DNA from: Cyclobacterium sp.
GTDB lineage: Bacteria > Bacteroidota > Bacteroidia > Cytophagales > Cyclobacteriaceae
Direction of reading: 5' to 3'
Length of the DNA stretch: 64,000 bases
NCBI RefSeq assembly: GCF_014762705.1
Contig: NZ_JABURL010000060.1
Span: forward strand, 1-64,000
This document shows positions 1 through 64,000 of the stretch, piece by piece (the stretch's first letter is position 1; every line of letters starts with the position of its first letter). Below the pieces are notes generated by a model. It ran no database searches. It was not told the origin of the DNA and saw only the letters and a program-made list of their open reading frames with translations. The position numbers were made by a program, and so were the translations under genes.

Positions 1-26
1 TTTTGGAGAAAAAAAACAACTAAATT

Positions 27-56
27 AGAGGCTGCCCGACTTTTCGGACAGCCTCT
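27..56 (-). terminator. imperfect hairpin, possible terminator
   Basis: The arms agaggctg and cagcctct enclose a further near-match around a central ttttc. On the minus strand the hairpin follows the nuclease gene and the broken tRNA copy, and a run of eight T residues lies about ten bases beyond it. It may end minus-strand transcription through this locus. The gap before the T run and the mismatch in the stem make this uncertain. Confidence 0.4.
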
Positions 57-114
57 TGCAAGTAGCGGGAACAGGACTCGATGCTGTGTCCGCCGCGGCG
101 GATATGAGCCCATG
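57..114 (-). pseudogene. truncated copy of the initiator tRNA gene (3' part)
   Basis: On the minus strand this carries the end of the anticodon loop (GGGCTCAT), then a perfect 14-bp palindrome TCCGCCGCGGCGGA (89-102) where the intact gene at 416-488 has the 3' anticodon stem and variable loop, then a damaged T arm and an intact acceptor 3' end (TCCCGCTACTTGCA). The 5' half of the tRNA is absent. The same palindrome sits at the same position in the two copies at 489-686, so all three share an origin. It cannot fold into a tRNA. Confidence 0.8.
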
Positions 115-120
115 GGATTA
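111..120. repeat. direct repeat CATGGGATTA, left copy
   Basis: The ten bases catgggatta occur here and again at 364-373. On the minus strand this copy holds the stop codon of the GIY-YIG gene and the other copy holds its start codon, so the coding sequence lies exactly between the repeats. It may mark an insertion or a recombination junction; a ten-base chance match cannot be excluded. Confidence 0.6.
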
Positions 121-366
121 ATTTTTGAGAATAAGATTCCGAATAAATTCTCTACCGATGCCTGTTTTGAGGTATTTTTCTCTATCCATGGCTTCTTTTT
201 TGGATTCAAATTCCTCAGTATGTATAACTTTCCAAGGCCGAAATTTAATCGTCCACCCCTTTTTACCCAGTTCATTATGGGAGATTAGGCGTTTTTGAAG
301 ATTAGAAGTAAAGCCGATGTAGATTTTATCGTATTTTTCACTGTAAAGTGCATAAACAGTAAACAT
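118..366 (-). CDS. GIY-YIG nuclease family protein (URI type), 82 aa
   Basis: A single-domain GIY-YIG protein. The start MFTVYALYS followed by KIYIGFTS supplies the two short beta strands (VYAL replacing the usual GIY, YIG present). An arginine follows in LQKRLISHN and the conserved glutamate lies further on. Proteins of this size are common in Bacteroidota, often in several copies per genome, and their role is not settled; some relatives cut DNA. The ATG at 366 is preferred because an upstream in-frame extension to 414 would run through the tRNA terminator. The gene lies between the intact initiator tRNA and a broken copy of it, on the same strand, so it probably depends on read-through from the tRNA. 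Family assignment is secure; function is not. Confidence 0.85.
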   Translation of the reverse strand: MFTVYALYSEKYDKIYIGFTSNLQKRLISHNELGKKGWTIKFRPWKVIHTEEFESKKEAMDREKYLKTGIGREFIRNLILKN

Positions 367-373
367 GGGATTA
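364..373. repeat. direct repeat CATGGGATTA, right copy
   Basis: Second copy of the ten-base repeat at 111-120. It contains the start codon of the GIY-YIG gene on the minus strand. Confidence 0.6.
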
Positions 374-381
374 AAAATAAC

Positions 382-410
382 AAAAAAAGGGCACTGTTTC
401 CAGTGCCCTT
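382..410 (-). terminator. rho-independent terminator of the initiator tRNA
   Basis: Eight-base-pair perfect stem, gggcactg with cagtgccc, loop tttc, followed on the minus strand by seven T residues. It begins six bases after the tRNA 3' end and lies just upstream of the GIY-YIG start. Confidence 0.9.
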
Positions 411-415
411 GCAAG

Positions 416-488
<73 letters not shown>

Positions 489-587
489 ATATGTTTTTAA
501 TTCAAAATGCCAACTTTCCGGACTCGAACCTGTGTCCGCCGCGGCGGATATGAGCCCAACGATCCGCCGTGGCGGATCCATCCCGCG
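489..587 (-). pseudogene. degenerate initiator tRNA copy with two palindromic substitutions, unit 1
   Basis: This 99-bp unit keeps, on the minus strand, the tRNA 5' end (CGCGGGATGGA), the 5' anticodon stem and anticodon (GTTGGGCTCATA) and the T arm (CACAGGTTCGAGTCC). The D arm is replaced by TCCGCCACGGCGGA (563-576) and the 3' anticodon stem plus variable loop by TCCGCCGCGGCGGA (535-548). The acceptor 3' strand is replaced by an AT-rich spacer (about 489-516). It cannot form a functional tRNA, but each palindrome would make a strong hairpin in RNA or single-stranded DNA. Confidence 0.85.
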
Positions 588-686
588 ATATGTTTTTAAT
601 TCAAAATGTCAAATTTCCGGATTCGAACTTGTGTCCGCCGCGGCGGATATGAGCCCAACGATCCGCCGTGGCGGATCCATCCCGCG
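588..686 (-). pseudogene. degenerate initiator tRNA copy with two palindromic substitutions, unit 2
   Basis: Tandem repeat of unit 1 with an exact 99-bp period. The two units differ at four positions, all in the spacer and T arm and none in the palindromes (634-647 and 662-675) or the anticodon segment. The duplication is therefore recent or has been kept uniform by recombination. Confidence 0.85.
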
Positions 687-838
687 ATATATTTTTATTA
701 ATTATTTCAAATTTTGTGACTCATTGTTAAGCGCAGCGAGAAATAAATCCTACACAATATAGCTTGTCAAATAAATCAACACTTTTCGGTATTTTATACG
801 GCAGCAAACGTTTTTTGTTGCCCTTTCCTTTATTGTGG

Positions 839-881
839 TACAAAGGTAAGGACATATTCTCAAAAATCAAGTACCTTTGTA
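839..881. promoter_or_regulatory. inverted repeat carrying divergent -7 elements
   Basis: Ten-base arms TACAAAGGTA (839-848) and TACCTTTGTA (872-881) are perfect inverted repeats 23 nt apart. Each contains TACCTTTG, a match to the Bacteroidota -7 element TAnnTTTG. On the minus strand a TTG at 868-870 lies 19 nt before the element at 841-848, giving a full promoter toward the tRNA locus. On the plus strand the element at 872-879 lies 17 nt before the era start but has no clear upstream TTG. Confidence 0.5.
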
Positions 882-896
882 AAAAAATCTGAAACC

Positions 897-1787
897 ATGT
901 CCGAAAGTACACACAAGGCAGGCTTTGTTAACATCATAGGTAAACCTAATGTAGGGAAGTCCACCCTGATGAATGCCCTGCTCGGAGAAAAATTGTCTAT
1001 CATTTCCTCCAAAGCACAGACTACCCGACATCGTATCCTTGGCATTATGAATGAAGAGGATTACCAGATTGTATTTTCAGATACCCCAGGTATGCTGAAA
1101 CCCAAGTATGAATTGCACAAAAGCATGATGGGCTTTGTCAATCTTTCTCTGGAAGATGCAGATGTGATCGTTTTTGTGACAGATTTGTTTGAAACAGATG
1201 AGGATATCCAGGAAATACTTCAGAAAATCAATGCTTCGGAAGTACCTGTATTGCTGGTGATCAATAAAATAGACCTGAACAAAGAAGAGAAACTACAGGA
1301 AGTCACCGATTACTGGACCCAAAGGATCAAGGCAGCAGTGGTCATACCCATATCGGCCCTGGAGCAGTTTAATTTGCAAAAAATCATGCAGGAAATCCTG
1401 GACAGGCTGCCGGTTCATCCACCGTTTTATGATAAGGAAGAACTGAGTGACCGCCCGGAGCGTTTCTTTGCGTCTGAGATCATTCGGGAAAAGATATTTA
1501 CGCGGTACAAAAAGGAAATCCCCTACAGTACGGAGGTGAGGATTGAAGATTTTGAGGAAACGGACAACCTGATTCGCATGCGGGCTTTGATTTTTGTGGA
1601 AAGGCAGAGTCAGAAAGGGATCATCATTGGCGACAAAGGCAATGCCTTAAAGAAAGTGGGTACCGAAGCCCGGATTGAAATGGAGACCTTTTTCGGAAAG
1701 AAGGTGTTTTTGGAAACCTTTGTCAAGGTGGAAGAAAACTGGAGAAAAAATAAAAACAAGTTGAAAAAATTTGGTTACGACCAATAA
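897..1787 (+). CDS. era: GTPase Era
   Basis: Ribosome-associated GTPase that binds the 3' end of 16S rRNA and helps mature the 30S subunit. The 296-residue length is normal. The G domain shows GKPNVGKS at 15-22 (P loop), the TTRH segment near 42-45, DTPG at 62-65 and NKID at 123-126. A C-terminal KH RNA-binding domain contains GIIIGDKGNALKKVG near residue 240. The ATG at 897 gives an N-terminus matching the family. The gene is followed after 11 bp by der, and the two GTPases are probably cotranscribed from the -7 element at 872-879. Assignment is secure. Confidence 0.97.
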   Translation: MSESTHKAGFVNIIGKPNVGKSTLMNALLGEKLSIISSKAQTTRHRILGIMNEEDYQIVFSDTPGMLKPKYELHKSMMGFVNLSLEDADVIVFVTDLFETDEDIQEILQKINASEVPVLLVINKIDLNKEEKLQEVTDYWTQRIKAAVVIPISALEQFNLQKIMQEILDRLPVHPPFYDKEELSDRPERFFASEIIREKIFTRYKKEIPYSTEVRIEDFEETDNLIRMRALIFVERQSQKGIIIGDKGNALKKVGTEARIEMETFFGKKVFLETFVKVEENWRKNKNKLKKFGYDQ

Positions 1788-1798
1788 AATAGCGCATT

Positions 1799-3112
1799 AT
1801 GGCTAATATAGTAGCAATTGTAGGAAGACCTAACGTGGGTAAATCCACTTTTTTTAACCGGTTGATAGAGGAAAGGAAGGCCATTGAGGACAACCTCAGT
1901 GGCGTGACCCGGGACCGCCATTACGGGCATGCCCAGTGGGGAGGCAAGTTTTTTTCGGTGATCGATACCGGGGGTTACGTGACCGGGTCTGATGATGTGT
2001 TCGAAAAGGAAATCCGGAAACAAGTCAAACTGGCCATAGAAGAGGCATCCGTCATTCTTTTTGTGGTGGATTGCATCGATGGGCTGACGGATCTGGATAC
2101 CGAATTTGCCAGGGAACTCAGAAATACGGACAAACCGGTATTTATGGTGGCAAATAAAGCGGATAACCTGGACAAAATGTTGATGGCCAATGAGTTTTAT
2201 GCGCTTGGCTTGGGTGAGGAGACCATCTTTCCGATTTCTTCCTCCAGTGGAAGCGGCATAGGTGACCTGCTGGATGAAGTGATCAAAAAATTTCCGGATG
2301 AAGGAGAGGAAGACCCGGATGAGGGGGTGCCAAAAATCGCCATTCTGGGCCGCCCCAATGTGGGGAAATCCTCCTTCCTCAATGCCTTGATAGGTAAAGA
2401 ACGATCCATCGTAACCGATGAAGCCGGTACAACCCGCGATGCCATTCATACCCGGTACCAATTGTATGGCAAAGACTATATCCTTACAGATACAGCAGGT
2501 ATCCGCAAAAAGGCCAAGGTAAAGGAGGACATTGAGTTTTATGCGGTCATGCGTTCCCTGCGTACCCTGGAAGATTCGGATGTGGTGATCGTCATGGTAG
2601 ATGCTACCCGCGGGCTGGAATCTCAGGATGTAAACCTGATTTCCCTGGCCATCAAAAACAACAAAGGGATCATGATCATGGTGAACAAATGGGATTTGAT
2701 CGAAAAGGATCACAAGACCATGCTCACCTTCAAAGAGGACATGAGCCAAAAGTTAGGTGAAAATAAGTGGATTCCGATTATATTTATTTCTGCACTGACC
2801 AAGCAAAGGATTTTCCAGGCCATGGAATTGGCCATGAAAGTGTACGACAACAAACACAGGAAAGTGCCTACCTCCAAATTAAACGAATTTATACTTCCTG
2901 AAATTGAAAAATATCCGCCACCTGCAAACAAAGGTAAATACATCAAAATAAAATACATTACCCAATTGCCAACAAAAAACCCGGTTTTTGCGTTTTTTTG
3001 TAACTTGCCACAATACATTAAATCTCCCTACACCCGGTTTTTGGAAAACAGGCTGAGAGAGAATTTTGATTTTGAAGGAGTACCGGTGAAGATTACCTAC
3101 AAGAAAAAATAA
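1799..3112 (+). CDS. der: ribosome biogenesis GTPase Der (EngA)
   Basis: GTPase with two tandem Era-like domains, needed for 50S subunit assembly. Both P loops read GRPNVGKS, at residues 9-16 and about 184-191. DTGG and DTAG mark the two G3 motifs, and NKAD and NKWD the two G4 motifs. The last hundred residues form the KH-like domain. Length 437 is normal. It starts 11 bp after era and is followed 6 bp later by a lipoprotein gene, so the three likely form one transcript. Confidence 0.97.
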
Positions 3113-3118
3113 TCCAGT

Positions 3119-3655
3119 ATGAAAAATTTATGGTATGTTGCCCTTTTTGCATTGGCTTTGTTTACAGGCTGTGCAGTTGAGGATGAACCTGCGGAGCCGC
3201 AGTTGGCGGGAGGAGTGTGGAGTCTGGAGTCAGCGAATGTACAGGCATCGGGCACCGCGGTAATTCCGGGCACCCAGAATTCCGTCCCTGTTTCCATTAC
3301 CGGTAACGGGGAAGACTACGACATGACTGTGGTCTTTGGTGAAGATCCCAATACGGTGATGGCGGAAGGTGAATTCGTTTTCTTTGTCGAAGTGAGTGTG
3401 GCAGGCATTCCTTTTGCAGATCAGCGGTTTCCTGTCCAGGGTACTGAAACTTTTGCTGGCACCTGGGAAATCAACAATGATCAACTGGTGATGGTGGATA
3501 CTGATAATGATGTCTTTGAGATGGAAATTTTAGAATTCACAGAAAACCGGCTTAGGGTTTCTGGCATGCCGAATGTCATGGATTTTAGCGAATTTGATAT
3601 GTCAGGAGTGACCCCTGGGGAAGCAACAGCAGAATTCGTTCTGGTCAGGCAATAA
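3119..3655 (+). CDS. putative lipoprotein, 178 aa
   Basis: Not assigned to a named family. A short positive N-terminus, a hydrophobic stretch and the lipobox LFTGC (Cys at residue 18) predict a lipoprotein; the acidic residues after the Cys (VEDEPAEP) resemble Bacteroidota lipoprotein export sequences. The rest is rich in short beta-strand-like segments with repeated GEF/GTE/GTW turns and resembles small lipocalin-like or DUF beta-barrel lipoproteins. It lies only 6 bp after der, so it is probably expressed with the ribosome-assembly GTPases, although that location may be incidental. No terminator is visible behind it. Confidence 0.75.
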   Translation: MKNLWYVALFALALFTGCAVEDEPAEPQLAGGVWSLESANVQASGTAVIPGTQNSVPVSITGNGEDYDMTVVFGEDPNTVMAEGEFVFFVEVSVAGIPFADQRFPVQGTETFAGTWEINNDQLVMVDTDNDVFEMEILEFTENRLRVSGMPNVMDFSEFDMSGVTPGEATAEFVLVRQ

Positions 3656-3791
3656 TAAAATCCGTTTCGTTGGAGCTGGCCAAATGTGAAGGCTTAGCTG
3701 TGTCAGAACATCATTTTATAGAAACCGGGCTTTATCGGGTATGGGTTGAAGAAATTTAGAGATTGGGTTATTCCCTGACCGTAAAATTAAT
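3656..3791. other. convergent spacer, nothing recognised
   Basis: Gap of 136 bp between the lipoprotein gene and the 3' end of rsmG. No terminator-like hairpin with a T run, RNA gene or repeat was seen. Confidence 0.5.
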
Positions 3792-4439
3792 TTACCTTTT
3801 TCCCTCATAGGGGATGTAGATTACTTTTTTGGTTTTAAAGAATTCTTCTGAAAAATAATCATCCAGAAAATAAGGTACATAGGACAGGTTTAAAGCCTCG
3901 AGTTCCTCATCTACCTCACCGCCTTTCAGGTAGAAGATACCATTTTGGAAGTCCTGATGCAGATTTTCTTTTCTGAATTTACCTTTTACCCAGGGAAGGA
4001 ATTTCTCCATTTGGGTCACCGCCCTGCTGATCACAAAGTGATAGCTTCGGGTCAGACTTTCTGCCCTGGCCTGTTGGGCTTCTACATTTTGCAAACCAAG
4101 CTGCCGGACCACATCCTTCACCACAGTGATCTTTTTGCCTATGGAGTCCACCAGGTGAAAATGGACTTCAGGGAATAATATAGCCAGGGGAATGCCCGGA
4201 AATCCACCTCCTGTGCCAATATCCAATATTTTAGTACCCGGAGAAAACTGAATTACCCTGGCAATGCCGAGAGAATGCAATACATGGTGTATGTAAAAAC
4301 TATCCATGTCTTTTCTGCTGATCACATTGATTTTGCTGTTCCAATCCTGGTAAATTGCTCCCATGAGTTCGAATTGATGAATTTGCTTTTCCGTCAAATC
4401 GGGGAAATATTTCAGGATGAGCGATTGGTCTGGCTCCAT
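3792..4439 (-). CDS. rsmG: 16S rRNA (guanine-527-N7)-methyltransferase RsmG
   Basis: Rossmann-fold methyltransferase that modifies G527 of 16S rRNA using S-adenosylmethionine; formerly GidB. The 215-residue protein has the SAM-binding segment ILDIGTGGGFPGIPLAI near residues 70-86, the LVDSIGKK motif after it and FVISRAV near the active site. It follows the sigma factor gene by 3 bp on the same strand, the last of a three-gene run (glycosyltransferase, sigma factor, rsmG). Length and motifs are typical. Confidence 0.95.
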   Translation of the reverse strand: MEPDQSLILKYFPDLTEKQIHQFELMGAIYQDWNSKINVISRKDMDSFYIHHVLHSLGIARVIQFSPGTKILDIGTGGGFPGIPLAILFPEVHFHLVDSIGKKITVVKDVVRQLGLQNVEAQQARAESLTRSYHFVISRAVTQMEKFLPWVKGKFRKENLHQDFQNGIFYLKGGEVDEELEALNLSYVPYFLDDYFSEEFFKTKKVIYIPYEGKR

Positions 4440-4442
4440 GAA

Positions 4443-5054
4443 TTAAATATGTTTGTTTTTACCCTGGGCGATTTCGAAAAGCAATTCCCTGGACCTGTGA
4501 AGCTGCGCTTTGACGGTGCCCAAAGGTTTTCCCAATTCCTCGGCAATTTCATCATAAGACAACTCGTCAAAATACCTTAATTTGACCAATTTGCGGTACT
4601 TGGCCGGGAGTTTTGCAACAAAAATGCGGACCATCTCCTTTCTTTGGGTCTTGATGAATTCATCCTGAGGATTGTTGTCATCATCTTCAATGTCTATATT
4701 GACTGTGTTGCCTCCATCATCTGTCATGGTATTGTTGAGGCTCATGGTTTTGAGTTTCTTTTTCCGGATAAAGTCGATGGTATTATTGGTGGCAATGCGG
4801 AAAAGCCAGGTGGAGAAAGTGTAGTCTTTTTTAAATTTATGGAGGTTCCTGAAGGCCTTGGCAAAGGCCTCCATGGTCAGGTCTTCGGCATCATCCGCAT
4901 CCCTGATCATTTTCAATATCATAAAATACACGGCTTTCTTATAGCGTTTCATCAGCGAAGCATAAGCCTGCTGGTCTTTCTCCTTGACCGCCTTGTCGAT
5001 CAATTCGAAATCTTCCAATGCCTTATCTGAAAAACCTCTTTCGTTTATTTCCAT
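4443..5054 (-). CDS. ECF-type RNA polymerase sigma factor
   Basis: A 203-residue sigma-70 family protein of the extracytoplasmic function group. Region 2 covers roughly residues 25-95 (DAEDLTMEAFAKAFRNLHKF and the FSTWLFRIATNNTIDFIRKKK recognition segment), followed by an acidic linker (DIEDDDNNPQDE), and region 4 covers about 130-190 with the helix-turn-helix LSYDEIAEELGKPLGTVKAQLHRSR. No anti-sigma gene is adjacent, so its control is unknown. Its first 10 bp overlap the end of the glycosyltransferase gene, which implies translational coupling. Confidence 0.92.
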   Translation of the reverse strand: MEINERGFSDKALEDFELIDKAVKEKDQQAYASLMKRYKKAVYFMILKMIRDADDAEDLTMEAFAKAFRNLHKFKKDYTFSTWLFRIATNNTIDFIRKKKLKTMSLNNTMTDDGGNTVNIDIEDDDNNPQDEFIKTQRKEMVRIFVAKLPAKYRKLVKLRYFDELSYDEIAEELGKPLGTVKAQLHRSRELLFEIAQGKNKHI

Positions 5055-6172
5055 TTAACCGTTTTTGACAGGTAACCTAGTGTACCCAGAACCCAAAAAT
5101 AGACCATATACATCAAATCGAAAAACATGGTCCAAATCACTTTTCCTTTGCCTTCCAGTTTTTTTCTGGCTTCATGGATGATGAAATACTGAATTGTGGC
5201 CCTGAACAAAACTAACCCCAATACCACGGCAATTGGTTCCCAGGAACTGGCGAGAATGACAATCACGGCAGCAGAAAGCCAGAATATCAAATGACTCAAC
5301 GAATACAAACCTAATTTTAGTTTATCTTTGCCACGGTAATATTTACCGGCATGAAAATGACGCTTTTTTTGCGTAAAGTAGTCTTTGAAGTTGGTTTTTG
5401 GCTCGGAAACGGTAATGCTTTCCGGATGAGCCACAATGGCGGTATTTGATGACATGGCATAGCGATTGACAAAGAGGTCATCATCCCCGCCTTCAATGTG
5501 CCAAAGGGATTTAAAAGCTTTTTTCTCCATAAAAAAATCCTTCCTGTAACACAGGTTTCTGCCTACCCCCATAAAGGGAGATTTCCAATACCCAAAAGAA
5601 AAATAATAAATGGCGGTAAGCAGGGTTTCGAATTGTATGATCCGATTCAATAAGCCGGGCAGGGCCATGTAGGAGCCGTGGCCCAGGGCAAAAACCTTGT
5701 TTTCAAGGCGGATGGGGGCGGACATCCTTTTGATCCAATGCAATGATACCGGTCTGCAATCTGCGTCTGTCAACAAAACAATGCCATATTGGGAGACCTT
5801 GATCCCAAGGGTAAGGGCGTATTTTTTTGAAGTTACATGAGAAGGGGTGTACCGGATATTCACCGCCCTGAAATTGGGATATTGTGTGGAAAACTCACGC
5901 AGTAAGGCTTCTGAATCATCCCAGGAACAGTCATTGACGACTACCACTTCAAATTTGGGATACTGTTGTTGCATTAACAAAGGAATAAGGTCCTTGAGGT
6001 GGGAGGACTCATTTTTTGCCGCAATGACAATGGAAACTCCGGGCGGGTTCGGAATTAGATTTTCTTCAGGCTGGTTTTTGTAGAAAAATGCAAATCTGCC
6101 AAAAACAAGCAGCAAATAAGTAAACTGTATGCCCGAAGCCAAAAAAAACAAGCCCCATATTATATTTTCCAT
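5045..6172 (-). CDS. membrane glycosyltransferase, family 2
   Basis: A 375-residue inverting glycosyltransferase of the GT-A fold. An N-terminal membrane helix spans about residues 5-28. The catalytic domain begins with GVSIVIAAKNES at 45, has the metal-binding DAD at 136-138, GGDDD near 227, and QKKRHFH near 268 in the place of the usual QxxRW motif. Three membrane helices follow at the C-terminus. The layout resembles synthases of polysaccharides or glycolipids; the sugar and acceptor cannot be told from sequence. It heads the run with the ECF sigma factor and rsmG. Confidence 0.85.
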   Translation of the reverse strand: MENIIWGLFFLASGIQFTYLLLVFGRFAFFYKNQPEENLIPNPPGVSIVIAAKNESSHLKDLIPLLMQQQYPKFEVVVVNDCSWDDSEALLREFSTQYPNFRAVNIRYTPSHVTSKKYALTLGIKVSQYGIVLLTDADCRPVSLHWIKRMSAPIRLENKVFALGHGSYMALPGLLNRIIQFETLLTAIYYFSFGYWKSPFMGVGRNLCYRKDFFMEKKAFKSLWHIEGGDDDLFVNRYAMSSNTAIVAHPESITVSEPKTNFKDYFTQKKRHFHAGKYYRGKDKLKLGLYSLSHLIFWLSAAVIVILASSWEPIAVVLGLVLFRATIQYFIIHEARKKLEGKGKVIWTMFFDLMYMVYFWVLGTLGYLSKTVKWK

Positions 6173-6238
6173 GCTTACCTGTTGAGTCGCTTGCTTAAGA
6201 TTAAATCAAAAATTTCGTTTCTTTTGTAGAAATGCACC

Positions 6239-6246
6239 TATTTTTG
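6239..6246 (+). promoter_or_regulatory. -7 promoter element upstream of tgt
   Basis: TATTTTTG matches the Bacteroidota -7 consensus TAnnTTTG. A weak -33-like TTTCG lies about 21 nt upstream. A purine-rich aaggag at 6258-6263 follows, and the tgt start lies 48 nt after the element. Confidence 0.4.
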
Positions 6247-6294
6247 TGCCCAAATATAAGGAGTAATTGGTGGATTTTTCAATGAAAGGCAGGA

Positions 6295-7425
6295 ATGAAA
6301 TTTAATCTTCAGCATAAAGATCAGGCTACAAAGGCCAGAGCCGGGAGGATACTGACAGACCACGGGGAAATACAAACCCCCATATTCATGCCGGTGGGAA
6401 CAGCAGGATCGGTAAAAGCCGTTCATCAACGGGAATTGACTTATGATATAAAGGCACAGATCATCCTGGGCAATACCTATCATTTGTACCTTCGCCCCGG
6501 TTTGCAGGTGCTGGAGGCGGCGGGGGGGCTTCACAAATTTATGGGTTGGACCGGCCCGATACTTACCGATAGTGGAGGATATCAGGTATTTTCCCTGGCA
6601 GATAGTCGGAAGATTACCGAGGAGGGTGTCATGTTTCAATCTCATATTGATGGCTCCAGGCATCATTTCAGTCCTGAATCGGTGATGGATGTGCAGCGCA
6701 GTATAGGTGCAGATATTATCATGGCTTTTGATGAATGCACTCCCTACCCCTGCGAGTGGAATTATGCCAAAACCTCTCTGGCCCTGACCCAACGCTGGCT
6801 CGGACGCTGCAAACAAAGATTTGACGCTACCGAAGGAAAATATGGCTATCAGCAGGCCCTTTTCCCCATTGTACAGGGCAGTACCTTCAAGGATTTAAGA
6901 CAAGATGCTGCCCGTTTTGTGGCAGATCAGCATATGGAAGGGAATGCCATAGGAGGATTATCAGTAGGAGAACCGGCCGAACTAATGTATGAAATGACAG
7001 ATCTGGTTACCGATCTTTTACCCAAAGAAAAGCCAAGGTACCTGATGGGAGTGGGAACACCTGCCAATATTCTGGAAGCAATCGGCTTGGGCATAGATAT
7101 GTTTGATTGCGTGATGCCGACCAGGAATGCCAGAAATGGGATGTTGTTCACTACCGAAGGGATTATCAATATCAGGAATGAAAAATGGAAAGCGGATTTT
7201 TCTCCCATAGATAACGGCTTCCCCTCCCATGTCAGTAGTTTTTATACCCGGGCCTATCTGAGGCACCTGACGATCAGTAAGGAAATGTTGGCGGCGCAGA
7301 TTGCCAGTATTCATAATTTATCCTTTTATCTTTGGCTGGTAGCCCAGGCCAGGGAACATATTATCGCAGGGGATTTTCTCACATGGAAAAATGCCATGGT
7401 AGAAAAAGTTGGCAGGCGTCTATAA
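6295..7425 (+). CDS. tgt: tRNA-guanine transglycosylase (queuine tRNA-ribosyltransferase)
   Basis: Exchanges guanine 34 for a queuosine precursor in tRNAs with GUN anticodons. The 376-residue TIM-barrel protein has DSGGYQVFS with the general-base Asp, the QGS segment, GGLSVGEP, and FDCVMPTRNARNG with the nucleophilic Asp. The zinc site is unusual: counting from the E. coli enzyme, the ligands Cys302, Cys304 and Cys307 correspond here to Phe309, Ser311 and Ser314, while the fourth ligand is kept as His340. The substrate-binding residues remain, so activity is expected without the canonical metal site. An LptF/LptG permease gene follows 52 bp later. Confidence 0.95.
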   Translation: MKFNLQHKDQATKARAGRILTDHGEIQTPIFMPVGTAGSVKAVHQRELTYDIKAQIILGNTYHLYLRPGLQVLEAAGGLHKFMGWTGPILTDSGGYQVFSLADSRKITEEGVMFQSHIDGSRHHFSPESVMDVQRSIGADIIMAFDECTPYPCEWNYAKTSLALTQRWLGRCKQRFDATEGKYGYQQALFPIVQGSTFKDLRQDAARFVADQHMEGNAIGGLSVGEPAELMYEMTDLVTDLLPKEKPRYLMGVGTPANILEAIGLGIDMFDCVMPTRNARNGMLFTTEGIINIRNEKWKADFSPIDNGFPSHVSSFYTRAYLRHLTISKEMLAAQIASIHNLSFYLWLVAQAREHIIAGDFLTWKNAMVEKVGRRL

Positions 7426-7477
7426 ACCCCGGAGATATTAATTCGTTTGCTATCATTGGGAAATTAAGCCAGTTAAA

Positions 7478-8551
7478 ATGAAGCTATTGGACAAATTGAT
7501 CATAAAGGATTTCCTCAAAACCTACCTGTTTGTGGTTTTGATGCTGATCATGGTGGTGCTGGTGCTGGATTTCACGGAGAAAAACGATACCTATATAAGA
7601 AATAATGTGCCCACAGGTGAGGTATTGCAGTACATGCTGAATTACGGGTTGTACCTGAACAACCTGCTTACGCCAATAACAGTTTTCATTTCGGTGATTT
7701 TTATCACCTCAAAAATGGCGGGAAGAACGGAGATTATTGCCATTTTAAGTAGTGGGGTAAGTTTCATGCGGATGCTGGTCCCTTTTCTTTTATCGGCCAT
7801 TTTAATTGCGGTGGTGAGTTTTCTGCTCAACGGCTGGGTACTGCCTGTGGCTACAGCAGGAGTTTCGCAGTTTAAAGTAGAGTACCTGGACAAACAACAA
7901 CAGTCCAATCTGCAACATATCCACATCAAGGTGGCTCCAAATGTATATGCCTATCTTTTACGGTATTTTACCTCTAACAATTCCGGTTACAATTTTACCC
8001 TGGAGCATATTGAAGAGGGCAAATTGCTATCCAAATTCTCTGCAGACAGAATCGTTTGGGATACAACTACCAATGCCTGGAGTGCAAAAAACTGGAAACT
8101 TCGGGAATTGCAGGAAATGGGGGAGCGATGGGATGCCGGCGATGAGATGGATACCACCTTATCCATTACCCCCAATGATTTTGACCTGCCGCTGAACCAC
8201 CATGAAACCTTAACCCTTCCAGAACTTACTGAACAGATAAAAATCCTGGAAGAAAGAGGGGCGGATAATATCAGCTTTTACCGCATAGAAAAGTATGTGC
8301 GTTTCATGTCTCCTTTTGCCGCCATTCTGCTCACCTTTATCGGGGTCATTGTCTCTGCCAAAAAGACCAGGGGAGGATCGGGGTTTAAGATTGCTCTTGG
8401 CTTTCTTCTGGCATTCGTGTACATCATTCTCTTTCTCCTTTCAAGGACATTTGCGGAAGCCGGTACTGCCTATCCGGTTTTGGCCGTTTGGATACCAAAT
8501 ATAGTATTTGGTTTGACGGGATTGATTTTATACAAGACCATACCCCGGTAA
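7478..8551 (+). CDS. LptF/LptG family permease
   Basis: Inner-membrane component of the lipopolysaccharide export transporter that moves LPS from the inner membrane to the periplasmic bridge. The 357-residue protein shows the family order: three N-terminal membrane helices (about 12-32, 58-78, 100-125), a periplasmic beta domain (about 130-265) and three C-terminal helices. The start MKLLDKLIIKDFLKTYLF is typical. Partner proteins LptB and LptC are not in the window. It follows tgt, an order I recall from other Bacteroidota. Whether it is LptF or LptG cannot be settled from one copy. Confidence 0.9.
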   Translation: MKLLDKLIIKDFLKTYLFVVLMLIMVVLVLDFTEKNDTYIRNNVPTGEVLQYMLNYGLYLNNLLTPITVFISVIFITSKMAGRTEIIAILSSGVSFMRMLVPFLLSAILIAVVSFLLNGWVLPVATAGVSQFKVEYLDKQQQSNLQHIHIKVAPNVYAYLLRYFTSNNSGYNFTLEHIEEGKLLSKFSADRIVWDTTTNAWSAKNWKLRELQEMGERWDAGDEMDTTLSITPNDFDLPLNHHETLTLPELTEQIKILEERGADNISFYRIEKYVRFMSPFAAILLTFIGVIVSAKKTRGGSGFKIALGFLLAFVYIILFLLSRTFAEAGTAYPVLAVWIPNIVFGLTGLILYKTIPR

Positions 8552-8552
8552 A

Positions 8553-9470
8553 ATGGAGCTGGCCACAGTAAAAGATTATTTATGGCTGCATCTGGTGGTC
8601 CTGATTTGGGGCTTTACCGCTGTTTTGGGTTTGTTGATTTCTCTTCCTCCGGTAGAAATTGTGATTTACAGGACATTAATGGCGGGTGCCGGACTTTTTA
8701 TATTGATTAAACTAAAGAAAAAACCTGTAAAAGTCAGCTGGTCGAATTTGGGCAAATTCCTGTTGACGGGGGGATTGATAGGAGCGCATTGGATTTTATT
8801 TTTCTGGTCAGCGCAGGTATCCACTGCTTCGGTCTGTCTGGCTGGGATGGCCACCTGTTCTCTGTGGACAGCCATCATCGAACCTCTTGTAAACCGGGAG
8901 CCTGTTAAATGGTATGAGGTATTTCTCGGGCTGCTGGTTATTTTGGGCCTGCTGGTCATATTCAAATTTGAAACCGGCTATTGGCTGGGGCTGAGCATGG
9001 CTGTTATTGCAGCACTAATCGGAGCCATATTTACAGTGGTCAATGGGCGATTGATCAAGTCCAGTAGTCCATTCATCATTACGTTTTATGAAATGCTGGG
9101 AGCCTGTCTGGCGGCATTGAGTTTTTTGCCTTTCTACGCTTTCTATTTTTCTTCAGGAAGCATTAGCTGGTTGCCTCAGGGCTGGGACTGGTTTTGGTTG
9201 TTGGTTCTTTCGCAGGTGTGTACGGTTTTTGCTTTTACTGCCTCTGTCCATTTGATGAAAAGGGTCACAGCTTTTGCCATCAACCTGACAATCAATATGG
9301 AACCGGTGTATGGTATTCTGCTTGCCTTTTTGGTATTTGGAGAAAAAGAAAAAATGACAGCAGGCTTCTACTTGGGAACCATGGTCATTCTCTTTTCCGT
9401 ATGTCTGTACCCTGTCATCCAGTATGCCCTCAAAAGGAAGATGACCCGGCAATTGCGTAGACTGCAATAA
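8553..9470 (+). CDS. EamA/DMT family membrane transporter
   Basis: A 305-residue protein with about ten hydrophobic helices arranged as two EamA repeats (roughly 10-140 and 150-290). Family members export amino acids, nucleotides or other metabolites, or take up sugars; the substrate here is unknown. The second repeat contains the conserved pattern VTAFAINLTINMEPVYG followed by FLVFGE. The start lies one base after the LptF/LptG stop, so the two are cotranscribed. It converges on ispE with only 3 bp between the stop codons. Confidence 0.88.
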   Translation: MELATVKDYLWLHLVVLIWGFTAVLGLLISLPPVEIVIYRTLMAGAGLFILIKLKKKPVKVSWSNLGKFLLTGGLIGAHWILFFWSAQVSTASVCLAGMATCSLWTAIIEPLVNREPVKWYEVFLGLLVILGLLVIFKFETGYWLGLSMAVIAALIGAIFTVVNGRLIKSSSPFIITFYEMLGACLAALSFLPFYAFYFSSGSISWLPQGWDWFWLLVLSQVCTVFAFTASVHLMKRVTAFAINLTINMEPVYGILLAFLVFGEKEKMTAGFYLGTMVILFSVCLYPVIQYALKRKMTRQLRRLQ

Positions 9471-9473
9471 GTG

Positions 9474-10283
9474 TTAATCAAGCGCTTTACGCACCTGTAT
9501 ATAGTGGTCCCTAAAGGAAAGCTTTTCCGGCTCTTCTGAAAATAAGCCGAAAACGGATGAACCTGAGCCCGACATAGAAGCGTACCAGGCACCTGCCTGA
9601 TACAGTGAAGATTTGATAGCTGAAAGTATGGGGTATTTTTTAAAGAGGCTGCTTTCAAAATCATTGGTAAGATCTTTTTTCCAGTCTTCAGGTTTCTTCA
9701 ATATTTCCTTCAGGTCTTTCTGCCCGGATCTGGGTTGTACACCGGCATAAGCTTCCTGGGTACTGATATGAATTCCCGGATGAATAAGGTACAGCCAGTT
9801 TCCGGACAGCTTCACCGCGGCAGGTTGGAGCAACTCCCCTCTTCCTGTGGCGATCTGGGCCTGATTTTCAATGAAAAAAGGACAGTCGCTGCCCAACCGG
9901 GCCGCGTACTGTTTAAGTTTTTGTTTGTCAATTTTTAACTCAAAGATATCATTCAACATGGACAGTGCGAAAGCTGCATCGGCAGATCCCCCGCCAAGGC
10001 CTGCCCCAATAGGTATGTTTTTATGCAGGTGGATTTGAACAGGTGATAATTGAGGGAAATCAGCCCCCAATAAATGATACGCCTTTAAGATCAGGTTATT
10101 TTCAGATTCACCAGGAATGGCTATTCCACTACTACTGAACCCGGAAGTATCGGATGGGATTATTTCCAATGCATCACTAACAGGAATAGGGTACATGCAG
10201 GTGCTGATTTCGTGGAAGTTGTCTTTTCTTTTGCCAAGGATTTGAAGCCCCAGATTTATTTTTGCGTTAGGAAAAGTGATCAT
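9474..10283 (-). CDS. ispE: 4-diphosphocytidyl-2-C-methyl-D-erythritol kinase
   Basis: GHMP-family kinase of the non-mevalonate (MEP) isoprenoid pathway; phosphorylates the 2-hydroxyl of CDP-methylerythritol with ATP. The 269-residue protein has the catalytic Lys8 in FPNAKINLGL, the glycine-rich ATP loop PIGAGLGGGSADAA at 91-104 and the catalytic Asp133 in LGSDCPFF. MSGSGSSVFG near the C-terminus is the third GHMP motif. It stands alone on the minus strand, back to back with the ilv leader region. Confidence 0.95.
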   Translation of the reverse strand: MITFPNAKINLGLQILGKRKDNFHEISTCMYPIPVSDALEIIPSDTSGFSSSGIAIPGESENNLILKAYHLLGADFPQLSPVQIHLHKNIPIGAGLGGGSADAAFALSMLNDIFELKIDKQKLKQYAARLGSDCPFFIENQAQIATGRGELLQPAAVKLSGNWLYLIHPGIHISTQEAYAGVQPRSGQKDLKEILKKPEDWKKDLTNDFESSLFKKYPILSAIKSSLYQAGAWYASMSGSGSSVFGLFSEEPEKLSFRDHYIQVRKALD

Positions 10284-10586
10284 GATAAAGTGCCTTTTGA
10301 ATCCAAAAATAAAATAAAGCCATGGATAAATTAAAGGGACAAGGACAATTCCTCTGAAAGAAAAATCATTTGGGGGATAAAGGGTGGTGAAAGGGACAGT
10401 TAAAGCCTGTTTTGGGGAAAAAATTTAACAAATGTTTGCATCAGAATAATATTTTGAAATTTTTTACATTAGTAAAATTTAAAAAATTAAATTCTACACT
10501 TTACTTAATAATAAACTATAATTTCTATTTCTATTTCAAATGCCTAATATTATTATTTCTCATAAATTAAAAAATGAAATAAAATA
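10284..10586. other. AT-rich spacer between ispE and the ilv promoter
   Basis: About 300 bp without a gene. The part next to ispE contains a minus-strand TATTTTTG that could be its -7 element, but no upstream TTG at the right distance was found. The rest is very AT-rich (10430-10586). I saw no RNA gene or long repeat. Confidence 0.5.
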
Positions 10587-10617
10587 TTGTAAGTATGGAT
10601 TATGGGTTTTAATATTG
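10587..10617 (+). promoter_or_regulatory. promoter of the ilv/leu operon
   Basis: TTG at 10587-10589 is separated by 20 nt from TAATATTG at 10610-10617, one mismatch from TAnnTTTG. This spacing fits Bacteroidota promoters. The expected start near 10623 would give a leader RNA of about 45 nt before the leader peptide start. Confidence 0.5.
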
Positions 10618-10668
10618 CATTATCATTAGAACCAAAAAGGTAAAGATTACCATTTAAAAAAACGAAAT

Positions 10669-10716
10669 ATGTTCATTCTGGTCAGCCTTGTCGTACTTAT
10701 CGTCATTATCATCTAG
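10669..10716 (+). CDS. ilv operon leader peptide, MFILVSLVVLIVIII
   Basis: A 15-codon open frame, ATG to TAG, preceded by an A-rich stretch (ttaaaaaaacgaaat) typical of translation starts in this phylum. Twelve of its 15 residues are branched-chain: five Ile, three Leu and four Val. It is followed by a terminator and a competing antiterminator and then by ilvD. A peptide so rich in the operon's end products is the signature of ribosome-stalling attenuation, as in E. coli ilvL. The stop codon lies four bases before segment 2 of the attenuator, so a ribosome at the stop would cover it. The gene is too short for routine gene callers. Confidence 0.88.
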   Translation: MFILVSLVVLIVIII

Positions 10717-10720
10717 AGAG

Positions 10721-10773
10721 GGATGAAGCGCTGATCTATTGCCGATAGAAAAATACCATAAAGTGCTTCATTC
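10721..10773 (+). promoter_or_regulatory. antiterminator of the ilv attenuator
   Basis: Segment 2, GGATGAAGCGCT (10721-10732), is complementary to segment 3, AGTGCTTCATTC (10762-10773), over 12 bp with two G:U pairs. Segment 3 is also the 5' arm of the terminator stem at 10761-10786, so the two structures exclude each other. Confidence 0.8.
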
Positions 10774-10792
10774 GAGTGAAGCACTTTTTTTT
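10761..10792 (+). terminator. attenuator terminator before ilvD
   Basis: Perfect ten-base-pair stem, aagtgcttca (10761-10770) with tgaagcactt (10777-10786), loop ttcgag, followed by a run of T to 10792. It lies 36 bp before ilvD and would stop transcription when the leader peptide is translated without stalling. Confidence 0.92.
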
Positions 10793-10827
10793 ATAAGCCA
10801 GTTGTTAAAAAAAAATAGATTAAATAA

Positions 10828-12510
10828 ATGAGTGATTCAAAGAAACACAGTTGGGAGGTAAGTGATAATCAGGAAAATCCTGCTTCAATGGCCATGTTGT
10901 ATGCCACCGGGCTTTCAGATGAAAAGATGAAACAACCCTTTGTGGGAGTGGCGAGCTGTGGATATGAGAGTAATCCCTGTAACATGCACCTCAATGATTT
11001 CGCAAGAGCCATCAAGGCTGCTACAGTGAAATCCAAGCTGACTGGAATGGTTTTCAATACAATAGGTATCAGTGACGGAATTTCCATGGGAACAGCAGGG
11101 ATGCGGTACAGTTTGCCTTCCAGGGAAATCATTGCGGACTCCATTGAATCATTTATTTTAGGTCATTCTTTCGATGGGATTGTAGCAGTGGCTGGTTGTG
11201 ATAAAAACATGCCAGGGGCCATTATGGGCATGCTGCGGGTCAACCGGCCCAGCATCATGGTCTATGGGGGTACCATCCGTTCCGGGAAATACAAAGGCGA
11301 GAAACTCAATATCGTTTCAGCATTTGAAGCCTACGGCAAGCGCATCAAAGACGAGATTTCAGATGAGGACTATATGGGCGTCATTAAGAATGCCTGTCCG
11401 GGAGCAGGTGCATGCGGCGGGATGTATACCGCAAACACCATGTCTTCGGCCATAGAAGCCATGGGGCTTTCCCTGCCTTACAGTGCCTCTAACCCGGCCA
11501 ATTCCAAAGAAAAAGCTGCAGAATGTGAGGCTGCAGGAGAGTTTATTGCTAACCTCCTGGCCATGGACCTTAAGCCAAAAGACATCCTTACCAGAAAGAG
11601 TCTGGAAAACGCCGTCCGGGTAGTGGTAGCATTGGCAGGAAGTACCAATGCAGTTCTTCATTTGCTGGCCATTGCGCGTACGGCTGGCATAGATTTTGGC
11701 CTGGAAGATTTTAAACGAATCAATGCAAGTACGCCTGTTTTGGGTGATTTCAAGCCAAGTGGCAAATACCTTATGGAAGACCTGCACGAGCAGGGTGGGC
11801 TTCCGGCATTTATGAAGTATTTGCTGGATAATGGTTTGTTGCATGGAGATTGCATGACAGTAACCGGTAAGACGATTGCGGAAAACCTGGCCAACATTGC
11901 TCCGGTCAAGGCAGAAAAGGGAAGTGTAATCTGCCCGCTGGAGGATCCGATTAAGGCCACAGGTCATTTGTGTATCTTAAATGGAAACCTGGCACCTGAA
12001 GGTGCAGTGGCCAAAATTTCCGGAAAAGAGGGTGTTTCTTTTACCGGACCGGCCAAGGTTTACAATTCAGAGCAGGAGGCCAATGACGCCATGAAAAACC
12101 AGGAGGTTCAGAAAGGTGATGTGGTTGTGATCAGGTATGTAGGTCCCAAGGGGGGACCGGGAATGCCGGAGATGTTGAAACCCACTTCCATAATCATTGG
12201 CTCCGGCCTGGGTTCGGATGTGGCTTTGATTACAGATGGGCGATTTTCCGGAGGAACCCATGGTTTTGTGGTAGGACATGTAACGCCCGAAGCCTATGTA
12301 GGAGGACCGATCGGACTCTTGCAGAATGGTGATATCGTAACCATCAATGCGGAAAGTTTGGAAATCAGCTGCAATGTTACTCCTGAAGCCTTTGAAGAAA
12401 GGAAAAAAACCTGGGTTAACAAAGATTTAAGCCATTTAAATGGAACGCTAAAAAAATATTCTCAGTTAGTTTCTACGGCATCCGAGGGGTGCGTGACAGA
12501 TAAAAGTTAA
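10828..12510 (+). CDS. ilvD: dihydroxy-acid dehydratase
   Basis: Dehydrates 2,3-dihydroxyisovalerate and 2,3-dihydroxy-3-methylvalerate to the keto acids of valine and isoleucine, using an iron-sulfur cluster. The 560-residue protein has the three cluster-type cysteines: Cys51 in CNMHL, Cys124 in GCDKNMPG and Cys196 in [11 protein letters not shown]. The C-terminal swivel domain contains [15 protein letters not shown]. First gene of the operon, placed 36 bp after the attenuator terminator. Confidence 0.97.
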
Positions 12511-12515
12511 CGATT

Positions 12516-14210
12516 ATGAATGATTCCCGAATAAGAGGTGCTGAAATAGTCATCAAGTCATTGGTGGCAGAAAACGCCAGATACATCTTTGGCTACCCTG
12601 GAGGAGCCATAATGCCGGTATATGATGCCCTGTACGATTATATGGATCATATCCAGCACATTCTGACCAGACACGAGCAGGGGGCCATACATGCGGCCCA
12701 GGGCTATGCCCGGGTTTCCGGCCAGGTGGGTGTCTGTATGGCTACTTCCGGCCCTGGAGCGACCAATTTGATTACAGGTATTGCTGACGCGCTTATTGAC
12801 AGCACGCCATTGGTATGCATTACCGGGCAGGTTGCTTCTCATTTGTTAGGTACGGATGCTTTTCAGGAAACAGATGTGGTAGGCATATCCATGCCGGGTA
12901 CAAAATGGAATATTCAGGTTCGAAAGGTGGAAGATATAGCTCCTGCCATCGCCAAGGGATTTCATATAGCCCGTTCGGGAAGGCCTGGTCCGGTTTTGAT
13001 CGACATTACCAAAGATGCACAAACAGCCCTTGGGGAATTCAATTATGTTCCTTGCCTGAATATAAGGTCGTACAGACCCTACCCCAAGTTGGAGGATAGT
13101 ATCATAGTTCAGGCAGCAAATCTTATCAATCAGGCAAAGAAACCCTATGTTCTGTTTGGACAGGGAGTGATATTGGGAAAGGCCGAAAAGGCTTTGCAGG
13201 AATTCCTCGATAAATCGGGAATACCTGCAGCTTGTACGTTACTGGGTACGGGTGCCTTATCAGAGGATCATCCCAATTATGTAGGAAAATTGGGGATGCA
13301 CGGGAACTATGGGCCCAATATTTTGACCAACCAATGTGATGTACTGATTGCAATTGGAATGCGTTTTGATGACCGGGTTACCGGGGATGTGAAACGCTAT
13401 GCCAAACAGGCAAAAGTTATTCACCTGGAATTGGACCCTGCAGAGATTAATAAAAATGTAAAATGTGAGGTGGCTGTTTTGGGTGATTGCCGCATTAGCC
13501 TGGAGAAGCTTACTGAAAAAGTAGAAAAACGATCCCATCCCGAATGGATTAAAGCATTCAGGGAATTGGAAGCCGAAGAAAAGAGGGTGGTTGTAGGAAA
13601 TGACCTTTCACCTACTAAAGTTGGCTTAACCATGGGAGAGGTTATTCGCCATATCAATGAATTTAAATCAGATGATGCCATTCTGGTAACGGATGTGGGG
13701 CAACACCAAATGGTAGCCTGGAGGTATTTTGAATACAAAACCACACGTACCCAGGTAACCTCAGGGGGATTGGGAACCATGGGTTTTGCCCTTCCCGCAG
13801 CCTTGGGAGCTCAGTTGCATGATTTCAACAGACAGGTAATCTGTGTGGTAGGTGATGGTGGCATACAAATGACCATTCAGGAGTTGGGTACCATTATGCA
13901 GACCCAGGCCCCGGTAAAGGTGGTTTTATTGAACAATAATTTCCTGGGCATGGTAAGGCAGTGGCAACAATTGTTTTTCGACAAGCGCTATTCCTTTACT
14001 GAGTTGGATAACCCTGATTTTATTAAAATAGCGGAAGCGTATCATTTCAAAGTTCAGAAAGTTGGCATACGTGGGGACCTGCGTCAGGCAGTTGCAGAAA
14101 TGTTTGTCCATGAAGGACCTTATTTTCTTGAAGTAGTGGTAGAAAAAGAAGACAATGTATTCCCAATGATTGCTTCAGGGAGTTCAGTTGAAGAGGTTAG
14201 ACTTAGTTGA
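12516..14210 (+). CDS. ilvB: acetolactate synthase, large (catalytic) subunit
   Basis: Thiamine-diphosphate enzyme that condenses two pyruvates, or pyruvate with 2-ketobutyrate, in the first common step of valine and isoleucine synthesis. The 564-residue chain shows the catalytic glutamate Glu54 in TRHEQGAIHAAQGYAR, the FAD-associated middle domain (about 190-330) and the ThDP-Mg motif VVGDGGIQMTIQEL through LLNNNFLGMVRQWQ near 445-480. It begins 5 bp after ilvD and is followed by its regulatory subunit after 3 bp. Confidence 0.97.
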   Translation: MNDSRIRGAEIVIKSLVAENARYIFGYPGGAIMPVYDALYDYMDHIQHILTRHEQGAIHAAQGYARVSGQVGVCMATSGPGATNLITGIADALIDSTPLVCITGQVASHLLGTDAFQETDVVGISMPGTKWNIQVRKVEDIAPAIAKGFHIARSGRPGPVLIDITKDAQTALGEFNYVPCLNIRSYRPYPKLEDSIIVQAANLINQAKKPYVLFGQGVILGKAEKALQEFLDKSGIPAACTLLGTGALSEDHPNYVGKLGMHGNYGPNILTNQCDVLIAIGMRFDDRVTGDVKRYAKQAKVIHLELDPAEINKNVKCEVAVLGDCRISLEKLTEKVEKRSHPEWIKAFRELEAEEKRVVVGNDLSPTKVGLTMGEVIRHINEFKSDDAILVTDVGQHQMVAWRYFEYKTTRTQVTSGGLGTMGFALPAALGAQLHDFNRQVICVVGDGGIQMTIQELGTIMQTQAPVKVVLLNNNFLGMVRQWQQLFFDKRYSFTELDNPDFIKIAEAYHFKVQKVGIRGDLRQAVAEMFVHEGPYFLEVVVEKEDNVFPMIASGSSVEEVRLS

Positions 14211-14213
14211 TTC

Positions 14214-14717
14214 ATGATGAATAAAAGATACACCATTTCTGTATTTACAGAAAATTTCATAGGTATACTCAGTAGAATAACGCTGATTTTTACTCGTAGA
14301 GGCATTAATATTGATGGGTTTACCGCATCAGAAAGCAGGGAAGAAGGCATCTACAGAATAACCATTGTGGTTCATACCACCGAAGAGCAAATCATTCAGC
14401 TATCCAAGCAGATAGAAAAGATCATAGACGTGATCAAGGCTTTTTATTACCTGGATGATGAAATGGTTTTTCAGGAAATTGCCTTGTACAAAATCCCCAT
14501 CGATAATATTGACTCTGGATTGGAAAAAGTAATCCGGCAACACAATGCCAGGATCATTTCAGCAGAGAAAGACTTTGTGGTAGTTGAAATGACGGGTCAC
14601 AAAGAAGAGACCCAGGAATTACTGGAGGTTCTGAAGGATTTCAATGTTTTGGAATTTGTGCGATCGGGGAGAGTGGCCGTGGCCAAGCCTATGGAAACCA
14701 TAGATAAATATTTGTAA
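14214..14717 (+). CDS. ilvN: acetolactate synthase, small (regulatory) subunit
   Basis: Regulatory partner of IlvB that confers valine feedback inhibition in characterised homologues. The 167-residue protein begins with an ACT domain (about residues 4-75; FTENFIGILSRITLIFTRRGINIDGFTASES) followed by the ACT-like C-terminal domain. Two adjacent ATG codons offer starts at 14214 and 14217; the choice changes one residue. Length and order are typical of the ilvBN pair. Confidence 0.95.
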   Translation: MMNKRYTISVFTENFIGILSRITLIFTRRGINIDGFTASESREEGIYRITIVVHTTEEQIIQLSKQIEKIIDVIKAFYYLDDEMVFQEIALYKIPIDNIDSGLEKVIRQHNARIISAEKDFVVVEMTGHKEETQELLEVLKDFNVLEFVRSGRVAVAKPMETIDKYL

Positions 14718-14747
14718 CCTATTTAAAATTAATTTTAATATATAATT

Positions 14748-15791
14748 ATGAAACTGAAGTTCGGTACTGTTGAAGAAAATGTTGTAACAAGAGAGGAGTT
14801 CCCTCTTGAAAAAGCCAAAGAAGTACTAAAAGATGAGGTGATTGCCGTTTTGGGCTACGGAGTACAGGGGCCCGGACAGGCCCTTAACCTAAAAGACAAT
14901 GGATTCAATGTCATTGTTGGTCAGCGTAAGGATTCTAAAACCTGGGATAAGGCCATAGCAGATGGCTGGGTACCTGGGGAAACCCTTTTTGAATTGGAGG
15001 AAGCCTGCGAAAAGGGGACCATTCTTCAGTTTTTGTTGTCTGATGCCGGACAAATTGCCCTTTGGCCTACGGTTAAGAAGCATTTGAAAGCTGGAAAGGC
15101 ATTGTATTTTTCTCATGGTTTTGGTGTAACCTACAAGGACCAGACCGGCATTATTCCGCCCAAAGATGTGGATGTGATTTTGGTAGCACCAAAAGGCTCA
15201 GGAACTTCATTGAGGAGAATGTTTGTTGAGGGTAGGGGTTTGAACTCTTCATTTGCCATTTACCAGGACGCAACCGGTAAAGCCCGGGACAGAGCGGTGG
15301 CGCTGGGTATAGGTGTAGGTTCCGGATATTTGTTCGAAACGGACTTCTATAAAGAAGTAACTTCGGATCTTACCGGAGAAAGAGGAACATTGATGGGAGC
15401 TATTCAGGGCATTTTCGCAGCTCAGTATGAAGTGTTGAGGGCCAATGGGCATTCTCCTTCAGAGGCGTTTAACGAAACTGTAGAAGAACTTACCCAAAGT
15501 TTGATGCCATTGGTGGCCGAAAACGGAATGGATTGGATGTATGCCAATTGTTCTACCACTGCTCAAAGGGGCGCTTTGGATTGGTGGAAGCCTTTCAGGG
15601 ATGCCACCAAACCTGTTTTTGAAGAATTATACAACAGTGTAAAAGCAGGTAAGGAAGCCGCCAAGTCAATAGAATCCAACAGCAAATCAGATTACAGGGT
15701 GAAGTTGGAAGAAGAGTTAAAGGAATTGAGAGAATCAGAAATGTGGCAGGCAGGTGCAACTGTCCGTAAATTAAGACCGGAGAACAATTAA
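14748..15791 (+). CDS. ilvC: ketol-acid reductoisomerase, fungal-like
   Basis: NADPH- and Mg-dependent enzyme that isomerises and reduces acetolactate or acetohydroxybutyrate. The 347-residue protein has the dinucleotide motif LGYGVQGPGQALNLKDNG near 36-53 and the metal-site segment SDLTGERG. The C-terminal half (GHSPSEAFNETVEE, CSTTAQRGALDWW, ending in VRKLRPEN) recalls the yeast mitochondrial enzyme Ilv5 much more than E. coli or Bacillus IlvC, where the metal motif reads DLxGEQ. That comparison is from memory. It is preceded by a 30-bp AT-rich gap and followed by leuA after 3 bp. Confidence 0.95.
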   Translation: MKLKFGTVEENVVTREEFPLEKAKEVLKDEVIAVLGYGVQGPGQALNLKDNGFNVIVGQRKDSKTWDKAIADGWVPGETLFELEEACEKGTILQFLLSDAGQIALWPTVKKHLKAGKALYFSHGFGVTYKDQTGIIPPKDVDVILVAPKGSGTSLRRMFVEGRGLNSSFAIYQDATGKARDRAVALGIGVGSGYLFETDFYKEVTSDLTGERGTLMGAIQGIFAAQYEVLRANGHSPSEAFNETVEELTQSLMPLVAENGMDWMYANCSTTAQRGALDWWKPFRDATKPVFEELYNSVKAGKEAAKSIESNSKSDYRVKLEEELKELRESEMWQAGATVRKLRPENN

Positions 15792-15794
15792 ATC

Positions 15795-17294
15795 ATGTCA
15801 GAAAAGCTTTGGATATTCGATACCACCCTAAGGGATGGTGAACAGGTACCGGGTTGTCAACTCGATACCAGGGAAAAGATTGTGGTAGCCAAGGCTTTGG
15901 AAGAACTGGGTGTTGATATCCTTGAGGCTGGATTTCCCATATCCAGCCCCGGGGATTTTAATTCCGTAGTAGAAATATCAAAGTCAGTGGACCGGCCAAT
16001 TATCTGTGCCTTATCCAGGGCAGTGGAAAAAGATATTGAAGTGGCTGCGGAAGCATTGCGTTTTGCCAAAAGGAGCAGGATTCATACTGGTATAGGCGTT
16101 TCAGGCTACCACATACAACACAAACTCAGAAGTACGCCGGAAGCCGTAATGGAGAAAGCCATAAAAGCTGTGAAGCTGGCCCGGAATCTTGTGGAAGAAG
16201 TGGAGTTTTATGCCGAAGATGCAGGCCGGGCAGATCCGGAATTTCTCACCCGAATTCTGGAAGCCGTCATTAAAGCCGGAGCCAGGGTCGTCAATATTCC
16301 GGATACCACCGGTTATTGTCTTCCGGAACAATATGGTAACATCATCCGGCATTTAAAAGAAAATGTTTCCAATATCGATCAGGCCATTATTGCCACGCAT
16401 TGTCACAATGATTTGGGATTGGCCACAGCCAATAGCATTTCCGGAGAGCTGAATGGGGCAAGGCAGGTGGAAGTGAACATGAACGGAATAGGATACAAGT
16501 CAAGAAATACTTCACTTGAGGAAGAAGTCATGGCTATCAAAAGGCAAACGAAAATACACGTATATACAGAAATCAACACCAAAAAAATATACGAAACCAG
16601 CAGGATCATTTCCAAGCTGATGAATATGCCGATTCAGCCCAATAAGGCGATTGTTGGCAGAAACGCCTTTGCACATTCTTCGGGAATCCATCAGGATGGA
16701 GTGCTTAAAAACAGGGAAAATTATGAGATAATGGACCCCAAAGATGTTGGGGTGGAAGAATCTTCCATTGTCCTGACGGCAAGAAGCGGCCGGGCAGCCC
16801 TAAAGCACCATTTGAAATTGCTCGGGTTTGAATTTGAAAAGGAGAAGCTGGATGAGATCTATGAAGATTTTCTGGTTTTAGCTGATGCCAAGCGGGACAT
16901 TGGAAGGAAAGACTTGCTATCCCTTTTGGGAGAACATATAGAAAATTCACCTTTTATCTCTCTTGAGCAGATTACCTATCAGGGCAAAGAAGGCGAAGAA
17001 GCCAGGGCAGAGATCAGTTTGGCTATCGGAGACGATATCAAACAGGGGGCTTCCACAGGCAATGGGCCTGTAGATGCAGTGATCAAGGCCATCAAACAAC
17101 TTATTTCTCAAGAGGTAATCCTGGATGAGTTTTTGATTCAGGCCATGACAAAAGGAAGTGATGATACATGCAAAGTGCATATGCGCTTGATGCATGAAGG
17201 GAAGCCTTATCATGGATTTGGGTCCGAAACAGATATTGTGTTGGCTTCTGCCAAAGCTTTCGTAGATGCTTTAAATAAGTTACATGTCAAGTAA
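15795..17294 (+). CDS. leuA: 2-isopropylmalate synthase
   Basis: Condenses acetyl-CoA with 2-ketoisovalerate, the committed step to leucine. The 499-residue chain has the N-terminal TIM barrel with [12 protein letters not shown] near residue 9, the metal-binding HCHNDLG near 202, and [14 protein letters not shown]. The C-terminal third carries the LeuA allosteric domain that binds leucine in homologues. A second member of the same superfamily lies downstream (cimA), but this one has the canonical LeuA motifs (HSSGIHQDG). Confidence 0.95.
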
Positions 17295-17315
17295 GTTGAC
17301 AAAAAATTAACCATA

Positions 17316-18737
17316 ATGGAGAAGAAAACATTATTTGATAAAATTTGGGATGCCCATGTGATCAAATCGATACCGGACGGACCAGATGTGTTTTTCATTG
17401 ATAAGCATTTTATCCATGAAGTGACCAGTCCGGTAGCATTCCTGAACCTGGAGAAAAGGGGCAACAAAGTGATGTTTCCCGAAAGGACCGTGGCCACTCC
17501 GGATCACAATGTACCTACCGTCGATCAGGATAAGACCATCAAAGACCAGCTCTCCCGGATGCAGGTAGAAAAACTCAGGGAGAATTGTAAAAGGCATGGC
17601 ATTGATTTGCATGACCTGGGGACAGACCACCACGGAATTGTTCATGTGATTGGCCCCGAACTGGGGATCACCCAACCGGGAATGACCATCGTATGCGGTG
17701 ACAGCCATACTTCCACCCATGGTGCTTTTGGAACCATTGCCTTTGGTATTGGTACTTCTGAAGTTGAAATGGTTTTTGCTACCCAGTGTATCATGCAGGC
17801 CAAGCCTAAAAAGATGCGCATTACAGTAGACGGGACCCTTGGAAGAGGGGTGAGTTCTAAGGACATTATTTTATATATCATTTCCCAGATATCTGCCAGT
17901 GGTGGAACAGGTTATTTTATAGAATATGCAGGTAGTGCCATCCGGTCTTTGAGCATGGAAGCCAGAATGACCATCTGTAACATGAGTATAGAGATGGGTG
18001 CCAGAGGCGGGCTAATCGCTCCTGACGAAACCACTTTTAATTATCTTGAGGGCAAAGATTTGGCGCCTAAGGGGGAAGCATGGGATCAGGCAGTAGCTTA
18101 CTGGAAGACCTTAAAAACTGATGAAGGAGCTCAATTTGACTTGGAATACCATTACAATGCGGAGGATATAGAGCCCATGATCACTTATGGCACCAATCCG
18201 GGTATGGGAGTGAAAGTTAAAGATAGCATACCCACTACCGATGGCATGAAGGAGAACGTCAAGAAATCTTATATCAAGTCCTTGGATTATATGGGTTTCA
18301 AGCCCGGAGAACCCATGAAAGGCAAGAAAATCGACTATGTCTTTGTGGGCAGTTGTACCAATGGAAGAATTGAGGACCTGAGGACAGTGGCTGAATTTGT
18401 CAAGGGCAAAAAGAAGGCGGATAACATAACTGCCTGGATCGTACCCGGTTCCAGAGAAGTGGAGAAAAAAGCCATGGAAGAGGGTTTGGTCCAGATTTTG
18501 GAGGAAGCTGGATTCAAACTCAGACAGCCAGGTTGTTCGGCATGTTTGGCAATGAATGATGATAAAATCCCATCCGGGAAATATGCGGTTTCAACGTCTA
18601 ACCGTAATTTTGAAGGAAGGCAGGGTCCTGGTAGCCGTACATTGCTGGCTTCACCACTCACTGTCGCCGCAGTGGCCATCACAGGTGAAATAACCGACCC
18701 AAGGGATTTGATTGAGGAATTAGCATTAGAAAAATAG
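17316..18737 (+). CDS. leuC: 3-isopropylmalate dehydratase, large subunit
   Basis: Aconitase-family isomerase that interconverts 2- and 3-isopropylmalate with LeuD. The 473-residue protein binds a 4Fe-4S cluster through Cys near 347 ([13 protein letters not shown]) and a Cys pair near 407/410 (GCSACLAMN). [18 protein letters not shown] is diagnostic. In organisms using the citramalate route the same LeuCD pair usually also converts citramalate, which would fit the cimA gene downstream. leuD follows after 4 bp. Confidence 0.96.
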
Positions 18738-18741
18738 AATC

Positions 18742-19332
18742 ATGGCATACGATAAGTTTGATGTTTTGACCAGCAGAATGGTCCCGCTTTCTACCGAGAA
18801 TGTAGATACCGACCAAATCATTCCTGCCAGGTTTTTAAAAGCCACCGAAAGGAAGGGATTTGGAGATAATCTTTTTCGGGATTGGCGTTACAATAGCGAA
18901 GGGAATCCAAAACCTGATTTCGTGCTGAATGATCCTACCTATGAAGGAAAAATCCTTTTGGCGGGGAGGAATTTTGGTTCAGGATCCAGTAGGGAACACG
19001 CCGTTTGGGCAATTTATGATTATGGCTTCCGCTGTGTGGTGTCCAGTTTCTTTGCGGACATATTTAAGAACAACTGCTTGAATATCGGTGTGCTACCCGT
19101 AACGGTAACACCTGAATTTGCAGACGAGCTTTTTGCCGCTGTAGAAGCAGACCCTTCCGCAGAAGTAGAAGTGGATATCAACAAGCAAACCATTACCCTG
19201 CTTTCTACGGGTAGATCTGAAAGCTTCGATATCAATTCCTACAAGAAGCAAAACATGAAAAATGGTTTCGATGATATCGATTACTTGTTGAACCTGAAGA
19301 CTGAAATTCAGGCTTTTGAGGCAGGTAGATAA
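18742..19332 (+). CDS. leuD: 3-isopropylmalate dehydratase, small subunit
   Basis: Swivel-domain partner of LeuC. The 196-residue protein has VDTDQIIPARFLK near 21-33 and NFGSGSSREHAVWA near 75-88, the segment that positions substrate. Length and order are typical of the leuCD pair. Confidence 0.96.
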   Translation: MAYDKFDVLTSRMVPLSTENVDTDQIIPARFLKATERKGFGDNLFRDWRYNSEGNPKPDFVLNDPTYEGKILLAGRNFGSGSSREHAVWAIYDYGFRCVVSSFFADIFKNNCLNIGVLPVTVTPEFADELFAAVEADPSAEVEVDINKQTITLLSTGRSESFDINSYKKQNMKNGFDDIDYLLNLKTEIQAFEAGR

Positions 19333-19388
19333 ATTGAAAAGCTGAGATAACGGGATTTATAGGGGTTAGGAATGATGAATTGATAGGG

Positions 19389-20978
19389 ATGCGCAGAGAA
19401 AAGAATATAGAAATCATGGATACCACCCTCAGGGACGGGGAGCAAACCTCAGGAGTATCCTTCCTCCCTTCAGAGAAGCTACAGATTGCAAAGCTTTTGC
19501 TGGAGGAACTTCGGGTGGACCGCATCGAAGTGGCATCTGCCAGGGTTTCGGAAGGGGAACTCGAGGGGGTAAAGAAGATTACTCACTGGGCTGCTGAAAA
19601 GGGGTATCTGGATAAAATCGAGGTTTTAGGATTTGTGGACACTCCCAAGTCAGTTGATTGGATCGTGGATGCAGGGGCAAAAGTACTTAACCTGCTTACC
19701 AAAGGCTCCTTAAATCACCTGACGCATCAATTAAAGAAATCGCCGGAAACACATTTTGAGGAAATCGCCGAATGCATCCGTTACGCAAAGGAGCACGGGA
19801 TAGAAGTGAATGTTTACCTGGAAGATTGGAGTAACGGCATGAGAAATTCGAGGGACTATGCCATATCTATGATCCGGTTTCTCTCTACCTTGCCTGTAAA
19901 GCGTATCATGTTGCCCGATACTTTGGGATTGCTTTGCCCACAGGAGGTCAATGATTTTCTTGGAGAAATTTGCCAATCGTTTCCCCAGGTCCATTTTGAT
20001 TTTCATGCCCACAATGACTATGACCTTTCAGTGGCCAATGTGCTGAATGCAATAAATGTTGGCGCCAGGGGTATACATACCACGGTCAATGGTTTGGGTG
20101 AAAGGACCGGGAATGCTCCATTAGAGTCGGTTGTAGCTGTCATCAAAGATTTTACCGATTATTCTTTAAACATCAACGAAAGTAAAATTTATAGAATCAG
20201 TAAATTGGTGGAGCAGTTTTCTGGTTTGAGAATCCCTGCCAATAAGCCTGTGGTTGGAGAGAATGTGTTCACCCAAACGGCGGGAGTACATGCTGACGGG
20301 GATAACAAGAAAAACCTTTATTTCAGTGATTTATTACCGGAAAGGTTTGGGAGAACCCGGAAATATGCCTTGGGTAAGACCTCGGGGAAGGCAAATATTC
20401 TCAAAAATCTGGTGGAATTGGGTATTTCTCTGGAACCGGACGAATTGGCCAAGGTGACGCAGAAAATCATAGAGCTTGGTGACAAAAAGGAAAGGGTTAC
20501 TACAGAAGACCTGCCGTACATCATATCAGATGTCTTACAGAACAATTCCATCCATAGGGATATTGTCATAGACGGTTACCATATGGTGCATTCCAAAGGG
20601 CTAAAGCCCTCTGTTCAGTTAAGGATAAAGATATACAGCGAGTTTTATGAACAGAATGCCTCCGGAGATGGACAGTATGATTCATTTATGAAGGCATTGA
20701 AGAAGATTTATAAATCACTCAATAAAGAGCTTCCAAAGCTAACTGATTTTCATATCAGTATCCCTCCGGGGGGCAAGACAGATGCTTTTGTGGAATGTGT
20801 CATCACCTGGGACCTGGGTGGAAGAATTTTTAAGACCAAGGGCCTGGACAGTGACCAGACCATTGCTGCCATGAAGGCAACCGAAAAAATGTTAAATATC
20901 ATTGAACAAATTAAAAATAATAACAAAACAGAAAAAAAGAACCCTTATGGAAATGAATATAGCCCTATTGCCTGGTGA
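19389..20978 (+). CDS. cimA: (R)-citramalate synthase, LeuA superfamily
   Basis: Condenses pyruvate with acetyl-CoA to citramalate, which opens a threonine-independent route to 2-ketobutyrate and isoleucine. The 529-residue protein has [13 protein letters not shown] near residue 11, VYLEDWSNGMRNS, HFDFHAHNDYDLS, QTAGVHADGDNKKNLY and IPPGGKTDAFVE. These match my memory of the characterised Leptospira interrogans enzyme closely and differ from the LeuA in the same operon. The ATG at 19389 is chosen over a TTG nine bases upstream. A LeuA-type C-terminal regulatory domain is present, so feedback control is likely. The last 32 bp overlap leuB. A homocitrate synthase-like role is the main alternative. 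Confidence 0.85.
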   Translation: MRREKNIEIMDTTLRDGEQTSGVSFLPSEKLQIAKLLLEELRVDRIEVASARVSEGELEGVKKITHWAAEKGYLDKIEVLGFVDTPKSVDWIVDAGAKVLNLLTKGSLNHLTHQLKKSPETHFEEIAECIRYAKEHGIEVNVYLEDWSNGMRNSRDYAISMIRFLSTLPVKRIMLPDTLGLLCPQEVNDFLGEICQSFPQVHFDFHAHNDYDLSVANVLNAINVGARGIHTTVNGLGERTGNAPLESVVAVIKDFTDYSLNINESKIYRISKLVEQFSGLRIPANKPVVGENVFTQTAGVHADGDNKKNLYFSDLLPERFGRTRKYALGKTSGKANILKNLVELGISLEPDELAKVTQKIIELGDKKERVTTEDLPYIISDVLQNNSIHRDIVIDGYHMVHSKGLKPSVQLRIKIYSEFYEQNASGDGQYDSFMKALKKIYKSLNKELPKLTDFHISIPPGGKTDAFVECVITWDLGGRIFKTKGLDSDQTIAAMKATEKMLNIIEQIKNNNKTEKKNPYGNEYSPIAW

Positions 20979-22017
20979 TGGAATAGGACCTGAAGTGATT
21001 GCTCAAGCGGTAAAAGTCGTTGAGGCCATTGGAAAAAAATTCAACCATCAAATTACTTTTAAGGAAGCCATTACAGGTGCTGCCGCAATAGATGCTGTAG
21101 GCCTGCCTTATCCTGAAGAGACCCACCAGGTTTGTCTTCAGTCCGATGCAGTGCTTTTTGGAGCCATTGGCGACCCCAAATTTGATAATGATCCAAGTGC
21201 AAAGGTTAGACCAGAACAGGGGCTGTTGGAAATGAGGAAAAGATTGGGCTTATTTTCCAATGTGCGTCCCACTTTTACCTTTCCTTCATTGCTTCATAAA
21301 TCTCCTCTGAAAAGAGAAAGAATAGAGGGAACGGACTTGGTTTTTTTAAGAGAACTGACCGGAGGTATTTACTTTGGTGAACCAAGGGGAAGAAACGAAC
21401 AGGGGACAAAAGCATTTGATACATGCGTTTACTCTGTAGAAGAAATCGAAAGACTGGCCCGTATGGGCTTTGAATTTGCCCAAAAAAGGAGAAAATTACT
21501 GACCTGTGTGGATAAGGCAAATGTGTTGGCTACATCCAGGCTGTGGAGGGAGACTGTTCAGCGTATTGCCCCGGAATATCCGGATGTGAAGGTTGAATAT
21601 GAATTTGTGGATGCTGTAGCCATGCGTTTGGTACAGTGGCCCAAAGCTTATGATGTATTGATCACGGAAAATTTGTTTGGAGACATCCTTACTGATGAGG
21701 CTTCAGTGATCAGTGGCTCCATGGGATTGATGCCTTCAGCTTCTATAGGGATTAAGACCAAGCTTTTTGAACCCATACATGGTTCTTATCCCCAGGCAGC
21801 AGGAAAGGATATCGCCAACCCCCTGGCTGCTGTATTGTCAGCCTCCATGATGTTTGAGTATGCTTTTGGACTTATGGACGAAGCACAAGCCATCTCTGAT
21901 GCCGTCAATCTTTCCCTGGAAAGTGGGATTGTGACCGAAGATCTGGCTGAGGGTGATAAAGCTTATAAGACCTCTGAAGTGGGTGATTGGCTGGCCTCAC
22001 AAATCGCTAAGTCATAG
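20947..22017 (+). CDS. leuB: 3-isopropylmalate dehydrogenase
   Basis: NAD-dependent oxidative decarboxylase of leucine synthesis, probably also acting on methylmalate in the citramalate route. From the ATG at 20947 the 356-residue protein starts MEMNIALLPGDGIGPEV, the family N-terminus; longer in-frame starts would add an unrelated tail encoded inside cimA. It contains LRELTGGIYFGEPRG, the catalytic Lys in CVDKANVLATSRLWR, and ENLFGDILTDEAS. It overlaps cimA by 32 bp and ends the operon before a strong terminator. Confidence 0.95.
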   Translation: MEMNIALLPGDGIGPEVIAQAVKVVEAIGKKFNHQITFKEAITGAAAIDAVGLPYPEETHQVCLQSDAVLFGAIGDPKFDNDPSAKVRPEQGLLEMRKRLGLFSNVRPTFTFPSLLHKSPLKRERIEGTDLVFLRELTGGIYFGEPRGRNEQGTKAFDTCVYSVEEIERLARMGFEFAQKRRKLLTCVDKANVLATSRLWRETVQRIAPEYPDVKVEYEFVDAVAMRLVQWPKAYDVLITENLFGDILTDEASVISGSMGLMPSASIGIKTKLFEPIHGSYPQAAGKDIANPLAAVLSASMMFEYAFGLMDEAQAISDAVNLSLESGIVTEDLAEGDKAYKTSEVGDWLASQIAKS

Positions 22018-22035
22018 GAAAAGAATTCCAATAAG

Positions 22036-22080
22036 AAACGAAGCCTTCTTGTTTTTAGAGCAAGAGGGCTTCGTTTTTTA
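22036..22080 (+). terminator. terminator of the ilv/leu operon
   Basis: Stem aaacgaagccttcttg (22036-22051) with caagagggcttcgttt (22061-22076), sixteen positions with one G:U pair, followed by T residues. It lies 19 bp after the leuB stop and separates the operon from convergent fabI. Confidence 0.92.
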
Positions 22081-22098
22081 TTGGGCTTATTGCAGTTT

Positions 22099-22920
22099 CT
22101 ATTTCTTTTTTTCAACAAAAATATCAATCAGTTCCTGCGTTATTCCACAAGAAGAATATCCTCCATCATGGAAAAGGTTCTGCATGGTAACCATTCTGGT
22201 AAAATCTGAAAACAAGGAAACAATATACTCAGCACATGCCTCAGCAGAAGCATTTCCAAGTGGTGAAGCGATATCTGCAAAATCAAAGAAGTCATCAAAC
22301 CCCCCAATTCCTGATCCGGCAGTTGTTTTTGTTGGCGATTGTGAAATTGTATTGATCCTGACTTTTTTGAGTTTACCATATCTCAAGCCGTAGTTTCTGG
22401 CGATGCTTTCCAAAATTGCCTTTGCTTCAGACATGTCAGAATAGAATGGGAAAGCCCGTTGGGCTGCTATATAGCTCAAACCTACCACAGAGGCCCATTC
22501 ATTTAAAATATCTTTCTGTTCGGCCACCTGTAACATTTTATGAAAGGAAATGGCGGAGACATCGTAAGATTTTTGTACCCAGTCGTAATTCAGGTCTCCA
22601 TATGCTTTACCCTTCCTTACGTTGGGTGACATGCCTATGGAATGCAGTAGGAAATCAAAATTTCCACCCAAATATTCTTTTGCCTCATCATATAGCTTTC
22701 CTATGTCTTCCACGGAAGTGGCATCGGCTGGGATGATAATGGTGTCACAAGCTGCTGCCAATTCTTTAATTGCTCCCATTCTCATCGCTATGGGGGCATT
22801 GGTAAGGACGAATTTTGCCCCTTGTTCTTTGGCCTTCAAGGCTGTTTGCCAGGCAATGGAATTTTCATCCAAGGCTCCGGTAATGATTCCTTTTTTACCT
22901 TTTAATAAATTTTCAGACAT
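22099..22920 (-). CDS. fabI: enoyl-[acyl-carrier-protein] reductase FabI
   Basis: NAD(P)H-dependent reductase of the last step of each fatty acid elongation cycle. The 273-residue SDR-fold protein shows KGIITGALDENSIAW (FabI-type nucleotide loop), LLHSIGMSP, and the active-site pair in GLSYIAAQRAFPFYSDMSEAK, where the second Tyr and the Lys seven residues later form the Y-x6-K motif. Length is normal. Its stop lies 19 bp from the leuB terminator, and recN ends 107 bp upstream on the same strand. Confidence 0.95.
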   Translation of the reverse strand: MSENLLKGKKGIITGALDENSIAWQTALKAKEQGAKFVLTNAPIAMRMGAIKELAAACDTIIIPADATSVEDIGKLYDEAKEYLGGNFDFLLHSIGMSPNVRKGKAYGDLNYDWVQKSYDVSAISFHKMLQVAEQKDILNEWASVVGLSYIAAQRAFPFYSDMSEAKAILESIARNYGLRYGKLKKVRINTISQSPTKTTAGSGIGGFDDFFDFADIASPLGNASAEACAEYIVSLFSDFTRMVTMQNLFHDGGYSSCGITQELIDIFVEKKK

Positions 22921-23026
22921 ATTTTACTTTTAACTTTCTAACTTAAATTAAATAATATTCTATAAATTTAGCTAATAATGATGAAAACTTTTTTGAAAAT
23001 AAGCTTTTGTAACCAATCCTTATTGT

Positions 23027-24679
23027 CTAACTGTTTAATAACTCCTTCGCATTTTCGAAGGCTGTGGCAGAAGGATTGGATCCGGAAATCATCTTGGCAA
23101 TTTCAAGAAGTCTTTCCTCAGCATCCAATAGCTTTATTTTGCTCACAGTTCTTTTTGCACTATTGTCTTTAAAAACGAAATAGTGTTTTTCACCTTTGGC
23201 AGCAACCTGAGGAAGATGGCTGATACAAATAACCTGGTGGTTTTCAGCAATTTTCTGCATCATTCGCACCATCTGAAGCGCAACCTCTCCGGACACCCCT
23301 GTATCGATTTCATCGAATATCAGAGTTGGTAAAGCCATTTTGTCTGCCATGACAAATTTTATGGCAAACATCAATCTCGAAAATTCTCCACCGGAAGCTA
23401 CCTGACCTATAGGCTGGGCAGGAATTCCTTTGTTGGCCGAGAATAAAATATCAATTTCATCTATCCCGGATTCATTTGCCGGGATCTCTTTTCTAAGGAT
23501 CTCAACTTTAGCATTTTCCATGCCGAGCTGACCGAGTAACTCCTGAATTTCTTTACTGAAATCCTTAAATACAGACATTCTTTTTTTTGACAACTGCTGT
23601 CCGACCGAATACAGTGCTTGCTCGGCCGTTTTTAACTCAGCTCGTTTTTTGGACAGTTCTTCTTCCAAATGATCCGCTCTGAAAACCTTGTCGGCAAGGG
23701 TAGAAGTAAGTGTAATCAATGCTTCATCGGATTGAACACCATGTTTTTTCTGGAGCTGGTAAATTTTACTTAACCTTTCCCTTACCCATTCAGACCTTTC
23801 GACATCAACTTCTACATGCTGTTCTTCAGCAGACAGGCTTTCCAGGATATCTTTCAATTCGATGATCAGACTCTGAAACCGTTGTTCTAAATCTGCCAGG
23901 TTTTTACCAAATTTGCTGAGAAAATTGAAGTGGTGTTTTGCTGATCCCAGGAGTTGCATGGCGCCCATTTGCTCATTATCCAGAAGCTCCAAAACCTCCA
24001 GTGCCTTTGCTTTGATTTCCTCGGCATGGTTCAGAATTTCTTCTTCTGATTCCAACTGTTCCTGCTCCCCGCTAGTCAGGTTAAGGGAGCTGAGTTCTTC
24101 CAGCTGAAATTGATTGTAATCGGATTCTTGCTGAAGACTGACCATTTCCTTTTCCAGGGCACCCACATTTTTCTGAAGGGCTACATAGTCCTGGAAAAGT
24201 CGTCTAAATCGTATCTTTTCTTCTTTTGTTTTGGCGAAAGCATCCAAGAGGGACAATTGGTAAGAGGAGGCTCCCAACAGGAGATTTTCATGCTGGGAAT
24301 GGATATCCATTAATGTTTTTCCCAAAACCTTTAAGGTTTCCAGTTTTACTGGAGTATCATTGATAAAGGCCCTTGACTTGCCGGAAGGAGAAATTTCCCT
24401 TCGGATGATACAAAAGGTTTCATAATCCAATTCTTCCTGTTCGAAGAATGGTTTTAAACCATAATTCCTCACCTCAAAAACCCCTTCTATGATACATTTT
24501 TTTTCTTCATTGTAAAGGGATTTCGTATCTGCCCTGTTACCTAGCAATAAGCCTACAGCACCCAACATGATGGATTTACCTGCACCAGTTTCTCCTGTGA
24601 TCATGTTCAGGCCTGGGCAGGGCTTCATTTCCAATTTTTCTATCAAAGCATAATTGGCGATGCTAAGGTTGGTTAACAT
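23027..24679 (-). CDS. recN: DNA repair protein RecN
   Basis: SMC-like ATPase involved in double-strand-break repair. The 550-residue protein has Walker A GETGAGKS near 29-36, a long central coiled coil (about 150-370, rich in Glu, Leu, Lys), the ABC signature VASGGEFSR near 427 and Walker B PTLIFDEIDTG near 453. It is last in the bamD, omega, coaBC, DUF4835, recN run, with a 47-bp gap to DUF4835. Confidence 0.95.
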   Translation of the reverse strand: MLTNLSIANYALIEKLEMKPCPGLNMITGETGAGKSIMLGAVGLLLGNRADTKSLYNEEKKCIIEGVFEVRNYGLKPFFEQEELDYETFCIIRREISPSGKSRAFINDTPVKLETLKVLGKTLMDIHSQHENLLLGASSYQLSLLDAFAKTKEEKIRFRRLFQDYVALQKNVGALEKEMVSLQQESDYNQFQLEELSSLNLTSGEQEQLESEEEILNHAEEIKAKALEVLELLDNEQMGAMQLLGSAKHHFNFLSKFGKNLADLEQRFQSLIIELKDILESLSAEEQHVEVDVERSEWVRERLSKIYQLQKKHGVQSDEALITLTSTLADKVFRADHLEEELSKKRAELKTAEQALYSVGQQLSKKRMSVFKDFSKEIQELLGQLGMENAKVEILRKEIPANESGIDEIDILFSANKGIPAQPIGQVASGGEFSRLMFAIKFVMADKMALPTLIFDEIDTGVSGEVALQMVRMMQKIAENHQVICISHLPQVAAKGEKHYFVFKDNSAKRTVSKIKLLDAEERLLEIAKMISGSNPSATAFENAKELLNS

Positions 24680-24726
24680 GGTGCTTTGGTTTCATTCAGG
24701 GTGTCAAAATTAACCAAAAAAGAGGA

Positions 24727-25638
24727 TTATCCTTTTAAAATGTCATTGTATTTTCTCGCATTGTTCGGATCAACCTTTAACAAGGCGGCTACAGCTTCCT
24801 GTTTGATTTCCAGTGGGGCATTTTTGAGTATTTTGCAGAGCTCATCAGATTTAGCATCCATAAAAGTAATGGTGAGGATACTGTTAGGTTGTACCCGGTT
24901 GGCTTCTTCTACATTTTTGATGGCTTCAAGGATGTTTTTATAGCCTTCCTCTGGTTTGCTGGTGAGCAAGTCCAGGCCCCGCCGATGATAAAGATAATAA
25001 GCATCCCTTACCGGAACCAATACCTGGGAATTGTACAATTCATTGGTTAGCCAGTATCGATTTCTTTTATCAGAGGTATTCTGGTTCCATCCTGGTCTGG
25101 AAGATTGCTGGGCATTTGCTACAATATTGTTGGCCGTTTCGTAGAATGGATCACCACCTCTTGGGGAAAAAGAGTCATAATCAATCCCCAAGGCAATGTA
25201 GGCGTAATAGGCCAAAAGCGAAGTGATGTTGTTTAGAAATGAATATTGATTGAACTCTAAAGGCTGGGAATCTACATATTCAAAGGTCCAGTTCCGGTCG
25301 GCAAAATTCAGCATCAGGCTTTCATAATTGGAACCATAGACGGGACGTACCGTTTGAATTTGTACCGTGGCTGAAAACAGCCCTACCTGAGGCATGTCAT
25401 TGATGGTAATCAATAGGTTGCCTTTAATCCTTTCTTCAGGCTTAAACTCGTCGTCTGTCCAACTCCTGTTATTTAGAAACTGCTCAAAGGCGGTCTTCAT
25501 TTGGTCAAAAACATCCTGATCCTGGGTTCTGGCTCTTTCACTATTGATGGTTACGGTAAAATCAAGTTGTTGTGCCGCAACCCTGAATGGAGCAACAAAA
25601 TAAAAAAGCAAACAGCAAGTGACCAGGAAACGCACCAT
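24727..25638 (-). CDS. DUF4835 family secreted protein
   Basis: A 303-residue protein with an N-terminal signal peptide (hydrophobic segment about 3-20, likely cleavage after VAA) and no other membrane segment. It matches the Bacteroidota family DUF4835, whose function is unknown; members typically sit between coaBC and recN, as here. The mature part starts QLDFTVTINSERARTQDQDVF and ends with a helical region. The conserved linkage with bamD suggests an envelope role, but that is inference. Confidence 0.85.
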   Translation of the reverse strand: MVRFLVTCCLLFYFVAPFRVAAQQLDFTVTINSERARTQDQDVFDQMKTAFEQFLNNRSWTDDEFKPEERIKGNLLITINDMPQVGLFSATVQIQTVRPVYGSNYESLMLNFADRNWTFEYVDSQPLEFNQYSFLNNITSLLAYYAYIALGIDYDSFSPRGGDPFYETANNIVANAQQSSRPGWNQNTSDKRNRYWLTNELYNSQVLVPVRDAYYLYHRRGLDLLTSKPEEGYKNILEAIKNVEEANRVQPNSILTITFMDAKSDELCKILKNAPLEIKQEAVAALLKVDPNNARKYNDILKG

Positions 25639-25684
25639 AATCTTGAGGTTATTTATGGATGAAAATTTACAATAACAAACGCTT

Positions 25685-26902
25685 TTATTTGTTTTCTGTT
25701 GTGCCCATTAGGGTTTCTAATTGATTCAGAATTATTTTAGCCAACTTTTCTTTGGTCATAACAGGTGTTTTTATTGCTTCATCGTTTCTAAAAATCAGGG
25801 TAGCTTTGTTGGTGTCTTTTTGAAAGCCAGCTTCCGGGTCAAGCAAGGTATTCAATACGATAAAATCCAGATTTTTATTTAACAATTTATTTTTAGCACT
25901 TTCGGATCCTTCATCCGTTTCCAGCGCAAAACCTATATGGAACTGTCCAGTACGCTTGTGCTTCCCCAAATAGTGGGCAATATCCGGGTTTTTAACAAGT
26001 GGGACAGCATAAACATGTTGGTCTTTTTTAATTTTCTCTGCAGCAGGTTTTTCCGGACGGTAATCGGCCACGGCTGCAGAAAAAATAGCCACATCGGCTT
26101 GTTTGTGATGGGTTTTTGCGGCCTCAAACATGTCTTGTGCACTGCTGACATGCACCGTTTGTATGCTGGACAATTCAGGTTTTAACGCCGTAGGCCCTAA
26201 TATAAGCGTGACCTGGGCACCTCTTTTAGCAGCCTCATGGGCTATGGAAATGCCCATTTTCCCACTGGAGTGGTTGCTGATATAGCGCACCGGATCTATG
26301 GCCTCCTGAGTGGGGCCAGCAGTAATCATGATTTTTTTATTTTTGAGCGGAGTATTCGGAATAATAACCTGCTTTGCTTCCTCCAGTATTTCCTCCGGCT
26401 CGGGCATTCTACCCTGTCCAATCAAGCCACTTGCCAGATCACCAGTGCCGGCTTCCATCACTTTATTGCCAAAGCTTCGCAAAGTGTCCAGATTTTTAAT
26501 GACAGCAGCATGGCGGTACATGTCCAGGTCCATGGCTGGTGCTACAAGCACCGGACAAGTGCAAGATAAATAGGTGCAGCACAGTAAATTATCACTTTGC
26601 CCACTTGCCATTTTGGCCAGGGTATTGGCTGACAGAGGTGCAATAATCATCAGGTCCGCCCAATTTCCCAGATCCACGTGATTGGTCCATTCCCCGGTGC
26701 TTTTATTGAAAAAATCAATATAAACAGGGTTTTTGGATAATGTTGATAGGGTGAGGGGGCTGATAAAGTCCAAAGCAGAAGCCGTCATAATGACCTTGAC
26801 TTCTGCTCCGGATTTTATCAACAAGCGTATGAGCACTGCAGCTTTATAGGCTGCGATTCCTCCTGTTACGCCCAGTAAGACATTTTTGCCCGACAGCGGC
26901 AT
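25685..26902 (-). CDS. coaBC: bifunctional phosphopantothenoylcysteine decarboxylase/synthase
   Basis: Two-domain coenzyme A enzyme. The N-terminal CoaC half (about 1-185) is a flavoprotein decarboxylase with GVTGGIAAYKA near residue 11, the active-site His in NHVDLGNW near 75 and PAMDLDMY. The C-terminal CoaB half (about 190-400) is a CTP-dependent synthase that joins cysteine to phosphopantothenate, with ITAGPTQEAIDPVRYISNHSSG and the lysine-rich loop. The 405-residue length is normal. Its start abuts the omega-like gene. Confidence 0.96.
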   Translation of the reverse strand: MPLSGKNVLLGVTGGIAAYKAAVLIRLLIKSGAEVKVIMTASALDFISPLTLSTLSKNPVYIDFFNKSTGEWTNHVDLGNWADLMIIAPLSANTLAKMASGQSDNLLCCTYLSCTCPVLVAPAMDLDMYRHAAVIKNLDTLRSFGNKVMEAGTGDLASGLIGQGRMPEPEEILEEAKQVIIPNTPLKNKKIMITAGPTQEAIDPVRYISNHSSGKMGISIAHEAAKRGAQVTLILGPTALKPELSSIQTVHVSSAQDMFEAAKTHHKQADVAIFSAAVADYRPEKPAAEKIKKDQHVYAVPLVKNPDIAHYLGKHKRTGQFHIGFALETDEGSESAKNKLLNKNLDFIVLNTLLDPEAGFQKDTNKATLIFRNDEAIKTPVMTKEKLAKIILNQLETLMGTTENK

Positions 26903-27217
26903 TTAAGATTCGCTTTCTTCTTCCGGATATCTGAACAAAACCTTGTCCTCCATGAATTCCTCCATAGCCATGGTGCTTGGCTTGGGCATTCTTTCATAGA
27001 ATTTTGAAATTTCAATTTGTTCCTTGTTTTCAAACACCTCTTCCAGGTTATCTACTGTAGAAGCAAATTCAGAGAGCTTGTTGTTTAGCTCTTCTTTCAT
27101 GGTAGAGGAGATTTGCTTTGCCCTTTGAGATACCACGAATATTGATTCGTAAAGATTACCTGATTTTTCGGCTACTTTATCCAGGTCCCTGGTGATAATT
27201 GATGGATTAACTGCCAT
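26903..27217 (-). CDS. rpoZ: RNA polymerase omega-like subunit (Bacteroidota type)
   Basis: A 104-residue protein of the RNA polymerase Rpb6/omega family found in Bacteroidota. Residues about 10-60 resemble the omega core (LDKVAEKSGNLYESIFVVSQRAKQI), followed by an acidic C-terminal half (FENKEQIEISKFYERMPKPS). Omega helps assemble the beta-prime subunit. The gene abuts coaBC with no intervening base and follows bamD by 15 bp, an arrangement I recall from many Bacteroidota. Confidence 0.85.
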   Translation of the reverse strand: MAVNPSIITRDLDKVAEKSGNLYESIFVVSQRAKQISSTMKEELNNKLSEFASTVDNLEEVFENKEQIEISKFYERMPKPSTMAMEEFMEDKVLFRYPEEESES

Positions 27218-27232
27218 GTTTTGATTGTTTGT

Positions 27233-28159
27233 TTAATTTTCTACGTTTCTTAATGCCTCAGTGGCCGCTTGATTTCTCTCTTCTTCTTCCCTGATTTTAC
27301 GGGCTTCAGCAGAGCGGGCCTCGTATTGTTCCTTTAAACGGTAATGAGATTCCAATTCAGTTTTGGTTTCGGACATGAGGTTATTCACTTTTTTCCCATA
27401 ACCGCTATCCGGGTATTTTTGATTGAAGTCCTGTGCAAAATCAATGGATTGGTTGAGTCTTTCTTCTTTTTTATCAAATACACTTCTTTCTGCATAAGCC
27501 GCACTGACTTCTACCAATTTAAAGGCAAGTTCTTCATTGTATTTGCTATCGGGGAATGACTTGGCAAAGTTTTGAAAATTAACAATACATGCCCGGTAAA
27601 ATTCACCCGGGAATAGCCCGTCAGTTAAGCGATAATACATTTTGGACTCTTCAAAGGCTTTTTCCTCAAATCTTTTCTGAAGGTCATCAATCATAGAGGT
27701 CGCTCTTTCGTAAGAATCCGACTCCGGATACCGGTTCATGAACAACTGAATGGCGTTAACCGCTTCCCTTGAACTTCTTTGATCCAGGTTGTAGTCGGGT
27801 GAGTCCAGGTACAGGGAATAGGCATTCATAAAGAGCGCCTCCTCAGCTAAAGGTGAACGATTATAAGTATCAAAAAATGTTTTAAAATAGCCTGCAGACT
27901 CTATATACCTTTTCATACGGAAATGAGCATAAGCGTAATTGAATTCCGCCAATTCTGCTTTTCCACTTCCTTTTATTACCGGTAAAACCCTGTCATACAA
28001 TATGATAGACTTGTTGTAATCTCCCTGGTCATAATACCTGTTGGCAGCTTCATAGAGCTCATCCCAGTTGGTGCTTTTTTCCAATTTGTAAAACTCGCCA
28101 CAACCAAAAGAAAGGGAAGAAACGAGTAGTATAATAAGATATGCTTGTGCTTTCATCAT
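27233..28159 (-). CDS. bamD: outer membrane assembly lipoprotein BamD
   Basis: TPR lipoprotein of the BAM complex that inserts beta-barrel proteins into the outer membrane. The 308-residue precursor has the lipobox SLSFGC with Cys20 and then successive TPR-like helical pairs (LYEAANRYYDQGDYNKSIILYDRVLP; AELAEFNYAYAHFRMKRYIESAGYFKTF; LAEEALFMNAYSLY). The C-terminal tail is charged and coiled-coil-like. Two adjacent ATGs give starts at 28159 or 28156. It heads the operon with rpoZ and coaBC, under a promoter that lies immediately upstream. Confidence 0.93.
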   Translation of the reverse strand: MMKAQAYLIILLVSSLSFGCGEFYKLEKSTNWDELYEAANRYYDQGDYNKSIILYDRVLPVIKGSGKAELAEFNYAYAHFRMKRYIESAGYFKTFFDTYNRSPLAEEALFMNAYSLYLDSPDYNLDQRSSREAVNAIQLFMNRYPESDSYERATSMIDDLQKRFEEKAFEESKMYYRLTDGLFPGEFYRACIVNFQNFAKSFPDSKYNEELAFKLVEVSAAYAERSVFDKKEERLNQSIDFAQDFNQKYPDSGYGKKVNNLMSETKTELESHYRLKEQYEARSAEARKIREEEERNQAATEALRNVEN

Positions 28160-28167
28160 TAGGCCTG

Positions 28168-28198
28168 CAAATATAATGGATTATTAATTGGTTATCAA
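28168..28198 (-). promoter_or_regulatory. promoter of the bamD operon
   Basis: On the minus strand TTG (28196-28198) is followed after 20 nt by TATATTTG (28168-28175), an exact match to the Bacteroidota -7 element with standard spacing. Only eight bases separate it from the first bamD ATG, so the mRNA would have almost no leader. Confidence 0.6.
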
Positions 28199-28224
28199 GG
28201 CAGTTTGTCAGTGATAGACAATAC

Positions 28225-28938
28225 TTACCTTTTAACGTAGAGTTTCTTGGTGACAATATTTTTATTGTCGACAATTAAGGTGTAAAAATAAGTTCCGGGA
28301 TTCAGATCAGTTACCGGTATCAGCAGGGTTTCCTGACTTGGGTCTAAATTGAAGTCGTATATGGGATTGCCAATAAAACTGTTGATCACTACCCGGACCT
28401 TGGCATTGGGATTTTTTATTTTGTAATCAAGTTGAGCCGTGCGAATGCTAGGGTTGGGATAAATGCTTCCCATATCCACGTCTTTATGACTTACATTGTC
28501 TGTAGGGTTTGCTCCGGTAACATTGTAAACACTTTCTATCACGAAAGCATCTCTTATGTTGGTAGCATTGAAGAAATGCAGGTCGAAAGTACCTTTGGTG
28601 GCTGTTATCCCAAGTTCAAACTCAATGTATAGATCAGTAAATATTTCACCTGGAGCCAGGGTAAATCTGATGGGAGATAAATCCTCCCGGGGATCATAAC
28701 ATTCATCCCCCAGGCAAATCAATATGTTTTGAGAAGATCCGATATTCCCCCTCAAGTACCTCAAGAAGTAGGTGGCACTTTCATTGGAATCATTTTGGAG
28801 AATAAGGGATTTCCGCTGGGTAGTATTTACGTTTCCATTGAACGTTACTTTTTCACTTAAAACACGTACCTGCCTGGCCGCAACTTGTTGCTGCGCCACT
28901 GAAAACAGGATGATGAATATTGTGAAGAAGAATTTCAT
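28225..28938 (-). CDS. T9SS type A sorting domain protein, 237 aa
   Basis: Secreted protein with an N-terminal signal peptide (about 1-21, ending VAA) and a C-terminal type IX secretion sorting domain (about 160-237): MGSIYPNPSIRTAQLDYKI, then LNPGTYFYTLIVDNKNIVTKKLYVKR. The middle part (about 25-150) looks like an immunoglobulin-like beta domain with a Cys pair in ICLGDECYD. Function is unknown; it is probably surface-attached or released through the gliding/T9SS machinery, whose genes are not in the window. Confidence 0.88.
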   Translation of the reverse strand: MKFFFTIFIILFSVAQQQVAARQVRVLSEKVTFNGNVNTTQRKSLILQNDSNESATYFLRYLRGNIGSSQNILICLGDECYDPREDLSPIRFTLAPGEIFTDLYIEFELGITATKGTFDLHFFNATNIRDAFVIESVYNVTGANPTDNVSHKDVDMGSIYPNPSIRTAQLDYKIKNPNAKVRVVINSFIGNPIYDFNLDPSQETLLIPVTDLNPGTYFYTLIVDNKNIVTKKLYVKR

Positions 28939-29140
28939 GTAGAGTTAAAATCGATAATTGATAATTTTTGTTTTTGATTTATATTACATACGTATAAAAA
29001 TAGCCAATAGGTTCCACTTTTTTACAATATCAGGGTTAAAAATTGTTAACAATTATGAAATTTTTTTTCAGGTCATCCGTTTATAATTGTTTTAAAAAGT
29101 ATTGCTTTTCACAAAAATGTCATTTAAAGGGTATTTATTA
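28939..29140. other. AT-rich spacer upstream of the T9SS cargo gene
   Basis: 202 bp with no gene. A minus-strand TATTTTTA preceded by a TTG about 22 nt upstream might act as a weak promoter for the T9SS cargo gene. No terminator with a clear stem and T run was seen for the OstA-like gene. Confidence 0.35.
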
Positions 29141-30748
29141 TTAATTATCTATAAGTTTTTGTATTTCGTCATCATCGGGTAGGGGAAGGCTTTCATCAGG
29201 TTCATCAAAAAAGCTGTAGCGGTTTTTATTCCTTACGGCCGGCATTCTCCAGCTATCGACCAAAGTCCTGTCAGGACGTTCATCTTCCCTCCAGGTAAAA
29301 CCCTTCAATTGTTTCTGTTCTTCTTCAATTAAATGAGGAGGGATGAATGATGCTTCCGGTTTGATAGAATGACTGATTTTACTTACCCCGCCTTCCTGAA
29401 ATTGCATGATTATTCTCCCGCAAAGCAACTGATTTAGTCCTTTAAAAGTAGTGTCATTTTCCAGTGCAAAATACAATGATTCGCCATTGCCTTCCACATC
29501 CAGTTTGTCCATTTCTCCCTTTAAGAAATAGCCCGTCATCTTTCGGCCTTTGATTTGATTGAAATTGTTAACGGTATCTTTTGTAATGGCAAAAGCATTG
29601 TCTATAAGCAATGCCTTATCGATTTCTTCATTAGCTATTATGAAATTAATGCTGTCTGCAGTAATCTGACTCTTATTGTTCCATAAGACAGGATCTGAAT
29701 AAAGGTATATAGTGGAATCGGCATACAAGTAGGCCATGGAGTCTGCTCTCCCTGCAAGGTCTGATTTCAACATGCGCATATTAGGGTAAGCTAGCATGAA
29801 TTTTTCCTCGGGTTGCTCTCCATCCTGGGTAATCAATGTGTCGGCAATCATAAACAGGGTATCCGCTTCAAAATATTTTTGGGTCAGAGCTTTGCCATAA
29901 ACTTTGGAATATTGGTCGGCCTCCCAATATTTGCCCTCTTCTCCAAATACTTCCACATTTCTTTCCTTATTGTAAATGCTTACATTCCCCCTTGCTTCAT
30001 AATATTGGGCATTTTCCTCATAATACAATATTTCACCGTATATGATGCTGTTTTCGGATTCTACATCGCCATCATAAAACCTGAAAATTTTATTTTCCGT
30101 GTCGTAAAAGCTGCCTCTTTGCGCATTTAGCTTGGTACCATCTTTGGAAAGTATATTGGTTAATTTTTCAGTTTCGGCAATTTTTGTTTCCGTATCGTAA
30201 AAAAGGAAGTTGGATTTCATGGTGTAATCAGGGTTTACCAAAGTCACTTCTTCCGTAAAAGTTATTTTTTTTATCTGGGTTTCATAAACGCCCTTTTCAC
30301 TGGTAAGGGTATTGGTGCTGTCTTTAACCATTCCTGAATTAAAATAATTGGCTACCCCTGATCCCCTGTCATAATCCAAATAATCGGTGTAAAGGGTAGT
30401 CCCTTCGTTGACCAAGACTACATTGTTTCGGAGTCTTGCCATTTGGCTGTCACCATCGTACTCGGCATAGAGACTGGTGACGGTAATGGGATCGTCCTGG
30501 TCTTCAATGCGCACATTTCCGAAGAGTTTGGCCAGGTTTTCTTGTCCATAAAAATGAGCCGAATCACAATAGATAAGGGAGTTTTGGTGTTCCATGACCA
30601 CCTCATGTAAAAGTCGGTCAAAACCTTTAGCTCCCAAGAGTTCATCGGCATGGAGAATTTCCAAACGGTTTTTTTCGTCCTGTGCGTTTGCCCGGAAAAT
30701 CGCCGTGCACAGGCAAAAACTAAATAAAATAAATCTGATTGATGTCAT
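29141..30748 (-). CDS. OstA-like (LptA/LptD N-domain) protein, 535 aa
   Basis: Periplasmic protein with a signal peptide (about 3-22, ending ANA) followed by many repeated beta strands of the OstA/LptA type (HADELLGAKGFDRLLHEVVMEHQNSLIYCDSAHFYGQENLAKLFGNVRI). LptA forms the bridge that carries lipopolysaccharide to the outer membrane; this protein is about three times longer than enterobacterial LptA and is typical of Bacteroidota OstA-like proteins. The C-terminus is acidic and low in complexity. The ATG at 30748 is preferred over a TTG 21 bp upstream. It is divergent from tilS. Confidence 0.85.
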   Translation of the reverse strand: MTSIRFILFSFCLCTAIFRANAQDEKNRLEILHADELLGAKGFDRLLHEVVMEHQNSLIYCDSAHFYGQENLAKLFGNVRIEDQDDPITVTSLYAEYDGDSQMARLRNNVVLVNEGTTLYTDYLDYDRGSGVANYFNSGMVKDSTNTLTSEKGVYETQIKKITFTEEVTLVNPDYTMKSNFLFYDTETKIAETEKLTNILSKDGTKLNAQRGSFYDTENKIFRFYDGDVESENSIIYGEILYYEENAQYYEARGNVSIYNKERNVEVFGEEGKYWEADQYSKVYGKALTQKYFEADTLFMIADTLITQDGEQPEEKFMLAYPNMRMLKSDLAGRADSMAYLYADSTIYLYSDPVLWNNKSQITADSINFIIANEEIDKALLIDNAFAITKDTVNNFNQIKGRKMTGYFLKGEMDKLDVEGNGESLYFALENDTTFKGLNQLLCGRIIMQFQEGGVSKISHSIKPEASFIPPHLIEEEQKQLKGFTWREDERPDRTLVDSWRMPAVRNKNRYSFFDEPDESLPLPDDDEIQKLIDN

Positions 30749-30797
30749 CCGAATTGATTTCCGAGGCAAAATTAATATAAAATGGTATTTTTGATTT

Positions 30798-32123
30798 ATG
30801 CTTCAAAGATTTATCCATCATGTACGGGAAAATAATGTTTTGGATGTCCAAAAGCATTATCTTTTGGCGATTAGTGGAGGTATGGACAGTGTAGCACTGG
30901 CCCATTTGTTGCACCAGGCCAACTACCAATTTTCTATGCTCCATTGCAACTACCAGCTAAGGGGTATGGAAAGTGATCAAGACGAAGTATTTGTCCGGGA
31001 CCTGGCAAACAAACTACAGGTCACTTGTCATGTAAAAACGTTTGACACCGGGACTTATATGGAAACGCAGGGTTTGTCTTTGCAGATGGCAGCAAGGGAA
31101 TTGCGCTATGACTGGTTTGAAAAACTGCAGAAAAAGCTGGATGTTGCCGGTGTTTTGGTGGCCCATCATGCCGATGATCAGTTGGAAACGGTTTTGCTCA
31201 ACTTGCTTCGGGGAACGGGGATAGAGGGAATTTACGGAATGGCCGAGAAGAGAGATTTCATTATCAGACCACTATTACCATTTAAAAGATCTGAAATTCA
31301 GGAGTTTATGTCGGTAGAATCTTTGGCTTGGAGGGAGGATAGCAGCAATCAAAAGACCCTGTACAAAAGGAATTATATCCGGCATAAAATATTGCCGACT
31401 TTATTAGATTTTGATCCCAGTGGCCCGGAACTTATGCAATATAGTTTCGATAGGATTAAGGATACTGGGAAAGCATTTTTTTATTTTTTTGACCGATGGC
31501 TGGAGACCCGGGTGAAACATGAGCCACCCTACGAGTATCTTGATACAAAGGACCTGGATGATGTCCCGGGCAAGTCTTCCTTGCTATTTTATTGGTTGCG
31601 GCCAAAGGGCTTTGTGTTTGCCCAGGTTCAGGATATCTTAAGTGCTGTTCAAAACGGTATGTCCGGGAAGTATTTTCTTTCTGGTGATTGGATCCTAAAT
31701 TTGGACAGGGAACGCCTGATATTGGGGACAAAAGATAATGGTACAAGCCCCTCACTGATTCAGGACCATGATATTTCCCTGGTGCTGCCTGATGGTACAA
31801 ATTTTGACATTCTGTATTTAAACCAGGATTGGAAGATCGATCGGTCTTCAGAAAATGCCCTTTTGGACAAGCAGTTCCTCGATTTTCCTTTATCGCTGAG
31901 GAATTGGGAGGAGGGAGACAGATTTATGCCTTTGGGTATGCGGCAATTCAAAAAAATCAGCGACTACCTGATAGACTTGAAGGTGCCTTTGATCAAGAAA
32001 AAAACGATAAAGGTGCTTTGTTCCGGAGAGGCCATCATTTGGGTGGTCGGGTACAGGATTGATGATCGGTTTAAGGTTACCTCCTCCACCCGTGAAGTAG
32101 TATATTTTAAAAAAACAGTATGA
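30798..32123 (+). CDS. tilS: tRNA(Ile)-lysidine synthase
   Basis: Converts cytidine 34 of the CAU-anticodon tRNA-Ile to lysidine, so that it reads AUA and is charged with isoleucine. The 441-residue protein has the N-type ATP pyrophosphatase loop SGGMDS near 28-33, HHADDQLETVLLNLLRGTG, and a C-terminal TilS substrate-binding domain (about 360-435, RNWEEGDRFMPLGM). The stop overlaps the start of the next gene by 4 bp (ATGA), so the two are translationally coupled. Confidence 0.95.
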   Translation: MLQRFIHHVRENNVLDVQKHYLLAISGGMDSVALAHLLHQANYQFSMLHCNYQLRGMESDQDEVFVRDLANKLQVTCHVKTFDTGTYMETQGLSLQMAARELRYDWFEKLQKKLDVAGVLVAHHADDQLETVLLNLLRGTGIEGIYGMAEKRDFIIRPLLPFKRSEIQEFMSVESLAWREDSSNQKTLYKRNYIRHKILPTLLDFDPSGPELMQYSFDRIKDTGKAFFYFFDRWLETRVKHEPPYEYLDTKDLDDVPGKSSLLFYWLRPKGFVFAQVQDILSAVQNGMSGKYFLSGDWILNLDRERLILGTKDNGTSPSLIQDHDISLVLPDGTNFDILYLNQDWKIDRSSENALLDKQFLDFPLSLRNWEEGDRFMPLGMRQFKKISDYLIDLKVPLIKKKTIKVLCSGEAIIWVVGYRIDDRFKVTSSTREVVYFKKTV

Positions 32124-32641
32124 ATAAGCTGAACCCTTTCAGAAAGAAATACAGTGATTCCGAACTCAGACAATTCGAGTTTTTGAGGAAAGTCAGGTTC
32201 TTCAGAGATCTCAGTTTTGCTGAATTATCCAGGTTTCTTCCGGCCATACACCAGAGAAAATACGAAAGAGATGAGGTGGTTTTTTTCAGAAACGATCCAA
32301 GCCAGGCCTTGTATATTTTAGAAAAAGGAGAAGTAACCCTTAATATTGATATTCGCTCAGATTTTGAAACCATCATTAAGGTCAAGGAAGGGAATGCTTT
32401 TGGAGAGAACTCCATGTTGGAAAATTCAAAAAGAATTTACACAGCCATCGTAAATACAGAAGAAGCTTTGTTATGGGTGATTCCAAATTATGCCATTTTG
32501 GATATTTTTCAAAACAACCAAAAAATAAGAGCCAAAATGATGACTTCCCTGGCAAGTTATTATAACCAGACCAATCAACAACTTTTTACATCATATAGAA
32601 ACTCCTACGGCTTTTTTAACCTGGGGCAGATGTTTGAATAA
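32120..32641 (+). CDS. cyclic nucleotide-binding domain protein, 173 aa
   Basis: A single cNMP-binding fold (about 25-140): FFRDLSFAELSRFLPAIHQRKYERDEVVFFRNDPSQALYILEKGEV, and GNAFGENSML as a version of the phosphate-binding cassette. The usual arginine that pairs with the cyclic phosphate is not evident in that cassette, so cAMP binding is doubtful. There is no DNA-binding helix-turn-helix, so it is not a complete Crp/Fnr regulator. It is coupled to tilS by a 4-bp overlap. Function unknown. Confidence 0.82.
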   Translation: MNKLNPFRKKYSDSELRQFEFLRKVRFFRDLSFAELSRFLPAIHQRKYERDEVVFFRNDPSQALYILEKGEVTLNIDIRSDFETIIKVKEGNAFGENSMLENSKRIYTAIVNTEEALLWVIPNYAILDIFQNNQKIRAKMMTSLASYYNQTNQQLFTSYRNSYGFFNLGQMFE

Positions 32642-32728
32642 TTCGGGATATTGCTTCTTATAAAGCGCATTCTTTAATATCTTAGCGCAAGTTTTGAAAA
32701 AATATTAAATCTAAACCGATTATAAAAA

Positions 32729-33667
32729 ATGACAAAAGTAACCGTAGTCGGAGCTGGCAATGTGGGCGCAACATGCGCAGATGTTTTGGCTTACCGAGAA
32801 ATTGCTGAGGAAATAGTTCTTGTAGATATCAAAGAGGGGGTGGCAGAAGGTAAAGCACTTGATATTTGGCAAAAAGCCCCCATTAACGTTTACGATAGCA
32901 GGACTATAGGAAGTACCAATGATTATTCCAAAACAGCAGGTTCTGATGTGGTGGTCATCACCTCGGGATTACCCCGAAAACCAGGAATGACCAGAGATGA
33001 TCTTATAGAAACCAATGCCGGAATTGTTAAAACGGTAACCGAGAATGTGGTCAAACATTCCCCTGATGCCATTATTGTTGTGGTTTCCAACCCCCTGGAT
33101 GTCATGACTTATCAGGCCCATGTCACCTCAAAATTCCCTAGGTCAAGGGTAATTGGAATGGCAGGAATTTTGGATACTGCCCGTTACAGGGCATTTATAG
33201 CAGAGGAGTTGGATATCTCCCCAAAGGAAATCCAGGCAATTTTAATGGGTGGCCACGGGGATACCATGGTTCCCCTTCCGCGATACACTACTGTGGCTGG
33301 TATACCAGTAACTGAATTAATCTCAAAAGAGAAGCTTGATGCCATCATTGAAAGGACCAAGTTTGGCGGTGGAGAATTGGTGAAATTGATGGGGACATCC
33401 GCATGGTATGCTCCGGGATCTGCTGCTGCACAGATGGTAGAGTCTATTGTTAAAAACCAGAAAAGGGTTTTCCCGGTATGTATCAAATTGGATGGAGAAT
33501 ACGGGATCGACGATTGCTATCTGGGCGTGCCTGTTATATTGGGCAAAAATGGAGTCGAGAAAGTAATTGAGCTTGAATTAAATGAGGAGGAAAAAGCCTT
33601 GCTGGAAGTTTCAAGAACCCATGTTAAAGAGGTGATGTCCGTGCTGGATGGATTGCGTAAAAAATAA
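32729..33667 (+). CDS. mdh: malate dehydrogenase
   Basis: NAD-dependent oxidation of malate to oxaloacetate in the citric acid cycle. The 312-residue protein is of the LDH-like MDH type: nucleotide loop VVGAGNVGATCADVLA at about 5-20, TSGLPRKPGMTRDDL carrying the substrate-contacting arginines, and the catalytic His in GGHGDTMVPL near 174. A strong terminator follows. Confidence 0.96.
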   Translation: MTKVTVVGAGNVGATCADVLAYREIAEEIVLVDIKEGVAEGKALDIWQKAPINVYDSRTIGSTNDYSKTAGSDVVVITSGLPRKPGMTRDDLIETNAGIVKTVTENVVKHSPDAIIVVVSNPLDVMTYQAHVTSKFPRSRVIGMAGILDTARYRAFIAEELDISPKEIQAILMGGHGDTMVPLPRYTTVAGIPVTELISKEKLDAIIERTKFGGGELVKLMGTSAWYAPGSAAAQMVESIVKNQKRVFPVCIKLDGEYGIDDCYLGVPVILGKNGVEKVIELELNEEEKALLEVSRTHVKEVMSVLDGLRKK

Positions 33668-33687
33668 ATTTTAAGTTTTAACCAAAT

Positions 33688-33721
33688 AAAAATCCCAACT
33701 TTTATCCGTTGGGATTTTTTT
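33688..33721 (+). terminator. terminator after mdh
   Basis: Perfect 12-bp stem aaaaatcccaac (33688-33699) with gttgggattttt (33708-33719), loop ttttatcc, followed by T residues. The A-run on its other side could also let it act on the minus strand, but no minus-strand gene ends here. Confidence 0.92.
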
Positions 33722-33755
33722 GTTGATTTGATTCCGGAACAAAATAAAATATGCA

Positions 33756-36482
33756 GTGAACCAAATTAAAACCCTTCTGGTAATCTTATTAATACTGGTT
33801 TTGGGCTTTGCGGCTTTTCTGATTTTGAAATCAGATCTTCTTGAAAACAGCTTGGAAGGCTCGGAAATAATTCCACCCGATGCGGTGTTGGTGTACGAAA
33901 CCAAAGACCCGGTTGGCATGTGGAATACTATTGTGGGCCAACCAGTCTGGGAAAAACTGCATCAGCTTCCCGCCCTGGCGAGCCTTGAGTCTCAATTGAT
34001 CCATTTAGATAGTATTACCGGTAAATCCGGAGCACTTGACGATTACCTGAAAGGTCAAAGGTTTAAACTTTCCCTTCACCCATTGGGAAAAGAGGATTTT
34101 GGATTTTTGGTGTCCATTGCCTTTAAAGATCGGGAGTTTCTTGATTTTATTCAAAACTTAAAAAGAGATCTGGGAAATCAGGCAGATCCTATTAAAACAA
34201 GAACCTACAGCGGAGTCAATCTTTTTGAGGTGCGATTGAATCAGGCTGATAAGGTATTTACCTATGCTGTTTTTAACAATGTATTGATGGGTAGTTTTTC
34301 CTCCTTTTTAGTGGAAGAAGGAATCCGATACGCTAAATCTGAGGAGCTTAAAAGCTATAAACAAACCTTCCCCCATTTATTTCAGACTGAAATACCTGCA
34401 ATGAAAAATGGTGTATTAAGGTTGTCCGGAAATGCATTTTCTGATTTGGTCAGGGAAATCTCATCGGTTAAAAACAATAAGCTGGTATCAGATTTGGCCG
34501 CCAACGACTTTTCTGCCAATCTTGTACCTGCATTTTCTGATGAGGGCATAAGTTTTAGCGGGAAGTTATTTGTTAATGGAAAACCAAAAGAGGTCATTTC
34601 AAACAATAGCAGTTCCAATGGTCTGCCCTTCTCTTCACTCATCAGTAACAGAACAGCACTGATGTACTTGTATTTGTTTTCTGAATTTCAGCACTTTCAA
34701 TACATCCCAAATACTTCCTTTTCTCCGGAACCGCTGATTGCTGCGGAAATTTCAGAAAGTATTGAAATACAGGCATTTATTGGTTCCCTTACCGGTGAGG
34801 TTTCCCTGGTCCTGGAAGAAAGGCTGATGGGAAATAATCCTAACCAAATATTACTGTTGGATGTAGAAAATGCAGAAGAGTCCTTTCGAAACCTGGAAAG
34901 CTATATATTGGAAATGAACCAACAGGATTCAAGCAAGCATTATAGAGCGCACATTTTGGGGTATGAAGTGATTTTGCTGGAATTGAAAGAATTTCCCGCC
35001 TATATTTTTAATGGGAATTTTAGTGGTTTTGAGAAATCTTATCTCGCGAGGGTGGATGACCGGCTGGTCATGGCCAATAGCCTGAGGACCATGAGAAATT
35101 TCCTTGAGGATATCTATTATGACAATACCTGGGGAAAATCGGTTGCGTTTAACAGGGTGCTGAAAAAAAGCCAAATTGATGCACCTATACAAATCTTTCT
35201 GAACAATGACCGTTTTTTCAATTTGCTTACTCAATTCAGCATGCCCGCCTGGAGTTCGGTTTTTCAAAAATATGCAGCTGCATTTCGGTCCTTTGAATGG
35301 ATGAAGGTTTACTTAAGGGAAAATGGAGAAATTGAAATCTTGTTTGATATTAATTTAGACAAGAAAGTTAATAGCGGGCAATTAATGCTTCGGGAATCCC
35401 GCAGTACCCCATTTGATAAAAGATTAATACATGGCCCTGTAGGGTTGGAGAATTTCAATGACAAGAGCACAGATTTTCTGGTGCAGGATGAAGATTTTTT
35501 TATCCACCTGGTATCCGAAGAGGGGGGGATTGTGTTTTCTGAGCGTATTCCCGAAGAAATCATCACCGACGTTTTTCAGATTGATTATTACCAGAATGGG
35601 AAGCTCCAGTTGGTTTTTGCTACCCGAAATCTGATTTATGCCTTGGACCGGTATGGTCAATTGCTTCCGGGATATCCTATCCATTTCGAATCGGGGAGAG
35701 ATATCGCACACCTTAATGTTTTGGATTATGACAACAATAGGGAGTACAGGCTTTTTGTGGCGGATAGGGAAGGAGACTTGTTTGTATACAATCTGTCCGG
35801 AGAATTATTGAAGGAATGGTCACCCAGGGCATCTACAGATGGACCTCTTGCTGCAAAACCGGCCCATCAGAGGATTCCTGGCCTGGGGGATTTCATGGTG
35901 GCCCTGCACAAAAATGGTAAACTAAGACTTTTTAACCGAAGAGGAGAGAACAGGGCAGGAGGGAATGTTGTTCTTGGCGAAAGTATTTCCACTGCTTATG
36001 GCATTGAAGAAGGAAGTGAGGAGGGTCTTTCCAAAATAGTAACCGTAAACGATGCGGGAGAAGTGGTGAAAGTTAATTTTAAAGGTGAGTTGACCTACAG
36101 GAATCAATTATTAAGGCCTGACCGGGATACCAGATTTGATTTGGTAAACGACCAGGTAGGAACCGACTACGTTTGGGTGATTCGGGAATACAATGAATTG
36201 AAGGTATTGAATCCGGACGAAAGCCTGCTTTTTGGAACGAACATTCTATCCGATGAATTGGTGTACCGCTATTATTCATTTGGACCCGGAAATAAAATTT
36301 TTGTAGTTTTGGACAAGACGCAGGATTTTGCCTATTTGTACAATTACCAGGGCAAACTTATCAACCAAAAGCCAATTAGTGTGAGTGAAAATATTTGGAT
36401 AAGTTTTTCTGGTAGCAGAAACGAATACACGCTGGTGACAGTATATGATAATGAACTTCAGGTATATAAGATTCCATTTTAA
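33756..36482 (+). CDS. membrane-anchored protein with C-terminal beta-propeller-like region, 908 aa
   Basis: Not assigned to a characterised family. It begins at a GTG and has one N-terminal hydrophobic helix (about 5-24), so most of the chain should face the periplasm. Residues about 35-560 resemble DUF3352-like proteins (IPPDAVLVYETKDP near the start, repeated LxGxxxRVDDRLVMANS-type segments). The last 330 residues show successive blades such as FATRNLIYALDRYGQLLPGYPI, FVADREGDLFVYNLSGELL and VALHKNGKLRLFNRRGE, which suggest a beta-propeller. No lipobox or sorting domain. It lies between the mdh terminator and an MscS channel gene 29 bp downstream. Confidence 0.75.
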   Translation: MNQIKTLLVILLILVLGFAAFLILKSDLLENSLEGSEIIPPDAVLVYETKDPVGMWNTIVGQPVWEKLHQLPALASLESQLIHLDSITGKSGALDDYLKGQRFKLSLHPLGKEDFGFLVSIAFKDREFLDFIQNLKRDLGNQADPIKTRTYSGVNLFEVRLNQADKVFTYAVFNNVLMGSFSSFLVEEGIRYAKSEELKSYKQTFPHLFQTEIPAMKNGVLRLSGNAFSDLVREISSVKNNKLVSDLAANDFSANLVPAFSDEGISFSGKLFVNGKPKEVISNNSSSNGLPFSSLISNRTALMYLYLFSEFQHFQYIPNTSFSPEPLIAAEISESIEIQAFIGSLTGEVSLVLEERLMGNNPNQILLLDVENAEESFRNLESYILEMNQQDSSKHYRAHILGYEVILLELKEFPAYIFNGNFSGFEKSYLARVDDRLVMANSLRTMRNFLEDIYYDNTWGKSVAFNRVLKKSQIDAPIQIFLNNDRFFNLLTQFSMPAWSSVFQKYAAAFRSFEWMKVYLRENGEIEILFDINLDKKVNSGQLMLRESRSTPFDKRLIHGPVGLENFNDKSTDFLVQDEDFFIHLVSEEGGIVFSERIPEEIITDVFQIDYYQNGKLQLVFATRNLIYALDRYGQLLPGYPIHFESGRDIAHLNVLDYDNNREYRLFVADREGDLFVYNLSGELLKEWSPRASTDGPLAAKPAHQRIPGLGDFMVALHKNGKLRLFNRRGENRAGGNVVLGESISTAYGIEEGSEEGLSKIVTVNDAGEVVKVNFKGELTYRNQLLRPDRDTRFDLVNDQVGTDYVWVIREYNELKVLNPDESLLFGTNILSDELVYRYYSFGPGNKIFVVLDKTQDFAYLYNYQGKLINQKPISVSENIWISFSGSRNEYTLVTVYDNELQVYKIPF

Positions 36483-36511
36483 TGTATAAGGATCATTTTA
36501 TTTTGTAACCC

Positions 36512-38182
36512 ATGAAATTTGAATTGAGTAAATTTTTAATTGTAGTATTGATTTTTTTTGCACAAGCTGCAAACGGGCAGTTGCTGGATACTGGTAATTC
36601 AATGGCTTTGGATACCGCTGATCATAATAATTTTAGTTCTCCCTACCATACCACTTATACCTTTTTTTATAACCTAAATGAAGAAGCTTACAATCCTTCT
36701 ATTGCAGCAGAGGCCTTGAATATGGAGGCCAGCCAGGGGCAAAATGCGGAAGCCCTGGCGGTAATGCTCAAACAGATCTTTGATGGAAACGGTGTGTATG
36801 TAAGGATGAATGAAATCCCGAACAATCCCAACTACAAGGACACAGTTCGTAATGACAAACAGATTTATGTTTTTGATGAAATTATTCTGCCCTCAGTGTA
36901 TTTGGAAAAAGTGGGTGGTCAATGGAAATTTTCTGCCGCCACTGTTCAGAATATCAAAACCCTTCATAAAGAAACATATATATGGGGTACGGATAAACTA
37001 TTGAATTTATTGCCCAAAATAGGTAGTCAGGTTTATTTCGGGCTCCACCTTTGGCAACTTGTGGGGATTTTCTTTTTGATATTGTTGGTTTTTGTCAGTC
37101 ACAAGCTTTTTACCTTTTTGGTAGACAGGGGTTTGTATTATGTTTTAATGCGATCAGGCTATAAAAGGATTGCCAAACAGTACCTTTTGCCTGTGGCCAG
37201 AATTGTCAGTATATATTTGATCGTACTGCTCCTTGATGTCTTTTTAAAGGTACTTCAATTGCCCATTTACCTTGTTTCCTGGATGACCTTGCTTTTAAAT
37301 GCCACTAAACCCTTTATCGTTACCATTATCTTTTACAAGTTGGTCGATGTTTTTTCCGGTTACATGGAGCGCATGGCTGACAAGACAGCCTCTACTCTAG
37401 ATGATCAATTGGTTCCACTGGTCCGCAAAACGCTAAAAGCATTTGTGATCGTTATCGGGTCGCTGTTTATTTTAAAATATGGACTAAGAATAGACATCGT
37501 TCCTTTTCTGACCGGACTTTCCATTGGAGGTCTGGCCTTTGCCCTGGCCGCGCAGGATACCATCAAAAACTTTTTCGGATCGGTGATGATTTTTATTGAC
37601 AAACCTTTTCAGGTTGGCGACTGGATCACCAGCGGAGAAGTGGATGGAACTGTAGAAGAGGTAGGTTTTCGGTCTACCCGGGTCAGGACCTTCAGAAATT
37701 CCCTGATGTATATTCCAAATGGTAAAATTGCTGATGCGACTGTAGATAACCACGGATTAAGAAAATACAGAAGATTTTACAGTACCATTACCATAACCTA
37801 TGATACGCCTCCTGAATTGATAGAGGTATTTGTGGAGGGCCTAAAAAGAATAGTGCAGCAACACCCAAAAACAAGGAAGGATTATTACAATATTTACCTG
37901 AACAATCTTTCTGCTTATAGTCTGGATATCATGTTTTATGTGTTTTTCGAGGTACCGAGTTGGCCGGAAGAATTAAAGGCCAGAGAGGATATGATACTTG
38001 CGGCAATTCGATTAGCCAATAGATTGGGTGTAAGGTTTGCTTTTCCCACACAGACCTTGCACATGGAGACATTTCCGGAAAAGAAGGGGTTTACGCCTAT
38101 TTACGAAGATGATAAGGCTTCCTACCAAAAAAGACTGGATCAGTTTATTCAAAATGAGACCCAGGGGGAACAGCCTTCCTGA
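36512..38182 (+). CDS. MscS-family mechanosensitive ion channel, 556 aa
   Basis: Inner-membrane channel of the small-conductance mechanosensitive family, which releases solutes on osmotic downshock. The 556-residue protein has a signal peptide (1-22, ending NGQ), a periplasmic N-terminal domain (about 25-175), several membrane helices (about 180-330), and the pore-lining helix plus MscS beta domain (LTGLSIGGLAFALAAQDTIKNFFGSVMIFIDKPFQVGDWI near 340-375). It is longer than E. coli MscS because of the N-terminal domain. It follows the 908-residue protein gene by 29 bp and may share its transcript. Confidence 0.92.
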   Translation: MKFELSKFLIVVLIFFAQAANGQLLDTGNSMALDTADHNNFSSPYHTTYTFFYNLNEEAYNPSIAAEALNMEASQGQNAEALAVMLKQIFDGNGVYVRMNEIPNNPNYKDTVRNDKQIYVFDEIILPSVYLEKVGGQWKFSAATVQNIKTLHKETYIWGTDKLLNLLPKIGSQVYFGLHLWQLVGIFFLILLVFVSHKLFTFLVDRGLYYVLMRSGYKRIAKQYLLPVARIVSIYLIVLLLDVFLKVLQLPIYLVSWMTLLLNATKPFIVTIIFYKLVDVFSGYMERMADKTASTLDDQLVPLVRKTLKAFVIVIGSLFILKYGLRIDIVPFLTGLSIGGLAFALAAQDTIKNFFGSVMIFIDKPFQVGDWITSGEVDGTVEEVGFRSTRVRTFRNSLMYIPNGKIADATVDNHGLRKYRRFYSTITITYDTPPELIEVFVEGLKRIVQQHPKTRKDYYNIYLNNLSAYSLDIMFYVFFEVPSWPEELKAREDMILAAIRLANRLGVRFAFPTQTLHMETFPEKKGFTPIYEDDKASYQKRLDQFIQNETQGEQPS

Positions 38183-38212
38183 TCTCTGGCCAGACCTGGT
38201 AAGAGCAACCGA

Positions 38213-38974
38213 TTAAACCAGGAATACTTCAATGCCCTTGTCTTCCAATAAACTGACATAATGTTGGGACAGTGCCTTATCTGAGATGATGATGTCCACA
38301 TCCTCCAGATTGGCAATTTTTCCGAAGCTTTTTTTTCCAAATTTACTGCTATCCGCCAGCACTATGGTTTTTTGGACGGACCGGATCATGGTGCTGTTGA
38401 GGTGGGCTTCCATCATATTAGAAGTGGTCAGTCCAAATTCCGCATCTATCCCATCAACACTGATGAATAACTTGCTGCAGGCAAAATTATTGATCATTGT
38501 TTCGGCAAAATGTCCCACTACAGAACTGCTGCTCTTCCTCACCACTCCTCCCAATTGCACTATTTCAGCCTGATGGAGGTCCAGCAAGGCTATGCTGACA
38601 TTCATGGCTCCGGTGAGAATGGTAAGGGAAAGCTCCTTTGGGATGGCCTGTGCAAATGCGAGAACAGTGGTGCCCGATCCGATGATGATGGCCTCCTTTT
38701 CCTTAAGCAGGCCTACTGCTTTCTGTGCAATCGCTCTTTTTTGCTCTACCTGTACCAGTTGCTTCTCATCGACAGGTTTATCCATCACGTAGGGTGCGAC
38801 AGGCGTAGCACTTCCATGTGACCTGAATAACAAACCTTTGTCTTCAAGGATTTTAAGGTCTTTTCTGACCGTTACCATGGTAACATTCATGGACTTACTC
38901 AGGGCAGCTACACTGACATAGCCGGCTGATTTCAGCTGGTCCAAAATGTATTTATGTCTTTCTGCTATTACCAT
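38213..38974 (-). CDS. DeoR/GlpR-family transcriptional regulator
   Basis: A 253-residue repressor of the DeoR family. The N-terminal winged helix-turn-helix spans about 4-58 (YVSVAALSKSMNVTMVTVRKDLKILEDKGLLFRSHG), and the C-terminal sugar-phosphate-sensing domain spans about 75-235 (IIIGSGTTVLAFAQAIP, GGVVRKSSSSVVGHFAE). It is divergent from glpD-glpK-glpF across 94 bp containing two palindromes, so it is probably the GlpR of this operon, responding to glycerol-3-phosphate. That role is inferred from position. Confidence 0.9.
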   Translation of the reverse strand: MVIAERHKYILDQLKSAGYVSVAALSKSMNVTMVTVRKDLKILEDKGLLFRSHGSATPVAPYVMDKPVDEKQLVQVEQKRAIAQKAVGLLKEKEAIIIGSGTTVLAFAQAIPKELSLTILTGAMNVSIALLDLHQAEIVQLGGVVRKSSSSVVGHFAETMINNFACSKLFISVDGIDAEFGLTTSNMMEAHLNSTMIRSVQKTIVLADSSKFGKKSFGKIANLEDVDIIISDKALSQHYVSLLEDKGIEVFLV

Positions 38975-38984
38975 AATTCAATTT

Positions 38985-38997
38985 ATTATTTAATAAT
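38985..38997. promoter_or_regulatory. palindrome near the regulator start
   Basis: ATTATT-T-AATAAT is a perfect 13-bp palindrome 10 bp upstream of the regulator gene. It may be an autoregulatory site, but such AT-only palindromes arise easily by chance. Confidence 0.3.
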
Positions 38998-39038
38998 GAT
39001 AATAAAAAATTTCTTTTTCTTTCTTTTTGTTTCTATTC

Positions 39039-39059
39039 ATATTACTTTAGTGAAGTAAT
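39039..39059 (+). promoter_or_regulatory. candidate operator of the glp operon
   Basis: Eight-base arms TATTACTT and AAGTAATA form a perfect inverted repeat around the 5-base centre tagtg. It ends 9 bp before the glpD start, a natural place for a repressor to block transcription. The obvious binder is the divergent DeoR-type regulator. Confidence 0.55.
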
Positions 39060-39068
39060 ACTATTTAA

Positions 39069-40634
39069 ATGAAAAGAAAAAACAATTTATCCAGGGTAGC
39101 ACAAGAGAAGGAGATTTGGGATCTTGCCGTTATTGGAGGAGGAGCCTCAGGTCTTGGAGTGGCACTGGATGCCCTTTCCAGGGGTTTAAAGGTATTGTTG
39201 TTGGAAAAGTCTGATTTTGCCAAAGGCACCTCCAGCCGGAGTACAAAGCTGGTTCATGGAGGGGTTCGTTACCTGGCGCAGGGAGAAGTCGGCCTGGTGT
39301 TGGAAGCCCTAAAGGAAAGGGGACGTTTGTTAAAGAACGCGCCACATCTCACCGTTAACCAGCCTTTTGTCATTCCCTTGTATACTTTCCTGGACAGGTG
39401 GAAGTACTCCATAGGGCTGAAGATTTACGATTGGATGGCGGGAAGCTTAAGATTGGGTAAATCCAGGTTTATTTCCAAAGAGGAAACTGTAAAAAAGCTT
39501 CCTGAAATTCGGAAAAAGGGGCTAAAAGGCGGTATTGTTTACCATGACGGCCAATTTGATGATGCCAGGCTGGCTTTGATCATAGCCAAAACCTGTGATG
39601 AGATGGGTGGGTGTCTGCTCAATTATGCCAAGGTGAATCACCTTTCTAAAGATGAGGCAGGGATAATTAATGGATTAGAATTCAGGGATTTATTGGGAAA
39701 GAAAAACTATCGGGTCAAAGCAAAAACAGTGGTCAACGCAACAGGCGTATTCGCTGACAAGATTTTGCAGATGGACAATCCAGGGGCCGGGAAAATGATC
39801 CAGCCCAGCCAGGGAGTTCATTTGGTCGTGGATGCCCGGTTTTTGGGTGGGAAAGATGCATTGATGATTCCCAGCACCTCAGATGGAAGGGTTCTTTTTG
39901 CCGTTCCCTGGCAAGGAAAACTGGTACTGGGGACCACAGATACCATAAGAAAAAAACCTAAAATGGAACCCCAGCCGCTTTCTTCTGAGATTGATTTCAT
40001 TTTGGAAACGGCCAGCAATTATCTGGATTCAGCCCCTAAAAGAAAAGATGTGTTGTCTGTCTTTGCCGGATTGAGACCCCTGGCCGCACCAAAAGAGGGA
40101 AGCACCAAGACAAAGGAAATATCCAGAAGCCATAAAGTGATTGTTTCAGAAAGTAAACTGATCACCATTACAGGAGGTAAGTGGACCACCTTTAGAAAAA
40201 TGGGCGAAGATACAGTGGAGGCACACTACAAGATCCACGGTATGGCGCAGGAAAAGAGTACTTCAGCCGAAAAAAAATTACATGGCTACACCCTTTCGCA
40301 GGAAAAAGGCCATTTGCAATGGTACGGATCGGATGCAGCCAGGATTCTGCAGTTACAAAAAGAGAATGAAGATTGGGCTGCACCTTTGTTGGAGAATTAT
40401 CCATATACTGGAGCTGAGGTAGTTTGGGCAGTAAGAGAGGAAATGGCCCAAAAAATTGAAGATTTTCTTTCGAGAAGGTGTCGTATTCTTCTGTTGGACG
40501 CTAAAGCGGCCATGCATATGGCACCAAAAGTAGCTGCGATTATGGCAAAAGAACTTGGAAAAGATGAAGACTGGATAAGACAGGAACTGGAAGAATTTTA
40601 TAAATTAGCCAAGAAATATTTAATTCATCAATAA
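39069..40634 (+). CDS. glpD: aerobic glycerol-3-phosphate dehydrogenase
   Basis: FAD-dependent membrane-associated enzyme that oxidises glycerol-3-phosphate to dihydroxyacetone phosphate and passes electrons to quinone. The 521-residue protein has the FAD loop [19 protein letters not shown] near 22-40, [24 protein letters not shown], and [13 protein letters not shown] near the C-terminal part. First gene of the glp operon; glpK follows after 4 bp. Confidence 0.95.
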
Positions 40635-40638
40635 ACCC

Positions 40639-42141
40639 ATGAAGCAGGATAACCAATATCTTATGGCGCTGGACCAGGGCACGACCAGTTCCAGGGCCAT
40701 TATTTTTAATCAAAAAGGGCAGATTTTCTCCTCGGCCCAAAAAGATTTTGAACAGATTTTCCCTCAATCCGGATGGGTGGAGCATGATCCCGAAGAGATT
40801 TGGACTTCCCAGGCATCTGTAGCCACTGAAGCGATCACCCGCGCAAAAATCAGTGCACATCAGATTGCGGGAATAGGTATTACCAATCAGCGGGAGACGA
40901 CCATTGTTTGGGATAGAAATACAGGAGAGCCTGTATTTAATGCCATAGTCTGGCAGGACAGGCGGACATCAGCGTTTTGTAATACACTAAAAGAAAATGG
41001 CCATTCAGAAATGGTTCGGGATAAAACGGGCCTCATCATAGATGCCTATTTTTCTGGAACCAAAATTAAATGGATTTTGGATAATGTGGATGGTGCCAGG
41101 GAAAGGGCCAGTAAGGGAGAATTGTGTTTTGGGACAGTAGATAGCTGGTTGGTATGGAAAATGACAGCTGGGAGGGCGCATATCACTGATATAACCAATG
41201 CCAGTAGAACCATGATTTTTAATATTCATGAAAGAAAATGGGATACCGAATTGCTGGACCTTTTGGACATCCCTAAAGAAATATTGCCCACTGTAAAATC
41301 CAGTAGTGAGGTTTACGGGACCACTTCCGGAGATTTGTTGTCTGCCAAAATTCCCATTGCGGGAATAGCAGGAGACCAGCAGGCAGCCTTATTCGGGCAG
41401 TTATGTACCGAGCCGGGAATGGCTAAAACCACCTATGGAACGGGTTGTTTTTTGGTCATGAATACCGGGGATAAACCAGTAAAATCAAATAACCAACTCC
41501 TAACCACCGTTGCCTGGCAAATTGGGGAAAAGGTAAATTACGCACTGGAAGGAAGCGTGTTTATAGGAGGAGCAGCCATTCAATGGCTCCGGGATGGGAT
41601 CTCCATTTTGAAAGATGCCAAAGACAGTGAAAATATGGCTAAAAGCCTGGAAGATAATGGTGGCGTTTATTTTGTTCCTGCACTCACCGGTCTGGGTGCA
41701 CCTTATTGGGACCAGGATGCAAGGGGTGCTTTTTTTGGTATAACCAGGGGAACCAGCAGGGCTCATTTGAGCAGGGCGGGCCTGGAAGCCATCGCCTATC
41801 AGGTATATGATGTACTGAAGGCGATGGAGAAGGATGCCGGAGAAGAAACCATAGAAATGCGCGTAGATGGTGGCGCCACGGCCAATGATTTTTTGATGCA
41901 GTTCCAATCAGATCTTAACCAATGTGAAATAAAACGGCCGGCCATTATTGAGACCACAGCTTTGGGAGCGGCTTATTTGGCAGGTTTGGCAATAGGTTTT
42001 TGGAAAGATGTGGATGAGATCAGGGAATTGTGGAAAGCAGATGAATCCTTTAAGCCTAAAAAAGATAAAAAACAAATGGAAAAAAATCTCAAATACTGGC
42101 ACAAGGCAGTAAACAGATCACTAAATTGGCTAAACGATTGA
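40639..42141 (+). CDS. glpK: glycerol kinase
   Basis: Phosphorylates glycerol to glycerol-3-phosphate with ATP. The 500-residue FGGY-family protein has [12 protein letters not shown] near residue 12, [27 protein letters not shown] and the C-terminal [16 protein letters not shown]. Length is normal. Placed 4 bp after glpD and 3 bp before glpF. Confidence 0.97.
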
Positions 42142-42144
42142 TAT

Positions 42145-42891
42145 ATGAACGTATTTGTTGCTGAATTTGTCGGAACCTCCCTGCTTTTGGCCATGGGTTC
42201 GGGAGTAGTGGCCAATGTAGTGTTGAATAAAACCAAGGGATTTGATTCCGGATGGATTGTAATCACGACGGCATGGGCCCTGGGAGTATTCATTGGAGTA
42301 GTGGTGGCAGGTCCCTACAGTGGTGCGCATTTAAATCCGGCAGTAAGTATCGGACTTGCCGTTGCGGGAGATTTTGCCTGGGAAATGGTACCTAAATATA
42401 TTGTTGCCCAGGTTTTGGGTGCTATGTTTGGCTCTGGTATTGCCTGGTTGGTCTACAAAGATCATTTTGATGCTACGGATGATCCTGGGTTGAAGTTTGC
42501 TCCATTTGGTACGGTGCCTGCTATCAGAAACCTTTCTTCCAATTTACTCTCGGAGGTAGTGGGTACTTCTGTTTTGATCATCGTAATCCTCTACTCTACC
42601 GGTCCTGTTTTGCAGGATGGAGAAGGAACGCCCATCGGTTTGGGGTCTTTGGGTGCCTTGCCGGTAGCTTTTTTAGTTTGGGTGATCGGTCTGTCTCTTG
42701 GGGGAACCACCGGCTATGCCATCAATCCGGCAAGGGATCTGGGTCCCCGGATCATGCATCAGATCTTACCTATAAAGGGGAAAGGCTCTTCCGATTGGGC
42801 CTATAGCTGGGTTCCTATTGTAGGTCCGATTCTGGGAGCGGCCATCGCTGCCGGGATATACCTGCTTTTGGGAGTAGGAGGAATGGTTTGA
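42145..42891 (+). CDS. glpF: glycerol uptake facilitator
   Basis: Membrane channel of the MIP family for passive glycerol entry. The 248-residue protein has six helices and the two half-helix motifs HLNPAVSIG near 64 and INPARDLGPR near 193. Aspartate after the second NPAR is the mark of aquaglyceroporins as opposed to water-only channels. Last gene of the glp operon; it ends 15 bp from convergent rodA. Confidence 0.95.
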   Translation: MNVFVAEFVGTSLLLAMGSGVVANVVLNKTKGFDSGWIVITTAWALGVFIGVVVAGPYSGAHLNPAVSIGLAVAGDFAWEMVPKYIVAQVLGAMFGSGIAWLVYKDHFDATDDPGLKFAPFGTVPAIRNLSSNLLSEVVGTSVLIIVILYSTGPVLQDGEGTPIGLGSLGALPVAFLVWVIGLSLGGTTGYAINPARDLGPRIMHQILPIKGKGSSDWAYSWVPIVGPILGAAIAAGIYLLLGVGGMV

Positions 42892-42906
42892 AATACTTAG
42901 ATGGGC

Positions 42907-44181
42907 TCAATAGCTTCTGCCCAATATCTGAATCCTGTGAGAATCCAGTTTGATGAAGATAAACAAAAGTATGGTAAAGGACCAAAGAGAGGAGCCTCCA
43001 TAGCTGAAAAACGGCAGTGGAATCCCTACTACTGGAAATAGTCCGATGGTCATGGCGATGTTGATCGAAAAATGAAAAAACAGCAGTCCAATTACGCAGT
43101 AACCATAAATTCTGGAAAACCGGGTTTTTTGCCTTTCCGCCAAAAACACCAGGCGAAGCAGAAAAATGACAAATAAAGAAATCATGATCAGGCTTCCTAT
43201 CCAGCCAAACTCTTCTCCCAGGGTGCAAAAAATAAAATCTGTGTGTTGTTCCGGTACGAAATCAAATTTTGTTTGCGTTCCTTCCAAATATCCTTTGCCA
43301 AATAACCCTCCTGATCCTATGGCTATTTTGGACTGAGTTACATTCCAGCCCACTCCAAGCGGATCCACATCCGGATCAAACAGGACCATGATACGGTTTT
43401 GCTGGTGGGAAGGTAATTTTTCTACCACATAGTCCAGGCTGTAAGTGTACGCAAACATCAGGATTCCCAGTAAGAAAATACCAGCGAAATTTTTCCAGGT
43501 TTTTTTGCTGGCCAAAATCAATAGCAGTACAATGGCTCCAAGTCCACCATACAGGTACCAATTGTTGGTAATGAGAAGCGTCAATATAGACAGACCAATC
43601 AGGCTTAAGGCGAATAGGTAATATTTTTGGGGCATGCCTTCCCGGTAAAGCATGATAAAGAAGGAGCTGTATACCATGGCTGTCCCGGTATCCGGTTGCA
43701 GCATGATCAGTGCTACCGGTAGGCCTATGATCCCCAGGGCCTTTAACTGGTGACCAAATTTTGCCAGGTCAAAAGTGGGGTTTTCCATGAGTTTTGCCAG
43801 GGCCAATGCAGTAGCAAATTTGGTGAATTCCGCAGGTTGAAGCCGGAAAATCCCCAACTCGAACCAGGCTCGCTGTCCGTTGATTTCTTTGCCAATAAAG
43901 GGGGTTAAGAACAGTATGATCACAAAAATGATGTATAGGATCAAGCTTAAGTTTTGGAAAAGCCTGTAGTCTGCCACCATAATAAGGGTGATCAGTAAAA
44001 CGGCGGTTCCAATCCAAATCAATTGTTTGCCTGAATTGATTGAATAATCAAAAATGGAAGTGGCGTTTTGCTCGTCATAGACTGCCGCATAGATATTGAT
44101 CCATCCGACAAAGACAAGGGCAAAGTACAAACCTATAGCTACCCAATCGATTTTATGAAAATATGTGTCTTTTTGTCTCAA
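42907..44181 (-). CDS. rodA: rod shape-determining peptidoglycan polymerase RodA
   Basis: SEDS-family glycosyltransferase that polymerises peptidoglycan with PBP2 during cell elongation. The 424-residue protein has about ten membrane helices, NGQRAWFELGIFRLQPAEFTK near 110, QPDTGTAMVYSS near 173, and FFSYGGSS near the C-terminus. It starts at a TTG directly after the PBP2 stop codon TAA; no better ATG exists upstream, and the N-terminus MRQKDTYFHKIDW looks right for the family. Last gene of the mre/rod operon. Confidence 0.95.
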   Translation of the reverse strand: MRQKDTYFHKIDWVAIGLYFALVFVGWINIYAAVYDEQNATSIFDYSINSGKQLIWIGTAVLLITLIMVADYRLFQNLSLILYIIFVIILFLTPFIGKEINGQRAWFELGIFRLQPAEFTKFATALALAKLMENPTFDLAKFGHQLKALGIIGLPVALIMLQPDTGTAMVYSSFFIMLYREGMPQKYYLFALSLIGLSILTLLITNNWYLYGGLGAIVLLLILASKKTWKNFAGIFLLGILMFAYTYSLDYVVEKLPSHQQNRIMVLFDPDVDPLGVGWNVTQSKIAIGSGGLFGKGYLEGTQTKFDFVPEQHTDFIFCTLGEEFGWIGSLIMISLFVIFLLRLVFLAERQKTRFSRIYGYCVIGLLFFHFSINIAMTIGLFPVVGIPLPFFSYGGSSLWSFTILLFIFIKLDSHRIQILGRSY

Positions 44182-45984
44182 TTAATAAATGAATTCACCC
44201 TGTAGCACATATTCCTCCAATTCCGGTCTGTTGATCTCTCCGGTAAGGTATTTTTCTATCAGCAAGCTCGCAGTGCTGGCAGCAGCCCGTCCTCCCCAAC
44301 CTGCATTTTCCACATAGACCGCTATGGCAATTTTAGGGTCTTCCTTGGGAGCAAAAGCTATGAATACAGAATGATCCTCTCCTGCCGGATTTTGAGCGGT
44401 ACCGGTTTTTCCGGCTATGGTAATATCCTTCATAATCGCCCGGGCGGCAGTTCCGGAAAGTGCTGCTGCCATGGCATTCTGGATCAAATCAAAATGTTCG
44501 GTATCTATACCTGTGTCCCTTTTGGTTTTAAATTTTTCCGGTATCCGGTTAGGATCACCATTTATGGCCCTGATCAAATGGGGGGTATAAAAATACCCCT
44601 TGTTGGCAAAAATAGCAGCCAAATTGGCCATTTGAAGCGGGGTTACCAGCATTTCTCCCTGCCCAATGGAAAGGGAATAAATGGTAGAATATTTCCACCT
44701 TCCTTTTCCGTAGATCCGGTCATACAACTCACTGGAAGGAATGGACCCGCCTTTTTCCCCATGCATGTCTATGCCTAGCTGACTCCCAAGACCGAATTTC
44801 ATTACAGACTCCCGCCAGTTGTCCAAACCGATCTGAGTGTCTTCGTAGGTATTGGAGGAGACTTCCTGGTTGATCACCTGCCTGAAAGCCTGGTGGTAGT
44901 AAGGGTTGCAGGAGTTACGGATGGCACCAAAGAGATTTACAGGGCTGGGATGATTGTGACAATTGACCAGCGCCCGATTACAGGGATAGGTAGTATTGGG
45001 GGTCAATATACCTTCCTGCATGCCAATCAATGACTGAACAATCTTAAAGATAGAACCCGGCGGATACATGGCCATTATGGGCCTGTTGAAAAGTGGTTTT
45101 TCCGGATCCAGGTTCAGAGACTGGTAATTTTCGCCGAATTTGGCCCCTGTAAGTATATTGGGATCATAAACCGGAGCAGATATCATGGTTAGGATTTCAC
45201 CAGTCTTTGGTTCTATAGCCACTACAGAACCGCGCTTACCCTCCATGAGCTTTTCACCATAAACCTGCAAATCCAGGTCAATGGTAGCTTGCAGATTTTC
45301 ACCAGGTAGGGACAAAGTATCGAGATCTCCGTTTTTAAAAGCTCCTTTTTCTATGCCCCGTACGTTTACCAATTTGTATTTAACCCCTTTTCTACCCCTG
45401 AGTTCCGGTTCGTAATAAGATTCGATTCCACTTAATCCCACATAATCACCTTGCACATAATATTGGGTGCTGTCCCGGTTCAGTTGGGAAGCGTTTATTT
45501 CTCCTATATACCCCAGGGCATTTGAAGCGGCTGATTGAGGATAGGCTCTTACAGAGCGGGTCATGACAAAAAGACCCCGGTAATCAATCAAAAAATCCTG
45601 CACCCTGCCAAACTCTTCCTTACTAATTTGCTTGATCAATGGGGAAGGTTTTACCCAGGAGTAATTTTTAGCGGCATTAAAACCATCAATCAGCACCTGT
45701 TTCTCAATGCCAAATAAATCACAAAATCTGGTGGTATCTTCCAGTTCAAATTCTTTTGGTATCACCATCAGGTCAAATACCGGATCATTAAATACCATCA
45801 AGGAATTATTTCTATCATAAACCAGCCCCCTATAGGGGTGATCTACCACCCTTTGAATGGCATTTCTTTCGGCTTTTCGCAAATAGCTGTCATCAGTTAC
45901 CTGTATCAGAAACAACTTTCCCAAAAGTACCAATGCGATCATTCCTATGCTGACCGCAACAACCAAAGACCTCCCTGTGTACAT
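44182..45984 (-). CDS. mrdA: penicillin-binding protein 2
   Basis: Class B transpeptidase that cross-links peptidoglycan for rod elongation with RodA. The 600-residue protein has one N-terminal membrane helix (about 8-28), the dimerisation domain, and the penicillin-binding domain with the active-site Ser in PPGSIFKIV (SxxK) near 316, SIGQG near 430 and AGKTGTAQN (KTG) near 535. Zero spacing on both sides ties it to mreD and rodA. Confidence 0.96.
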   Translation of the reverse strand: MYTGRSLVVAVSIGMIALVLLGKLFLIQVTDDSYLRKAERNAIQRVVDHPYRGLVYDRNNSLMVFNDPVFDLMVIPKEFELEDTTRFCDLFGIEKQVLIDGFNAAKNYSWVKPSPLIKQISKEEFGRVQDFLIDYRGLFVMTRSVRAYPQSAASNALGYIGEINASQLNRDSTQYYVQGDYVGLSGIESYYEPELRGRKGVKYKLVNVRGIEKGAFKNGDLDTLSLPGENLQATIDLDLQVYGEKLMEGKRGSVVAIEPKTGEILTMISAPVYDPNILTGAKFGENYQSLNLDPEKPLFNRPIMAMYPPGSIFKIVQSLIGMQEGILTPNTTYPCNRALVNCHNHPSPVNLFGAIRNSCNPYYHQAFRQVINQEVSSNTYEDTQIGLDNWRESVMKFGLGSQLGIDMHGEKGGSIPSSELYDRIYGKGRWKYSTIYSLSIGQGEMLVTPLQMANLAAIFANKGYFYTPHLIRAINGDPNRIPEKFKTKRDTGIDTEHFDLIQNAMAAALSGTAARAIMKDITIAGKTGTAQNPAGEDHSVFIAFAPKEDPKIAIAVYVENAGWGGRAAASTASLLIEKYLTGEINRPELEEYVLQGEFIY

Positions 45985-46506
45985 TTAAATTACCCTTTCT
46001 TTTTTATAAAATACTGCCTGCACGATGATTCCCAATAAAAAGGTAAATGCCATACTGCTTAACACTCTTATAACGAGCGGAAGGTATAACTCCGTTCCTA
46101 AAATATCAATATAAAAAAACAAAAGATGATGGATGAGGATCAGGGGGATGCTATAAAACAGGTACCAACCCATGCCCATATTCAATAAAGTAGGGGGAAC
46201 ATTATCGTCATACCCGCCGGTAGGAGTATTTACCTGGATCCATGGGTTTCGTAAAAAGCCCAGCAACACGGCACTGGCCGCATGTAACCCAAGGCTGTCA
46301 TAAAACAAGTCTATCAGTATTCCCATAAAAAAACCGATAAGCATCAGAGGAACCGTGGGAAGTTCATGTGGTAAATTCAGTAGAAAGAAAACGTATAGAA
46401 AACAAAAAGCATACCCGAACAACACCAAATCCTTTAGTATAAATACCTGAATGAGGAAGTATAAAACAAAACTTAAGCTGTATTTTATTATTTTACCTGA
46501 AGTCAT
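45985..46506 (-). CDS. mreD: rod shape-determining protein MreD
   Basis: Small membrane protein of the elongation complex. The 173-residue chain is made almost entirely of about five hydrophobic helices with GFFMGILIDLFYDSLGLHAASAVLLGFLR near the middle, which resembles the MreD core. It overlaps mreC by 4 bp and abuts mrdA. Sequence conservation in this family is low; position in the operon supports the call. Confidence 0.9.
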   Translation of the reverse strand: MTSGKIIKYSLSFVLYFLIQVFILKDLVLFGYAFCFLYVFFLLNLPHELPTVPLMLIGFFMGILIDLFYDSLGLHAASAVLLGFLRNPWIQVNTPTGGYDDNVPPTLLNMGMGWYLFYSIPLILIHHLLFFYIDILGTELYLPLVIRVLSSMAFTFLLGIIVQAVFYKKERVI

Positions 46507-47336
46507 GGGCCTGCAGTTTCCATTTCTATTTCCAAACTATCCAATTCCTCCCTGGAATCATTTTTCACCAGATAGATAAAATTCAATTTGCTGAAATCCA
46601 CGCTGAGAGAGATCGTGATATCCAGGTAATTGGTCTCACTTCCCGGGTTAACGGCTTTGATCTTGCCAATTGATATCCCCTCCGGAAACACAGCATTGTA
46701 TCCCGAAGTGATGATTTCCTGCCCCGGAACGATCTGAACGTGACGTGGAACGTAAAGTAATTTTGCCTCATTTGATTTGAGTCCATCCCATTTTGTAGAT
46801 CCGAATACTTCTGTTTCCTTTATTTTTGAGGAGATCAAAAGGTCCGTATTCAATAATGAAATAACAGTGGAAAAATTATTGCTTGTACCTTTTACCCTCC
46901 CCACAACGCCCAGCTCGTTAAAAACCCCCATTCCTTCCTGAATACCGTCCTTTGCCCCTTTATTCAGGGTAATGTAATTTTGATTGAGGTGAATCGAATT
47001 ATTGACCACTCTTGCAGACCAAAACTCAAAGTTTTTTGACAAGACAGTATCTACAGATAAAACTGCAGAGTCCAGCACTGGGCTCAAACTATCCAATCTG
47101 TTCAGCAAGTAAGCATTTTTTTCTGCCAAAGCCTGGTTGGTTGAATAGAGCGAAAAATAGGATAAAAAATTATTTTTGACTGACAGCATGTTTCCCACCA
47201 GCTTGTTGCTGCTGTTAAAAAACACTGCCCCTTGCGGTGAATTATGCGTGAATATTATCCCCCCGGCCAACAACTCCAGGGCAAGAAAAAGAAGGATTGC
47301 CCTTAGTCTGTATAAAAATAAAAATATTTGCTGCAT
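46503..47336 (-). CDS. mreC: rod shape-determining protein MreC
   Basis: Periplasmic scaffold of the elongation complex. The 277-residue protein has an N-terminal membrane helix (about 10-30), a coiled-coil stretch (about 65-85) and the beta-rich MreC domain (about 110-265; NKGAKDGIQEGMGVFNELGVVGRV, IVPGQEIITSGYNAVFPEGISIG). It lies between mreB (7-bp gap) and mreD (4-bp overlap). Confidence 0.94.
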   Translation of the reverse strand: MQQIFLFLYRLRAILLFLALELLAGGIIFTHNSPQGAVFFNSSNKLVGNMLSVKNNFLSYFSLYSTNQALAEKNAYLLNRLDSLSPVLDSAVLSVDTVLSKNFEFWSARVVNNSIHLNQNYITLNKGAKDGIQEGMGVFNELGVVGRVKGTSNNFSTVISLLNTDLLISSKIKETEVFGSTKWDGLKSNEAKLLYVPRHVQIVPGQEIITSGYNAVFPEGISIGKIKAVNPGSETNYLDITISLSVDFSKLNFIYLVKNDSREELDSLEIEMETAGP

Positions 47337-47343
47337 TTCACTT

Positions 47344-48372
47344 TTATGTCATGAGTACTGTTCTAAAATGATTGATATTTTTTAAAGCATTTCCAGTACC
47401 CCTCACTACCGCTCTCAACGGGTCCTCCGCAATATGAATAGGCAGTTTGGTTTTTTGGTGCAACCTGCGGTCCAACCCTTTTAACAAAGCTCCTCCTCCT
47501 GTAAGGTGAATCCCATTGTCATAAATGTCTGCCGAAAGTTCAGGTGGTGCGATCTCCAGTGCTTTCAGTACAGCCTCTTCTATTTTGGAAACCGATTTGT
47601 CCAAAGCAAAAGCAATTTCTGAATAAGAAACCTTGATTACCTTGGGAATACCGGTCATCAAATCTCTTCCCCGGATTTCATAGTCCTCTGGAGCGTCATC
47701 CAATTCCGTAAGCGCAGACCCTATGGCAATTTTGACTTTCTCCGCTGACCTTTCTCCAATTAGCAGGTTGTGTTGCCTCCTCATGTAATCCAAAATGTCT
47801 TTGGTGAAGGAGTCTCCAGCTACACGTATGGACTGATCAGCAACAATTCCTGATAAAGCAATCAACGCAATCTCCGTCGTACCTCCGCCTATATCTACAA
47901 TCATGGATCCCATTGGCTTTTCAATATCAATACCTATACCGATAGCTGCTGCTATTGGTTCGTAGATCATGTAAACCTCCTTACCCCCGGCATGTTCGGC
48001 GGAATCTCTTACCGCTCTTTTTTCTACCTCTGTAATTCCTGACGGAATACAGATGACCATGCGGTGGGACTGTGGAAACATGCCCTTGTTGTGTCCGGGG
48101 ATCATTTTGATCATTCCCCGGATCATCTGCTCTGCGGCATAAAAGTCCGCAATCACCCCATCTTTCAACGGACGGATGGTCTTGATGTTTTCATGCGTTT
48201 TTTCATGCATGTTCATGGCCTCCCTGCCTACCGCCAACACTTTATTATTAGTTTTATCTATGGCAATAATGGATGGTTCGTCCACTACAATTTTTTCTTT
48301 ATGAATGATCAGCGTATTGGCTGTTCCCAAATCAATGGCAATGTCACTGGAAAAAAAGTCAAATAATCCCAT
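47344..48372 (-). CDS. mreB: rod shape-determining protein MreB
   Basis: Actin-like ATPase that guides cell-wall synthesis in rod-shaped cells. The 342-residue protein shows the phosphate-1 motif IDLGTANTLI near 13, the phosphate-2 motif MIVDIGGGTTEIALIA near 162 and the adenosine motif HLTGGGALLKGLDRRL near 290. First gene of the mreBCD-mrdA-rodA operon; 223 bp separate it from purH. Confidence 0.97.
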   Translation of the reverse strand: MGLFDFFSSDIAIDLGTANTLIIHKEKIVVDEPSIIAIDKTNNKVLAVGREAMNMHEKTHENIKTIRPLKDGVIADFYAAEQMIRGMIKMIPGHNKGMFPQSHRMVICIPSGITEVEKRAVRDSAEHAGGKEVYMIYEPIAAAIGIGIDIEKPMGSMIVDIGGGTTEIALIALSGIVADQSIRVAGDSFTKDILDYMRRQHNLLIGERSAEKVKIAIGSALTELDDAPEDYEIRGRDLMTGIPKVIKVSYSEIAFALDKSVSKIEEAVLKALEIAPPELSADIYDNGIHLTGGGALLKGLDRRLHQKTKLPIHIAEDPLRAVVRGTGNALKNINHFRTVLMT

Positions 48373-48595
48373 TTCGGTATTTTCTAAATTAAATGATTAT
48401 TGTTTTTTAAAGTTAGCACAATTAAGCCCTTAAAGAGAACGGGTGCCTACAAAAATATTATCTTATTTTTGTTTTATTCATTAATTCCTTTACTTCTTTA
48501 TTTTTGGTGTCTAATCCCTGTAAAACGTATTCTTTAATATTTAATGGTTTATTAAAGCAATCCGGATAATCGAAAAACATGCCAGAAACATTTTG
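48373..48595. other. spacer between purH and mreB
   Basis: AT-rich, 223 bp. A minus-strand TATTTTTG at 48450-48457, 77 nt before mreB, is a possible -7 element but lacks a TTG at the right distance. A perfect inverted repeat AAACATT/AATGTTT (48586-48604) spans the purH stop codon on the minus strand without an immediate T run. Confidence 0.4.
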
Positions 48596-50122
48596 TCAAT
48601 GTTTAAAGTGCCTGACCCCCGTCATGACCATGGCCATTCCGTGCGCATCACAATAAGCTATGCTGTCTTTGTCCTTAATGGACCCTCCGGGTTGTACCAC
48701 TGCACTGATGCCTTCCTGGTCTGCTATCTCCACACAATCCGGAAATGGAAAAAAAGCATCAGAAGCCATCACAGCTCCTTTCAGGTCAAACCCAAAGGTT
48801 TTGGCTTTTTCAATGGCTTGTTTCAGGGCATCTACCCGGCTTGTCTGTCCAACACCACTGGAATATAGCTGGTCTTTATTGCTTAGCACAATGGTATTGG
48901 ATTTGGTATGTTTACAAATTTTCAGGGCAAACAACAAGGCATCCTTTTCCTCCTCTGTTGGGATTTTTTTGGTGACCAGCTCAAAAGCTGTTTTATTCTC
49001 TGTTACCAGGTCTTTATCCTGTGCCACAAAGCCGTTCAATAAGGTTTTGACTTGTAAGGTACCTGTCAAATTGATTTTTTGCTTCAAAAGAATCCGGTTT
49101 TTCTTGCCTTTCAAAAGCGCCAAGGCATCTTCATCAAACTCAGGAGCAATTAACACCTCAAAAAACAGGCCGTGCATGGATTCAGCAGCGGGCAGGTCCA
49201 CTTTTTTATTTGTGATCAATACCCCTCCAAATGCCGATACAGTATCCGCAGCAAATGCCTTTTCATACGCCTCCTTTACCGTTTTGCCTGTTGCTGCCCC
49301 ACAGGCGTTGGTGTGCTTCAAAATAGCAAAAGCTACTTCATCGGGAAATTCAGCAATCAATGCCACTGCGGCATCCACATCCACCAGGTTGTTGTAAGAC
49401 AATTCTTTTCCATTCAACTGATCGAAAAGTGCTGCTAAATCTCCATAAAAATGAGCTTTTTGATGAGGGTTTTCCCCATATCTCAGGCTTTTTGCATTGC
49501 CTTCACTGATCTTTAGGGAAGGAATATTTTCCTGCCTGTTGAAATAATTAAAAATTTGGGTGTCATAATGAGAGGAGACATTAAAGGCCTGGGCTGCAAA
49601 ATACCTGCGGTCTTCACTTTTTAAGCTGCCGTTCTGAGCTTTTAGTTTTTCCGCCAAAGCACCATACTGGGCCCTGGAGGCGATGATGGTTACATCTTCG
49701 TAGTTTTTGGCAGCCGCCCTGATCAATGCGATGCCGCCAATATCTATTTTCTCGATGATGTCTGCTTCCGATGCTCCTGACGCAACTGTCTCTTCAAAGG
49801 GATATAAGTCTACAATAACCAGATCGATAGCTGGGATGTCATAAGATTCGGCTTGTGACACATCTTCTTTATTTGATCTGCGGTGAAGTATCCCTCCAAA
49901 AACCTTGGGATGAAGGGTTTTCACCCTTCCACCAAAAATGGAGGGGTAACCGGTAAGCTCTTCCACAGGGATTACTTCCGCCCCCTGATCCTCTATGAAT
50001 TTTTGGGTGCCACCTGTGGAATAAATCGATACCCCTTGATGTTTTAAGAGTTCGATGATGGGTTCCAAATTGTCTTTGTAATAAACTGAGATCAATGCAG
50101 ATTGTATTTTCTTTTCAGCCAT
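48596..50122 (-). CDS. purH: bifunctional AICAR transformylase/IMP cyclohydrolase
   Basis: Carries out the last two steps of IMP synthesis. The N-terminal MGS-like IMP cyclohydrolase domain (about 1-190) begins with ALISVYYKDNLEPIIELL and has STGGT near 35. The C-terminal transformylase domain (about 195-508) contains RYGENPHQKAHFYG and the KHTNACG active-site segment near 268. The 508-residue length is normal. It follows purN on the same strand, with a 132-bp gap. Confidence 0.97.
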   Translation of the reverse strand: MAEKKIQSALISVYYKDNLEPIIELLKHQGVSIYSTGGTQKFIEDQGAEVIPVEELTGYPSIFGGRVKTLHPKVFGGILHRRSNKEDVSQAESYDIPAIDLVIVDLYPFEETVASGASEADIIEKIDIGGIALIRAAAKNYEDVTIIASRAQYGALAEKLKAQNGSLKSEDRRYFAAQAFNVSSHYDTQIFNYFNRQENIPSLKISEGNAKSLRYGENPHQKAHFYGDLAALFDQLNGKELSYNNLVDVDAAVALIAEFPDEVAFAILKHTNACGAATGKTVKEAYEKAFAADTVSAFGGVLITNKKVDLPAAESMHGLFFEVLIAPEFDEDALALLKGKKNRILLKQKINLTGTLQVKTLLNGFVAQDKDLVTENKTAFELVTKKIPTEEEKDALLFALKICKHTKSNTIVLSNKDQLYSSGVGQTSRVDALKQAIEKAKTFGFDLKGAVMASDAFFPFPDCVEIADQEGISAVVQPGGSIKDKDSIAYCDAHGMAMVMTGVRHFKH

Positions 50123-50254
50123 TGCGGTTAACTATTATAATTTTTTTCTCCATTGGCGAAGCATTCCATTAAAAACTGCCAACGAATCCGAAAAAGATTT
50201 GGTGATAAATTTTTAGATTTCTATTAGGTGGACAAAGTTAGGAAAATCAGTGCA

Positions 50255-50812
50255 TTAAATCAGACTTTCGATCACATTTGGATAGTATTTGTGCTCCAGG
50301 GCATGCACTTTTTCCGCAATTTCGTCGGGGCTGTCTCCCTGATCGATGGAAACAGCGGCTTGAAAAATAATTTTGCCTTCATCGTAATTTTCATTGACCA
50401 AATGTATGGTAATACCGGTTTCGCTATCCCCGGACTCCTTTACTGCCTGGTGGACATGACTGCCATACATGCCCTTTCCCCCATATTTGGGGAGCAGGGC
50501 AGGGTGAATGTTGATGATTTTTCCGGGAAATGCCTTGATCAGGGCTTGGGGTAGCTGAAGTAAGAACCCCGCCAAAATGATAAAATCGGTTTTGTGTTGC
50601 CGCAGGATTTCGATCAACCTGCCATTTTGCAACTCTTCCTTCGAAAAAACCCGGGTGGGAACATTGAATTTTTTCGAACGCTCCAAAACATAGGCACTTT
50701 TTTTATTTGAAGCGACAAGGGCCACTTTTGCTTTGGAGGATTTCTGGAAATATTCCATTATTTTTTCCGCATTTGTACCGTTTCCGGAGGCAAGAATGGC
50801 AAGTTTTTTCAA
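50255..50812 (-). CDS. purN: phosphoribosylglycinamide formyltransferase
   Basis: Transfers formyl from formyltetrahydrofolate to GAR in purine synthesis. The 185-residue protein starts KKLAILASGNGTNAEKI, has the catalytic triad region with NIHPALLPKYGGKGMYG (His near 110) and an Asp in GITIHLVNENYDEGKII. The start codon is TTG at 50812; the family N-terminus leaves no room for another. Partner gene purH lies downstream. Confidence 0.94.
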   Translation of the reverse strand: MKKLAILASGNGTNAEKIMEYFQKSSKAKVALVASNKKSAYVLERSKKFNVPTRVFSKEELQNGRLIEILRQHKTDFIILAGFLLQLPQALIKAFPGKIINIHPALLPKYGGKGMYGSHVHQAVKESGDSETGITIHLVNENYDEGKIIFQAAVSIDQGDSPDEIAEKVHALEHKYYPNVIESLI

Positions 50813-50858
50813 AATATTGCGAAGGTTTTATGTTGGGGTAAAATTACAAAATCAATTC

Positions 50859-51794
50859 CTATTCGGCAGGAAAATGGACAACTACTTCGGGGTGCATGGT
50901 ATAAAACCTGAAACGTTCTCCATCATGGACGGTAATGCCACTGGACTTGTTTTCTCCCATTATGGGATTTTCAGCGTATTTGGTCCAATGGACCAGATCG
51001 TCTGATACAGCCATATTCATGGTCCAGTCGCTCCAGTCTTCAAGGGAAGTACCATGGTAATAGGCATAATACCGATTTTTGTATTTGATGACCTGATTTA
51101 CAGCTAGGCCGTACTGGTCGTATTTTTCCGGGCCCATGGTAATGACCGGATCATCTGACACATTGGTCCATACTTTCCGGTCCTGGGAAGTGGCCAACCA
51201 GATGCCCTGGTCATTCCGTTCATAAAACAAGTACCATGTACCATCTTCCACCCATACAGTGGGAGTGCCATATGGGCCCTCAGTCAGTGGAGAACCGTCC
51301 ACCTGTCTGATGTTCAGGTCTCCCTGGTTTTCCCAATGAATCTTATCTGTGGAGGTTAGCATTTTGGCGATATCTCCCCGGCCTTCGGCAAACATATAAT
51401 AAGTGTCCTCATGTTTCCAAACCATCATGTCTTCCACCCAGCTTTCTGCAAATATGGGATTGTCTTCATGTCTTTTCCACTGAAAACCGTCTTCCGAAAA
51501 GGCATACCCCAGCTTTAGAAAGTCGTTATCCTCGTATCCGTCTAATCCCGTGTACCACATGTGGTACCCGTCATCCTCTTTAAGGATATAGCCCCGTTCC
51601 CGGATCATTTTATCCCAGGTAGCTATCCCTGTACCCTTAAACACAGGGTTCTGCCCCTCAGGTTTAAAAGCGCTGATTTCTGCAGGAAAGGAATCATTGT
51701 CTTCTGTGTGGTCATTTCCTGTACTTTTGGGGTTACAAGCCCCCAAGAAAACCAATACAAAAATGAAGTAAAAATTGGTAAAATCATTTTTCAT
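50859..51794 (-). CDS. glycosidase-like five-bladed beta-propeller lipoprotein, 311 aa
   Basis: Lipoprotein (lipobox FLGAC, Cys20 from the ATG at 51794; a TTG 27 bp upstream is less likely). The mature part shows repeated blades of the GH43/GH32-like clan: GYHMWYTGLDGYED, KLGYAFSEDGFQWKRHEDNPIF, VWKHEDTYYMFAEG, WYLFYERNDQGIWLATSQDRKVWTNV and MNMAVSDDLVHWTKYAENPI. Proteins of this type hydrolyse or bind plant or algal glycans; the catalytic residues cannot be assigned with certainty, so activity and substrate are open. Confidence 0.8.
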   Translation of the reverse strand: MKNDFTNFYFIFVLVFLGACNPKSTGNDHTEDNDSFPAEISAFKPEGQNPVFKGTGIATWDKMIRERGYILKEDDGYHMWYTGLDGYEDNDFLKLGYAFSEDGFQWKRHEDNPIFAESWVEDMMVWKHEDTYYMFAEGRGDIAKMLTSTDKIHWENQGDLNIRQVDGSPLTEGPYGTPTVWVEDGTWYLFYERNDQGIWLATSQDRKVWTNVSDDPVITMGPEKYDQYGLAVNQVIKYKNRYYAYYHGTSLEDWSDWTMNMAVSDDLVHWTKYAENPIMGENKSSGITVHDGERFRFYTMHPEVVVHFPAE

Positions 51795-51825
51795 ACCTAA
51801 AGATAAGCCATTTTTTAACAATATA

Positions 51826-52698
51826 TTATAGGAAGCCCATGCTCATGATCCCGGTCAACATCAGAATCTTGGAGAAGGTGCTCAGTTCAGTAAAATGGGA
51901 TTTTCTGTCTGCCTTGTATATTTTAAACATAAATATAAAAAAGAAAATACTCAGTCCCCCAAAGTAAAGGAACAACAAGGGTTCATTTATTTTAAAGGTT
52001 ACAAAAAGGATGGCTGCCACGAACAAAACAGCAATAAGGAAGATGATGTTTTTCGTTTTCCTGAATCCCAAAACGATGGGTAAGGTCCTGCATCCATGTT
52101 TTCTGTCTCCATTCCGGTCTTCAATGTCTTTCAGGATTTCCCTGATCAGGTTGATAAAAAAAGCGAAGATGGCGTAGGTCAGTATGAGCAATTCTGATTT
52201 TTGATAGTAAATGCCTACAATCCATATGGCCAGACCTGTGAGTGATGCCACGGTGAGGTTACCTATAAAAGGAAGTCTTTTCAGGGAATTGCTGTAAAGC
52301 CATAACAGAAAAGCTGCTACAAAGGTGATGGCACCAATCCGCGGATGGACCAGTATTCCAATCAGAATACCTGCCATGTTCATGGTAGTGTGCAGGATCA
52401 TGACCATTCTTCGTTTCATGCCTTTGCCTATTACCACAGTTTTTGGTCGGTTGACGTAATCTATTTTTACATCATAATAATCGTTTATCATGTATCCGGA
52501 GGCAGTAAGGATTACAGTAGATATGATCATTAAGTACAGGTGGTAATCCTGAAGTACGGGAATTCCGGATCTGCTGGTGCCCACCAGAAAAAAGGCAGTC
52601 ATTAATTGAGCAAAGGCGACCATCAGCAAATTGCCCGGGCGAATGATTTTCACAAACGCAGTAAAAGTAAAAACAGGAGATGCCTTTTTGTTTTTCAT
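51826..52698 (-). CDS. UbiA-family prenyltransferase (GGGP-transferase type)
   Basis: Integral membrane prenyltransferase of 290 residues with about eight helices. The first aspartate motif reads NDYYDVKIDYVNRP near 68-81 and the second KDIEDRNGDRKHG near 190-202; both bind prenyl diphosphate through magnesium. Bacteroidota members are usually annotated as geranylgeranylglycerol-phosphate geranylgeranyltransferases, but that activity is not shown here. It is flanked upstream by a repeat-rich spacer and followed after 31 bp by the glycosidase-like lipoprotein. Confidence 0.88.
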   Translation of the reverse strand: MKNKKASPVFTFTAFVKIIRPGNLLMVAFAQLMTAFFLVGTSRSGIPVLQDYHLYLMIISTVILTASGYMINDYYDVKIDYVNRPKTVVIGKGMKRRMVMILHTTMNMAGILIGILVHPRIGAITFVAAFLLWLYSNSLKRLPFIGNLTVASLTGLAIWIVGIYYQKSELLILTYAIFAFFINLIREILKDIEDRNGDRKHGCRTLPIVLGFRKTKNIIFLIAVLFVAAILFVTFKINEPLLFLYFGGLSIFFFIFMFKIYKADRKSHFTELSTFSKILMLTGIMSMGFL

Positions 52699-52710
52699 AG
52701 GAGTATTAAT

Positions 52711-52725
52711 TGCTTTTCAAAAGCA
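52711..52725. repeat. palindrome TGCTTTT-C-AAAAGCA
   Basis: Perfect 15-bp palindrome located 12 bp upstream of the UbiA-family gene start. It may be part of the promoter region or of the repeat cluster that follows. Confidence 0.4.
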
Positions 52726-52730
52726 TATAG

Positions 52731-52774
52731 CCTGTCCCGACGGTCGGGAGAATCCTTGACCTTCCGGCAGGTGC
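52731..52774. repeat. palindromic intergenic repeat, copy A
   Basis: Begins cctgtccc and contains a perfect inverted repeat TCCCGAC-g-GTCGGGA (52735-52749). A related block beginning cctgtccc lies at 53825-53863. It is the kind of short GC-rich palindrome dispersed in Bacteroidota intergenic regions. Confidence 0.6.
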
Positions 52775-52789
52775 TTTTATTGTCACCCC

Positions 52790-52828
52790 TCCCTGTAGCC
52801 TTCTCGTCATGCTCGGTTTCATGTTGCA
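52790..52828. repeat. intergenic tail repeat, copy 1
   Basis: The pattern TCCCTGT, about 15 nt, CATGCTCGGTTTCATG recurs with changes at 53751-53792 and 53862-53897, on both sides of the DUF2520 gene. It follows palindrome copy A. Confidence 0.55.
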
Positions 52829-52915
52829 AAATAACGACAATGGACTCAATTTGAGTAATAATTTCCAATAAAAAAATGAGGCAGGTTTAATTTGTAACCC
52901 TTTGTAAATCAGTTG

Positions 52916-53698
52916 TTAAAGTGGATTAGAGTCAATGATGTCCTGAGAAATTAACCGATAAATTTCTGCCAATTGTTCATTATAGTGTAAAAATTCGTGG
53001 TGATTTTCCAATGTGCCAAAATCTTCTCTTTTTGCAGGTCCTGTTTGGGCAGCTTTTGCCCCCATCTGTAAGGTTTTGTTTATTTGTTCAGTGACAAGGG
53101 GTTTTAACATATCAAACTCAAGGCCTTGTCTTTCCAGGATAGACTCTGCAATGCCTATCAGGTGATTGGTAAAATTGGAAGCAAATACAGCGGCCACATG
53201 TATGGCTTTCCTGTCCCTGGACGGTACCACGTAGTAAGGTGACGACAAGCTTTTACAAAGAGTTTTAAGGGTTTTCATTGCTTTGGATTCCATGGCTTCC
53301 AGAAGAAAAGGGACCTCTTCAAAGCCTATTTCCCGGCCTTTGGTAAAGCTTTGTAAAGGATATAGTATGCCTGTATAATCTGCAGAGCTAAAAGACAAAA
53401 TATCTAAAGCCATATTGCCACTTGTATGTACCAGTACACTGCCCTCGGGAAGAATGACTGCTTCCGCTATTTCGCCTATTGCCTGATCGCTTACAGCCAA
53501 GATAAATAAATTTGCCTGACTTTCTGTAAAATCCAAATGGTCCTGGGCTTCGGTACCATATAGCCGGGAAGAGATTTTTTCTGCATTTTTCAAATCCCTT
53601 CCATAAACCTCTGTGATCACATGACCTGCATTTTCAAGTGCTGATGACAGGTGCCAGGCTACATTACCTGTGCCGATGATTGCTATATCCAATTTCAT
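52916..53698 (-). CDS. Rossmann-like and DUF2520 domain protein
   Basis: A 260-residue predicted dehydrogenase. The N-terminal Rossmann domain (about 1-120) has the dinucleotide loop IIGTGNVAWHLSSAL near 7-21 and ends with LVHTSGN. The C-terminal DUF2520 helical domain (about 130-255) has LYPLQSFTKGRE and HVAAVFASNFTNHLIGIAE. It belongs to the same fold group as F420- or NADP-dependent oxidoreductases such as ketopantoate reductase; the substrate is unknown. Confidence 0.85.
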   Translation of the reverse strand: MKLDIAIIGTGNVAWHLSSALENAGHVITEVYGRDLKNAEKISSRLYGTEAQDHLDFTESQANLFILAVSDQAIGEIAEAVILPEGSVLVHTSGNMALDILSFSSADYTGILYPLQSFTKGREIGFEEVPFLLEAMESKAMKTLKTLCKSLSSPYYVVPSRDRKAIHVAAVFASNFTNHLIGIAESILERQGLEFDMLKPLVTEQINKTLQMGAKAAQTGPAKREDFGTLENHHEFLHYNEQLAEIYRLISQDIIDSNPL

Positions 53699-53750
53699 CT
53701 GTTTATAGTTTGATTTTTAACGGTCAGATGGAATCTCGCAATGATAACCA

Positions 53751-53792
53751 TCCCTGTGTGTGACATTCTCATCATGCTCGATTTCATGTGTT
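53751..53792. repeat. intergenic tail repeat, copy 2
   Basis: Second copy of the TCCCTGT ... CATGCTCGATTTCATG block also seen at 52790-52828. Confidence 0.55.
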
Positions 53793-53824
53793 AATAATTG
53801 TTTTTTAATGGTTACACAGCCGGT

Positions 53825-53863
53825 CCTGTCCCTATAATTATCGGGGCTATAAGGGCCTCCCTC
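53825..53863. repeat. palindromic intergenic repeat, copy B
   Basis: Begins cctgtccc like copy A and contains an imperfect inverted repeat ccctataat/attatcgggg (53830-53846). It directly precedes tail repeat copy 3. Confidence 0.5.
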
Positions 53864-53897
53864 CCTGTGTCACCTGCGACATGCCAGATTTCATACC
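53862..53897. repeat. intergenic tail repeat, copy 3
   Basis: Third, more diverged copy (TCCCTGTGT ... CATGCCAGATTTCAT) of the block at 52790-52828. Confidence 0.45.
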
Positions 53898-53904
53898 TTT
53901 AAAT

Positions 53905-53943
53905 TAAAAAAAAAAATAACCCCTAACTTAAATTAGGGGTTAT
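53905..53943 (-). terminator. terminator of the ccm operon
   Basis: Perfect 11-bp stem ataacccctaa (53916-53926) with ttaggggttat (53933-53943), loop cttaaa, followed on the minus strand by a run of about eleven T residues. It lies 31 bp after the ccmF stop. Confidence 0.93.
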
Positions 53944-53974
53944 CTTAATTTTCATAAGTTTTCTAAAATGTGGT

Positions 53975-56503
53975 TTATTCTAAACCTTTTCTTTTCATTT
54001 TCTGGAATTCGTCGAATCTTCGGAAAATAGCTACGGTAAATCCGATCAGCATGATGATGGTTCCGAGCCACAGCAGGTTGATCATGGGTTTCACAGCAGC
54101 TTTCATGACCACATAATCCTTTTGATAGGTGTTGACCTTAAAGACAAATTTATTTTCCTCAGGCACAATATTGTCAACTTCCACCTTTATACCCAAATCA
54201 TTGTCTACATCCACAATTTTTCCCACCTGATTTCCTCGAATCAGAAAAATCGGAGATAATTTTTTCTCCACATCATAATCCATGATGGTAAGTTCCGCTT
54301 TCACAGCAATGTCACCTTCTTCCAGCGTCATGCCTTCCACTTCATTGATTACTTCTGCCCCTTCAAACTGGGTGACGAAATCATTTATAAAAAACTGTTC
54401 CCCCGGAGCAGCATTGATAAATTTGTCTTCCTTCCATTCCGGTTCCTCATAATCATTGATAGCCGAAACATGGGTGTAGAGATCTCTGGAAAGATACCTT
54501 TTGGAGTCTGGAGAAGAAATCAAGCCCATGGTAGGGTTGGGTTGTGACATGGGGAAAAGTGTAAATTTCAACTCATCCTCCTGGTAATATTCTACTTTAA
54601 AGTAAGAATTCTCCTGAAGCACCAAATCTAAGGTGTCTCCTTTTTGGTGATACTGTTTTCCACTCGATTCAATGGGCTCCAGTGCGATGGCCTGATTTAC
54701 CGCACCTGTTTCCTCCATGGCATCTGCTTTGACATAGCCGGGAACACCCGCAACCTTTTTATACCTTCCCCTGTAGATGACCTCATATTCTTTCATTTGC
54801 AAAGGTTTGTTGATCCAAAGCAATACATTTTCTTTGTTCAACTCATCTTCCCAGTCTTTCTTGTAGGTCAAACCAGACATGTTGATGGAAATGGTATCGG
54901 AATAACCGGAAGAAAACATTACGCCTATCAATATCATGCCCAATCCTATATGAGCCAGAGAGCCCCCTGCCAGTTTAAAGGTTTTTTTCCTGAGCAACTT
55001 GATCAAAATGGTGCTGTTGGCCACTATGGTAAAGGCTCCTGCTAATACAATAATGATGTAGGAGACATCATAAACCTTCCCAACGGTAATCACAATGGCC
55101 GCTAATACCATGGAAATGATGTAGGGAGTAACCAGGGCATTTTTTAAATCCTTTTTATCCATTTTGTTCCACCAGAAAAACTGTCCTATACCCGTAAGCA
55201 ATGCCAGGGCCACGGCAAACCAGAGTTGAAACTTGGTATAAAATCCAATTTGATCTGCCGGAGGAGCAAGGTTGGAAAGCCCACCGAAACTCTCGATGAT
55301 GGCATTGTATACAGGAATTGAGGTAGGGATGATCACTTGAAAGGCCATCAGCCCCAGTGTGGTGGCTCCTATGAATATCCAAAATTCCCGGGAGTAAACC
55401 GAAGCCTCTTTTTCGGAGGTAGGAATGTTTTTCCACTCTTTGATGGATAGCACCAGGGCTATAACCAAAAAGAAAAGCATGTAAATCAGCAATTGTCCGG
55501 AAAGCCCCAGATCCGTGAATGAGTGTACCGAAGAATCTCCCAAAACCCCACTTCTGACCAGAAAGGTAGCATAGAGAACCAGGATAAATGAACTGATTAC
55601 CAGAACTATGGCCGTTTTTAATGCAGTTGAGCTCTTTTTGAAGGTGATCATGGTATGGATAGCCGCTACCATAATGAGCCAGGGCACATAAACCGCATTT
55701 TCTACAGGGTCCCAGTTCCAGTACCCACCAAAATTAAGCGTGACATAGGCCCAGTAAGCCCCCATAATGATACCCATCCCCAGAATCATGGCTGAGAAAA
55801 TGGCCCATGGCAAAGCAGGGCGTATCCACTCAGCGTATTTTTTCAAGGCCAGTCCTGCCATCAGAAAGGCAAACGGGACCAGTGTAGAGGCATAGCCCAA
55901 AAACAAAGTCGGAGGATGAATGACCATCCAGATATTTTGGAGAAGGGGATTCAGGCCTGTGCCATCCTCCGGAATAAATTCAGGATTGATTTGAAATATG
56001 GGTGCTTCGGACATGTCCCGGAGCAGCATGAACGGTGAACTTCCTATTTTGAGGTCTCCAATAACAATACCCAGAATCATGGATACCAGAAAAGCCTGAA
56101 CCAGGGTAAATACCACCATAACAGGTCCTTCCCAGAATTTATTGGTATGGATGACGACCAGTCCCAATACCACATTCCAGAATATCCATAAAATAAAGGC
56201 ACCTTCCTGCCCCTCCCAAAAACTTGAGATCATGTAGTGCACCGGAAGGCCAGTGGAGGAATGGGAATAGGCGTAAAAATATTCGAAACGGTGATTGTAT
56301 ATGATTTCAAACAAGCAAAAGGCAATAGAGACAGATGCCAATCCATGGATGTAAAAAGTAATCCTGCTAAAATTTTTCCAGGAGGGTTTTTCGAGCTCGC
56401 TGGCCCGGGTGTAATAGAAATAAGAAAGGGCCGAAATCAAGGCACTGACAAAAGCCAGAATAACCATAAAGTGACCCAAACTACCCACAAAGGTATTCAT
56501 CAT
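53975..56503 (-). CDS. ccmF: haem lyase-type cytochrome c biogenesis protein CcmF
   Basis: Large polytopic protein that passes haem from CcmE to apocytochrome c in System I maturation. The 842-residue chain has more than twelve membrane helices, the haem-handling motif GGYWNWDPVENAVYVPWLI (WxWDPVENA) near 265-283, and conserved His residues flanking it (IHPPTLFLGYAS near 195). The C-terminal 250 residues form a periplasmic domain before a last helix. It is longer than enterobacterial CcmF (about 650). The operon order is ccmC, ccmD, ccmE, ccmF; ccmE lies 38 bp upstream. Confidence 0.93.
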   Translation of the reverse strand: MMNTFVGSLGHFMVILAFVSALISALSYFYYTRASELEKPSWKNFSRITFYIHGLASVSIAFCLFEIIYNHRFEYFYAYSHSSTGLPVHYMISSFWEGQEGAFILWIFWNVVLGLVVIHTNKFWEGPVMVVFTLVQAFLVSMILGIVIGDLKIGSSPFMLLRDMSEAPIFQINPEFIPEDGTGLNPLLQNIWMVIHPPTLFLGYASTLVPFAFLMAGLALKKYAEWIRPALPWAIFSAMILGMGIIMGAYWAYVTLNFGGYWNWDPVENAVYVPWLIMVAAIHTMITFKKSSTALKTAIVLVISSFILVLYATFLVRSGVLGDSSVHSFTDLGLSGQLLIYMLFFLVIALVLSIKEWKNIPTSEKEASVYSREFWIFIGATTLGLMAFQVIIPTSIPVYNAIIESFGGLSNLAPPADQIGFYTKFQLWFAVALALLTGIGQFFWWNKMDKKDLKNALVTPYIISMVLAAIVITVGKVYDVSYIIIVLAGAFTIVANSTILIKLLRKKTFKLAGGSLAHIGLGMILIGVMFSSGYSDTISINMSGLTYKKDWEDELNKENVLLWINKPLQMKEYEVIYRGRYKKVAGVPGYVKADAMEETGAVNQAIALEPIESSGKQYHQKGDTLDLVLQENSYFKVEYYQEDELKFTLFPMSQPNPTMGLISSPDSKRYLSRDLYTHVSAINDYEEPEWKEDKFINAAPGEQFFINDFVTQFEGAEVINEVEGMTLEEGDIAVKAELTIMDYDVEKKLSPIFLIRGNQVGKIVDVDNDLGIKVEVDNIVPEENKFVFKVNTYQKDYVVMKAAVKPMINLLWLGTIIMLIGFTVAIFRRFDEFQKMKRKGLE

Positions 56504-56541
56504 GTTTAAATTCTTTTAAAATGTAACAGATCCCGAAAGTT

Positions 56542-56958
56542 TTAAGATGAAGTGGTTTTCACGTCTGTTTCCTGATATTTTGAGGGACACTTCATGAGGA
56601 TTTTATCAGCCACAAACATTTTATCGGTTTTATAGGTACCGATGACTACTACCTGCTCAGACCGGATAAAGTCTGCAGGAACGGGCTCATTGTAATATAC
56701 TTCCTGTTCTGTTCCGTCATTGTCCACCATGACAAAGGTGAACGATGTTTTGTCTTCTCCTACTTCTATGCCCACCACTTGACCAGTCTGGTCTTTTTTT
56801 AACTCGCCTACCACATGGATGGCGGCTGTGTTACCATTTTTAGCCATGGATTTGGCTGTAGAAAAACTTTCATACGTACTGGCATCACCTATGGAAGTGA
56901 TGATGATGATGATGGCTACTCCTATGATGCCCAAGCCAATAATATGTCCTCTTTTCAT
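56542..56958 (-). CDS. ccmE: cytochrome c maturation haem chaperone CcmE, CxxxY variant
   Basis: Membrane-anchored haem chaperone. The 138-residue protein has one N-terminal helix (about 5-22) and an OB-fold beta barrel (about 45-120: AIHVVGELKKDQTGQVVGIEVGE, VPADFIRSEQVVVIGTYKTDKMFVADKIL). Classical CcmE binds haem covalently through His in HxxxY. Here the site reads CPSKY, with Cys124 and Tyr128, the CxxxY form described for archaea and some bacteria. It lies between ccmD and ccmF. Confidence 0.92.
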   Translation of the reverse strand: MKRGHIIGLGIIGVAIIIIITSIGDASTYESFSTAKSMAKNGNTAAIHVVGELKKDQTGQVVGIEVGEDKTSFTFVMVDNDGTEQEVYYNEPVPADFIRSEQVVVIGTYKTDKMFVADKILMKCPSKYQETDVKTTSS

Positions 56959-56961
56959 GGT

Positions 56962-57204
56962 CTAATTTTTAAATTTTTCTTCCAGCCCGCTGATCTTTCT
57001 GTCGGTCTGTATCACATAAACCAAAATACCACCCAAAACAATTCCAATTATGGCAACTAACACATAGATTTTTCCTTCCGACCTCATGCCGTCGGCCATT
57101 TGGACACTTGAATTCTGGTAATCCTCTTCTGTTATACCAATTTTGTCCTGAGCTTTTACCGAAAAGCTTACAATCAAAAGCAGGATGACGATACATTTTT
57201 TCAT
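56962..57204 (-). CDS. ccmD: CcmD family protein, 80 aa
   Basis: Small membrane protein of the haem export step. An N-terminal signal-like segment (about 4-19, VSFSVKAQ) is followed by a polar stretch and one membrane helix (about 46-66, IYVLVAIIGIVLGGILVYVI) with a short charged tail (QTDRKISGLEEKF). The tail and size fit the CcmD role of linking CcmC and CcmE. It starts 1 bp after ccmC stops and ends 3 bp before ccmE begins. Confidence 0.82.
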   Translation of the reverse strand: MKKCIVILLLIVSFSVKAQDKIGITEEDYQNSSVQMADGMRSEGKIYVLVAIIGIVLGGILVYVIQTDRKISGLEEKFKN

Positions 57205-57205
57205 A

Positions 57206-57880
57206 TTATTGATTGATCAATTTATCTTCCATTTTTCTTTCCAGGCGTCTGATCCTTACCCTTATGGTACTTATCCATGCTCCGAGCAGGGTCCAGCCTA
57301 TGATTGCAGGATAAAAAACTTTTCTCAAATTGCTATCCATATCATAAGCGTTAAATCCCGGATTGCCCCCGTTTCCCGGATGTAGACTATCCGTAAGTCT
57401 GGGTAATATAAATATCAGGGGAATAAAGGCGGCAAAGGCAAAAATACTGTACACGGCACTGATTTTTGCTCGCTGATACACATCCGTAAGGGAGTTTCTC
57501 AATACCAGATAGGCAAAATACATCAAAAGTCCAATGGCGGATGCGTTTAACTTTGGATCATTGGTCCAATAATCCCCCCAGGTGAATTTTGCCCAAACCA
57601 TGCCTGTGGTTATCCCCACCACTCCGAAAAGAATGGCAGCATTGGTAAATTCCACCGCCATGTCATCATGGGCCAGGTCTCCTGTCTTCAGGTGTTTGAT
57701 GCCGTAATAAACGGCGACCACAAGCATCAATATCATGCCAAACCACATGGTAACATGAAAAAACAATGCCCTGATGGTCTCATTCAAAATGGGTAACCTG
57801 GGCACGTCAATCAACAAACCTGCGATGATGGTATATGCCAATAAGGCAATGGCCAAAACTTTCCACCAATAAGCTTTCAT
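57206..57880 (-). CDS. ccmC: cytochrome c biogenesis protein CcmC (CcsA family)
   Basis: Membrane protein that loads haem onto CcmE. The 224-residue chain has six helices, a conserved His in FFHVTMWFGM near 41, and the tryptophan-rich loop WGDYWTNDPKLNASAI near 107 in the place of the usual WGTWWxWD. The His before the fifth helix is in LTDSLHPGNGGNPGF. First gene of the ccmCDEF run. A 232-bp gap separates it from ccmB upstream; a minus-strand TAATTTTG at 58009-58016 could be its -7 element. Confidence 0.93.
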   Translation of the reverse strand: MKAYWWKVLAIALLAYTIIAGLLIDVPRLPILNETIRALFFHVTMWFGMILMLVVAVYYGIKHLKTGDLAHDDMAVEFTNAAILFGVVGITTGMVWAKFTWGDYWTNDPKLNASAIGLLMYFAYLVLRNSLTDVYQRAKISAVYSIFAFAAFIPLIFILPRLTDSLHPGNGGNPGFNAYDMDSNLRKVFYPAIIGWTLLGAWISTIRVRIRRLERKMEDKLINQ

Positions 57881-58112
57881 ATTTAAGCGTTTAATTGCCT
57901 GGGCCAGTTATCCTGCCTGCTATTACATCTGTAAATCCCCAGTTCTGATTGGCAAATAGGGAAAATGTAAATGGGTGAGACAAGCAATTGACTCCTTATA
58001 TCCGGGTACAAAATTAAGTTTTAAAAAGGGATTAATATACTTTTATCCAGTTTATTTGCTCACCGGTAAAAATCAGGTAGAAAGTAAGTTTTAATTGTTT
58101 GCAAATCTCAGA
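57881..58112. other. spacer between ccmB and ccmC
   Basis: 232 bp with no gene seen on either strand. It contains a minus-strand TAATTTTG (58009-58016) resembling a -7 element, without an upstream TTG at the normal distance. The rest shows no clear hairpin or repeat. Confidence 0.4.
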
Positions 58113-58778
58113 TCAGCTTCTCCAAAGGTAAGGGAAAAGAATATAGGCACTGGCGGTTACAAGGGCATTGATCGCCAGTAAAGTGAGGATTTTTTCCAAA
58201 TTAATCTCCCTGTCTAATCCATCAATGGCGTTTTTTGAAACCTGAATGGCCATTAATAAGATAGGGATCAATACCGGGAAACTCAAAATTGCCATCAATG
58301 TACCGTTGTTTCCTGCTTTTGAGGCAATGGCAGAAACCATGGTCAGGGAAGCCGAAAAGCCCATGGCGCCCAGCAGCAGGTTCAGCATGAAAAGCGGTTT
58401 ATCGGCTACGGGATTTCCAAATACCACACCAAAAACCACATATCCCAATAAGGCCAGTATCAGGGTTAGCAGGGTATTGTAAATGGTCTTGGATAATATG
58501 ATGGCTTCCGGGGAGGCGATCATATAATAATACAATTGCCTTGCCTGGTGCTCCTGGACAAAGCTTTTGGCTACGGCATTTACCGAAGAAAATAAAATGA
58601 TGATCCAATACAGGGCATTCCAAACCGGAACCTGCAGGGATCCGGAACCAGCCCCCATACTCAGGTAAGCCGTAAAGACCGCACTGATAACGTACAGAAG
58701 TATGCCGTTGATGGCATACTTTTGCCGCCACTCCAAAAGGGCTTCTTTTTTTACCAGTATGACAATTTCTTTCCACAT
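58113..58778 (-). CDS. ccmB: haem exporter permease CcmB
   Basis: Permease of the CcmAB ABC transporter that powers haem release from CcmE. The 221-residue protein has six helices; KEALLEWRQKYAINGILLY at the N-terminus and the SPEAIILSKTIYN segment match the family. The ATPase partner CcmA is not encoded next to it or elsewhere in the window. A -7 element lies immediately upstream. Confidence 0.92.
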   Translation of the reverse strand: MWKEIVILVKKEALLEWRQKYAINGILLYVISAVFTAYLSMGAGSGSLQVPVWNALYWIIILFSSVNAVAKSFVQEHQARQLYYYMIASPEAIILSKTIYNTLLTLILALLGYVVFGVVFGNPVADKPLFMLNLLLGAMGFSASLTMVSAIASKAGNNGTLMAILSFPVLIPILLMAIQVSKNAIDGLDREINLEKILTLLAINALVTASAYILFPYLWRS

Positions 58779-58785
58779 TGGGAGG

Positions 58786-58793
58786 CAAATATA
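58786..58793 (-). promoter_or_regulatory. -7 promoter element before ccmB
   Basis: On the minus strand TATATTTG matches TAnnTTTG exactly. A TTTG lies about 23 nt upstream, slightly beyond the usual spacing. Only seven bases separate the element from the ccmB ATG. Confidence 0.45.
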
Positions 58794-58880
58794 GGCATAG
58801 AGGTGATTTTTGTCTGCAAATACAGTATTAATTTAATTCCTTGTTTACCGGAGATTAGTCTTTTTTACCGAATGACGGGT

Positions 58881-58895
58881 ACCTATAATATAGGT
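58881..58895. promoter_or_regulatory. palindrome in the ccmB / DHDPS-family intergenic region
   Basis: ACCTATA-A-TATAGGT is a perfect 15-bp palindrome between the divergent genes. It may be an operator for the DHDPS-family gene. Confidence 0.35.
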
Positions 58896-58962
58896 TTTTT
58901 CCTTTATTGCCGTAATGGAAAATTGGAGAAAATAAATCCACATGCCAAAATTGTTAAATGCT

Positions 58963-60003
58963 ATGGAAAATAAGAAGACCAACGAATTAAAGAAAAGACG
59001 AAACTTCATGAAGAAAATGGTTATAGGGGTGGCAGCCGGCCTAGCACCGGATTTTGGACTGCATGCCCAAAACTTCAATAAGGAATCTATGAAGGAAAAA
59101 TCCTTTGTGCCTGTCATGTTAACGCCCTACAAAAAAAACAAATCAGTGGACTATAATGGGCTGAAAGCCCTAACGGATCATTACCTGGCAGCCGGTGCAA
59201 GAGGATTTTTCGCCAATTGCCTGAGTAGTGAAATGTATGACCTGAGCCCTGAGGAACGGTTAAAAGTAACAAAAACAGTAGTGAACCAGGTAAATGGCCG
59301 CTATCCGGTGGTTGCTACCGGGTCCTTCGGTGAGAATACCTTTGAAATGGCAGAATTTTCCAAAAAATTAGTTGATACAGGAGTTGATGCAGTCATTTTA
59401 ATTACTTCCCATTTTGCAGAATCTACAGAAACAGATGAAATAATGATACGCCGCCTGGAGGCCTATTTGGACCAAACCAAGTCCATTGCCCTGGGTACCT
59501 ATGAATGTCCAAGTCCATACAAAAGGATATTGTCATTGGAGGTACTGGATTTCCTTTTGGATACCGGGCGATTGGTTTACCACAAAGACACCACAGAAGA
59601 CATCGAACGCATTCGTAAAAAGATTCTCCGATCAAAGGGATCTGATCTCGGTATTTATAATGCCCATATTGGGAGTGCTGTTGCCTCACTGCGCGCCGGA
59701 GGAGCAGGATTATCTCCTATTGCAGGTAATTATTATCCAGAGATAATTGCATGGGTTTGCCAACATGCCGACAACCCGGAGAAAAAGGCAGAAGTAGACT
59801 GGCTCCAGGAAAAATTACGGGAGATGGAATCCAAAATCACGGTCAATTATCAATTATCATCCCGGTATTACCTGAATAAATCCGGGCTGAACATGGAACT
59901 AAGCAGCCGAAGGGCAGACCAGCCCCTTAACAGCGGTCAGCAAAAACAAATTGATCTGGCCTTCCGGGAAGTTCAGGATTGGAAAGAAAGATTGGGAATA
60001 TAA
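58963..60003 (+). CDS. DHDPS/NAL-family aldolase with Tat-like signal
   Basis: Class I aldolase superfamily protein related to dihydrodipicolinate synthase and N-acetylneuraminate lyase, 346 residues from the ATG at 58963 (another ATG lies 21 bp upstream). The N-terminus KKRRNFMKKMVIGVAAG fits a twin-arginine signal, with likely cleavage near LHAQ. The barrel has PVMLTPYKKNKSVDYNGLKALTDHYL, GTYECPSPYK with the catalytic-type Tyr, and LVYHKDTT with the Schiff-base Lys. Export is unusual for this family. Substrate unknown. Confidence 0.85.
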   Translation: MENKKTNELKKRRNFMKKMVIGVAAGLAPDFGLHAQNFNKESMKEKSFVPVMLTPYKKNKSVDYNGLKALTDHYLAAGARGFFANCLSSEMYDLSPEERLKVTKTVVNQVNGRYPVVATGSFGENTFEMAEFSKKLVDTGVDAVILITSHFAESTETDEIMIRRLEAYLDQTKSIALGTYECPSPYKRILSLEVLDFLLDTGRLVYHKDTTEDIERIRKKILRSKGSDLGIYNAHIGSAVASLRAGGAGLSPIAGNYYPEIIAWVCQHADNPEKKAEVDWLQEKLREMESKITVNYQLSSRYYLNKSGLNMELSSRRADQPLNSGQQKQIDLAFREVQDWKERLGI

Positions 60004-60033
60004 ATCCGCTATTCGGGAAGTGGTCCAAATAAA

Positions 60034-61311
60034 TCAGGAAATCCATTCAAAACCCAGGTAAGGTATTAATACCTCCGGCATTTTTATACCTTTTTTACTT
60101 TGATTATTTTCCAGTAGTGCAGCCACAATCCTGGGTAATGCCAGTGCACTACCGTTTAGGGTATGGGCCAAAACGGTTTTTTTATTTTCATTTTTAAACC
60201 GGAGTTTCAACCGATTGGACTGGTAAGTTTCAAAATTACTTACAGAGCTGACCTCCAGCCACCTTTCCTGGGCTGCAGAAAACACCTCCATATCATAGGT
60301 TAGCGCAGCTGTAAAGCCCATGTCTCCACCACACAATCTAAGTACCCGATAGGGCAATTCCAGTTTTTGTAACAAACCCTGCACATGCAGACTCATGGCT
60401 TCCAAAGTTTGGTAAGAATGGTCGGGATGGGTGATTTGGACAATTTCTACTTTGTCAAACTGGTGCAACCGATTTAAACCCCTGACATGTGCTCCCCAAT
60501 TACCTGCTTCCCTTCTGAAGCAAGGGGTGTAGCCAACATTTTTTTTGGGAAGATCAGCTTCTGAAAGCATGTCATTGCGGTACATATTGGTGATGGGTAC
60601 TTCAGCAGTAGGGATAAGGTAAAGCCCGTCCTCAGTCGCCAGGTACATTTGGCCTTCCTTGTCGGGGAGTTGGCCTGTGGCATAACCGCTTTCTTCGTTG
60701 ATCAGTACAGGGGGTTGGACCTCGTCGTAACCTGCCTTTTCCGCCTCATCCAGAAAAAAATTGATCAGGGCCCGCTGCAGTTTGGCACCTTTTCCCTTAT
60801 AAACAGGAAAACCCGCCCCGGTTATTTTTACTCCTAATTCGAAATCAACGATGTCATATTTTTTGATCAAATCCCAATGAGGCAATTTATAGTCTGGCTC
60901 AAGATCAGGAAGTTCCCCATTTTGAAGGATCTCCTCATTGTCTTCGGCGGTTTTTCCTGCCGGTACCGTATGATGAGGGACATTGGGGATGGTATAAAGC
61001 AATTGGGTCAGACTTTTTTCAGTAGTAATATAATCCTCCTCCAAAATTTTCACCTGGCTTTTGATGGCCGCTGTCCGCTCTTTGGTTTTTTCAGCTGCTT
61101 CTTTTTCCCCTGCCTTCATGAGTTGACCAATCTGCCTGGCCAGGGCATTGGATTCAGCTTGTAGTCCATCCCTTTCCAGCTGGATTTGTTTTCTTTGATC
61201 GTCCAATTCCAAAACCTGATGGAGCAGGCTTTCCGGATTTTTCAGGTTTCTTTTTTTTAATCCTTCGCAGGCATGGTCAAAACGTTCTCTTATCTCATTA
61301 ACCTGAAGCAT
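60034..61311 (-). CDS. serS: seryl-tRNA synthetase
   Basis: Class II aminoacyl-tRNA synthetase. The 425-residue protein has the N-terminal coiled-coil tRNA-binding arm (about 30-100, rich in Gln, Glu, Lys) and the catalytic core with motif 2 (TPCFRREAGNWGAHVRGLNRLHQFDKVE near 265-290) and motif 3 (NGSALALPRIVAALLENNQ near 388-406). It is single, between two convergent or divergent plus-strand genes. Confidence 0.97.
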   Translation of the reverse strand: MLQVNEIRERFDHACEGLKKRNLKNPESLLHQVLELDDQRKQIQLERDGLQAESNALARQIGQLMKAGEKEAAEKTKERTAAIKSQVKILEEDYITTEKSLTQLLYTIPNVPHHTVPAGKTAEDNEEILQNGELPDLEPDYKLPHWDLIKKYDIVDFELGVKITGAGFPVYKGKGAKLQRALINFFLDEAEKAGYDEVQPPVLINEESGYATGQLPDKEGQMYLATEDGLYLIPTAEVPITNMYRNDMLSEADLPKKNVGYTPCFRREAGNWGAHVRGLNRLHQFDKVEIVQITHPDHSYQTLEAMSLHVQGLLQKLELPYRVLRLCGGDMGFTAALTYDMEVFSAAQERWLEVSSVSNFETYQSNRLKLRFKNENKKTVLAHTLNGSALALPRIVAALLENNQSKKGIKMPEVLIPYLGFEWIS

Positions 61312-61351
61312 ATATCTAATGGGCTATATTTTCGTTTCAAAATTCAGGATG

Positions 61352-61359
61352 CAAAGATA
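61352..61359 (-). promoter_or_regulatory. -7 promoter element of serS
   Basis: On the minus strand TATCTTTG matches TAnnTTTG exactly, 40 nt before the serS ATG. A TTTG lies 16 nt upstream, shorter than the usual 19-20. Confidence 0.45.
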
Positions 61360-61475
61360 AGGAATAAGTTTCGGGCAAAGCGGAGAATTCAGGGATAATT
61401 TGAATTTTGGGATTGGCAAAATAGGTCGAAATGACTAACTTCAACCTTTATCTTTTACCAACCAATAATAAAGCT

Positions 61476-62351
61476 ATGAAATCAAAATTCCTCGGATTAA
61501 TATTTTGTGTATTTTCCATTTCCTTTACTATGGCGCAGGAAGGCCCATTGAGGATCATCATGATTGGAGCTCATCCTGATGATTGCGATATCAAAGGAGG
61601 AGGGACAGCTTCCCTTTTTGTGGCCATGGGGCATCAGGTCAAATTTGTTTCAGTGACCAATGGAGATGCCGGACACATGGAAGAGGGTGGTGGGATGTTG
61701 GCCAAGCGCCGAATAGCAGAAACCCAGGAGGTGGCGAGAAGGCTCGGTGTAGAATACGATGTCCTGGACAACCATGATGGGGAATTGTTGCCCACGCTTG
61801 AAATCAGGTTGCAGATCATTCGGAAAATCAGGGAATGGGATGCTGATGTGGTGATTGCGCCCCGTCCCAATGATTACCATCCGGATCACCGCTATACCGG
61901 AGTGCTGGTTCAGGATGCAGCCTATATGGTGGGTGTTCCCAATATTGCACCTGATACCCCCGCTTTGGACAAGAATCCGGTTTTCCTGTATTTTCAGGAT
62001 CATTTTCAAAAGCCCAACCCTTTCGAACCACATGTAGCCATTGATATCAGTTCGGTGATTGATAAAAAAATTGACGGAATGGATGCGCACGAATCCCAAT
62101 TTTATGAGTGGTTGCCCTGGATTGGTGGCTATGCCGATGAAGTACCGGAAGGAAAAGAAGCACGTAAGGAATGGTTGAAAGGAAAGCGATTTGGCAGCAT
62201 TTCTCCCGCTGTAAGACTAAGTCTTGCAAAGTGGTATGGGGCCGAAAGGGCAAAGGAGGTACAATATGCAGAAGCTTTTGAGGTTTGTGAATATGGTTCG
62301 CAGCCCTCTGATGAGGAGCTGAAGAAGCTTTTTCCCATGCTGGGAGAGTGA
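61476..62351 (+). CDS. secreted PIG-L family deacetylase
   Basis: Zinc-dependent LmbE/PIG-L deacetylase, 291 residues from the ATG at 61476, which gives a clean signal peptide (MKSKFLGLIFCVFSISFTMAQ). An upstream ATG at 61431 would add 15 residues before the signal. The metal motif AHPDD and its partner His in DYHPDHRYTG are present. Family members deacetylate N-acetylglucosamine conjugates; the substrate here is unknown. It begins the run with the SDR and FAH genes, at 58 bp. Confidence 0.88.
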   Translation: MKSKFLGLIFCVFSISFTMAQEGPLRIIMIGAHPDDCDIKGGGTASLFVAMGHQVKFVSVTNGDAGHMEEGGGMLAKRRIAETQEVARRLGVEYDVLDNHDGELLPTLEIRLQIIRKIREWDADVVIAPRPNDYHPDHRYTGVLVQDAAYMVGVPNIAPDTPALDKNPVFLYFQDHFQKPNPFEPHVAIDISSVIDKKIDGMDAHESQFYEWLPWIGGYADEVPEGKEARKEWLKGKRFGSISPAVRLSLAKWYGAERAKEVQYAEAFEVCEYGSQPSDEELKKLFPMLGE

Positions 62352-62409
62352 TTTTTTATCAACCAACAGTTAAATAGGTTAGCAATAAACCAAAGGAAAT
62401 AATAGACAC

Positions 62410-63168
62410 ATGAATGAAAAGAATATTTTGGTAACCGGAGGGGCCAGCGGGATTGGATTGGCTATAGTCAAAAAGTTTGCCGCAGCAGGGTCAAGGGTTT
62501 ACTTGCTGGATTTTAATCGTGAAAACGGACAAAAGGTAGCAGATGATTTGACCAACGAAGGTTTAAAGGTGGATTTTAGGCTGACCGATGTATCGGATCA
62601 GGAGCAGGTTAAAGAAGTCATGGATAGCATTGAAGGAAACCTGGATGTATTGGTGAACAATGCCGGTGTTGCACATATTGGTAATCTGGAGACAACAGAG
62701 GAGGCAGACATGGACCGCTTGTTTGCGGTAAATGTTAAGGGAGTATACAATTGCTCCAGGGCTGTGATCGGCAGGATGAAATCACAAGGCGGGGGAGTTA
62801 TCATCAATATGGCATCTGTAGCTGCAACCATGGGGATACCCGACCGTTTTGCCTATTCCATGTCGAAGGGAGCCGTCCTTAATATGACCCTTACCATTGC
62901 CAGGGATTATGTAAAAGACAATATCAGGTGCAATGCCATTTCTCCGGCAAGGATTCATACACCATTTGTAGATGACTACCTTTCAAAAACCTATCCGGGA
63001 AAAGAAAGGGAAGTATTTGATCAATTGGCAGCTACTCAGCCGGTGGGCAGGATGGGAAGTCCGGAAGAGGTGGCCAATATGGCTTATTTTTTGGCTTCCG
63101 ATGAGGCTGCTTTCCTCACAGGAGCAGACTACCTGGTAGACGGAGGATTTTGTAAATTAAAAATGTAA
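62410..63168 (+). CDS. SDR family oxidoreductase
   Basis: Classical short-chain dehydrogenase of 252 residues: nucleotide loop TGGASGIGLAIV near 9-20, NNAGVAHIG near 87, catalytic Ser in INMASVAATMG and the YSMSK motif (Tyr near 151, Lys near 155). The C-terminus TGADYLVDGGF is standard. The substrate is not evident, but the downstream FAH-family gene resembles 2,4-diketo-3-deoxy sugar-acid hydrolases, whose partner is a 2-keto-3-deoxy sugar-acid dehydrogenase of this family. That link is inference. Confidence 0.9.
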   Translation: MNEKNILVTGGASGIGLAIVKKFAAAGSRVYLLDFNRENGQKVADDLTNEGLKVDFRLTDVSDQEQVKEVMDSIEGNLDVLVNNAGVAHIGNLETTEEADMDRLFAVNVKGVYNCSRAVIGRMKSQGGGVIINMASVAATMGIPDRFAYSMSKGAVLNMTLTIARDYVKDNIRCNAISPARIHTPFVDDYLSKTYPGKEREVFDQLAATQPVGRMGSPEEVANMAYFLASDEAAFLTGADYLVDGGFCKLKM

Positions 63169-63191
63169 ACAATAAACAAAAAGGAAAACCA

Positions 63192-64000
63192 ATGAAATTG
63201 ATAAGATTTGGAAAAGCTGGTCAGGAAAGGCCTGGAATAGTGACAGCCAAGGGAAAGAAGTTGGATTGCTCCGCGTCCGGCTTCGATTGGACCGCTGATT
63301 TTTTAGGAAAGGGCGACAGTTTAAAGGAATTGGAGGAATGGCTGAATGTCCATGAAGACCAATGCCCGGAGATAACCGATGGCGAAAGACTGGGTTCACC
63401 GGTTCCTTTCCCATCCAAAATCATGTGCGTGGGCTTGAATTATTCCCTTCACGCCAAAGAAAGCGGAATGGAAGTACCCAAGCAACCGGTTTTATTCATG
63501 AAAGCAACCTCTGCGCTGACGGGTCCTTTTGATCCCATTGTCATCCCAAAAAATTCCAAAGCTACTGACTGGGAGGTAGAATTGGGCATTGTCATTGGTA
63601 AGAAGGCCAGTTATGTTTCCGAATCCGAAGCCATGGACCATGTATTCGGGTATGTTTTACACAATGATGTCAGTGAAAGGGATTTTCAATTGAATCACGG
63701 TGGGCAATGGGTAAAAGGTAAGAGTTGTGATACTTTTGCTCCGGTAGGGCCTTATCTGGTGAGCAGGGATGAAATAAAGAATCCGCATGATTTAAGGCTT
63801 TGGTTAAAGGTAAATGGGAAAATCATGCAGGACAGCAATACCTCAGACCTGGTGTTCAACGTACCTCAGCTGGTAAGCTACATCAGTCAGTACATGAGTT
63901 TGCTTCCGGGAGACATTATCAGTACCGGCACACCCGCCGGTGTAGGAATGGGGCTAAAGCCGCCAACTTATCTCAAAGCCGGGGATGTAGTCGAGCTGGG
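63192..64000 (+). CDS. fumarylacetoacetate hydrolase family protein, truncated by the window end
   Basis: The reading frame opens at 63192 (MKLIRFGKAGQERPGIV), 23 bp after the SDR stop, and runs to the end of the window without a stop (269 codons visible). It has the FAH-family signature: PSKIMCVGLNYSLHAKE, DWEVELGIVIG with the metal-binding acidic residues, HNDVSERDFQ, and LLPGDIISTGTPAGVGMG. This form resembles ureidoglycolate lyase-like and 2,4-diketo-3-deoxy-L-fuconate or rhamnonate hydrolases. The C-terminus lies outside the window, so completeness cannot be judged. Confidence 0.88.
   Translation, partial: MKLIRFGKAGQERPGIVTAKGKKLDCSASGFDWTADFLGKGDSLKELEEWLNVHEDQCPEITDGERLGSPVPFPSKIMCVGLNYSLHAKESGMEVPKQPVLFMKATSALTGPFDPIVIPKNSKATDWEVELGIVIGKKASYVSESEAMDHVFGYVLHNDVSERDFQLNHGGQWVKGKSCDTFAPVGPYLVSRDEIKNPHDLRLWLKVNGKIMQDSNTSDLVFNVPQLVSYISQYMSLLPGDIISTGTPAGVGMGLKPPTYLKAGDVVEL

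Follow-up and report, generated by a model that had tools for sequence, protein, structure and literature searches.

Comparative evidence for a probable ribosome-mediated attenuator with an Ile/Leu/Val-rich leader peptide upstream of the ilv-leu operon of a Cyclobacterium

The leader of the Escherichia coli ilvGMEDA operon (ilvL), with a peptide of 32 codons and competing antiterminator and terminator structures, senses all three branched-chain tRNAs and has the ilv operon downstream of it. The sequence-only reading of the DNA studied here noted such control as best known in Proteobacteria; it is, however, not confined to them, since Corynebacterium (PMC10272879) and Staphylococcus (PMC5794164) also have Ile/Leu/Val leaders, and amino-acid leaders are reported in Flavobacterium (PMC9723704). 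The leucine-rich Staphylococcus aureus attenuator resembles the present locus in placing a leader peptide and a terminator before an ilvD-headed ilv-leu operon (PMC5794164), and the Corynebacterium ilvB-II motif resembles it in having a peptide rich in branched-chain amino acid (BCAA) codons, usually of 15-17 codons, followed by a terminator and an antiterminator (PMC10272879). Within the phylum Bacteroidota, Flavobacterium psychrophilum is reported to show strong signs of attenuation by leader peptides ahead of its amino-acid operons (PMC9723704), and small ORFs in the 5' UTRs of Bacteroides thetaiotaomicron, a member of the same phylum as our locus, have been likened to attenuation leaders (PMC7366714).

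The locus compared here with these systems lies in a Cyclobacterium assembly of 6.1 Mb in 125 contigs, from which we analysed one stretch of 64,000 nucleotides (the window). Its leader ORF and competing hairpins most likely switch on and off an operon of nine genes, annotated as follows:

10828-12510, plus strand: ilvD, dihydroxy-acid dehydratase, first gene of the operon (TIGR00110, 717.9 bits, cut-off 618)
12516-14210, plus strand: ilvB, acetolactate synthase large subunit (TIGR00118, over cut-off)
14214-14717, plus strand: ilvN, acetolactate synthase small subunit (TIGR00119, over cut-off)
14748-15791, plus strand: ilvC, ketol-acid reductoisomerase (TIGR00465, over cut-off)
15795-17294, plus strand: leuA, 2-isopropylmalate synthase (TIGR00973, over cut-off)
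17316-18737, plus strand: leuC, isopropylmalate dehydratase large subunit (TIGR00170, over cut-off)
18742-19332, plus strand: leuD, isopropylmalate dehydratase small subunit (TIGR00171, over cut-off)
19380-20978, plus strand: second LeuA-family synthase, closest to the Leptospira-type (R)-citramalate synthase CimA (NF042433, 689 bits, cut-off 950)
20947-22017, plus strand: leuB, 3-isopropylmalate dehydrogenase, overlapping the end of the preceding gene (TIGR00169, over cut-off)

The nine downstream genes noticed in the sequence-only reading were all recovered, eight of them exceeding a curated cut-off and the ninth being CimA-like. Because the score of this ninth gene lies below its cut-off, a CimA function, and with it the synthesis of isoleucine from pyruvate, is likely rather than certain. 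The start of leuB is the ATG at 20947, chosen in this analysis. The spacing of the nine genes points to a single transcript, their order is the same in Aquiflexum gelatinilyticum and in an Algoriphagus MAG, the two nearest named relatives found. A single small ORF may therefore control the greater part of the ilv-leu pathway. The upstream gene, at 9474-10283 on the minus strand, which from its translation we take to be an ispE-like kinase, is divergent from ilvD, and a terminator of a neighbouring gene read towards ilvD was thereby ruled out. Upstream of ilvD, we assigned the following elements, the first two being those of a predicted promoter:

10587-10589, plus strand: TTG, -33-like element, 20 nt upstream of the -7 box (pattern match)
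10610-10617, plus strand: TAATATTG, -7-like element, matching TAHHTTTG at 7 of 8 positions (pattern match)
10669-10716, plus strand: leader peptide ORF MFILVSLVVLIVIII, 15 codons, from the ATG at 10669 to the TAG stop codon at 10714-10716
10680-10686, plus strand: segment 1, GGUCAGC, spanning leader codons 4-6, a candidate arm of the protector hairpin with its partner at 10730-10736 (MFE fold)
10721-10732, plus strand: segment 2, 5' arm of the antiterminator (pairing and folding)
10760-10773, plus strand: segment 3, shared arm of the antiterminator (10762-10773) and the terminator (10760-10771) (covariation and folding)
10776-10792, plus strand: segment 4 (10776-10787) and T run (10785-10792), intrinsic terminator (covariation and folding)

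The leader ORF is short and enriched in codons for the end products of the operon; our recount agrees with the earlier one in finding that 12 of its 15 residues are Ile (5), Val (4) or Leu (3). Among the 738 small ORFs of the window that start with ATG and encode 8-45 aa, both strands counted, it ranks first in I/L/V richness, its best 12-residue stretch holding 11 such residues against 9 and 8 for the next two ORFs. The 12 loci of the genus carry eight distinct leader ORFs, in which the variable columns number 4, 0 and 8 at codon positions 1, 2 and 3, respectively; pN/pS is 0.16, and every change either is synonymous or exchanges one of I, L, V and F for another. Judged by this pattern of substitution, the leader has been conserved as a coding sequence. 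The invariant codons include GTC AGC, which lies inside candidate segment 1. A Kozak-like A at position -3 of the leader start is not claimed, because it was present in only 11 of the 31 sequences from the genus and its close relatives.

Between the leader ORF and the first structural gene lies an intrinsic terminator (10760-10792), the stem of which, AAAGUGCUUCAU/GUGAAGCACUUU, pairs 10760-10771 with 10776-10787 over 12 bp around a loop at 10772-10775; the T run consists of eight Ts, the predicted energy of the hairpin is -14.6 kcal/mol, and ilvD starts 35 bases past the T run. This terminator had been described as a perfect stem at 10761-10786; the stem and T run stand, but the ends had been set slightly short and the pair closing the loop is U-G. 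Two other proposals, that segment 2 pairs over 12 bp with 10762-10773 and that the stop codon of the leader ends 4 nt 5' of segment 2, were reproduced, the former with two G-U pairs and an energy of -18.4 kcal/mol as a hairpin. The antiterminator so formed shares the 5' arm of the terminator, and the two structures are mutually exclusive. The fold of the leader RNA has a z-score of -2.46, with one of 200 shuffles equally stable.

The primary promoter consensus of the Bacteroidota is given as TTTG/TANNTTTG (PMC6847099). A TAHHTTTG-like box matching at 7 or more of the 8 positions occurs in all 31 genus and close sequences, three of which match at all eight. Because a 7/8 match by itself arises in 52% of mononucleotide shuffles, the argument for a promoter rests on the fixed spacing between the box and the TTG, which lies 20 nt upstream in 30 of the 31 sequences, the remaining one having a distance of 21 nt; the -33 element was found to be weak in F. 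johnsoniae (PMC6847099). Transcription is predicted to start near 10622, 47 nt before the leader ATG, a position chosen because of the G at -5 in the published promoter (PMC6847099).

The proposed mechanism is as follows. RNA polymerase would start near 10622, and a ribosome would follow it on the leader. Were charged Ile-, Leu- or Val-tRNA short, the ribosome would stall within the I/L/V codons and leave segment 2 free to pair with segment 3 once the latter had been transcribed; with segment 3 taken, segment 4 would have no partner, no terminator would form and the ilv-leu operon would be transcribed. With all three tRNAs charged, the ribosome would arrive at the stop codon and cover the first half of segment 2, so that segment 3 would pair with segment 4 and transcription would end in the T run. 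With no ribosome on the leader, a hairpin of segments 1 and 2 may hold segment 2, which is the weakest step. We infer the point at which transcription starts, the translation of the leader, the stalling of the ribosome and termination, as well as the 1:2 stem.

The competing structures were also folded with a modelled ribosome, the covered RNA being left out of the fold and the reach being assumed to extend 12 nt past the A-site codon (10 nt was also tried). Before segment 4, stalls at codons 5, 9 and 12 gave the antiterminator at -18.4 kcal/mol; a ribosome at the stop codon left -3.4 kcal/mol (12 nt covered) or -7.1 kcal/mol (10 nt), and the terminator formed in the model when segment 4 was added. 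It is by such geometry and folding only that a ribosome at the stop codon would mask segment 2; a stall at codon 15 gave -8.0, almost as at the stop codon. With segment 4 included, the antiterminator was favoured only for an A site at codon 12, codons 5 and 9 both giving the terminator; the model therefore needs co-transcriptional kinetics, in which the order of transcription matters. The ribosome-free MFE structure before segment 4 contained the antiterminator and lacked the 1:2 stem, and that with segment 4 contained the 1:2 stem and the terminator.

For the distribution of the element, the 450 bases upstream of the ilvD match were scanned at 192 loci, comprising 12 from the genus (the window included), 17 from the same family with ilvD at least 75% identical, 83 from the family or order and 80 named loci, the latter being the best 80 of at least 595. 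A leader was called where at least seven I/L/V residues fell within 12 and a terminator-like hairpin followed within 120 bases; the group termed close, of 19 loci, joins the 17 same-family loci to two of the named ones. All 192 ilvD starts lie in an open frame and every upstream region reaches at least 450 bases; 50 of the 52 other matches of the family search were taken in (G055 and G062 were left out), and second, divergent ilvD-like matches (L014-L027) fell outside the scan. Leader and terminator occurred together at 77 of the 192 loci: in all 12 of the genus, in all 19 of the close group (ilvD about 75% identical or more) and in 46 of the 161 others, divided as 12/35 (L045-L079), 6/48 (L080-L127) and 28/78 (L130-L207). 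Among the misses, L050 and L147 have identical upstream sequences, and L059 and L157 very likely lie on one contig; a miss upstream of ilvD is compatible with an attenuator before another gene. Ten dinucleotide shuffles of each of the 192 upstream regions yielded leader and terminator in 0 of 1920 cases, which, together with the first rank among the small ORFs of the window, excludes a chance origin. In a separate draw across the phylum, ilvD was found in 75 of 99 genomes, and a leader was called in 13 of 72 upstream regions (520 bases each, overlap with the earlier loci left out; loci L250-L279 had full flanks); calls with weak-looking terminators, three of them from family f35, may be false. 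From the 77 of 192 loci and the 13 of 72 regions, we conclude that the trait is widespread but patchy.

Another family of the phylum, f41, carried an I/L/V leader and terminator in eight of nine ilvD upstream regions (L290-L293, L296, L297, L300 and L309); most of these leaders end in a YRPGK-like tail, and the ninth region (L301) has a similar peptide just below the threshold. In a record titled Ignavibacteriae bacterium (L140), an I/L/V-rich leader, MKNFSLINIILLIIVIIIPGYWE, and a terminator precede ilvD-ilvB-ilvN-ilvC.

The genus and close loci provided an alignment of 30 leaders, one identical row of the 31 having been removed. The antiterminator was paired in 87.9% of cells, compared with 35-44% for slid controls, and the terminator in 93.9%. 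Double-change cells numbered 20 in the antiterminator (8.1 in shuffles) and 15 in the terminator (6.6 in shuffles), with 0 of 500 shuffles as high in either case; counted by base pair rather than by cell, double changes were not above shuffles (antiterminator 3 pairs, 214/500; terminator 2 pairs, 284/500), further pair types in the terminator were below them (7 against 8.3), and evolution may have produced the double changes in one or two steps. At alignment column 136, in the shared arm, 16 rows have C and 14 have U and both partners match in 30 of 30, a pattern for which one or two events on the tree may suffice. The 1:2 pairing was present in 65.7% of cells of the 30 relatives, with covariation not above shuffles (68/500).

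When unbroken antiterminator helices were compared with shuffled sequence (p <= 0.05), the fit of segment 2 was significant in all six distinct genus leaders, in 19 of 19 close ones and, among the distinct called leaders, in 9 of 12 from L045-L079 and 6 of 6 from L080-L127, and in only 6 of 27 from the named loci L130-L207. Across all 77 called loci, pairing between arms of the same locus averaged 19.1, against 13.1 with the arm of another locus and 11.3 after shuffling. The relatives compared have thus kept both of the mutually exclusive stems, and a change in one goes with a change in the other.

The checks suggested by the sequence-only reading, namely conservation of an Ile/Leu/Val-rich peptide and covarying stems in related genomes, were both run and came out in its favour: the peptide is kept throughout the genus and the close group with synonymous codon drift, and the antiterminator changes together with the terminator arm. 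These relatives, the synonymous drift and the stems changing together support its view of the region as a ribosome-mediated attenuator, and on this comparative evidence we consider that the element is very probably a classical ribosome-mediated transcription attenuator of the ilv-leu operon.

Three other explanations were weighed. The ORF might encode a functional hydrophobic micropeptide, a membrane peptide or toxin-like, with the hairpins forming a separate, constitutive partial terminator; the leader is hydrophobic enough for a membrane segment, and its coding conservation, taken alone, fits such a peptide and an attenuator leader equally. Against this, I, L and V make up 86% of the A, I, L, V, F, M, W, G and C residues in the leaders of the 31 loci from the genus and the close group (the leader caller favours I/L/V, but none of the 31 examined failed it), and past the start codon these leaders have a single Met and lack Ala. 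In addition, the end of the ORF and segment 2 lie within a few bases of each other (median +4 in the genus, -2 in close relatives), and the ORF is located before a BCAA operon; we regard a micropeptide as very unlikely. An RNA that senses a tRNA or a metabolite directly, such as a T-box or riboswitch, would likewise have a leader, a terminator and an antiterminator, and the ORF would then be incidental. This candidate was dropped on the result of an Rfam search, in which no family reached its gathering score at the leader; a lax threshold gave five matches with E values of 0.94-4.9, each far below its gathering score, one of them the Bacteroides sRNA GibS with 19.3 of 115 bits. The conservation, moreover, follows codon structure, and only about 47 nt of 5' leader precede the ORF by the predicted start, which makes such an RNA extremely improbable.

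Finally, an ILV-rich leader might act by another route, for instance through coupled translation or Rho, rather than by a 2:3/3:4 switch. There is a precedent in the non-classical leader of Streptomyces ilvB, which is rich in ILV and is reported not to respond when its regulatory codons are mutated (PMC1262725). In the present case, however, a terminator and a competing antiterminator are conserved and change together, and such a route seems to us scarcely credible beside the classical attenuator.

Two other small ORFs were observed in the genus. By the filter used, 11 of 12 genus genomes have a Thr-rich ORF (MVFAV...TTTTTGITG type) about 200 nt upstream of an aspartokinase match, itself a large open frame of about 817 aa (L220-L231), and a shorter version is present in the window's own genome; no clear poly-U terminator was seen in two sequences inspected, and the ORF is possibly a thr leader. 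A His-rich ORF (HHAGHH type) lies at most about 190 nt upstream of a hisG match in 7 of 12 genus genomes (L208, L210, L211, L214, L215, L217 and L219) and is degenerate in three filter-negative genomes inspected, including the window's own; it is possibly a decaying his leader. Attenuation may be patchy but phylum-wide for the amino-acid operons of Bacteroidota, bacteria with mRNAs that lack Shine-Dalgarno sequences (ilv, with thr and his as candidates in the same genus), and one three-tRNA sensor would here govern the Val, Leu and CimA-like Ile route from pyruvate, a proposal that we find evenly balanced between right and wrong.

Compared with E. coli ilvGMEDA, the window has a shorter peptide, of 15 codons, an operon that is headed by ilvD and includes leu genes and the CimA-like synthase, and a predicted promoter of the Bacteroidota type; no sequence homology is claimed. 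The S. aureus attenuator differs in its 26-codon peptide with Ile and Leu and in the addition of CodY control, and its proposed antiterminator, unlike that of the window, has the poly-U tail as its pairing partner and does not disrupt the stem of the terminator (PMC5794164). The Corynebacterium ilvB-II motif differs in lying before ilvB and in belonging to the Actinobacteria (PMC10272879). The F. psychrophilum leaders share both phylum and proposed mechanism with the window and were there recognized in mapped 5' transcripts; the section of that study on 5' cis-regulatory RNAs names no ilv leader (PMC9723704). The long-5'-UTR example described for B. thetaiotaomicron, unlike the window, is the mRNA of a hypothetical protein rather than of an ilv operon (PMC7366714). 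Among the matches listed from the open-licence literature, we found no paper on a Bacteroidota ilv leader.

The present case, for which the RNA-family library used (Rfam, gathering scores) gave no match, provides a well-supported leader-peptide attenuator anatomy in a phylum with translation start rules unlike those of the textbook organisms, and bears on whether leader translation lacking a Shine-Dalgarno sequence can keep in step with transcription as tightly as attenuation of the classical kind demands. What is new here is the comparative evidence for an ilv-leu leader and for its spread. Because leader-peptide attenuation has already been reported in the phylum (PMC9723704), the window element is to be seen as a further case of a known mechanism; set beside the systems described above, it is a well-conserved but ordinary example of classical attenuation.
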